A stretch of DNA of 38,158 nt, from NCBI GenBank assembly GCA_031264545.1, contig JAISDV010000055.1, forward strand, positions 1 to 38,158. The letters are read 5' to 3'. The DNA comes from Oscillospiraceae bacterium (GTDB taxonomy: Bacteria; Bacillota; Clostridia; Oscillospirales; Oscillospiraceae). A model generated the notes under the pieces. The model had not been told where the DNA came from, did not search any database, and saw only the letters and a program-made list of their open reading frames with translations. How positions within the stretch are numbered: position 1 is the first letter of the stretch; every line of letters begins with the position of its first letter. Positions 1-38,158 of this stretch are shown here, in pieces. The translations under genes were made by a program, and so were the position numbers.

Positions 1-53
1 AGAAAGAGAAAGCCGTCCTCCGCCGGCATAGCGTAAGAAGGAGGAACAACACT

Positions 54-824
54 ATGATCACTGCAGGAATCGATTGCGGCAGTCAGAACACCAAGGGCGT
101 CGTCCTGAAAGACGGAAAGCTCGCCGGCAAGGCGCTGCTCCCAACGGAGTTCGACGCGGATCTGGCCGCGCAGAGGGTTTTGGAACAGGCCCTGAGCGAC
201 GCCGGCGTTAAGCGGGAGGATGTCGGCCGAATCGTCATTACCGGCGTTGGGCGCGACATCATCAAATGGGGAGACAGTGAGATCAACGAGGTCGGCGCGG
301 CGGCCAGGGGCGCAAGGTTTGCCGTTCCCGACACGGACACTGTGATCGATATGGGCGCGGACAGCTGCCGTGTCATCCGCCTCAACGCGGACGGAAGCAT
401 CGTCAAGTATGAGGTCAACGACAAATGCGCCTCCGGCGCCGGAACCTTCATCGAGGCGATGGCCCGCGCGCTTCAGATCGAAACCGAGGAAATGGGCGAT
501 TTTTCGCTCCGCCATTCAAAAGAGCTTGCTACCAACGCTCAGTGCGTTGTTTTCGCCGAGTCCGAGGTCATCTCTCTGATCCACGCAAAGGAGTCCAGAG
601 AGGACATCGCTTACGGCGTACATATGGGCATAGCCAATCGCGTCGCTTCGATGATCCGCAGGGTCGGGCTGACCGAGCATTTTTCGATGATCGGCGGACC
701 CGCGTACAACAAGGGTCTTGTCAGCTGTATGTCCAAGGTTTTCGGAAAAGAGATCACGGTGCCCGAAAACAATCAGTATCTGAACGCGGTCGGCGCGGCG
801 ATCTTTGCCGCTGAGAATCAGTAA
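54..824 (+). CDS. bzdP: Class I benzoyl-CoA reductase activator/ATPase subunit, BzdP/BcrD-like (BadF/BadG/BcrA/BcrD/HgdC ASKHA family)
   Basis: 256 aa; N-term GIDCGSQNTKGVVL phosphate-binding motif; VNDKCASGAGTF and NAQCVVFAESEV carry the two Cys typical of HgdC-family [4Fe-4S] activators; RBS aaggagg upstream. Confidence 0.85.
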   Translation: MITAGIDCGSQNTKGVVLKDGKLAGKALLPTEFDADLAAQRVLEQALSDAGVKREDVGRIVITGVGRDIIKWGDSEINEVGAAARGARFAVPDTDTVIDMGADSCRVIRLNADGSIVKYEVNDKCASGAGTFIEAMARALQIETEEMGDFSLRHSKELATNAQCVVFAESEVISLIHAKESREDIAYGVHMGIANRVASMIRRVGLTEHFSMIGGPAYNKGLVSCMSKVFGKEITVPENNQYLNAVGAAIFAAENQ

Positions 825-839
825 ACGGAGGATAAGACC

Positions 840-1730
840 ATGGCTGAAATTGAAAAAGTTGAATATTGGAGATGGACCGAGTCCAACTGGAAAAATCCTG
901 ACATTCCCGATTGGCGCGGAAGCCTTATTACGGCCGGCGTCGACATCGGCTCGACCAGCACGCAGGCGGTCGTCATGGCAGACGGCGTGCCCTACGCCTA
1001 TTCCAACATGCGTACGGGCTCGAACAGCCCCGACTCCGCGATCGGCGCGATCGACTGGGCCATGAAGGATACCGGATTGACACTCGAGGACATTACTTAT
1101 ACAATAGGAACAGGCTACGGCCGTGTCAACGTTCCCTTCTCCAACAAGACCGTGACCGAGATCACCTGCCACGCAAAGGGCGCAAATTACATATACGGGC
1201 CCACGATACGCACCATTCTCGACATGGGCGGACAGGATTGCAAGGCCATCCACTGCGACGCAAAGGGCGCCGTTACCTCCTTTATGATGAACGACAAGTG
1301 CGCTGCCGGAACAGGCCGCGGCATGGAGGTCATCGCAAACCTGCTGGCCGTCCGCGTCGAGGACATCGGCGATATGTCCTTCCAGATCGACGAGGAGCCG
1401 GATCCCGTTTCTTCCACCTGCGTTATCTTCGCGAAGAGCGAGGCAACGAAGCTCATGCGCACCGGCTGGACAAAGGAAAAGGTGCTTGCCGCTTACTGCC
1501 ACGCCATGGCCCTGCGCGTCGTCCGCCTGCTCGAACGCAACGGGATGGAGCTCGATTTCGCCATTACCGGCGGCATCGCCAAAAATGTCGGCGTCGTCCG
1601 CCGCATCGAACGTATCATGGGCATCCAGGCGCTCAAGCCCGCGATGGATACGCAGATCGCCGGCGCGCTGGGCGCCGCCCTGCTCGGAAAAGAGCTTGTC
1701 GAGAAAAAGCGCGCCAAGGAAAATCAATAA
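840..1730 (+). CDS. bzdQ: Class I benzoyl-CoA reductase activator/ATPase subunit, BzdQ/BcrA-like
   Basis: 296 aa; GVDIGSTSTQAVVM, YAYSNMRTGSNSPDSA, IGTGYGRVNVPF, LDMGGQDCKAI, MNDKCAAGTGRGMEV, SSTCVIFAKSEA, AITGGIAKNVGVV; size and motifs fit Bzd-type Q subunit. Confidence 0.88.
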   Translation: MAEIEKVEYWRWTESNWKNPDIPDWRGSLITAGVDIGSTSTQAVVMADGVPYAYSNMRTGSNSPDSAIGAIDWAMKDTGLTLEDITYTIGTGYGRVNVPFSNKTVTEITCHAKGANYIYGPTIRTILDMGGQDCKAIHCDAKGAVTSFMMNDKCAAGTGRGMEVIANLLAVRVEDIGDMSFQIDEEPDPVSSTCVIFAKSEATKLMRTGWTKEKVLAAYCHAMALRVVRLLERNGMELDFAITGGIAKNVGVVRRIERIMGIQALKPAMDTQIAGALGAALLGKELVEKKRAKENQ

Positions 1731-1790
1731 TCAGTCTGTACGGGACGCCGGGCGCCGGCGTAAAACACGGCGCGGAAGGAGGCTAAGGTC

Positions 1791-2066
1791 ATGCTAGCGC
1801 ATTACGGCTATGAAGATGGTTCCGGCCACTACTACATCAGGCTCGACACCGCGAAGTGTGCAGAATGCCCCGAAAAAGGCTGCATCAGCGCCTGTCCGGA
1901 GCAGCTCTTCGCAACGGAGCTGGACGATTTCGACGACGAGGTGGTCCTTATCAGGGAGGCTGCCCGCAACACCCTGCAAGCCAGCTGCGCGAGCTGTAAG
2001 GCAAACGGCGAAATGGAGCTCTGCAGAAGCGTCTGCCCTGCGGACGCGATCGGCTTCTCCTGGTAG
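1791..2066 (+). CDS. Two-cluster 4Fe-4S ferredoxin-like protein, probable electron donor to the reductase
   Basis: 91 aa; CAECPEKGCISACP (C-x2-C-x4-C-x3-CP) and CASCKANGEMELCRSVCP (C-x2-C-x8-C-x3-CP); located between activator and catalytic genes. Confidence 0.75.
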   Translation: MLAHYGYEDGSGHYYIRLDTAKCAECPEKGCISACPEQLFATELDDFDDEVVLIREAARNTLQASCASCKANGEMELCRSVCPADAIGFSW

Positions 2067-2171
2067 GAGAGCCGGACCTTGAATTTTGACTCGTCTCCGA
2101 GTGGCGTTCGGGGCGGGATTGAAATTATTATCCCTAAGAATTTATCCCTAAGAATTTAAAGGAGGAGACAC

Positions 2172-3287
2172 ATGAGTTACGAAAAATTACTCGAAACCAA
2201 CATTTCAGGCGAATCCGCAAAAGCCTGGAAAGCGTCCGGCAAAAAGGCAGTCGGTTATGTCTGCTGCCACGTTCCCACGGAAATCCTGATCGCGGCCGAC
2301 GTGATGCCCGTTCGTCTCAGAGCAACGAATTGCGTGGACAGCAGCGACGCCGAGGCCTGGATGTCCAGCTTCAGCTGCAGCTTCGCAAAGTCGGTCCTTC
2401 AATATCTGATGAACGGAACCTATGACCTGGACGGACTGGTACAGTCCGACGGCTGTATGATGGCCACGCGTATTCTCGACAACTGGTCGCATATTGCAAA
2501 GAAAAACGGCAAGGCCCAGTTCATCCATCAGATCGGCGCCCCCCGCATCACCAATGAAATTTCCATCGGCTACTACAAGGCTGAGCTTCAAACGCTCGCC
2601 GACAAGCTCGGCGCGTTCTCCGGCAAGGCCGTCACAGACGAGGGTCTCAAATCCGCCGCGGCCAAGACGAATGAGGTCCGCGGCCTTATCGCCCAGCTTT
2701 TCACGCTGCGCAAGGAGGCCAAGGTCTCCGGAACCGAGGCGCTCAGGATCATGCTCGCAAACTGCGACCTGACGATCGACGAGTATATCGCCGCGCTCGG
2801 GGAATTCATCGCCGACGCGAAGGGCCGCGGACCCATTAAAGCGCGCGCGCGTCTGATGATGATCGGCTCCGCGCTCGACAATCCCGAATACATCAGGGTC
2901 ATCGAGGACAAGGGCGGCCTGGTGGTCGCCGACGCGCTGTGCTTCGGCGCCAGATCCTTCGGTGAAAAGCTCGTGATCGACGACAAGGACGTTCTCGGCT
3001 CTATCGCGGACTACTATCTCACCCGCAACACCTGCCCCCGCGCGCTGGACAACCGTCCCGCCATTCACAAGGAAATCGTCGACACCTGTAAGGCGTACGA
3101 CATTCAGGGCATCATCTATGAGAAAATGCAGAACTGCGAATGCTGGGGCGGCGAATCCTATTATCTTGAGCCCGATCTCAAGGCGATCGGCGTTCCGATG
3201 CTGCAGGTCGAGCGCGAGGAGCAGATGGCAAACGCCGGACAGCTCGCTATCCGCGCGGAAGCCTTCGTGGAAATGATAGAAAAGTAA
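2172..3287 (+). CDS. bzdN: Benzoyl-CoA reductase/2-hydroxyacyl-CoA dehydratase family subunit, BzdN/BcrC-like
   Basis: 371 aa; CCHVPTEILIAADVMPVRL, QSDGCMMATRILDNW, EKMQNCECWGGESYYLEPDLKAIGVPMLQVEREEQM; RBS aaggaggag; adjacent to BzdO-like. Confidence 0.85.
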   Translation: MSYEKLLETNISGESAKAWKASGKKAVGYVCCHVPTEILIAADVMPVRLRATNCVDSSDAEAWMSSFSCSFAKSVLQYLMNGTYDLDGLVQSDGCMMATRILDNWSHIAKKNGKAQFIHQIGAPRITNEISIGYYKAELQTLADKLGAFSGKAVTDEGLKSAAAKTNEVRGLIAQLFTLRKEAKVSGTEALRIMLANCDLTIDEYIAALGEFIADAKGRGPIKARARLMMIGSALDNPEYIRVIEDKGGLVVADALCFGARSFGEKLVIDDKDVLGSIADYYLTRNTCPRALDNRPAIHKEIVDTCKAYDIQGIIYEKMQNCECWGGESYYLEPDLKAIGVPMLQVEREEQMANAGQLAIRAEAFVEMIEK

Positions 3288-3303
3288 GAAGGAGGAATAT
3301 ATC

Positions 3304-4617
3304 ATGGCAACTCAGAATTTTGATCCTACGAAGCCGGTCAATATGATAGATCTGACCTGTAATCAGGTCGACAGCATTTACCAGCATATGCTTTCAAAGG
3401 GTATGCCTGAAGTCATGTGGACGGTCGACATTCAGAAATATGTCTGGGAAGAGGTCCGCGACGCAAAAAAGAACGGTAAAAAGCTTATCGCTTTCGGCGG
3501 ACCCGTACCCGTGACGATTATCCGCGCCTTTGACTGCATACCCTTTTTCCTCGATACGATCCCGACGCGTATTGCCTCCATGGAGGATCTCGCCGGCCGT
3601 TATATCGACGAGACCGAGAAGTACGCGCCCACCAGCACCTGCGCGATCGATAAGGTCCAGATAGGCGTCGCGCTCAAGGGCGAATTCGGAATCGACATCG
3701 ACGCATTTGTCCACGCGACCGTCCCCTGCGACTCCGCGCGCATCGCTTATCCCATGATGGAGCGCCTGTTCGGCTGCCCCTGTTTCACCTTCGACTGTCC
3801 CTTCCGTCACGATGAAAAGGGTTATGCCTATCTGGCCCAGCAGATCGAGGCCTTCATCCCCTTTATGGAAGAGCTCACGGGCCTCAAATGGGACGCCGGG
3901 CGTTATGAGAAATTCAAGGGCATTATGGAAGAGTCCAATAAGGCCTTCGATCTGCTTACACAGCTCGGCGATCTGCGCAAAAAGACCCCTTGTGTGCTGC
4001 CCGGCCGTATGCTCGTCCTCAACGAGATCGTCGCGCCGCTGGCCGGCACGGAAGCGTGCACCGCGATGCTCCAGACCCAGCTCGAGATGGGCAATATGCT
4101 CGCGGATATGGGCATGACGGCCACCAGGTGCCCCGAGGAGCGCTACCGCGTCTGTTTGATGCAGAACATGCTCTGGTCGAATACCGGCATCATGGACTGG
4201 ATGGAAAAGTGCTACGGTGCGATCACCGTTATGGATGGGTTCGGTTATCAGGACGGCGTCATTTTCGACGACCTCGACAATTGGGAGCGCGTGAAAATGC
4301 AGACTGCCGAGTCTATGCTTCTGACGCCGATGATCCACGGCGCGACCGGCCCGACCGAATACTGGCTCAAGGTCATCGATAAGATGTACGAGGACTACAA
4401 GGTCAACGTCTCCATCTTTATGGGACACGTCGGCTGCAAGCACACCTGGGCCTCCGGCAAGATCGTGACCGACTATATCCAGCAGAAGTTCGGCATCCCC
4501 ACCCTGTACGTCGACGTCGACGCGATCGATCCGCGCTACAAGTCCAACGACGAGCTCCGCGCCCAGATCGGCGAATATTTCGAGAGCGTTGTCGGTGCAG
4601 AAAATTTCTGCAAATAA
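3304..4617 (+). CDS. bzdO: Benzoyl-CoA reductase/2-hydroxyacyl-CoA dehydratase family subunit, BzdO/BcrB-like
   Basis: 437 aa; APTSTCAIDKVQIG, ATVPCDSARIAYPMMERLFGCPCFTFDCPF, SIFMGHVGCKHTWASGKIVTDYIQQKFGIPTLYVDVDAIDPRY; size matches O/B subunit. Confidence 0.85.
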   Translation: MATQNFDPTKPVNMIDLTCNQVDSIYQHMLSKGMPEVMWTVDIQKYVWEEVRDAKKNGKKLIAFGGPVPVTIIRAFDCIPFFLDTIPTRIASMEDLAGRYIDETEKYAPTSTCAIDKVQIGVALKGEFGIDIDAFVHATVPCDSARIAYPMMERLFGCPCFTFDCPFRHDEKGYAYLAQQIEAFIPFMEELTGLKWDAGRYEKFKGIMEESNKAFDLLTQLGDLRKKTPCVLPGRMLVLNEIVAPLAGTEACTAMLQTQLEMGNMLADMGMTATRCPEERYRVCLMQNMLWSNTGIMDWMEKCYGAITVMDGFGYQDGVIFDDLDNWERVKMQTAESMLLTPMIHGATGPTEYWLKVIDKMYEDYKVNVSIFMGHVGCKHTWASGKIVTDYIQQKFGIPTLYVDVDAIDPRYKSNDELRAQIGEYFESVVGAENFCK

Positions 4618-4670
4618 GACCCCGTGTTTATAGCCTGAAACGCCGTCTGAGCGTTTGAAAAACCGCAAGG

Positions 4671-4702
4671 CCCCGGCCGCGGCCATCCTGCTGCGGCCGG
4701 GG
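4671..4702 (+). other. GC-rich hairpin in bzdO-cooC intergenic spacer
   Basis: ccccggccgc ... gcggccgggg perfect 10-bp arms, 12-nt loop; no following T-tract. Confidence 0.6.
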
Positions 4703-4752
4703 GTGAGGCGAGAGTCATTCATATTATTCATATTGGAAAGCGAGGACAAGAA

Positions 4753-5514
4753 ATGGATAAAATCAGGTCTATTGCCGTGACAGGAAAAGGCGGAACCGGC
4801 AAAACTGTCGTCTCCACGCTCATTATCCGCCTGCTCGCGGAGCGTTTCCCCGGCAAGGTGCTCGCGATTGACGCGGACTCCGCCATGAGCCTGTGCTATA
4901 CGACCGGACTGCCCGTCGAAAAAACCGTCAGCCGGCTCCGTTCCGAGCTGCTGGGCATGCGCCAGGCCAGGGATGAGCTGAACAGCGGCCCGACCAAGGA
5001 TCTTATGCGCGGAATACTCGCCCATGGAGACGGCTTCGACCTTCTCACCATGGGCCGTCCCGAGGAACCGGGCTGCTTCTGCGCCTGCAACGAGCTTCTC
5101 CGCTTCGGGATCGACAGTCTTGCGGGAGATTATGAGTACGTTATTATTGACGGCGAAGCGGGTCCCGAACAGCTCAACCGCCGCGTTATGAAAAGTGTCG
5201 ACTGCCTTCTGGTCATGGCCGATATGTCGGCCAGAAGCCTGCAGACGGCCGCCGGCATTATCGCAGTCGCCAAAGCCGGCGAGAACAACATTGATGTCAA
5301 GACCACCGGGCTTGTCCTCAACCGCGTCCGAAATGACCAGCCCAAGGAGGCGCTTGTCAAAAAGGTCGGGCTGGAGATTTTCGGCGAGCTTCCCGAGGAC
5401 GCCGAGGTCAATAAATATGACCGCGACAACAGGTCCCTGTTCGATTTACCCATGGAGAGCGCCTGCCCGCAGGCCGTGCTTGCCATCCTGAAGAAGCTGA
5501 TCCCCGAATTCTGA
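4753..5514 (+). CDS. CooC-like MinD/ParA-family P-loop ATPase
   Basis: 253 aa; deviant Walker A GKGGTGKT, LAIDADSAMSL, GRPEEPGCFCACNELLR (CooC-type CxC), EYVIIDGEAGPEQLNRR. Confidence 0.82.
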   Translation: MDKIRSIAVTGKGGTGKTVVSTLIIRLLAERFPGKVLAIDADSAMSLCYTTGLPVEKTVSRLRSELLGMRQARDELNSGPTKDLMRGILAHGDGFDLLTMGRPEEPGCFCACNELLRFGIDSLAGDYEYVIIDGEAGPEQLNRRVMKSVDCLLVMADMSARSLQTAAGIIAVAKAGENNIDVKTTGLVLNRVRNDQPKEALVKKVGLEIFGELPEDAEVNKYDRDNRSLFDLPMESACPQAVLAILKKLIPEF

Positions 5515-5537
5515 TCCCCCGAAAAGGAGTACCCGTT

Positions 5538-5918
5538 ATGCACAGTGACGAAAAAGACTATGCGGCAGCCGGCTTTCACGTTCACGCGGACGGGACGGCG
5601 CACAGCCACGGCTGTGCGCACGCGCACGGGGCCGGACCCGGCCACACGCATTCCCACGTCCATACGAACAAGAAGGCGGTCCATGACCGGCTTGCCAAAG
5701 CGCGGGGGCATCTGGATTCCGTTATCCGGATGATCGATGATGACAGGGACTGCTCGGAAGTGCTGGTTCAGCTCGCGGCGGTGCGGTCGGCGATAAACAA
5801 TGCCGGAAAGGTTCTGCTGCAGGATCATATCACGGAGTGCATAACAGAGGCCATAAGGGACGACGACCGGCAGAAGATCGCGGATCTCAATAAAGCGATC
5901 GAGCAGTTTATGAAGTAA
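5538..5918 (+). CDS. CsoR/RcnR/FrmR-family (DUF156) metal-sensing transcriptional repressor with His-rich N-terminal extension
   Basis: 126 aa; RLAKARGHLDSVIRMIDDDRDCSEVLVQLAAVRSAINNAGKVLLQDHITECI core; 11 His in first 42 residues; RBS aaaggag. Confidence 0.85.
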   Translation: MHSDEKDYAAAGFHVHADGTAHSHGCAHAHGAGPGHTHSHVHTNKKAVHDRLAKARGHLDSVIRMIDDDRDCSEVLVQLAAVRSAINNAGKVLLQDHITECITEAIRDDDRQKIADLNKAIEQFMK

Positions 5919-5942
5919 GGCCTTTCTTTAAAAAGCAGCTTA

Positions 5943-5974
5943 CGCGGCGCGCCGGCGGTGTCCGGCGCGCCGCG
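5943..5974 (+). terminator. Hairpin downstream of csoR-like gene, possible terminator without clear T-tract
   Basis: cgcggcgcgccgg cggtgt ccggcgcgccgcg, perfect 13-bp arms. Confidence 0.45.
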
Positions 5975-6247
5975 CTTCGCCTGAAGCAAGCCGCCGAAGG
6001 ACGCCCGGCGGTTTGGAACTGATGGCCAAAAACCGCAGGCCTGTAACGTTAAAGATGACTAAAAAACTTACGAGCTGATTTATAGTATGTACAAAGATTT
6101 GCGGCAAGCCGGAATTTGGATTGCATTTATATACCAATTAGTATAAGATTATAATAATTTAGCGGAGGATAGCCGTGTACCTGCCATAGAAACGCGTATC
6201 CGGTGTGTGGCTGTCCGCTCGGTAGAATTATGAGAAGGAGTTTTACT

Positions 6248-7618
6248 ATGGCAGTTAAGAATTTGAGCGCCGATTGGAAAAAGCATTATCAGGATCACTT
6301 GGTAAGCATGGCCGACGCCGCGAAAGCCGTTTTGCCCGGCGACGTATTTTGGCTGGGACAGGCCTCAATAACGCCTTATCCTCTGCTGGAGGAGTTGTAC
6401 GCGCACATGGAAGACTATCATGACGTCACTTTGCTCTACAACGTCATGAACCAGCCCGCATCCATGGTTTTTGACACTGAAACCAAAAAGCATTTCAAGA
6501 TGGTATCCGCTTACTGTCTGCCTGTGGAACGCATGGCCATCGACATGAACACCATCGAGCCCGGCGGGTGTACCTATGATGCGCTCCATCGTTCCGTCTT
6601 TGCGCAAGGCTGCAACGCGCTTGCGCTGCACGTAGCGCCTCCCGACGAGAACGGCTGGTGCAATGTTACCGCCTACGGCGTCTCAACCAACCAGATCATC
6701 AACCAGGACCCCCGCATTGAAAAGAAAATTTGCTTTATCGACCGCACGGGCGTTTTTCCGGTTCCCGGCCCCCATGAGACGCACTATATACACGTGTCCG
6801 AGATGGACTATATCTGTGAGGCCGATACCGAGCCCACTTTCATTCCTTCTCCGCTGTCGACCGACGTCGACGAGAAGATCGCCGCTTTCGTTATGCCCTT
6901 TATCAAGCCGGGCGACAACGTGCAGATCGGCTACGGCGGCCTGGGCGAAGAGATCCTCAGAAACCTCCGAAAAACCGAAGGGTCTTTCTCGGTTTATTCC
7001 GAGGTCGCCTGCGATAACATGCAGGATCTCGTTGAAGAGGGCAAGCTCACGAAGATCGTTGCCGCCAGCCCCGGCACCTGCTCCGAAAAGTTCTTTACGT
7101 TCATGCGCAACGACCCGCGCATTGAGCTGCGCGGGCAGCAGTACATGATCAACCCGCTGAGCGTCATGCACTGCGAGAATCTTGTCGCCATCAACGCCAC
7201 TTTCCAGATTGATCTGCTTGGCCAGGCCTGCTCGGAGGCTCAGGGACTCAAGCCTTTCACCGGCCCGGGCGGCTCTTTCGCCTATCTTTACGGCGCAATC
7301 CTCGCGAAAAACGGCCGCAGCTTCCTCTGTCTGCGCTCGACCTATGTTGATCACGACGGTGAGCGGCACTCCAATATCCACGCGTGGCTGCCCGAGGGCT
7401 GTATCGTGACCACCCCAAAGGTCTATGTCATGTACCTTGTTACCGAGTGGGGCGTTGCGGACGTCTTCCTCAGGAGCCTGAAGGACCGCATCCGGGCCGT
7501 CCTCAAGATCGCGCACCCTGATTACAGGCAGGAGCTGAAGGACAAGATCGTCACGACGCCGCTGATCAAGGAAGACGATTTTGTGGACTACGATCTGTTC
7601 GACAATCTTCCGAAGTAA
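6248..7618 (+). CDS. Family-I CoA-transferase / acetyl-CoA hydrolase family (4-hydroxybutyrate/butyrate CoA-transferase-like)
   Basis: Start chosen at ATG 6248 with RBS agaaggag; VYSEVACDNMQDLVEEG (candidate catalytic Glu), GPGGSFAYLYGA, ATFQIDLLGQACSE. Confidence 0.78.
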   Translation: MAVKNLSADWKKHYQDHLVSMADAAKAVLPGDVFWLGQASITPYPLLEELYAHMEDYHDVTLLYNVMNQPASMVFDTETKKHFKMVSAYCLPVERMAIDMNTIEPGGCTYDALHRSVFAQGCNALALHVAPPDENGWCNVTAYGVSTNQIINQDPRIEKKICFIDRTGVFPVPGPHETHYIHVSEMDYICEADTEPTFIPSPLSTDVDEKIAAFVMPFIKPGDNVQIGYGGLGEEILRNLRKTEGSFSVYSEVACDNMQDLVEEGKLTKIVAASPGTCSEKFFTFMRNDPRIELRGQQYMINPLSVMHCENLVAINATFQIDLLGQACSEAQGLKPFTGPGGSFAYLYGAILAKNGRSFLCLRSTYVDHDGERHSNIHAWLPEGCIVTTPKVYVMYLVTEWGVADVFLRSLKDRIRAVLKIAHPDYRQELKDKIVTTPLIKEDDFVDYDLFDNLPK

Positions 7619-7682
7619 GGCGCGTTTTCCAGCGTTTTTGTCATAAACGGCTTGGCCGGCAATATTTTTACGGAGGCGTACC

Positions 7683-7967
7683 ATGGTTATCTGCAATTGC
7701 CTTTTCACCAGCGAGACGACCGACATGAAAGATTTTTACCCGATCCTTTGCAGCGAGGGGCTTGTCGAAGGCTCCCGCGCCGACAAGGGAAACATCCTGT
7801 ATGATTTCTACATCAGCGCCGACGACCCAAAGCGCATGATGCTCATCGAAAAATGGGAGAGCATCGACGACCTGCAGGCACATTCCGAAACCGAGCTTTT
7901 CCAGAAATTCCGTCCCGTCTGCAAAGCGAGCGGCGTCAGAACCAAGCTTGCGATGTACGAGGAATAG
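7683..7967 (+). CDS. Small ABM-domain (antibiotic biosynthesis monooxygenase-fold) protein
   Basis: 94 aa; MMLIEKWESIDDLQAHSET...F pattern typical of the YgiN/ABM dimeric alpha-beta fold; RBS ggagg. Confidence 0.65.
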   Translation: MVICNCLFTSETTDMKDFYPILCSEGLVEGSRADKGNILYDFYISADDPKRMMLIEKWESIDDLQAHSETELFQKFRPVCKASGVRTKLAMYEE

Positions 7968-7994
7968 CGTCAAGCACCGCGGCGGCACAGCGTC

Positions 7995-8042
7995 CGCGCA
8001 GCAAAAGAGCGGGGCCCGATGGCCCCGCTCTTTTGCTGCGCG
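7995..8042. terminator. Bidirectional terminator between convergent genes
   Basis: cgcgcagcaaaagagcggggcc cgat ggccccgctcttttgctgcgcg, perfect 22-bp arms, 4-nt loop. Confidence 0.85.
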
Positions 8043-8047
8043 AACTG

Positions 8048-9943
8048 TCAGTATCCGAACCCTTCGCCGGTAACGGCCGCTTTCTCGCCGGTCGTGATCT
8101 CGCGGCTCTCGCCCATGGTGCTGAGCGCGATCCCGGTGTTTTCCGTGACCCACGCGGCAGAACGCGCGGCGCTCCGCGTGAGCGTGGTATAAAAGTGGTC
8201 GAACGCGTAGCCGCCGTCGCTCCTGCGCTGTGAGACGGCGAAATTGAAGGTGCAGTCATACACGCCGCTGTAATACGCGTCGTCTGTAACGAGCCAGATC
8301 TTGCCGAGATAGCCGTCGTCAATGTCGGGAACGATGCAGTCCGTATACAGCGCGTAAGCCTGCTCCGCGCTCAGCCAGTACTCGCTGTACTCGCCCGTCT
8401 CTTTGTCAAAGTAGTTGAGGAAGGCGTCCGAGATGGCGCCGGGGGTAACCGGTATCGAGATGTTCTTGCGGTCATTGACCGCCTCGGGGACATTCAGCAG
8501 CGCGTTCAGCTCGTCAACCGTCGTCCCTGAGCTGAGGAAAATCGTGTAATTCCTGGAAAGCGTACGCGCGTCCTTATAAAAATATGTGATTTGAACACCG
8601 TAGGCGGGGGACAGATCAAAACCGGCGGCTTTACGCTCGTTTATGTCCTTTTGGGCAATGATCTCTCCGTGCAGGGCGATCAGAGCCCCGATATTATCCG
8701 CTTGTTCGAAATTCACCGATTGCCCGTTGCAGGATACCGATACGCGCTCCAGCCTGTCCGCAGCCGGAAGCTTTCGTTCGATCCCGAAAACATCGAACTC
8801 GCCGCAGAACATCAGCGCGGCGATGATAACGGCGGCGGCGCCCAGATGCAGCCAATTTTTCCGGTTGAAAACGCGGAGGGTCTTCCGCATCAGCATCTCG
8901 GCGGCAAAATAGCCGACGAAAGCGCCGAACAGCATAAACAGCAGCATGTAGACCATGCGCGCAATGCCGTAGGTCTCAGAGCCGAAGACGGCCGTGTATA
9001 TCAAAAGACCGATCACAAGCGCGCAGCCGAAGCTCAGGCAATACTTGAAAACCGGCTTGAGTGGCTTGACCGCGACGACGTCGCCGGCCGTCTCCATGCG
9101 GCGGCGCCTGATCAGCTGCACCGCGGCCAGAGCGCAGAACAGGCCGGCGGCGCCATAGCAGATGAGGGCCGTCCAGCCGTCGTAAAAGCAGCCGATCTCA
9201 ACGCTTCCGCCATCCGCAAGCCTCTCCAGAATCCCCCGCACGGACGTTCTGTCGAGGATATGCACCGGGGGAGAAAGCGGCGACAAAACAAGGCTGCCAC
9301 GCACACTGACACCGTAAATAAACAGACTCATAGCGGTCCGGACAAGGTATTCCACCACATACACCGTAAAGTTCAGCACGGCGTATACCAGCGGCAGCAC
9401 GAGCACATGCCCGGTCAGGCTCGCGCAGAGCGCGGCAAAGCCGAAATAAAACAGCCCGAAAAGGCAGGTCATCGCGAACCACTGGAGGACGAAGCCGGCC
9501 AGGGCGGGAAGCCCGTAGGCCGAGACGACGCCTATGGTCACGAGGGCGATAACGGCGTTGCCCGCGAACAGCCAGAACAGCCCGGAGCCGAACAGCGAAA
9601 GGAAAACGCCCTCGCGCCTGATCGGCAGGGAGCAGTACATTGAAACGCTGCGCGCGGTATAAAGATAGCTGAAAGCGGCCATCGCGAGGATAAGCGCGAA
9701 ACCGGCGGACAGGATGAGCCCGCCGTACAGGCCGGCCTCGAGAATGTTCTGTCCGGCCCGGGCGAGCAGGACCCGCAGATTCCCGCCTAAGAAATCGTCG
9801 ATAAGATAATATTGAAGATTGTTGGCCGTCGCGACGGGCAGAACAACGAGCCAGACGGCGACATATGCCGCCAAAATCGGCCAGAAGCGCCTGGGAAGCT
9901 CAAAAAACAAGGTCCTGTTAAAGAATGATGTCTTTGATTTCAT
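8048..9943 (-). CDS. ABC-2-type transporter permease
   Basis: Polytopic membrane protein; start taken at MKSKTSFFNRTLFFELPRRFWP with upstream gggaggcgag RBS; overlaps the end of the ATPase gene. Confidence 0.75.
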   Translation of the reverse strand: MKSKTSFFNRTLFFELPRRFWPILAAYVAVWLVVLPVATANNLQYYLIDDFLGGNLRVLLARAGQNILEAGLYGGLILSAGFALILAMAAFSYLYTARSVSMYCSLPIRREGVFLSLFGSGLFWLFAGNAVIALVTIGVVSAYGLPALAGFVLQWFAMTCLFGLFYFGFAALCASLTGHVLVLPLVYAVLNFTVYVVEYLVRTAMSLFIYGVSVRGSLVLSPLSPPVHILDRTSVRGILERLADGGSVEIGCFYDGWTALICYGAAGLFCALAAVQLIRRRRMETAGDVVAVKPLKPVFKYCLSFGCALVIGLLIYTAVFGSETYGIARMVYMLLFMLFGAFVGYFAAEMLMRKTLRVFNRKNWLHLGAAAVIIAALMFCGEFDVFGIERKLPAADRLERVSVSCNGQSVNFEQADNIGALIALHGEIIAQKDINERKAAGFDLSPAYGVQITYFYKDARTLSRNYTIFLSSGTTVDELNALLNVPEAVNDRKNISIPVTPGAISDAFLNYFDKETGEYSEYWLSAEQAYALYTDCIVPDIDDGYLGKIWLVTDDAYYSGVYDCTFNFAVSQRRSDGGYAFDHFYTTLTRSAARSAAWVTENTGIALSTMGESREITTGEKAAVTGEGFGY

Positions 9944-10811
9944 AGTGCTCGCCTCCCAGCTCATAAATGAATATTTCCTCAAGTGTCAGGGGTATAACGT
10001 CCATAAACAGCGGCTCGCGGGTGGCGAGCTTATTCGTGATCTCCTCGCGGCTGCCCCGGACAATGATCGTCTGCAGCCGGCCTGTGCTGCCGCGATGCAA
10101 GACCTGCAGGTCCTCCGGCAGCTCTTCGCCGTCCGGCAGGGCGAGCTGTACCTTCGCGATATTGTCCTGCAGGTCGGAGAGCCTGCGTTCCAGCAGGAGC
10201 CGGCCGCGGTGCATGATCCCGACGTGGTCGCAGACGTCCTCCAGCTCGCGGAGATTGTGTGAGGAGACGAGAACGGTCGTCCCGTTTTCCGCGACGTCCG
10301 CCATCAGGATGCTCCAGACCTGGCGGCGCATCACGGGGTCAAGTCCGTCCACGGGCTCGTCCAGCACCAGCACCCGCGGGCACATGGAAACGGTCAGCCG
10401 GAAGGCCGCCTGCTTCTGCATACCCTTGGAAAGACTGCGCATTTTGGCGTTTTCATTCAGGTCAAAGGCCTGGCGCAGCTTTTCAAAGCGCTCGGTCGAA
10501 AAGCCGGGGCAGACGCCCTTATAAAATTTCATCATATCCCTGAGCGTGGCCTGTGTGAAAAAAAACACGTCGTCGGGGATATACGCGATATCCTTTTTGA
10601 CCGCCGGGTTTTCAAAAACCGGCTGGCCGTTTACGAGGACCTCGCCCTCGTCCTGGCGGAAAATGCCGGTGATATGGCGGATAATGGTCGATTTTCCCGC
10701 GCCGTTCGGCCCGACCAGACCATAGATCGCGCCCTGCGGAACATGCAGAGAGAGCTTATTCAGCGCCGTAAAGCCCTCAAAGGTCTTAACGACGTTTTTG
10801 ACCTCTATCAT
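9918..10811 (-). CDS. ABC transporter ATP-binding protein
   Basis: 297 aa; Walker A GPNGAGKST, signature LSKGMQKQ, Walker B VLVLDEPVDGLDP. Confidence 0.9.
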   Translation of the reverse strand: MIEVKNVVKTFEGFTALNKLSLHVPQGAIYGLVGPNGAGKSTIIRHITGIFRQDEGEVLVNGQPVFENPAVKKDIAYIPDDVFFFTQATLRDMMKFYKGVCPGFSTERFEKLRQAFDLNENAKMRSLSKGMQKQAAFRLTVSMCPRVLVLDEPVDGLDPVMRRQVWSILMADVAENGTTVLVSSHNLRELEDVCDHVGIMHRGRLLLERRLSDLQDNIAKVQLALPDGEELPEDLQVLHRGSTGRLQTIIVRGSREEITNKLATREPLFMDVIPLTLEEIFIYELGGEHYEIKDIIL

Positions 10812-11182
10812 ACCTTTCCCTCCTTTTTAACAAAATCCATGATATGCGCGCAAAGCGTCTCCGCCGTCACGCCAAGATGCAGAATTTCGGCCGCCGCCGC
10901 GTCGAGCTGCCCGAAAAGCTGGGTCTTCCGGAGCTGCAGCGCCTCCTGGCATTCACTGACAAAGCTGCCTTTTCCGGATACGGAATAAACATAGCCTTCG
11001 GCTTCCAGCTCTCTGTACGCCCTCTGTATCGTGTTCGGGTTGATTGCGAGCTGAGCCGCAAGGTCGCGGACGGAGGGGATCTTTTCATCCGCTTTTATCG
11101 CGCCCGCTATGATCGCCCGGCGCAGGCTGTCCCTGACCTGTTCGTAAATGGGACGCGGATCTCTGTAATTGATTGTGAACAA
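10808..11182 (-). CDS. GntR-family transcriptional regulator, YtrA-like subfamily
   Basis: 124 aa; PIYEQVRDSLRRAIIAGAIKADEKIPSVRDLAAQLAINPNTIQRAYRELEAEGYVYSVSGKGSFV; 4-bp overlap with ABC ATPase. Confidence 0.9.
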   Translation of the reverse strand: MFTINYRDPRPIYEQVRDSLRRAIIAGAIKADEKIPSVRDLAAQLAINPNTIQRAYRELEAEGYVYSVSGKGSFVSECQEALQLRKTQLFGQLDAAAAEILHLGVTAETLCAHIMDFVKKEGKV

Positions 11183-11209
11183 ACAAGCACCCCCAAGACC
11201 GAATTCATC

Positions 11210-11230
11210 TGTACTACTTGTGCTAATACA
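11210..11230. promoter_or_regulatory. Candidate operator dyad upstream of GntR-ABC operon
   Basis: tgtacta-cttgtgc-taataca, imperfect palindrome (one mismatch per arm). Confidence 0.4.
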
Positions 11231-11470
11231 CTAAATGTATGACAATTTGCGGAAAAAGTCAAGTCTTTTTTCCGGCCTTTTTTCTGGCCGGACCGCCGTC
11301 CTTATCTGATACGCGTAAAATACGCGTTAAATGAGAACCTTCACTCTTCAAACCTGAATTCAAGTTCTCATTGCACAGCGCGGAAACTTGCGCTATAATA
11401 AGGACTCGAATCTACCATACCGGTTCTTATGGATTACGCGCGCCGGGCGCGCGGCGGAGGCTTGTTTTGT

Positions 11471-13396
11471 ATGAATTATGACGCCGGAAACTGTGACGTC
11501 GCGGTCATCGGTGCGGGTCACGCGGGGATCGAGGCCGCGCTCGCCTGTGCCCGCATGGGGCTCGACACGGCGCTCTTCACAATAAATCTCGATACCTGCG
11601 GCAATATGCCCTGCAATCCGGCCATCGGCGGCACGGGCAAGGGCCAGCTCGTGCGCGAGCTGGATGCGCTCGGCGGCGAGATGGCCGTCGCGGCGGACGG
11701 GGCCTGCATCCAGTACCGGATGCTGAATCTCGGGAAAGGCCCCGCGGTGCATTCCCTCCGCGCTCAGGCGGACAGGCGCAAATATCAGAGTTTGATGAAG
11801 CACACGCTGGAGCTGCAGGACAGGCTCCGCGTCAAGCAGGCGGAAATCGTCGAAATCGGCGCGGAAAACGGCGCGGTATCCTTCGTGCGGACGCACAACG
11901 GCGCGCGGTATCTCTGCAGGGCGGCCATCGTCTGCACCGGGACTTATCTCAGGGGACGGGTGATTGTCGGTGATAGTCTGCGCGAATCGGGACCGGACGG
12001 GGTCGCGGCGGCCGGCCCGCTCAGCGCCTGTCTCGGGACGCTCGGCCTGAGCCTTCGGCGCTTCAAAACCGGCACGCCGCCGCGCGTCAACCGCAGGACG
12101 GTCGATTTTTCAAAAATGACGCTTCAGCCGGGCGACGAAACGATCGTGCCCTTTTCTTTCCGGACTTCGCATGCGCTGGAAAACCGCGCGGTCTGCTACC
12201 TGACCTATACCAACGTGCATACGCACGAGATCATCCGGCGGAACCTCCGCCGCAGCCCGCTGTTCAGCGGGGTGATAGCGGGCGTCGGCCCGCGTTACTG
12301 CCCGTCGATCGAGGACAAGGTCGTCCGTTTTGCCGATAAAACGCGTCATCAGCTCTTTATCGAGCCAATGGGGCTGGACACGGAGGAGCTCTATATTCAG
12401 GGCCTCTCGTCCTCACTGCCTGAGGATGTGCAGACCGAAATGCTGCATACGATCCCGGGTCTGGAGCGGGCGGAGATCACGCGGCCGGCCTATGCCATCG
12501 AATACGACTGCGTCGATCCGACGGAGCTTTACGCGACGCTGGAGACGAAGAAAATCCCGGGGCTTTACGGCGCGGGCCAGTTCAACGGCTCCTCCGGCTA
12601 TGAGGAAGCCGCGGCTCAGGGCCTTATCGCCGGCGTCAACGCCGCTTTGAAGCTTCGGGGCGAGGAACCGCTCATCCTTCGCCGGAGCGACGGCTATATC
12701 GGCACGCTTATTGACGACCTTGTGACCAAGGGCACGAACGAGCCCTACCGTATGATGACCTCGCGCGCGGAATACAGGCTCCTGCTCAGGCAGGACAACG
12801 CCGATCTCCGGCTGTCGCACTACGGCCTGCGCGTCGGCCTGGTGTCCGAAGCGCGGCACGCCGCCGTACTTGAAAAATATGCCGCCGTGGCGCGAGAGCT
12901 TGAGCGGCTGGAAAGCAGCTTTGTCCCGCCGTCCGAGGCGCTCGGCGCGCTGTTGCTCGGAAAGGAAACCCCGCCCCCGGCATCGGGCATCAGCCTGGCC
13001 GCCCTGATCCGGCGGCCGCAGATCGGTTACGACGAGCTGGCGCCCTTCGACAGAGCGCGGCCGCGGCTTCCCCGCGCCGTGACCGAGCAGGTGGAAATAC
13101 AGCTCAAATACGCCGGTTATATCGACCGGCAGCTCCGGCAGATCAAGGCGTTTACCCGGATGGAGAGCCGCCGGCTGCCCGAGGACATCGACTACGGCGC
13201 GGTGCGGGGCCTCCGCACAGAAGCCAGACAGAAGCTCGGGAAAATCAGGCCCGCAAGCTTCGGGCAGGCGGGACGCATTTCCGGCGTTTCCCCCGCGGAC
13301 CTCGCCGCGCTCATGGTCTATACCGAAAGCCGGGAGCCGGAGCGGGCGGAGAAAGCCCAGACCCCGGCGGGGAGACAGGGACCTCAGCCAAGCTGA
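11471..13396 (+). CDS. mnmG: tRNA uridine 5-carboxymethylaminomethyl modification enzyme MnmG (GidA)
   Basis: [95 protein letters not shown]; start at M15 of listed ORF. Confidence 0.95.
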
Positions 13397-13404
13397 CATC
13401 CCGC

Positions 13405-13436
13405 AAAAAAGCGGCGTCCCTTAACGCCGCTTTTTT
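13405..13436. terminator. Bidirectional terminator between mnmG and metG
   Basis: aaaaaagcggcgt cccttа-type loop acgccgctttttt; 13-nt arms with A/T tracts on both sides. Confidence 0.88.
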
Positions 13437-13462
13437 ACCTGTTATCAGACCGGTTTGTCTCC

Positions 13463-15391
13463 TCAGCAGATGATCGCGCCGGCAGGCACGGCGTCGTCCA
13501 GCATGAGCAGATCGAGCCGGCCGTCCTTCTCGGCGGACAGGAGCATGCCGTCGGACGCCTCGCCCATCATCCTGCGCGGCGGCAGGTTCGTGCAGGCGAC
13601 GACGGTTTTTCCGATAAGCGCCTCGGGCTTATAGAAGTTCGCGATACCGGAGAAGATCCGGCGCTCGGTTCCCGAGCCGTCGTCGAGCCGGAATTTCAGG
13701 AGCTTTTCGGATTTTTTGACCGTTTCGCAGGCAAGCACCTTGCAGACCGTCAGGCGCACCTTCGCAAATTCATCAATCGTGATCGGCGCGGCCTCCGGAA
13801 GCGCCTCCGCCTCCGCCGGGGCGCAAAGCGTTTCAAGATACCGCAGCTCCTTTTCGAGATCAATGCGCGGAAAGAGCGTTTCACCCCTGGTAACCGAAAC
13901 ATCCGCGGGCAGCGCGCCGAACACGGCGGCGCTGTCCCAGCTTTTCGCGCGCTCGGGCGTCCCGGTCTGGACAAAGGCCCTGGCGCAGCTCTCAGGCGTG
14001 AAAGGCTGGAGCAGGATGGTCGCGATACGGATCGTCTCGAGCAGGTTATACATGACGGACGCGAGCCGCGGCTTTTTCGCCGTGTCCCTGGCGAGCACCC
14101 AGGGGGTGGTTTCGTCGATATACTTGTTGGCGCGGGAGATGACCTTAAAGACCGCAAGCAGCGCGGACTGGGGCATAAAGCCGTCCATGTCCCGCGCATA
14201 AAGCCCGCGCAGGGCGCCGGCCATGCCGACGAGCTCGCTGTCGGCGGGGTCCGCCTCACGTTCCGCGGGAAGCCGTCCGCCGAAATACTTCAGGACCATC
14301 GCGACCGTGCGGGAAAGCAGATTGCCGTAATCGTTGGCGAGGTCCGCGTTGATCCGGTTTATCAGGGCTTCGTTTGAAAAGCTGCCGTCGGAGCCGAGCG
14401 GGAACTCGCGCATCAGGAAATAGCGCAGGCTGTCCACGCCGTAGCGCTGCGACAGCAGATAGGGATCGACGACATTCCCCTTGGATTTGCTCATTTTACC
14501 GCCGTCCATCAGCAGCCAGCCGTGGCCGTAGACCTTTTTCGGCATCGGCAGCGCCAGGCTCATGAGCACGGCCGGCCAGATAATTGCGTGGAAGCGCACG
14601 ATTTCCTTGCCGACCATGTGGACGGCCGGCCAGTATTTGCCGAAATCCCCGTATCGGTCATTATCGTAGCCGAGCGCGGTGATATAGTTTGAAAGCGCGT
14701 CGATCCAGACGTATACGACATGTCCGGGATCGAAGTCGACGGGGATTCCCCAGGTAAAGCTCGTGCGCGAGACGCAGAGGTCCTCCAGCCCCGGCTTGAT
14801 GAAATTGTTGATCATTTCATTGACACGGGAGACCGGCTCGAGGAAGCCGGGGGTTTCAAGCAGGGCCTGAACCCTGCCGGCATAGCTTGAGAGCCTGAAA
14901 AAATAGGCCTCCTCCTCCGCGTCGCGGACCTCGCGCCCGCAGTCGGGACACCTGCCCGCCGCAAGCTGGCTCTCCGTCCAGAAGCTCTCGCAGGGCGTAC
15001 AGTACTTGCCCTTGTAGGCGCCCTTGTAAATGTCGCCCTTATCGTACAGCTTCCTGAAAATTTTCTGGATCGCCGAGACATGGTAATCGTCCGTCGTGCG
15101 GATGAAGCGGTCGTTTGAGATGTTCATGAGCTTCCACAAGTCGCGGATGCCGCCCTTGCCCTCGACGATCTCGTCGACGAAGCGTTTGGGCGAAACGCCC
15201 TCTGCCCTGGCCTTCTCCTCAATCTTCTGCCCATGCTCGTCCGTGCCGGTGAGGAACAGTACATCATAGCCGCACATTCGCTTATAGCGGGCAAGCGTGT
15301 CCGTCGCAACGGTGCAGTAAGCGTGCCCGATATGCAGCTTATCCGACGGGTAGTAAATCGGGGTGGTGATGTAGAACGTTCCTTTATGCAT
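13463..15391 (-). CDS. metG: Methionyl-tRNA synthetase with C-terminal tRNA-binding domain
   Basis: FYITTPIYYPSDKLHIGHAY, CTPCESFWTESQL/CPDCG, KMSKSKGNVVDP; C-terminal FAKVRLTVCKVLACETVKKSEKLLKF domain; start at M10 with aggaggcaacacc RBS. Confidence 0.95.
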   Translation of the reverse strand: MHKGTFYITTPIYYPSDKLHIGHAYCTVATDTLARYKRMCGYDVLFLTGTDEHGQKIEEKARAEGVSPKRFVDEIVEGKGGIRDLWKLMNISNDRFIRTTDDYHVSAIQKIFRKLYDKGDIYKGAYKGKYCTPCESFWTESQLAAGRCPDCGREVRDAEEEAYFFRLSSYAGRVQALLETPGFLEPVSRVNEMINNFIKPGLEDLCVSRTSFTWGIPVDFDPGHVVYVWIDALSNYITALGYDNDRYGDFGKYWPAVHMVGKEIVRFHAIIWPAVLMSLALPMPKKVYGHGWLLMDGGKMSKSKGNVVDPYLLSQRYGVDSLRYFLMREFPLGSDGSFSNEALINRINADLANDYGNLLSRTVAMVLKYFGGRLPAEREADPADSELVGMAGALRGLYARDMDGFMPQSALLAVFKVISRANKYIDETTPWVLARDTAKKPRLASVMYNLLETIRIATILLQPFTPESCARAFVQTGTPERAKSWDSAAVFGALPADVSVTRGETLFPRIDLEKELRYLETLCAPAEAEALPEAAPITIDEFAKVRLTVCKVLACETVKKSEKLLKFRLDDGSGTERRIFSGIANFYKPEALIGKTVVACTNLPPRRMMGEASDGMLLSAEKDGRLDLLMLDDAVPAGAIIC

Positions 15392-15484
15392 GGTGTTGCC
15401 TCCTATTATCCGGCACAAGCGAGTTCTTGACTCCCGCGTGTGCGCCGTGTCAGAAAAATCGCGTCAGGGCCAGCGGCTCCGCTG

Positions 15485-17293
15485 TCAAACGTCCGCGTTG
15501 GAAACAGGCTCCCCCGTATCCGCATCGGGCGATGGCGCGACCGGCTGGCTGGGAATTGGCGTCGCCGTTGGCGCCGGTGTGTCGGTGGGCGCCGGCGTGT
15601 CGGTGGGTATCGTCGTGGGTGCCGGCGTGTCGCTCGGAGAGGGCGAGGGAGACGGGCTGGGGGACGGAGTGGGATCGACATGGTAGTAATAACGGCTCGC
15701 CGCTTCCTTCGTTTTGCTGATGAGATTACCGTCCCTGTCATAGACAGAGCGGTAGGATTGCGCGCCGTAGCCGTCAGCAAGCTGCCAGGTCTCCGAGCTC
15801 ATCTCAACGCGGATGCCTTCCGGATTTGAACCAAGGATTTGAACGGCTACGGTATTTTGCGCCTTATCAACAAAAGAAAGTATTTTGATCGGATACTCAC
15901 CATTGTTCTTAAATCTGAAATCCGGGGAGGGCCAGCTGACGGTGGCGTCCAGTCCGGCAGGCAGATAAGCTACGCCGAAATAATGGCAGAGCCGCGAGGT
16001 AATCTCAAGATTGGACAACAGCGTGCAGTAATACAGGGTCGAGGAAACCTGGCAGATACCGCCGCCGATCTCCTGCACGACCTGGCCGCCGGAATAAGCG
16101 CCGGCCGCCTGATAACCGGCTGCCGCGGTTCTCTGGCCGAGGGTCAGGTTATAGGAAAACTCCTCGCCGGGATTCAGGACGACGCCGTTGATCGCCGCCG
16201 CGGCTTTTGTTATGTTGTTGATACGGGCGGCGGAGCTTCCGGCAAGCGTGGTGCTCTTCTGTGCGAGCGTATCGGCAAAGAGCAGGGCATTGAGCCTTTC
16301 GGTCGTGAGCTCCGGCTCCTCAAGTATAAACGGAATAATGACCTTGTCGCCGTTCCGCGCCTCGTTCCAGAGCGTTTCAGCCGCCGCAATATCGAAGCTT
16401 CTGCCCGCCACATGCTGAGTGGCCTGCCTGGTTTCGGGGTCGTACTGCGCGTTGACAGGCTCCGCAAACACCGTGTCGTAAAGCGCCTGAAGGTCCAGCT
16501 CGTCTGTGTCGGAGTTCCCGGCAGGCTCCGCGTCGGATCTGATCGGCGCGTAATCGCCGGCCAGCAGCGCGTCCCTGAGCGTTCCATAGAGCTTGTCGGA
16601 ATCAATTTTGACAACGCTTGCGCCCTTAATGGCCGAAATGCTGTCCTCTCCGATCGTAATGCTCGACTCCATGAGTGCGAGGCGCGCCGCCTTAACGCCC
16701 GAATCGATTTTTTCCCTGAGGTAAGCTTCATCCAGCTTTTCCGGGTCCGTGGCGTTAAGTGCCATACCGGAAACGGCGCACTTTATGTAGTTGAACGCGT
16801 TTGCAAGGTAGGAGTCGCCGCGGCAGCTTTCATAGGCGTAGACTGCCGCTTCCGGCGCACTGAGATAAGCGCCCGCTTCTCTGGCGCTGAGTATCAGCTC
16901 GGTGCCGGCGGGCAGGGAAACGGCGAGCGTCCTGTCTTCCTCGGCGCCTATGCCGTTGGCGGCGAGCGCCTCCGCGGCCTTATCGACCGTCAGCCCCGCG
17001 AGGCTTATGCCTTCCATGCTGACATGCGGAAAAATCGTGTCCAGTCCGTTCGCATATGCGCCGAGCCCGAGCAGCCCGGCAAGAACGGCGGCAAAAACGG
17101 CGGCGGCGATGATGACGGCCCTTTTGCCGGACTTGCCTCCGCGCTTTGGCGCTTCGGCCCTTTCAGCGCGCGCAGGCCGCGCCGGCCTGGCAGACGCGCT
17201 CCGAACGGACGCTGCCGCGCTGCCGCGTGACCGCAGGGTTTCGCGCCCTTCCGTATGGCTGTGATTGCTCGGCCTTTCGCTTACTAGTTTCAT
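15485..17293 (-). CDS. VanW-family protein with N-terminal TM, PG-binding-like repeats and Pro/Thr/Ser-rich C-terminal tail
   Basis: GVVLNPGEEFSYNLTLGQRTAAAGYQAAGAYSGGQVVQEIGGGICQVSSTLYYCTLLSNLEITSR VanW signature; tail PSPSPSPSPSPSDTPAPTTIPTDTPAPTDTPAPT. Confidence 0.85.
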   Translation of the reverse strand: MKLVSERPSNHSHTEGRETLRSRGSAAASVRSASARPARPARAERAEAPKRGGKSGKRAVIIAAAVFAAVLAGLLGLGAYANGLDTIFPHVSMEGISLAGLTVDKAAEALAANGIGAEEDRTLAVSLPAGTELILSAREAGAYLSAPEAAVYAYESCRGDSYLANAFNYIKCAVSGMALNATDPEKLDEAYLREKIDSGVKAARLALMESSITIGEDSISAIKGASVVKIDSDKLYGTLRDALLAGDYAPIRSDAEPAGNSDTDELDLQALYDTVFAEPVNAQYDPETRQATQHVAGRSFDIAAAETLWNEARNGDKVIIPFILEEPELTTERLNALLFADTLAQKSTTLAGSSAARINNITKAAAAINGVVLNPGEEFSYNLTLGQRTAAAGYQAAGAYSGGQVVQEIGGGICQVSSTLYYCTLLSNLEITSRLCHYFGVAYLPAGLDATVSWPSPDFRFKNNGEYPIKILSFVDKAQNTVAVQILGSNPEGIRVEMSSETWQLADGYGAQSYRSVYDRDGNLISKTKEAASRYYYHVDPTPSPSPSPSPSPSDTPAPTTIPTDTPAPTDTPAPTATPIPSQPVAPSPDADTGEPVSNADV

Positions 17294-17386
17294 GTTGTCC
17301 GCCTCCCCTTAATCGCGTGCCGTGATATGTTTTTATATTTTCCCGGTTTGGGGCTTCCTATCCGAAACTTGCCCGGCTGCCCGGCA

Positions 17387-18592
17387 TTATATTGTCTCGC
17401 GCCCGGTCTGCGTAAGGGCCTCCGCTATCCAGGGATTCGCGCTCATCTTCGCCTGGGACTGAGCTTCCAGCAGGGTTCCGATCAGGATGTTTGAGAGAAG
17501 AAAGCCGGAAGAGCTGAAATGCCAGCGTCCGCCGCCGCTTTTGACCCAGCCTTTTTTTTCGTATTCGCCCAGAAGGTATTCGATCTTGTCGAAGCCGCTC
17601 CTGTAAACAGCGGTGTATTCTTTTCTGGAAATGCCGCGCACGGTCCTCATACCGAGCATGATATATTCTGCTGCCGTCTCCAGCCTGTCATTTTTTTCAT
17701 AGTCGTCCACAAGGTCCAGATTATCGAACACGCCCGCGATATAGCGGTCGAGATCGCGCACATAGCTGTAGCGCACGCCGTCGACAAAGGAATGCGCGCT
17801 TGGGCCGAAGCCCATATAATCGTCCAGCAGCCAGTATTTGAGATTGTGCTTCGACGCCTTTCCCGGCAGGGCAAAGTTTGAAATCTCGTACTGCGGATAG
17901 CCGTAGCTCTCAAGAATCTCTGTCATGTAAAGATACATGTCGGCCTGATCGTCCTCATCGGGAAGCAGCTCCGAGCCGCGGTATTTGCAGATCGGCGTGC
18001 CGTCCTCGATTTTCAGCCCATAGCAGGAAAAATGCTGAGGGCGCAGGGCGATGCATTTGGAAAGGGTATCCGCCCAGTCGTTGCGTGTCTGGCCGGGAAG
18101 ACCGTAGATCAGGTCGAGGCTGATATTGTCGAAGCCCTCCGCCCGCGCGGCCCTGACCGCCTGCTCCGCCTGCCTGAAGTCATGCTGCCGGCCGATCGTC
18201 CTGAGGATCGTGTCGTTGGCCGACTGCACACCGAGGGAAATGCGGTTGAAGCCCGCGCGCCTGAGTTGGGCAAGCTCCCCGCGCTTTACGCTGTCCGGGT
18301 TCATCTCAACCGTGACCTCCGAGGCCTTGAGCACCCGGGCCGAGCGCTTGAGCGCGTCGAAGATTCCGCAGAGCCTTTTTGCCCCGTAAAAGCCGGGGGT
18401 CCCGCCTCCGAAATAGACCGTGTCGATATAGTATGGCGCCATTTGCGGCGCGGTTTCCTCGATGTGCCTTATCAGAGCGCTCTGATATTTGTCCATTTTA
18501 TTCTCCTGCCCGGCAAGAGAATAAAAATCACAGTATGCGCATTTGCCGGCGCAAAAGGGGATATGGATATAAACGCCCAGCGTACGCGTCAT
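17387..18592 (-). CDS. hemW: HemW-like radical SAM protein (coproporphyrinogen III oxidase-like heme chaperone)
   Basis: GVYIHIPFCAGKCAYCDFYS radical SAM CxxxCxxC; VYFGGGTPGFY, RISLGVQSANDTILRTIGR. Confidence 0.9.
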   Translation of the reverse strand: MTRTLGVYIHIPFCAGKCAYCDFYSLAGQENKMDKYQSALIRHIEETAPQMAPYYIDTVYFGGGTPGFYGAKRLCGIFDALKRSARVLKASEVTVEMNPDSVKRGELAQLRRAGFNRISLGVQSANDTILRTIGRQHDFRQAEQAVRAARAEGFDNISLDLIYGLPGQTRNDWADTLSKCIALRPQHFSCYGLKIEDGTPICKYRGSELLPDEDDQADMYLYMTEILESYGYPQYEISNFALPGKASKHNLKYWLLDDYMGFGPSAHSFVDGVRYSYVRDLDRYIAGVFDNLDLVDDYEKNDRLETAAEYIMLGMRTVRGISRKEYTAVYRSGFDKIEYLLGEYEKKGWVKSGGGRWHFSSSGFLLSNILIGTLLEAQSQAKMSANPWIAEALTQTGRETI

Positions 18593-18674
18593 AGTCTGCG
18601 CTCCTTTCCTGCGTTTTATCTTACCGGCATTTTATATAAAATGCCGGAGACTGTCAATGCCGCGGGGCTGATAC

Positions 18675-18712
18675 CCGACGACCGCTCTCCCGCGGGGGAA
18701 AGCGGTCGTCGG
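18675..18712 (-). other. Hairpin downstream of htpG
   Basis: ccgacgaccgct ... agcggtcgtcgg perfect 12-bp arms; no clear T-tract. Confidence 0.5.
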
Positions 18713-18738
18713 CAGGCAAAAGAGCCAAAACCGGCGCG

Positions 18739-20655
18739 TCAGAACAGCCCGCAAATCAGTTCCGTATATTCAGCCGGGTTTTCGAGCGGCAGGCCGGCGA
18801 TGAGAAGCGCCTGGGAATGCAGGATCTTCGCGAGCTTTTCGGCCCTGTCCTTATCGGTTTCAAAAGCTTGCTCGAGCGACTTGAAGGCGGCATGGGAGGC
18901 GTTGAGCTCCAGCACCCGCCGGGCCTTGATCTTTTGGGACATATCGCCCTTCATCAGGGCAAAGTACTTCTCCATCTCGATGGAAATTTCGCCCTCGGAC
19001 GTGAGATATACGGGATGGCTCTTCAGCTTGCGGCTGAGCCGGACGTCCGCGACGCCCTCGCCGAGCGTCTCCTTAATAAAATCGAGAAGCGTCCTGTACT
19101 GCGCCTGCTGTTTCTCCGCTTCGGCTTTTTCCTCCTCGGTTTCAAGGCCGAGATCGTCGTTTGTGATATTGCAGAACTTGACGTCCTCATAGCTCTCCAG
19201 TCTGCGGACGATGAAATCGTCCACATCGTCGGTCATATAGAGGATTTCGTAGCCCTTTTCGCGTATCTGCTCGGCCTGGGGCAGGCTCTCCGCGCTTGCG
19301 ATACTATCCGTACAGACGTAATAGACGCGCTTTTGTTCCGGGAGCATTTTTTCCTTATATGCGCGCAGGGAAACGGGCTTTTTTTCCTTGCTTGAATAAA
19401 ACATTAGCAGGTCGGTGAGCAAATCCTTTTTCTCGCCGTAGTTTTCGACGACGCCGTATTTGAGGTGAAGGCCGAAGGCGGCGTAGAACTTTTCATATTT
19501 TTCCGGCTCCTCGTCCATCAGGCGGCGAAGCGCGTTTTTGACCTTTTTTTCAATGTTGGTTTGGATGATCCTGAGCTGGCGGCCGCTCTGCAGCGTCTCT
19601 CGCGAGATGTTCAGGGGGAAATCCGGGCTGTCGACAACGCCGCGCACAAAGCGGAAGCAGCCGGGGATAACCTCCTTGCAGCGCTCCATGATCATCACGC
19701 CGTTGGAATAGAGCTGAAGCCCCGGCTCAAAGAGGTCGGAGAAAAAATTTGCCGGCGCTCTGCCCGGAATAAAGAGCAGGGCCTGATAGGCGACCTGGCC
19801 CTCGGCGCTGACGCGGATCGTTTCTGCCGGCGGCTCATAGTCGTAATAAATGTTCTGGTAAAATTCGTCGCTCTCCTCCTGGCTGACCTCGTCCTTCGGG
19901 CGCTGCCAGATGGGGACCCTGCTGTTGATCGTGCGTTCGACGGTTTTGGAAATCTGCTTCATAACGGGCTTGCCGTCCGCGTCGGTCTCCCCGGTTTCGA
20001 CCTCCTCCGCTTCGACCGCGTCGATCACGATGGGCCAACGGATAAAGTCGCTGTATTTCTTGACGAGCTGGCCGATGGACATATCGTTTAAGAACCGGGT
20101 GTACTCGCTCTCCTCGGCATCCGGCTTAATGCGCATGATCACGTCCGTCCCGACGCCGTCCTTCTGCCACTCCTCGATGGTATAGCCGTCCGTCCCGGCG
20201 CTCTCCCATTTGTAGGCAGTGTCAGAGCCGTAGGCCCTGGTGATGACCGTAACCCTGTCCGAAACCATGAACGCCGAGTAGAAGCCGACGCCGAACTGCC
20301 CGATGATATCGAGATCGGAGGCCTCGCCGGATTTTTCCATCTCGTTTCTGAATTTGAGGGATCCGCTCCTGGCAATAACGCCGAGATTGCTTTCAAGCTC
20401 CTCCCGGGTCATGCCGATACCGTTGTCGGAGACGCTGATCATGCGCGTTTCTTCGGAAACGCCGATCTTGATTCTGAAATCCGCGCGCTGAAGTCCGACC
20501 CTTTCATCCGTCAGCGAGAGATAGCAGAGCTTGTCTATCGCGTCGCTCGCGTTTGAAATGATCTCGCGCAGAAAAATCTCAGGGTGCGTGTAGATCGAGT
20601 TGATCATCAGCTCCAGCACGCGTTTTGATTCTGTTTTGAACTGTTTTTTTGCCAT
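18739..20655 (-). CDS. htpG: Molecular chaperone HtpG (Hsp90)
   Basis: FLREIISNASDAIDKLCYLSL, VSDNGIGMTREELESNLG, GQFGVGFYSAFMVSDRV, GVVDSPDFPLNISRETLQ. Confidence 0.96.
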   Translation of the reverse strand: MAKKQFKTESKRVLELMINSIYTHPEIFLREIISNASDAIDKLCYLSLTDERVGLQRADFRIKIGVSEETRMISVSDNGIGMTREELESNLGVIARSGSLKFRNEMEKSGEASDLDIIGQFGVGFYSAFMVSDRVTVITRAYGSDTAYKWESAGTDGYTIEEWQKDGVGTDVIMRIKPDAEESEYTRFLNDMSIGQLVKKYSDFIRWPIVIDAVEAEEVETGETDADGKPVMKQISKTVERTINSRVPIWQRPKDEVSQEESDEFYQNIYYDYEPPAETIRVSAEGQVAYQALLFIPGRAPANFFSDLFEPGLQLYSNGVMIMERCKEVIPGCFRFVRGVVDSPDFPLNISRETLQSGRQLRIIQTNIEKKVKNALRRLMDEEPEKYEKFYAAFGLHLKYGVVENYGEKKDLLTDLLMFYSSKEKKPVSLRAYKEKMLPEQKRVYYVCTDSIASAESLPQAEQIREKGYEILYMTDDVDDFIVRRLESYEDVKFCNITNDDLGLETEEEKAEAEKQQAQYRTLLDFIKETLGEGVADVRLSRKLKSHPVYLTSEGEISIEMEKYFALMKGDMSQKIKARRVLELNASHAAFKSLEQAFETDKDRAEKLAKILHSQALLIAGLPLENPAEYTELICGLF

Positions 20656-20785
20656 AGCTTATAGTTACCTCCCAAGCAACAGAAAATTATAGCATAGCTA
20701 TTATATTATCATATATTCGCCGTTTTTCAATATCAAATAGGAACAAAGCTCGGCGGGGTCGGGCACTTTATCTTTGTTTTTTGTC

Positions 20786-20814
20786 TTGACCCAGCGCTTT
20801 TAAAAGGATAAAAT
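20786..20814 (+). promoter_or_regulatory. Sigma-A-type promoter upstream of ridA
   Basis: TTGACC-N17-TAAAAT. Confidence 0.55.
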
Positions 20815-20839
20815 AGCAGCGGAAAGTGAGGGACAGGGC

Positions 20840-21229
20840 ATGAGCGGTACGAGAAGGGTCATTTCAACAACGGAGGCGCCCTCGGCCATCGGGCCTTATT
20901 CGCAGGGCGTTGCGGTCAGCGGAACGGCGGTTTTCGTTTCGGGCCAGATCCCGCTCGACCCGGCGACGGGCGGTATCATCGGCGGGACGATCGAGGCGCA
21001 GACGCGCCGGGTTCTGGACAATGTCAAGGCCGTTCTGAGGGCGGCGGGAGCCGGGCTCGGAGACGTCGTGAAAACCACGGTCTTTCTCACGGATATGGAC
21101 GATTTCGCGGCGATGAACGCGGTCTATACCGAGTTTTTCAAGGAAAACTGCCCGGCGAGAGCCGCCGTTCAGGTCGCCCGCCTGCCAAAGGACGTCCGGG
21201 TCGAGATCGAGGCCATCGCGTTTATCTGA
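20840..21229 (+). CDS. ridA: RidA family enamine/imine deaminase
   Basis: 129 aa; [29 protein letters not shown] ... [25 protein letters not shown]. Confidence 0.93.
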
Positions 21230-21283
21230 GTCCTGTGGCGCCGCGCGGCAGAAAACTCCAGATAAAAAAAACGGGGGATATGA

Positions 21284-22732
21284 ATGATGAGAACACGAAA
21301 GACAGGCCTCGCGAGAGTACTCTGCTTTGCTATGCTGTTCCTCTTGTGGGATACGACACCGGCCCTGGCTTCTCCCAGCTCCAGCCCGGACGATGATCCA
21401 TTGTATGATTTTATCCCGCTGCCTGCGCCCGGCGACGTCTTGTTGAGCGACGGCTCCATTTCCGGCGGCGTATCCGGGGACGGTGCTGCGGTCGTCACGG
21501 AAGACGAAAACGGCTATACGGTCGATTACGGCATTACCAATGTGATGCGCGGAACGGCACCCGCGCCAAATGACGTATATTCCTCCGCCGCCGTGATCAC
21601 GAACGACACCGGCGAAATTTTGGTGACGGATACTTTTGAAGCGCTGTCGTGGATCTTTATTACGCATAACGCGCCATATAACACCTATAATTACTATCGA
21701 CAGGTAATGGACGAGTGGTTGATCTTCCAATTCAGCGTCAGCGACCCGGAGGGAACCCTTCGGGAGATCTGCCCGTATTCGACCGTAACAGACTTTGCCG
21801 ATAATGCCGGTTACGCATTCCCCGATGAAGCGAACTCACATATTTACCCGCCAGAATCCCTGGATGGTCCCTACTATGCGAAAACCCCGATTCCTATTTC
21901 CGAGCCGATCACGCTGGGCCCCGGCGAAAGCCTGCGTGTTTCCTGGAATTTCGGCCTGGCGTGGGAAGCGACCTATGGAACGGAAAACATGGATACGGAT
22001 TTCAATTTTCGCCTGCGTTTTAACCGGGCGGCGTCTGAGCCAACGCCTGAGCCGACACCCGTCCCGCCGCCTGAGCCAGCGCCTGTGCCGACCCCCCGAC
22101 CCCCGACCCATGCGGCGTACGTGGTCGGCTACCCTGAAGGCGATTTCAGGCCCGAGGACTTCATGACACGGGCGGAGGCGGCAGCGATTTTCGCCCGTCT
22201 GCTTGCGGACAGGAACGGCGATGCCATACGCGGCCCTTACGCTTTCCCCGACATTGACGAGGATGCGTGGTACGCGGAATATGTGGCGTATCTCAAAAGC
22301 TGCGGGATTATCACGGGTTATCCGAACGGCAGCTTCGGCGCGGAAAACGCAATTACCCGCGCAGAGTTTACGGCTATGAGCGTCCGTTTCCATGAGTCGT
22401 ACGCAGGGAAGGCCCTGAGCCAGACGGGGAGCAGACTGCTGAAAGACGTGCGGGACGGCCATTGGGCGGCGGCTGATATAGAGGCGGCGATTGCGAACAG
22501 CTGGATCTTAGGCTACCCCGACGGCACGTTCCGCGCCGAAGCGGATATTACCCGCGCCGAGGCCGTGACCGTTGTGAACCGCGTGATCGATCGGCCGGCG
22601 GATAAGGATTTTATAGATCAAAACAGTTCTTCCCTTGTTCGCTTTACCGACCTCTCAAGCGCACATTGGGCGTACTACGACATTATGGAGGCGGCTGTGA
22701 CCCATGCGCTGCATACGTTGTCTATCGTATAG
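21284..22732 (+). CDS. Secreted S-layer-homology (SLH) domain protein
   Basis: Signal peptide-like N-term; Pro-rich linker EPTPEPTPVPPPEPAPVPTPRPP; three SLH-like repeats (VVGYPEGDFRPEDFMTRAEAAAIFARL; IITGYPNGSFGAENAITRAEFTAMSVR; WILGYPDGTFRAEADITRAEAVTVVNR). Confidence 0.85.
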   Translation: MMRTRKTGLARVLCFAMLFLLWDTTPALASPSSSPDDDPLYDFIPLPAPGDVLLSDGSISGGVSGDGAAVVTEDENGYTVDYGITNVMRGTAPAPNDVYSSAAVITNDTGEILVTDTFEALSWIFITHNAPYNTYNYYRQVMDEWLIFQFSVSDPEGTLREICPYSTVTDFADNAGYAFPDEANSHIYPPESLDGPYYAKTPIPISEPITLGPGESLRVSWNFGLAWEATYGTENMDTDFNFRLRFNRAASEPTPEPTPVPPPEPAPVPTPRPPTHAAYVVGYPEGDFRPEDFMTRAEAAAIFARLLADRNGDAIRGPYAFPDIDEDAWYAEYVAYLKSCGIITGYPNGSFGAENAITRAEFTAMSVRFHESYAGKALSQTGSRLLKDVRDGHWAAADIEAAIANSWILGYPDGTFRAEADITRAEAVTVVNRVIDRPADKDFIDQNSSSLVRFTDLSSAHWAYYDIMEAAVTHALHTLSIV

Positions 22733-22798
22733 AGCCTGTAAAGCGGGCCTTATACCACGATTTAAAAGGCGGTTTGCCGGAAGAAGGAGTTGGACGCT

Positions 22799-23335
22799 AT
22801 GAAGTTTACTATTACGGAAAAGAAAATCAAGGTATCTGATGAGATCAGGGAATATGCCGAGCGAAAGGTCGGCAAGATCGACCGTTTCTTCCGCGGAGAC
22901 GCGGAGGCCTTTATCACTTTCAGTGCCGAAAGGGGCAGATACAAAGCGGAGCTCACCATTGAAAATAACGGGATGTTCTACAGGGTCAGCGAGCTGACCA
23001 GCGATATGCGCGCTACGATCGATTCGGCCTGCGCCGCGATCGAGCGGCAGATCAGGAAGAACAAGACCCGACTTGAAAAGCGGCTGCGCGAGGGCGTGTT
23101 CGACAGGGAGACTACGGACAGCTTCCTCCCCGGGGAAGAGGAGGAAAAGGTGTTTGAGCTCGTCCGCGCGAAGCGTTTTCCGATCAAGCCCATGACGCCG
23201 GAGGAAGCCATCCTGCAGATGAACCTGCTGGAGCACGCGTTCTTCGTCTTTAAGGATCAATCGGCGAACAACGCCTTTGCCGTAGTCTATCGGCGCCGGA
23301 ACGGCGGCTATGGCATGATTTCCGACGCGGACTGA
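22799..23335 (+). CDS. hpf: Long-form ribosome hibernation promoting factor
   Basis: MKFTITEKKIKVSDEIREYAERKVGKIDRFF ... VRAKRFPIKPMTPEEAILQMNLLEHAFFVFKD; start at M4 with gaaggag RBS. Confidence 0.93.
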   Translation: MKFTITEKKIKVSDEIREYAERKVGKIDRFFRGDAEAFITFSAERGRYKAELTIENNGMFYRVSELTSDMRATIDSACAAIERQIRKNKTRLEKRLREGVFDRETTDSFLPGEEEEKVFELVRAKRFPIKPMTPEEAILQMNLLEHAFFVFKDQSANNAFAVVYRRRNGGYGMISDAD

Positions 23336-23370
23336 GGACGGGCACTGCGGGACTCAGGTAACGCTGAAAG

Positions 23371-23409
23371 CGCAAACAGGGAGCGGGCTTTGTCCGCTCC
23401 CTGTTTGCG
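23371..23409. terminator. Bidirectional terminator between hpf and ABC permease
   Basis: cgcaaacagggagcgg gctttgt ccgctccctgtttgcg, perfect 16-bp arms. Confidence 0.75.
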
Positions 23410-23425
23410 GCCGGAGGGTCCGGCG

Positions 23426-26400
23426 CTACTCGGGGGCCTTCATGCTCTCAACCATGCTGATGTGCCTGAGCTTCCGGCGCATGATCAGGTCGACGAGCAG
23501 GCTGAAGGTCAGGGTCAGCGCCGCCGAATACACATAGCTGAACCAGCGTATCGTGCGGCCGAACATCATGCTGCTGAGCTCGGCGCTGGCGACAATATAC
23601 CGGTGCAGGAAGATGCCCAGCGCCAGCCCGAAGGCCGTCCCGACCAGGGCAAGGAGCATGGACTCGCGGTTGACGTAGGCATTGACCTCGCGATCGGTAA
23701 AGCCGAGGACCTTGATGGTCGCGATCTCCTTGACACGCTCCGAAATATTGATGTTTGTCAGGTTATAAAGGACGACCAGGGCAAGCGCGCCCGCGCTGAG
23801 GATTACGACCGCAACGATCGTGTCGATCTTGCTGATCGCCTGGGAAAAGGCGTCCCGGGCGTTTGCGGTATAGCTGATGCCGTTCACGGCGCCGGTCAAA
23901 AGAATGCGCTTGCCGACATCGGTCAGAGACGCGCGTCCGCTCTCCGTCAGGCGGAGAAGCAGCGTGTTCTGCTCCGCGCGGCGGCCCATCGCGCTTTCAT
24001 AACTTTGCCCGGTCATATAGACGTAATTCCGCAGATAATTTTCGCAGATGCCGCTGACCCTGAAGCTGCCCGTGAGCCCGTCCCTGGTGCGGAGCTCAAC
24101 CGTGTCGCCGGCCCTCACCCCGAGCAGCTCGCACGCCTTTTCGGTGATGAGCACGCCGCCTTCCTCGATGGTGAGACGTTCCCCGCCGGTCCGGGTCATC
24201 AGCGCGGCGAAGCCCGAAAGGTCGGAGGCCCTTTCCGGGATAAAGGAGGAGATTTCGAGCGAGAGGCCGCCGTGGCTCAGCGTCACGCTTTCATAGCTGA
24301 CGGTCGTGTGGGCGGCGATATTACCGCCGTCCGAAAGAAGCGCGTTCAGCGCGGGGCTTTCGCGCGCGTCTCCATCGGAGAGCGGCGCCATGATGTCGAA
24401 GGTCTGCAGAACGCCGAACTGCCTTTCGGGAATATCCGTAAACGAGTCGTGCAGGCCAAAGCCCGCGACGAGCAGGGCGGTACAGCCGGCGACGCCGATG
24501 GTCGTCATCATAAAGCGCTTTTTGTATCGGAAAAGATTCCGCGCCGTGACCTTATGCGTAAAGCGCAGGCGCCGCCAGATGAAGCCGATCCGCTCGAGCA
24601 GTACGCGTTTTCCCGGCTCCGGAGCCCTGACCAGCATGAGCTGCGCGGGTTTTTCCCGGAGCGTGGCGTAGCAGGCGTTCAGCGTCGCCAGAAGTGTGCA
24701 GAGGATGACGGCGCCGCTCGTCGTGACGGCGTAAAGGCCGTTGATGGGATAATAGAATCTCGGCAGCTCATACATCATGGTATAGGCGTTCCAGATCACG
24801 CCCGGAAAAAGCCGAAAACCGACAAGGACCCCGACGAGGCTGCCCAGAAGCGCGGCGGAAAGCGCGTACATGACGTATTTTGCCATAATATCCCGGCGGC
24901 TGTAGCCCAGCGCTTTCATGGTGCCGATCTGCAGCCGTTCGTCCTCGACCATGCGGGTCATCGTCGTCAGCGCCACAAGCGCGGCGACAAGGAAGAAGAA
25001 AAACGGGAAGATCCTTGCGATGGCGTCGACCTTGTCGATGTTAGCCGCTATCGAGGCATAGCTGATGTTCTCTTCGCGCGTTGAAACCGTCCAGGCCGGC
25101 AGGCCGACCTCCTCCAAGGCCTCCTCTGCGTCGGTAAGCGCCTGCTTCGCGTCGGCGAGCGCCTGTTCCGCTTCCGTCTTCGCGCGCTCGTAGTCCTGCC
25201 TGCCCTGTTCGAGCTCGGCCTTTTTCTCGCTGAGGGCGGAAAGCCCGCTGAAATATTGCGCCCTTGCCGCGCTGAGCTCCGCTTGCGCGCCGGAGATCCG
25301 ACGCTTCGCCTCGTCGAGCTGCTGACGGCCGGTCGCCTTCCGGGTATCCAGCTCCGCGCGTCCTGCGTCCAGCTCCGTCCGGGCGGCATCGAGCGCGCGC
25401 TTCGCAGCGTCCGCCGCGCCGAGCTTCAGCGCGAGCGCGGGCAGGCCCGCGTCCGCCGCGCCGGCCGTGGCCAGCCGCGCCGCGCCCTGCGCATAGGCCT
25501 GATAGGCTTCCCCCGCGGTGATCGCGGCGGCCTCAGCCTGCAGGCTGTCCTTTTCAAGCGCGAGGGCAGCCGACTCCCCGGCGTATTTTGCCTGCGCGTC
25601 CGGCGCCATCGCGGCAATTTCGGCCAGTCTTCCACCGATTTGGGTCAGCCGGGCTGACAGCGTCTGAAGTGTTCCGAGCTCAGCCGTCAGCTGCGGATAG
25701 CGCGCGGGGAGCTGCCGCAGGCCGGCGAAAGCCGTCTGCTGGGCCTCACTGAGCGCGTAGCCCTGAAGCGCGTCCTGCGCGTCCGCGAGCGTCTGTGTGA
25801 CCGCGGTATAGCTGTCGGTCAGCTCGCCCTGCGCGTCCGAAAGCCGGGCCTCGGCCTCGGCAAGCTGCGTGTTCACGTCACGCTCCTGCCGCTCGAGGGC
25901 GTTCTGATTCTCTCTCAGCGTTCTTTCGCCTTCGCTTATCCCCGTCCACGCCTGGGCAAGCGTTTTTTCACCCTCCTGTATGCCGCGCTCTCCGTCGTCG
26001 AGCTGCAGCCGCGCGTCGGCCAGCTCCTCGTTCAGCGCCGCTTCCGCCTCTGCGTAGTCCGCCCGCGCGCCGGCCAGCTCCCGCCCGGCCTCCGCCATGA
26101 ATGTGTTATAACGGGGACGGCTGCGTTTCCCGGCAAGGCGCTCAATGCTGTCCGCCACAGCGTCGACCGGCGCCTGATAGGCCTCCGTCAGGCTCGTCAA
26201 GGCTCGCGCGCCGCGCACGCCGATATAGACGTCCGTATAGAAGGACGTGGAGAAGCTGCTCTCGGGAACCAAAAGAAAAATATCGACTGTGCCGCTGCCG
26301 ATAGTCGTATACTCCTTTTCAGCCGAAAAATATGGTGAGTAATCGGCGAAGCCCACAACGGCATAGGCCTGTGTGCTTAACAGCTCTGCCGCATTTTTGT

Positions 26401-26878
26401 CTCCCTGCGATATTTCTAAGGTGTCGCCTGTCTTGAACGTCGAAGCAGCGAGCGGGACATTGACAAGAACGCACTCTCCGTCCTTTTCCGGCAAGCGGCC
26501 GGAGCGCAGCTCAGGCTGGTTCAGCGCACCGTCCGAAATTGTCAGGCTGTGCAGGCGCGCGCTGTAGTCGTCGTTCTTTCCAGACGTCATCAGCACATCT
26601 GCGATATAGCCGGGCTGGACCGTTTCAACGCCGTCGAGCAGACGCAGCTGCGCAATATCCGCGTCTGTCAGGCCCAGGTCACCCATAACCCGGATATCGT
26701 ACAGCGCCGACTCGTCGAAATACCTGTCGAAGGAATCGCGCATGTCCGGCGTCGCGGATAAAAGCCCGGCCAGAAAGCCGACGCCCAGCGCGACGATGGC
26801 GAAAATAGCGATAAACCGCCCGAGGGTATGCCTGATCGTGCGCAGGACATTTTTGCCGTAAGTAACGCGCATTACCAC
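23426..26878 (-). CDS. FtsX-family ABC transporter permease with large extracytoplasmic coiled coil
   Basis: 1150 aa; two FtsX-like membrane modules (VAALVALTTMTRMVEDERLQIGTMKALGYSRRDI; LYNLTNINISERVKEIATIKVLGFTDREVNAYVNRES); long Ala/Glu-rich coiled coil. Confidence 0.88.
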   Translation of the reverse strand: MVMRVTYGKNVLRTIRHTLGRFIAIFAIVALGVGFLAGLLSATPDMRDSFDRYFDESALYDIRVMGDLGLTDADIAQLRLLDGVETVQPGYIADVLMTSGKNDDYSARLHSLTISDGALNQPELRSGRLPEKDGECVLVNVPLAASTFKTGDTLEISQGDKNAAELLSTQAYAVVGFADYSPYFSAEKEYTTIGSGTVDIFLLVPESSFSTSFYTDVYIGVRGARALTSLTEAYQAPVDAVADSIERLAGKRSRPRYNTFMAEAGRELAGARADYAEAEAALNEELADARLQLDDGERGIQEGEKTLAQAWTGISEGERTLRENQNALERQERDVNTQLAEAEARLSDAQGELTDSYTAVTQTLADAQDALQGYALSEAQQTAFAGLRQLPARYPQLTAELGTLQTLSARLTQIGGRLAEIAAMAPDAQAKYAGESAALALEKDSLQAEAAAITAGEAYQAYAQGAARLATAGAADAGLPALALKLGAADAAKRALDAARTELDAGRAELDTRKATGRQQLDEAKRRISGAQAELSAARAQYFSGLSALSEKKAELEQGRQDYERAKTEAEQALADAKQALTDAEEALEEVGLPAWTVSTREENISYASIAANIDKVDAIARIFPFFFFLVAALVALTTMTRMVEDERLQIGTMKALGYSRRDIMAKYVMYALSAALLGSLVGVLVGFRLFPGVIWNAYTMMYELPRFYYPINGLYAVTTSGAVILCTLLATLNACYATLREKPAQLMLVRAPEPGKRVLLERIGFIWRRLRFTHKVTARNLFRYKKRFMMTTIGVAGCTALLVAGFGLHDSFTDIPERQFGVLQTFDIMAPLSDGDARESPALNALLSDGGNIAAHTTVSYESVTLSHGGLSLEISSFIPERASDLSGFAALMTRTGGERLTIEEGGVLITEKACELLGVRAGDTVELRTRDGLTGSFRVSGICENYLRNYVYMTGQSYESAMGRRAEQNTLLLRLTESGRASLTDVGKRILLTGAVNGISYTANARDAFSQAISKIDTIVAVVILSAGALALVVLYNLTNINISERVKEIATIKVLGFTDREVNAYVNRESMLLALVGTAFGLALGIFLHRYIVASAELSSMMFGRTIRWFSYVYSAALTLTFSLLVDLIMRRKLRHISMVESMKAPE

Positions 26879-27576
26879 TCGATCCTTTCAACGGGCACGG
26901 GATTTTCGTTGAGCCCGACTCCGGTGACACAGCCGTTTTTGATGTGTATCACTCTGTCAGCCATGGCGGTGATCGCCGTATTGTGCGTGATGACGATAAC
27001 GGTTCTGCCCGTGCCGCGGCAGGCGTCCTGCAGGAGCGCGAGCACCTGCTTCCCGGTCGCGTAGTCCAGCGCGCCTGTCGGCTCGTCGCAGAGGAGAATC
27101 TTCGGGTTTTTCGCCAGCGCGCGCGCGATCGAGACCCGCTGCTGCTCGCCGCCGGAGAGCTGGGCGGGAAAATTGTTGAGCCGCTCGGAGAGACCGACCC
27201 GGGCCAGCGTTTCCGCGGCCGGGAGCGGATCACGGCAGATCTCACCCGCGAGCTCGACGTTTTCGAGCGCCGTCAGGTTCTGGACAAGGTTGTAAAACTG
27301 GAAGACAAAGCCCACGTCGTGGCGCCGGTAGAGCGTCAGCCGCTTCTGCGAATAAGCGCTGACCTCTTGCCCGTCGAGCCGGATGACGCCCTCATCGCAG
27401 CTGTCCATGCCTCCGAGCATGTTCAGAACCGTGGTCTTTCCCGCGCCCTACGGCCCGACGATTACACAGAATTCGCCCTTTTTGATGTCAAAATTGACGT
27501 GATCCGCCGCGGCGATGACCGTTTCACCGGTCTTGTAGTACTTGCATACATCTTCAAAGTGCACATAAGCTTCCAT
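26872..27576 (-). pseudogene. LolD/MacB-type ABC ATPase interrupted by an in-frame TAG in Walker A
   Basis: Reading from ATG at 27576: MEAYVHFEDVCKYYKTGETVIAAADHVNFDIKKGEFCVIVGP*GAGKTTVLNMLGGMDSCDEG...; TAG at 27450-27448 is in frame; rest intact incl. [15 protein letters not shown] and [11 protein letters not shown]. Confidence 0.8.
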
Positions 27577-27655
27577 AAATATCTCCGTATAACAGCCTTG
27601 CGCCGCAGGGAAAAGCGCGGCAATATCATATTAAAAATGATGTCTTGTTGTAATA

Positions 27656-27683
27656 ATTATAAAATAGCCGCCTGGGTAGTCAA
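27656..27683 (-). promoter_or_regulatory. Sigma-A-type promoter for the FtsX/LolD ABC operon
   Basis: Reverse strand TTGACT-N16-TATAAT. Confidence 0.5.
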
Positions 27684-27735
27684 GTGCTTTTGTTGACTAG
27701 ATTTTAACTAAACTGTGAACTTTTTAAGCAAAAAA

Positions 27736-27788
27736 CCGGAGGAAGCTCAAAAATAGTTTCCATGAAACTATTTTTGAGCTTCCTCCGG
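27736..27788. repeat. Long perfect hairpin, intergenic
   Basis: ccggaggaagctcaaaaatagtttc cat gaaactatttttgagcttcctccgg, 25-bp arms and 3-nt loop. Confidence 0.85.
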
Positions 27789-27892
27789 CCGGTTTCGGGC
27801 CTTTTTATAGTTTGCCGTAGGCGAGCTATAAAAACCGCCATGCAGCGCGGGACGCGCCGCGGCATTGAATCCAAGCGCGTGCGCACATACGT

Positions 27893-27925
27893 GTAAAAAA
27901 TAGTTTCACAGAAACTATTTTTTAC
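27893..27925. repeat. Second perfect hairpin sharing the AAAATAGTTTC/GAAACTATTTT core, overlaps nadC stop
   Basis: gtaaaaaatagtttc aca gaaactattttttac, 15-bp arms and 3-nt loop. Confidence 0.85.
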
Positions 27926-28752
27926 TTGAATCTCAGGCTGATATCGAGGGCCTTCACACTGTGCGTCAGCGCGCCGACCGAAATGAAATCGACGCCGGTT
28001 TTCGCGACCTCGGCGAGATCACGCTCCCCCATATTGCCGGAGGCCTCGGTCAGCGCTCTGCCGCTGACGAGCGCGACCGCCGCCCGCATTTGAGGCACGC
28101 TCATGTTGTCGAGCAGGATGATGTCCGCGCCGGCCTCGAGCGCCTGCCCAACCTCGCCGAGCGTCCCGGCCTCGACCTCGATTTTCATGCCGTGTGGCAC
28201 GTAGTCCCGCGCTGCCCGGACCGCCGCCGCGATGCCGCCGGACGCCGCGATGTGGTTGTCCTTGATGAGCACGCCGTCGGCCAGATTAAAGCGGTGGTTG
28301 CGCCCGCCGCCAACGCGCACGGCATATTTCTCGAGCATACGCAAGCCGGGAACGGACTTTCGCGTATCGCAGATCTTCGCCCCGGTCCCGGCCATCGCCT
28401 CGACCGCCGCGGCTGTCGCCGTTGCGATTCCGGACAGGCGCTGCATGAGGTTGAGCGCCACGCGTTCTCCCGTGAGTATCCCGCGGGAGGGGCCGCGCAG
28501 CTCGGCGATAAGCGCGCCCTTTTGGGCGCGGTCGCCGTCCTTCATACAAGGAATCAGCGCCGTGCGCGCGTCCAGAAGGTGAAACACGCGCGCCGCGACA
28601 CCGATCCCGCAGACGACGCCGTCCGCCTTGGCGAGAAACCGGGCCTCGGAGCGGTTGTCCTCCGGAATGCAGCAGGCGGTCGTAATATCGCCGGTTCCGA
28701 TATCCTCCCGCAGCGCGGAGAGGATCAGGGCGTCAAGTCCAATAATATCCAT
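27922..28752 (-). CDS. nadC: Nicotinate-nucleotide pyrophosphorylase (carboxylating)
   Basis: 276 aa; LREDIGTGDITTACC, ALNLMQRLSGIATAT, CDTRKSVPGLRMLEKYAVRVGGGRNHRFNLADGVLIKDNHI. Confidence 0.95.
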   Translation of the reverse strand: MDIIGLDALILSALREDIGTGDITTACCIPEDNRSEARFLAKADGVVCGIGVAARVFHLLDARTALIPCMKDGDRAQKGALIAELRGPSRGILTGERVALNLMQRLSGIATATAAAVEAMAGTGAKICDTRKSVPGLRMLEKYAVRVGGGRNHRFNLADGVLIKDNHIAASGGIAAAVRAARDYVPHGMKIEVEAGTLGEVGQALEAGADIILLDNMSVPQMRAAVALVSGRALTEASGNMGERDLAEVAKTGVDFISVGALTHSVKALDISLRFK

Positions 28753-28824
28753 TGTAACGGTCCTTTCACCGCGCCGGGAAAAGGGCGCCTTGTCCGCGTC
28801 GCCGGCCGGCGGCGCGCCCGGGGC

Positions 28825-30366
28825 TTAATCCTCTCTGTAATGCGCGCCCGCGCTTTCTCTTCTGGCGAGAGCCGCCCTCAGAATGTCGGCCGCGAGTGTC
28901 GCGATATTCAGGGTTTCGATGTATTTCCGTCCCGGCCGGAAGCCGCCTTGCAGCGCGCCGGCAATTTCAGATATGCGTCCGAGCGCCCGGGTCAGATCCT
29001 TTTCGTTGCGCAGGACGCAGCCGTTGTCGTTCATAAGCTGCTGGATTTCCGCGCGGAGCGCGTCGAAATCCAGCGCGGCGGCCGGACGCTTCCCGGTCCG
29101 CGGCGGAACGGCTGTTTTCATCCTGTCTGTTTCGGAAAGCCGGCCGTTGATATGCGCCGCGGCGCGGCGGCCGAAGACCAGACACTCGAGCATGGAGTTC
29201 GAGGCAAGACGGTTGGCGCCGTGAACACCGGTCGAGGCGGCTTCGCCGCAGGCATAAAGACCCGCAACACGCGTTCTGGCATTGAGATCGGTTTTAATGC
29301 CGCCGATCAGGTAATGCTGCACCGGGCACACGGGTATCCAGTCCCGGCTCATGTCGATGCCGCGCCGGAGACACTCGGTAAAAATCGTCGGGAATCTTTG
29401 CGCGAGATAATCGCGCGGCCGGCCGGTGATGTCCACAAAGACATGGCTTTCACCGCGCTTAATCAGCTCGCGGGTGATCGCTCTGGCGACGATATCGCGC
29501 GGGGCAAGCTCGCCCAGCTCATGCCGGCCGGTCATAAAGCGCTCGCCCGCCGCGTTCCTGAGCAGGCCGCCCTCACCGCGGACGGATTCCGAAATCAGAA
29601 AGGCGCGGTTCTCGTGCCGGTCCGACCACAGCCCGGTCGGATGGAACTGGATAAACGCCATATCCCTCAGCTCCGCCCCGGCCCGGGCGGCGGCGGCGAG
29701 CCCGTCTCCGGTCGCGACCGAGGGGTTGGTGCTGATTTTGTAAAGCTGGCCGATACCGCCCGTCGCAAGGACGACATTCGGCGTGTCGATAATAAAAAGC
29801 GCGTCCGTTTTATCGAGCACGGCGCAGCCGGAAACCGCGCCGCTTTCATCCGTCAGAATATCGGCGCAGAAGTTATGCGGCATGAAAGTCACGTTTGGCC
29901 TGACCGAGACGAGCTGCGCCAGTGCCTTGACCGTCTCGCGGCCGGTCGCGTCGCCGCCGGCGTGGACGATCCGCCTGCGCCTGTGGCCGCCCTCGCGCGT
30001 AATATCGAGGTCGCCCTCGCTGTTGAGATCGAAGGGCACGGCCATGTCGATCAGGCTCCGGATATCCCGCGGCCCCTCGGAAACGAGAACCCTCACCGCG
30101 TTTTCGTCGCAGAGACCGGCTCCGGCGGTTATGGTGTCCTCATAGTGGTACAGGGGGGCGTCGTCAATGGAGATCGCCGCCGCGATACCGCCCTGGGCCA
30201 GCCAGGAATTGCTGACCTCGGCGTCCTCCTTGGTCAGTATGCAGCAGGAACGCTTTTCATCGATATGAAGCGCCGTGTACAGCCCGGCTATTCCCGCACC
30301 GATCACGACGACGTCAAATTTCATATGCGGAGTGGTGTCGGAAAACGCGTCCGTTGCAAATCTCAT
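28825..30366 (-). CDS. nadB: L-aspartate oxidase
   Basis: DVVVIGAGIAGLYTALHID, SWLAQGGIAAAI, EGGHRRRRIVHAGGDATGRE, VQHYLIGGIKTDLNARTRVAGLYACGEAASTGVHGANRLASNSMLECLVFG; start could be 30366 or 30324. Confidence 0.93.
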   Translation of the reverse strand: MRFATDAFSDTTPHMKFDVVVIGAGIAGLYTALHIDEKRSCCILTKEDAEVSNSWLAQGGIAAAISIDDAPLYHYEDTITAGAGLCDENAVRVLVSEGPRDIRSLIDMAVPFDLNSEGDLDITREGGHRRRRIVHAGGDATGRETVKALAQLVSVRPNVTFMPHNFCADILTDESGAVSGCAVLDKTDALFIIDTPNVVLATGGIGQLYKISTNPSVATGDGLAAAARAGAELRDMAFIQFHPTGLWSDRHENRAFLISESVRGEGGLLRNAAGERFMTGRHELGELAPRDIVARAITRELIKRGESHVFVDITGRPRDYLAQRFPTIFTECLRRGIDMSRDWIPVCPVQHYLIGGIKTDLNARTRVAGLYACGEAASTGVHGANRLASNSMLECLVFGRRAAAHINGRLSETDRMKTAVPPRTGKRPAAALDFDALRAEIQQLMNDNGCVLRNEKDLTRALGRISEIAGALQGGFRPGRKYIETLNIATLAADILRAALARRESAGAHYRED

Positions 30367-30482
30367 AGCCGCAGCGCCTCACAAAAAATACTGTAATGCC
30401 CATTGTAACAACTCTGTAAATGTTTTTCAACAGTAATTTGTTCGAGCGATTTTCGCGGCGTTTCGCGCTGAGGATTCAGGGT

Positions 30483-31553
30483 TTAGATTTTTTTGCGGAT
30501 TTCCGCCCCGGTCCCGCGGCAGCCGAGCGGCGTTTTGCCCGCGCTCATCGTATCGGCCGTGCGGAAGCCCTCCGCAAGAAGCGCCTCCACGGCCCGTTCG
30601 ATCGTGGCTGCCTCCTCCGTCATGCCGAAGGAAAAACGCAGCAGCATCGCGGCGGAGAGTATCATGCCGATCGGGTTCGCCTGATCTGTTCCGGCAAGGT
30701 CCGGCGCGCTGCCGTGGATCGGCTCATAAAGCCCGCGCGCACCATCGCCGAGACTGCTTGACGGGATCACGCCAATCGAGCCGCTGACCATGCTCGCCTC
30801 ATCCGAGAGAATGTCACCGAAAAGGTTTTCCGTCACGATCACGTCGAACTGGGCAGGGTCGCGCACGATCTGCATCGCGCAATTGTCGACATACATATGC
30901 GAAAGTGTCACGTCAGGATACTCTTTGGCAATTTCCGTCACAACCTTACGCCAGAGCTTGGAGCTGTCAAGCACGTTCGCCTTGTCCACAGAGCAAAGCT
31001 TTTTCCGGCGTTTCGCAGCCGTCTCGAAGCCGACGCGGGCGATGCGGGCGATTTCATGCTCGGAATAGCCCATAACGTCCTTCGCGTAATATTCCCCATC
31101 CAGCTTCTCCGTGCTGTGCTCACCGAAATAGGCCCCGCCGATCAGCTCGCGCACAACGATAAAATTGATGCCCCTGTCGGCGATTTCCGGTTTGAGCGGG
31201 CTGGCATCGCGCAGCTCGCCGAAAAGGCGGGCAGGCCGCAGATTGGCGTAAAGCCCCAATCCCGCGCGCAGCCTGAGCAGCCCGCGTTCAGGACGCTTCT
31301 CCTTGGGCGCGTGGTCCCATTTCGGCCCGCCGACCGCCGAGAGCAGCACACTGTCGGCCGCGAGACAGGCTTCGAGACTTGCCTGCGGCAGGGGGTCACC
31401 AAAGCGGTCGACGGCGTTTCCGCCAATCGGCGCCTCCGCATATGCAAAGGTATGCCCGAATTTCTCCGCGACCCTGTCCAGCACGGCAAGCGCCTGCGCC
31501 ATGATTTCCGGGCCGATCCCGTCGCCCCGGACGACCGCGATCGTTTTGTTCAT
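30483..31553 (-). CDS. leuB: 3-isopropylmalate dehydrogenase
   Basis: 356 aa; [82 protein letters not shown]. Confidence 0.96.
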
Positions 31554-32041
31554 CCGGCGCCTCCCGCGATGGACGCCATGAGCCCGCCCTTGGCGATCAT
31601 GTCCGCGATAAAGCCGGGAAAGGGCTGGGCTGCATAGTGTGCATTTTTCGTCAGGTTCGTAATAACGCCCGTGTCGAAATCAATGCACAGCTCGTCGCCT
31701 TCGGCAATGTCTTCCGCCGCTTGTTCGCTTTCCAGGATAGCAAGCCCGATGTTGATCGCATTCCTGTAGAATATCCGCGCGAAGCTCTTGGCAATAACAC
31801 AGGAAATACCGCTGGCCCTGATCGCGATCGGCGCGTGCTCACGCGAGGAGCCGCAGCCGAAATTGACGCCGGCGACTATAATATCGCCCGTCTTCACCCG
31901 CGCGGTAAAATGCCTGTCGAGGTCCTCCATACAGTGGGCGGCAAGCTCCTCCGGGCTCTGTGTCGCCAGATACCGGGCGGGAATGATCACGTCCGTGTCG
32001 ATGTGATCGCCGTATTTGATGGCCTTACCCTGTGCTTTCAT
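31550..32041 (-). CDS. leuD: 3-isopropylmalate dehydratase small subunit
   Basis: [27 protein letters not shown] ... [24 protein letters not shown] overlaps with both leuC and leuB; listed upstream ORF extension is not the real N-terminus. Confidence 0.95.
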
Positions 32042-33318
32042 AGGCCCGCACCCTCCTCCATGATCTCTCTGGGATGGCTGATATGCCCTGTTATCGCGCT
32101 GGCCGCGGCGACCGCGGGCGAAGCCAGATAGACCTCGCTTTCCGCATGGCCCATGCGCCCGACGAAATTGCGGTTCGTCGTCGAGACCGCGCGCTCGCCG
32201 GCTGCGAGTATACCCATATAGCCGCCGAGGCAGGGGCCGCAGGTGGGCGTGGAGACGATACAGCCGGCCTCCATGAAAATCTTGGTGTAACCGCGCGCGA
32301 TGCATTCCATATAGATTTTCGGCGTCGCCGGAATGACGATGCCGCGCAGGCCCTTTTTGATTTTCCGGCCCTCGAGTATCTCCGCGGCCGCGGCCATATC
32401 CGCGATATTGCCGTTGGTGCAGGAGCCGATCACGACCTGGTCGATCGCGATTTCCGCGCCCTCGACCGCCGGGCGCGCGTTCTCCGGCAGATGCGGCCAG
32501 GAAACGGTGCAGGGTATTTCGGACAGGTCGAGGTCGATCACGCGGGCGTATTCCGCGTCCGGGTCGGCCGCGTAGGCCGTCCATTCCCGGTCCCGGTGAT
32601 CCCGCATATAGTCGCGGGTTATATCGTCCACGGCAAAAATGCCGTTTTTCGCGCCTGCCTCGATCGCCATGTTCGCAATGGTGAGCCGGTCGCTCATCGT
32701 GAGGTCTGAAAGCCCCCAGCCGGAGAATTCCAGCGACTGGTAGAGCGCCCCGTCGACCCCGATCAGGCCGATCAGATGGAGAATGACGTCCTTTCCGCTG
32801 ACCCACCTGCCTTTTTTGCCGGTGAGATTAACCCTGATCGCGGCGGGAACCTTGAACCAGGTCTCGCCTGTCGCCATCGCCGCCGCCATATCGGTCGAGC
32901 CGACGCCGGTGGAAAACGCGCCGAGCGCGCCGTAGGTGCAGCTGTGGCTGTCCGCGCCGATAGCGGCCTCTCCCGGGGCGATCAGCCCCTTTTCGGGAAT
33001 CAGTGCGTGCTCGACGCCCATTTCGCCCACGTCGTAAAAGTGCGTAAGGCCGAAGCGCCGGGCAAAGCCGCGGCATTTTTTGCAGCCTTCGGCCGCCTTG
33101 ATGTCCTTGTTCGGAACAAAATGATCCATCACGAGCGCGATCCGCGCGCCGTCCGTCACCCGGTCGAAGCCGGCCGTCTCGAACGCGTCGATCGCGACCG
33201 GAGCGGTAATGTCATTTCCGAGCACGAGGTCGAGCCTGGCCTTGATGAGCTGGCCCGCCCGCACCTCGGGCAGCCCGGCGTGGGCCGCGAGGATTTTCTG
33301 CGTCATTGTCATCGCCAT
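32038..33318 (-). CDS. leuC: 3-isopropylmalate dehydratase large subunit
   Basis: 426 aa; [94 protein letters not shown]. Confidence 0.96.
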
Positions 33319-33354
33319 AGCGAAACTGTCCTTTCGGAAGAAGTGCGGCGGCGC

Positions 33355-34869
33355 TCAGTATTTGGCGCCGACCGCCTTGTTGATACCGTTGATATAAGCG
33401 CGGATAGCCGATTCGATCACATCCGTAGACAGGCCGCAGCCTGTATAAAGGCCGCCGCCGCAGCGCAGCTTGACGACGGCCTCGCCCATTGCGTCCTCGC
33501 CGTCGGTCACGGCGTTGAGGCTGAAGCTTTCGAGCGATACCGCGAGCCCCGTGATCTTGTCGACGGCCTTAAATGAGGCGTCGATCGGCCCGGAGCCGAT
33601 GGCGGCTTCCTCGGCAACGCCGTCATCCCGCCGGATTTTGACGCAGGCGAGGTTCGTGATGCCTGTTCCGGCGCTGACAACGTGTCCCAGCAGCTCGTAG
33701 GTGGCGGACCCGCTGTGGCTGCTCGCCAGGGCAAGGGCTTCGATGTCGCTGTCTGTCAGGTTCTTTTTCTTGTCTGCGAGCGCCTTGAAGCGGACGAAGA
33801 TCGCATCCAGCTCTTCCTTCGTGACCTCATAGCCGAGCTGCGCCAGACGGTCGCGCAGGGCATGCTTGCCGCTGTGCTTGCCGAGCACCATCGCGTTCTG
33901 CGGGATGCCGACGTCCGCGGGCCGCAGGATCTCATAGGTCAGAGCATTCGCCAGAACGCCGTGCTGATGGATGCCGCTCTCGTGGGCAAAGGCGTTCGCG
34001 CCGACGATGGCCTTGCTCGGGGCGACCGGAACGCCTGTGACGGAGGAAAGCAGCTTGCTCGTCCTGTAGATCTGGCGGGTGTTCACGCGCGTCTCCGCCT
34101 GATAATATTCCCGGCGGGTGTGCAGCGCCATAACGAGCTCCTCGAGACTGGCGTTTCCGGCGCGCTCGCCGATGCCGTTGATCGTACACTCGACCTGGGA
34201 AGCGCCCGCGCGGACGCAGGCCAGCGAGTTTGCGACGGCCAGGCCGAGGTCGTCGTGGCAGTGGGCGGAAATGTCCACGTTTTCAATGCCCGGCGTGTAC
34301 TCGCGCAGGTAACGGATCAGCTCGAACATCTCCTGCGGGGTCGAATAGCCGACCGTATCGGGAATATTGATGACCGTCGCGCCCGCTTCGATGGCTGTCC
34401 CGCAGCACTTGACGAGAAAATCCCGATCCGAGCGGGAGGCGTCCTCGCAGGAAAATTCGAGGTCCGCGCAAAGGGCCTTGGCATACGAAACATGCTTTGC
34501 AATACTCTCCAGGACCTGCTCTCGCGTCATTTTCAGCTTATATTCCATATGTATATCGCTGGCTGCGAGGAAAATATGAATGCGCGGGTACTTCGCGTCC
34601 TTCACGGCATTCCACGCGGCGTCAATATCGCCCTGTGTGCAGCGGGCGAGACTGGCGACCTGGCAGCTTTTTACAGTCCGGGCGATAGCTTCAACGCTTT
34701 TGAAGTCCTCCGGGGAGGCGATCGCGAAGCCGGCTTCTATAATATCAACACCCAGCGCGTCGAGCTGTTTGGCGATCTGCAGCTTCTCAGAGAGGTTCAT
34801 GCTGCAGCCGGGGGACTGCTCACCGTCGCGCAGAGTGGTGTCGAACACCTTGATTTTTCTCATAACCAC
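33355..34869 (-). CDS. leuA: 2-isopropylmalate synthase
   Basis: 504 aa; VFDTTLRDGEQSPGCSMNLSEKLQIAKQLDALGVDIIEAGFAIASPEDF, AHCHDDLGLAVANSLA, HESGIHQHGVL. Confidence 0.96.
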   Translation of the reverse strand: MVMRKIKVFDTTLRDGEQSPGCSMNLSEKLQIAKQLDALGVDIIEAGFAIASPEDFKSVEAIARTVKSCQVASLARCTQGDIDAAWNAVKDAKYPRIHIFLAASDIHMEYKLKMTREQVLESIAKHVSYAKALCADLEFSCEDASRSDRDFLVKCCGTAIEAGATVINIPDTVGYSTPQEMFELIRYLREYTPGIENVDISAHCHDDLGLAVANSLACVRAGASQVECTINGIGERAGNASLEELVMALHTRREYYQAETRVNTRQIYRTSKLLSSVTGVPVAPSKAIVGANAFAHESGIHQHGVLANALTYEILRPADVGIPQNAMVLGKHSGKHALRDRLAQLGYEVTKEELDAIFVRFKALADKKKNLTDSDIEALALASSHSGSATYELLGHVVSAGTGITNLACVKIRRDDGVAEEAAIGSGPIDASFKAVDKITGLAVSLESFSLNAVTDGEDAMGEAVVKLRCGGGLYTGCGLSTDVIESAIRAYINGINKAVGAKY

Positions 34870-34892
34870 AGTTCCTCCTCATTTATGTCCGG

Positions 34893-35163
34893 AAAATAAA
34901 ACAACTCCGTCTCCCTGAAAGAAGACGAAGCTGAAACTCCGCGGTACCACTCCAATTGGCAGCAAGGCTGCCCGCTTTCGACATCTCATACGAAATATCG
35001 CCTCGTTGATAACGGTGAGGAGACCCGTTCACACCTACGGCCCCCGAAAGGCTTTCAATGGACTGCTCAAGGGTGAGTTCGCCTTTTCCCGGCATACCGC
35101 TTCGCACCGAACAGCGGCTCTCTGAATGCCGACGGGCAGGCTTTTTCCCTGTCACTGCATTTT
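34893..35163 (-). promoter_or_regulatory. T-box leader (Leu) upstream of leuACDB
   Basis: Reverse strand TGGTACCGCG T-box (34940-34949); AGAGAG distal motif; specifier GAA-CTC-ACC (CTC at 35077-35075, Leu); terminator CTTCGTCTTC/GGGAGACGGAG then T-rich tract. Confidence 0.88.
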
Positions 35164-35179
35164 TGCTTTGTTATGTTAA

Positions 35180-35208
35180 AGGCTACACAAAGTTTCCGCG
35201 TTTGTCAA
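35180..35208 (-). promoter_or_regulatory. Sigma-A-type promoter for leu operon
   Basis: Reverse strand TTGACA-N17-TAGCCT. Confidence 0.55.
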
Positions 35209-35375
35209 GAGGGGCAAAAGAAAAAATTTCTTTTTTCTGCAGTCTTATGCGTCTTTACCAAAAGAGATGGGGAGTAAGACAGATTTTGTTGTGGAGATAT
35301 ACGGCGTCCCGGCCTAAAAACCGGGGCGCCCGTAAAAAACCGGCGGACCTGACCGGTTTTCAAAAAAATAAACAG

Positions 35376-35403
35376 TTGACAAGCGGCGTTTTCGTGATAT
35401 AAC
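35376..35403 (+). promoter_or_regulatory. Sigma-A-type promoter for ilvBN
   Basis: TTGACA-N16-TATAAC. Confidence 0.65.
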
Positions 35404-35429
35404 ATGAGAATAATCCTATAGCTTAAATG

Positions 35430-35727
35430 CTTTGATGGGAATGAGTAAGCTGGAAAGCGCGCCGCAGCGAGCTGCCGCCTCGGTGAAAGGCAGCGCCGGT
35501 TTCCGGGTGAATGTCCTCCCGGAGCAGTTTGCTGAAGGGCGGGGGCTCCGCCTGTGTAAGCATAACCGGTATCGCCCGTTACAGCGTCCGGCGTTGACTG
35601 ACGCCGCAGAGTGGTTTCTTCGGAGCGGTGCAGCGCGCCGGGGAAGCAATAAGAGTGGTACCGCAGAGGTCGTACAGCCTTTGTCTCTTGATGTTTTCAT
35701 ATAAGAGACAGGGGTCTTTTTGTTTAT
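35430..35727 (+). promoter_or_regulatory. T-box leader upstream of ilvBN
   Basis: TGGTACCGC T-box (35656-35664); GGTGAAAGGC distal-loop-like motif; terminator cctttgtctctt/aagagacagggg followed by tcttttt. Confidence 0.85.
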
Positions 35728-35811
35728 TCGGTCTGATTTTTTGCTTCTGATCTTGGATTTGGCGTGCGGTGCCGGAGAAAGGCGAAAAGCTTCAATGGGG
35801 AGGAACGAGAC

Positions 35812-37476
35812 TTGAAACTGACAGGCGCGGAAATCATTATCGAGGTGCTGATCGAGCAGGGCGTCACCGATATTTTCGGTTATCCGGGCGGCGCCGCGCT
35901 CAATATCTATGAGGCGCTATACCACAGGCAGGACAGAATAAAGCATTATCTCGCGGCGCATGAGCAGGGCGCGACCCACGCGGCGGACGGTTATGCCAGG
36001 GCGACGGGAAAAACGGGCGTGATCCTGGCCACGAGCGGCCCCGGCGCGACAAACACGGTGACGGGCATTGCGACGGCCTATCTCGACAGCGTCCCCATGG
36101 TGGTCATAACGGCCAACGTCGGCACGAGCCTGATCGGAAAAGACAGCTTCCAGGAGGTTTTCATCGTCGGCATCACCCAGCCCGTGACCAAGCACAACTA
36201 CGCCGTGCGCGACATCACAAAGCTGGCCGAGACTCTCCGGGCGGCTTTCAGGATCGCGGGCAGCGGCAGGCGCGCGCCCGTCCTCGTCGATATTCCCAAG
36301 GATATTACGGCGGCGCTTTGCGAATTCACGCCCGCGCCGCGCTGGACGGAGCCGAAGGCGTCCTCCGCGCCGGTAAGCGCGCTTGAAAAAGTCGCGGCCC
36401 TGCTTGAAAAAGCCGAGCGGCCTGTCGTCTGCTTCGGCGGCGGCATCATCAGCAGCGAGGCCGGGGAGGAGCTGGTCGAATTCGTCAAAAAGGCGAAGCT
36501 TCCCACCTGTCACACGATCATGGGAACCGGCGTCATCGGCTTCGGCGACGGCCTGGATATGGGCCTCGTCGGTATGCACGGCAGCATGACCGCAAACTGC
36601 GCCATCGACGAAACCGACCTGCTGCTGGCTATGGGCACGCGCTTTTCCGACCGCGTCGCGCTGAACCCGCGCGACTTCGCCCCGCACGCGGCCATCGTCC
36701 AGTTTGATATCGACGAGAGTGAGATTCGAAAAAACGTCCTCATCGACCTCGCCGTCCTCGGGGATCTGAAGATGGAGCTCCGGCAGCTTATTCCCCTGAT
36801 AGGAGAAAAAGATCGCCCGGAATGGCTTAACAAGATAGCTTCATGGAAAAAGGAATATGATCTGGTAAACGGAAAGGACATTCCGGGCATTCGCCCCCAT
36901 GAAATCATGGCGGTTATCGGGGAGAAGGGCGGGCCGGAGGCCGCTATCACGACGGATGTCGGCCAGCACCAGATGTGGGCGGCGCAGTTCTGCAAAAAAA
37001 CGCGGCCGCGCGGCTTTCTGACGAGCGGCGGCTTAGGCACGATGGGCTTCGGTTACGGCGCCGCCATCGGCGCCGCGGTCGCGCTCGGGGGCCGGCCGGT
37101 TTTCCATATCACGAGCGACGGCAGCTTCCATATGAATATGAACGAGGCCTGCACTGCCGTGTCGAATAAATTGAAGGTCATCACGGTTATTCTGGACAAT
37201 AGGGTGCTCGGTATGGTACACCAGTGGCAGAGGGATTTTTACGGACGGCATTTCATTGCGACTGAGCCGGAGCGCGAAACGGACTACGTCAAGGTAGCCG
37301 AGGGCTTCGGCGCCCGCGGCTTCAGGGCGGAGACCCGTGAGGAATTTGAAAAGGCGGTCGGCGCGGCGCTGGCCGGCGGCGGCCCGAGCTGGATCGTCTG
37401 CCCCATCAGCCGGGACGAGAAGGTCCTGCCGATGATCCCGAACGGCGGCACGGTCCGTTCCGCGATTCTGGAATAA
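35812..37476 (+). CDS. ilvB: Acetolactate synthase large subunit
   Basis: LKLTGAEIIIEVLIEQGVTDIFGYPGGAALNIYEAL, ATSGPGATNTVTGIATAYLDSVPMV, GDGSFHMNMNE equivalents; TTG start at 35812 preceded by ggggagg. Confidence 0.95.
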   Translation: MKLTGAEIIIEVLIEQGVTDIFGYPGGAALNIYEALYHRQDRIKHYLAAHEQGATHAADGYARATGKTGVILATSGPGATNTVTGIATAYLDSVPMVVITANVGTSLIGKDSFQEVFIVGITQPVTKHNYAVRDITKLAETLRAAFRIAGSGRRAPVLVDIPKDITAALCEFTPAPRWTEPKASSAPVSALEKVAALLEKAERPVVCFGGGIISSEAGEELVEFVKKAKLPTCHTIMGTGVIGFGDGLDMGLVGMHGSMTANCAIDETDLLLAMGTRFSDRVALNPRDFAPHAAIVQFDIDESEIRKNVLIDLAVLGDLKMELRQLIPLIGEKDRPEWLNKIASWKKEYDLVNGKDIPGIRPHEIMAVIGEKGGPEAAITTDVGQHQMWAAQFCKKTRPRGFLTSGGLGTMGFGYGAAIGAAVALGGRPVFHITSDGSFHMNMNEACTAVSNKLKVITVILDNRVLGMVHQWQRDFYGRHFIATEPERETDYVKVAEGFGARGFRAETREEFEKAVGAALAGGGPSWIVCPISRDEKVLPMIPNGGTVRSAILE

Positions 37477-37488
37477 GGAGTGTGCAGG

Positions 37489-38013
37489 ATGAACGGTAAA
37501 AAAGCCATAGTAGCGCTGCTCGTTGAAAACAACGCCAACGTGCTCACCCGCGTTTCCATGCTCTTCGGCCGGCGCGGCTACAATATCGATTCCCTGACCG
37601 TGTCGGAAACGAACGACCCCGCGATTTCGCGTATCACCATCACCGCGCAGGGCGACGACAGGATCATCGAGCAGATCATCCTCCAGACAAAAAAGCTCGT
37701 CGAGGTCAAGGCCGTCCGGCTTGAGGACGAAAACGAGGCGATCCTGCGGGAGCTGCTGCTCGTCAAGCTCGAGGCGGACGAGGCCATGCGGGCCGCGATA
37801 CGTGAGATCTGCGATGTTTACAAAGCCGGCATTGTGGATTTTTCGGCGGAGAGCATTGTCTGCGAGCTGACGGGAAAGCCCAGCAAAATTAACGGATTTC
37901 TGGACGTTATCGGAAAATACCGGATATTGGAGCTCTGCCGGACGGGTGTGACGGCTATCGACCGCGGCGGCAAGATCATGCTCTGCGAAAACAAAGAGAG
38001 CCACAAATCCTGA
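37489..38013 (+). CDS. ilvN: Acetolactate synthase small (regulatory, ACT) subunit
   Basis: KAIVALLVENNANVLTRVSMLFGRRGYNIDSLTVSETNDPAISRITI ACT domain; start at M4 with aaggag RBS. Confidence 0.94.
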   Translation: MNGKKAIVALLVENNANVLTRVSMLFGRRGYNIDSLTVSETNDPAISRITITAQGDDRIIEQIILQTKKLVEVKAVRLEDENEAILRELLLVKLEADEAMRAAIREICDVYKAGIVDFSAESIVCELTGKPSKINGFLDVIGKYRILELCRTGVTAIDRGGKIMLCENKESHKS

Positions 38014-38158
38014 CCGCGGCAAGCGGCGGGAGCGCGGATAACAAAAATAAAAGCCTGCGAATAGAAAGTCAATAGCAAAAAGAGAAATAATTCACAGGAG
38101 AAGAAGCGCGTAACAAAGAAGCCGCTGCGATCGAAGAGAACGTACCGGCCAATCGAAA

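What the first reader, a model, noticed from the sequence alone, without database searches (positions are those of the whole stretch)
4753..5918. CooC-like ATPase and CsoR-like metal sensor linked to the reductase genes
Seen: cooC-like gene (GKGGTGKT, GCFCACN) follows bzdO and is followed 23 bp later by a CsoR-family gene, all on one strand. Known: CooC is an ATPase associated with Ni insertion into CO dehydrogenase; CsoR/RcnR proteins sense Cu, Ni or Co. I do not know of a defined role for either in class I benzoyl-CoA reductase. Inference: a metallocluster maturation or metal-supply module for this reductase, or an ATPase helping activator recycling; no CODH gene is present in the window.
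Basis: partly seen in the sequence, partly recalled or inferred. Interest (0 to 1): 0.62.

Follow-up and report, generated by a model that had tools for sequence, protein, structure and literature searches.

The report
Nickel-chaperone-like ATPase partnered with iron-sulfur reductase
A gene for a CooC-type ATPase, a protein known for putting nickel into carbon monoxide dehydrogenase, is here tied to a quite different iron-sulfur reductase in bacteria that have no carbon monoxide dehydrogenase, which suggests that a whole branch of these ATPases matures another class of enzyme.

Summary
In detail: a CooC-like ATPase (4753-5514) and, 23 bp on, a His-rich CsoR/InrS-like gene (5538-5918) follow a BCR/2-hydroxyacyl-CoA dehydratase-family reductase operon. 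The hgdN-hgdO-cooC order recurs in nine other genomes of this lineage and two of another family; csoR belongs to the cassette only in this lineage. Nine of ten cassette genomes, one rated 100% complete, have no CO dehydrogenase or acetyl-CoA synthase, so cooC is not for a CODH elsewhere. The genome's second cooC also sits in such a reductase operon. Reductase-linked CooCs form one branch (support 96/89) apart from CODH- and ACS-linked ones. Nearly all their N subunits carry the six cysteines matching BzdN's [8Fe-9S] double-cubane ligands; a cooC-less dehydratase in this genome has four. Most likely this CooC is a dedicated maturation ATPase for the adjacent reductase. Its cargo is open: nickel is possible but unproven, and BzdNO gets its double cubane in E. 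coli without a supplied cooC. 'Class I benzoyl-CoA reductase' is only partly supported: BzdQ passes its cut-off, the catalytic subunits do not, and the proton-donor His131 is Ala.

The parts
54..824 (+). activase 1 (BadF/BcrA-type ATPase subunit)
   Evidence: TIGR00241 225.8 bits over cut-off 125.4; PF01869
840..1730 (+). activase 2, BzdQ-type
   Evidence: TIGR03192 benz_CoA_bzdQ 404.2 bits over cut-off 380.2
1791..2066 (+). ferredoxin-like electron donor, 91 aa
   Evidence: weak Fer4 matches below the gathering score; conserved in place in the cassette of nine genomes
2172..3287 (+). hgdN, HGD-D subunit with the six cysteines C31, C69, C95, C257, C288, C322 aligned to BzdN's
   Evidence: PF06050 240 bits; best solved relative BzdN 8s02; cysteines
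3304..4617 (+). hgdO, HGD-D subunit with C113, C142, C378 and Ala145 at the place of BzdO His131
   Evidence: PF06050 190 bits; best solved relative MbdO 9g87; residues
4671..4702 (+). conserved covarying intercistronic hairpin between hgdO and cooC
   Evidence: 14-bp stem in nine species, 95.8% of cells paired, 5 pairs with changes on both sides, 0/500 shuffles reach the covariation score; position
4753..5514 (+). cooC-like MinD-type ATPase; Walker A G11-T18, metal-site candidates C108 and C110
5538..5918 (+). csoR/InrS-like sensor; His-rich N terminus (11 His in the first 42 residues), ligand candidates C72, H97, C101
6248..7618 (+). CoA-transferase (acetyl-CoA hydrolase/transferase family), 1-3 copies in relatives
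   Evidence: PF13336 139.9 bits; TIGR03948 166 bits, below cut-off
7683..7967 (+). ABM-domain protein, last gene of the conserved cassette
   Evidence: PF03992 43 bits

Best explanation
The CooC-like protein is a client-specific maturation (metal- or cluster-loading) ATPase for the two-subunit iron-sulfur reductase encoded just upstream, not a CODH accessory protein. By analogy with CooC1, ATP binding and hydrolysis by a MinD-type dimer would open and close a metal site made by C108 and C110 of each monomer at the dimer interface, and so hand a metal ion or cluster fragment to apo-HgdNO; the paired activases then energise electrons from the ferredoxin for catalysis. The His-rich CsoR/InrS-like protein is a lineage-specific addition that most likely senses or buffers the same metal. 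Shown here: conserved gene order, a dedicated CooC branch, absence of CODH/ACS, conserved motifs. Inferred: the physical client, the cargo and the direction of transfer.
For: hgdN-hgdO-cooC order in 10 genomes of this lineage wherever the sequence continues and in two genomes of another family. Second cooC of the same genome again beside an HGD-D pair. In G340 three CooC paralogues each lie beside their own enzyme system. 17 genomes with reductase-linked CooC have neither CODH nor ACS. One branch of reductase-linked CooCs, 96/89, one label change. Walker A and CxC invariant. Six double-cubane-type cysteines in nearly all CooC-linked N subunits.
Against: BzdNO, with the double cubane, is made in E. 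coli from a plasmid described as carrying bzdNO alone (PMC11971306), so HGD-D enzymes do not generally need CooC. CODH iron content does not depend on CooC (PMC6006190). The L157 subtype has CooC but only three of the six cysteines. No interaction or metal data exist for these proteins; adjacency and phylogeny are circumstantial.
Confidence: 0.62

Rival explanations
1. Nickel module: CooC and CsoR together are a Ni insertion and Ni sensing pair, and the reductase or one of its clusters contains Ni or another heterometal (a special case of the best explanation).
For: The known cargo of CooC is Ni at the CxC site; the CsoR keeps the three InrS Ni ligands and a His-rich N terminus; csoR of this type clusters with CODH/ACS loci in the family, 20 of 92 listed copies within 10 kb of a CooC against about 1.5 expected. 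HypA/HypB in the isoprene reductase operon are a published parallel (PMC10134865).
Against: No Ni is known in any BCR/HAD-family enzyme; all conserved cysteines are accounted for as Fe-S ligands of BzdN/BzdO type; csoR is missing from G340 and from the C101-type loci; C-H-C ligands also suit Cu(I).
Confidence: 0.17
2. Electron-transfer or activator role: the ATPase works like NifH, passing electrons to the reductase or recycling the activator.
For: Fold matches include NifH and BchL; PF00142 weakly matched; HGD-D enzymes need ATP-driven electrons.
Against: The operon already has two activases of the right family. The protein has the CooC CxC pair, but no conserved cysteine about 35 residues on, where NifH/BchL carry their second [4Fe-4S] ligand (NifH spacing from general knowledge).
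Confidence: 0.08
3. CooC serves another metalloenzyme of the cell (CODH, ACS, hydrogenase or an unrecognised one) and is only parked in this operon.
For: CooC is known from CODH maturation; L052's genome does have CODH and ACS; this MAG is 87.9% complete.
Against: No CODH or ACS in nine of ten cassette genomes, including G003 at 100% and G109 at 98% completeness; no [NiFe]-hydrogenase in this assembly; where CODH exists it has its own CooC branch.
Confidence: 0.1
4. Chance neighbours kept by recent common ancestry, without functional link.
For: Most cassette genomes are of one genus-level lineage.
Against: The order is kept at 81-90% CooC identity while outer flanks and CoA-transferase number vary, is found again in another family, and the CooC belongs to a reductase-linked branch.
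Confidence: 0.03

Closest known systems
CooC1 of Carboxydothermus hydrogenoformans (3KJE/3KJG/3KJH/3KJI), Ni-inserting ATPase of CODH
   Same: Length, deviant Walker A, CxC metal-site pair, E 6.5e-15 over residues 7-205
   Different: Genome context is an HGD-D reductase, not CODH; belongs to a separate reductase-linked branch; most host genomes lack CODH and ACS
InrS, Ni-responsive CsoR/RcnR-family repressor of Synechocystis (5FMN)
   Same: PF02583 domain, C-H-C ligands, His-rich N terminus
   Different: Sits in a reductase operon with no metal exporter beside it; no operator found; metal unknown
BzdNOPQ class I benzoyl-CoA reductase (8S02 and relatives)
   Same: Two different activases with ferredoxin, BzdQ over cut-off, six N-subunit cysteines aligned
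   Different: N and O subunits far below the BzdN/BzdO equivalog cut-offs; Ala for His131; extra cooC, csoR and CoA-transferases
2-hydroxyacyl-CoA dehydratases (HadBC, 3O3M)
   Same: HGD-D fold family, CoA-transferase next door, Ala at the His131 place
   Different: HadC lacks two of the six N-subunit cysteines; dehydratases use a single activase (general knowledge)
Double-cubane cluster protein DCCP (6ENO)
   Same: N subunit scores best of the HGD-D equivalogs on NF040772 (153 bits)
   Different: Below the cut-off of 350; heterodimeric here, homodimeric in DCCP; CooC linkage not described in the paper consulted
Isoprene reductase operon of Acetobacterium wieringae (HypA, HypB) (PMC10134865)
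   Same: Ni-chaperone genes co-located with a reductase not known to need Ni
   Different: Different chaperones and a different, flavin-dependent reductase

Membership tests
CooC family (MinD-type metallochaperone ATPase) | Deviant Walker A GKGG(V/T)GKT | tested here: met
   GKGGTGKT, invariant in the aligned set
CooC family (MinD-type metallochaperone ATPase) | CxC pair (Cys112/Cys114 of CooC1) for the interfacial metal | tested here: met
   C108 and C110 align
CooC family (MinD-type metallochaperone ATPase) | Sequence similarity to CooC1 over most of its length | tested here: met
   3kje, residues 7-205, E 6.5e-15
CooC family (MinD-type metallochaperone ATPase) | Encoded with, or in a genome that has, CODH or ACS | tested here: not met
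   None in this assembly or in eight of nine cassette relatives. Hence filed as CooC-like, not as a CODH accessory protein
CooC family (MinD-type metallochaperone ATPase) | Binds Ni(II), one per dimer, and hydrolyses ATP slowly | not testable with these tools
   needs purified protein
NifH/BchL electron-transfer ATPases | Two separate conserved Cys per monomer for the bridging [4Fe-4S] | tested here: not met
   No conserved Cys about 35 residues after the CxC pair
CsoR/RcnR/InrS metal sensors | PF02583 domain | tested here: met
   90.6 bits over 22.8
CsoR/RcnR/InrS metal sensors | X-Y-Z ligands Cys-His-Cys | tested here: met
   C72, H97, C101 align with InrS Cys53, His78, Cys82
CsoR/RcnR/InrS metal sensors | Membership of a named equivalog (RicR, FrmR, RcnR) | tested here: not met
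   42-48 bits against cut-offs of 133-175
CsoR/RcnR/InrS metal sensors | Operator near its target promoter | tested here: inconclusive
   No conserved G-tract palindrome seen in the aligned intergenic regions; no systematic operator search
Class I benzoyl-CoA reductase, Bzd type | BzdQ-type activase paired with a second activase and a ferredoxin | tested here: met
   TIGR03192 over cut-off; second activase TIGR00241; ferredoxin only by weak Fer4 matches
Class I benzoyl-CoA reductase, Bzd type | BzdN and BzdO equivalogs | tested here: not met
   BzdN 122.5 against 453.8; BzdO model not hit
Class I benzoyl-CoA reductase, Bzd type | Six cysteines for the [8Fe-9S] cluster in the N subunit | tested here: met
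   All six aligned cysteines present; that these are the ligands in BzdN is read from the paper's count of six and the alignment
Class I benzoyl-CoA reductase, Bzd type | Proton-donor His131, three residues after Cys128 of BzdO | tested here: not met
   hgdO has C142-D-S-A145; Ala is the HadB state according to PMC11971306
Class I benzoyl-CoA reductase, Bzd type | Reduces benzoyl-CoA | not testable with these tools
   needs an enzyme assay

The most novel reading that the evidence does not exclude
A branch of CooC metallochaperones builds or loads a nickel- or other heterometal-containing cluster in BCR/HAD-family double-cubane reductases, which would make these the first Ni (or heterometal) members of that family.
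Probability: 0.17. Interest if true: 0.88.

Novelty: new variant of a known kind. Interest (0 to 1): 0.6.

Why it matters
In the papers read here CooC is a CODH nickel chaperone, and no dedicated maturation factor is mentioned for the double-cubane or aqua-[4Fe-4S] clusters of the BCR/HAD family. A distinct CooC branch that travels with such reductases in CODH-free genomes gives a concrete candidate and a simple co-expression test. It also warns that annotating these genes as CODH accessory proteins, or using cooC as a marker of CO metabolism, would be wrong in these genomes.

Tried and rejected
CODH elsewhere as client: rejected after PF03063 and TIGR01702 searches. PF03063 alone was misleading: most hits in relatives are hybrid-cluster-protein-sized (about 545 aa) and score only 20-38 bits on the CODH model. 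ACS as client: rejected for 17 genomes. [NiFe]-hydrogenase as client in this assembly: none found. Rfam on 1-9000: nothing at gathering threshold, so no known Ni/Co riboswitch there. Foldseek of the CooC model (pLDDT 83) is uninformative about subfamily: the top 50 are MinD, FleN, NifH and kin, CooC1 is not listed. Literature for CooC with HGD-D, double-cubane or benzoyl-CoA reductase: no paper describing the link was found in the open-licence library; subscription papers are not held. The idea that the CooC link always marks a double cubane was given up because the L157 subtype keeps only three of the six cysteines. A phmmer-based annotation first counted L055 and L059 beside G003 and G109; they are the same records and are counted once.

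Full report
WHAT IS THERE. The window is one whole contig (C165) of a 1.79-Mb MAG, 87.9% complete. From its first bases it carries activase 1, a BzdQ-type activase, a ferredoxin, two HGD-D subunits (here hgdN, hgdO), cooC, csoR, a CoA-transferase and an ABM protein, all on the + strand. CooC's best solved relative is C. hydrogenoformans CooC; CsoR's is InrS.

HOW FAR THE ORDER IS CONSERVED. The closest CooC homologues (81-91% identity) come from nine other genomes. Wherever the sequence continues, hgdO precedes cooC and csoR follows it. L055/G003 and L059/G109 are the same records and are counted once. The number of CoA-transferases (1-3) and the outer flanks vary. A class-level search with hgdO found a complete genome of another family, G340, with activase 1, BzdQ-type activase, hgdN, hgdO, cooC and a CoA-transferase, and no csoR. 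A second genome of that genus, G551, has hgdN-hgdO-cooC at a contig end, so its csoR cannot be judged. CooC is therefore the conserved partner and csoR a lineage-specific one. The cassette is rare: 2 of 391 class genomes had an hgdO match at E <= 1e-30, the window's own being one of them.

THE SECOND COOC. The assembly has one other CooC, 38% identical, on contig C101. It also follows an HGD-D pair and precedes an activase and a protein with weak, sub-threshold similarity to the ACS CdhC domain. Related 'C101-type' loci occur in about ten family genomes and in G340 and G452. In G340 three CooC paralogues each lie beside their own system: this reductase, the C101-type reductase and CODH/ACS.

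NO CODH TO SERVE. Prismane-family hits in relatives are mostly of hybrid-cluster-protein size; on the CODH model TIGR01702 they fall far below the cut-off. Of the 10 cassette genomes only L052's has a true CODH and ACS. This assembly, G003 (100% complete), G109 (98%) and six more have neither; nor do eight genomes with the C101-type CooC. This assembly also shows no [NiFe]-hydrogenase.

A SEPARATE BRANCH. In a maximum-likelihood tree of 80 CooC proteins labelled by their neighbours, the 26 reductase-linked ones are one side of a branch with 96% ultrafast bootstrap and 89% SH-aLRT, apart from the CODH-linked and ACS-linked ones; the label needs one change. Of the 26, most have HGD-D genes within 2.5 kb, five have only the activase or CdhC-like gene there, and one (L059) lies at a contig edge and was added by its position. 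Long branches and a midpoint root are caveats. Walker A and CxC are invariant; C112 is an extra cysteine of this lineage only.

THE CLIENT. hgdN keeps six cysteines that align with BzdN's, where six cysteines hold the [8Fe-9S] cluster, and so do the N subunits of C101-type loci; this genome's cooC-less dehydratase on C172 and HadC keep only four. The L157 subtype is an exception with three. hgdO keeps three cluster cysteines but has Ala where BzdO has the proton-donor His131, the dehydratase state. With BzdN and BzdO scores far below cut-off, 'class I benzoyl-CoA reductase' should be weakened to 'BCR/HAD-family, probably double-cubane, acyl-CoA reductase of unknown substrate'.

THE SENSOR. C72, H97 and C101 match InrS Cys53, His78 and Cys82, the residues needed for Ni binding there. 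The first 42 residues hold 11 His. Among genomes of this family with a CooC, 20 of 92 listed csoR genes lie within 10 kb of one, against about 1.5 expected; 17 of these are not this cassette, and those inspected are CODH/ACS loci (listed rows only, so a lower bound). That ties this csoR type to nickel-enzyme loci, but C-H-C ligands also suit Cu(I).

REGULATION. Seven relatives (L052-L057, L060) have a sigma-54-type promoter, TGGCA(C/T)-N5-TTGCT, upstream of activase 1, 83-86 bp before it in the five measured. The window's contig starts too late to show it, but the same site ends contig C178 of this genome. That contig carries two further HGD-D pairs and abuts the window at the expected spacing (the join is inferred). 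Between hgdO and cooC lies a 14-bp stem conserved in nine species with compensatory changes. A likely, untested role is to set a lower yield of cooC/csoR than of the reductase.

MECHANISM AND LIMITS. The best reading is a dedicated maturation ATPase for HgdNO. The cargo is open. CooC's known cargo is Ni and its absence does not affect CODH iron, which speaks for Ni. No HGD-D enzyme is known to me with Ni, and BzdNO acquires its [8Fe-9S] cluster in E. coli from a plasmid described as carrying bzdNO alone, which speaks against both Ni and a general need for CooC. CODH itself shows that closely related enzymes differ in CooC dependence (PMC13056359). Only experiments on metal content with and without CooC can decide.

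Noticed in passing
L017 (G000:C101) 3-5104; L072, L085, L100, L154, L156: A second, wider CooC-linked system: HGD-D pair with a long O subunit, activase and a 240-300 aa protein with weak CdhC (ACS beta) similarity ending in a conserved C-x2-C-x5-C; it lacks the ACS C-terminal domain. Function unknown.
   Followed up: partly
L161 (G000:C178:31000-32033) 984; upstream of window 1: Sigma-54-type promoter at the end of contig C178, same as upstream of activase 1 in seven relatives; contig C178, with two more HGD-D pairs, probably abuts the window start.
   Followed up: yes
window 4671-4702: Hairpin between hgdO and cooC, conserved and covarying in nine species, without a T run; possible mRNA-stability or expression-balance element.
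   Followed up: partly
L157 9259-11704, L158: A third CooC-linked HGD-D subtype whose N subunit keeps only three of the six cysteines and whose O subunit has His for the last cluster cysteine.
   Followed up: no
L159 7404-10137: Three CooC-like genes in a row in G549 with no CODH, ACS or HGD-D gene detected in the 15 kb fetched.
   Followed up: no
L127 12229-13571: In G340 two opposite-strand ORFs that look like a broken transposase lie between the activase and catalytic genes, and no ferredoxin was detected there; acyl-CoA ligase and thiolase genes precede the cassette.
   Followed up: no
L019 (G000:C172) 6798-9939: A separate HadBC-like pair with an activase and no cooC in the same genome; useful internal control.
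   Followed up: partly
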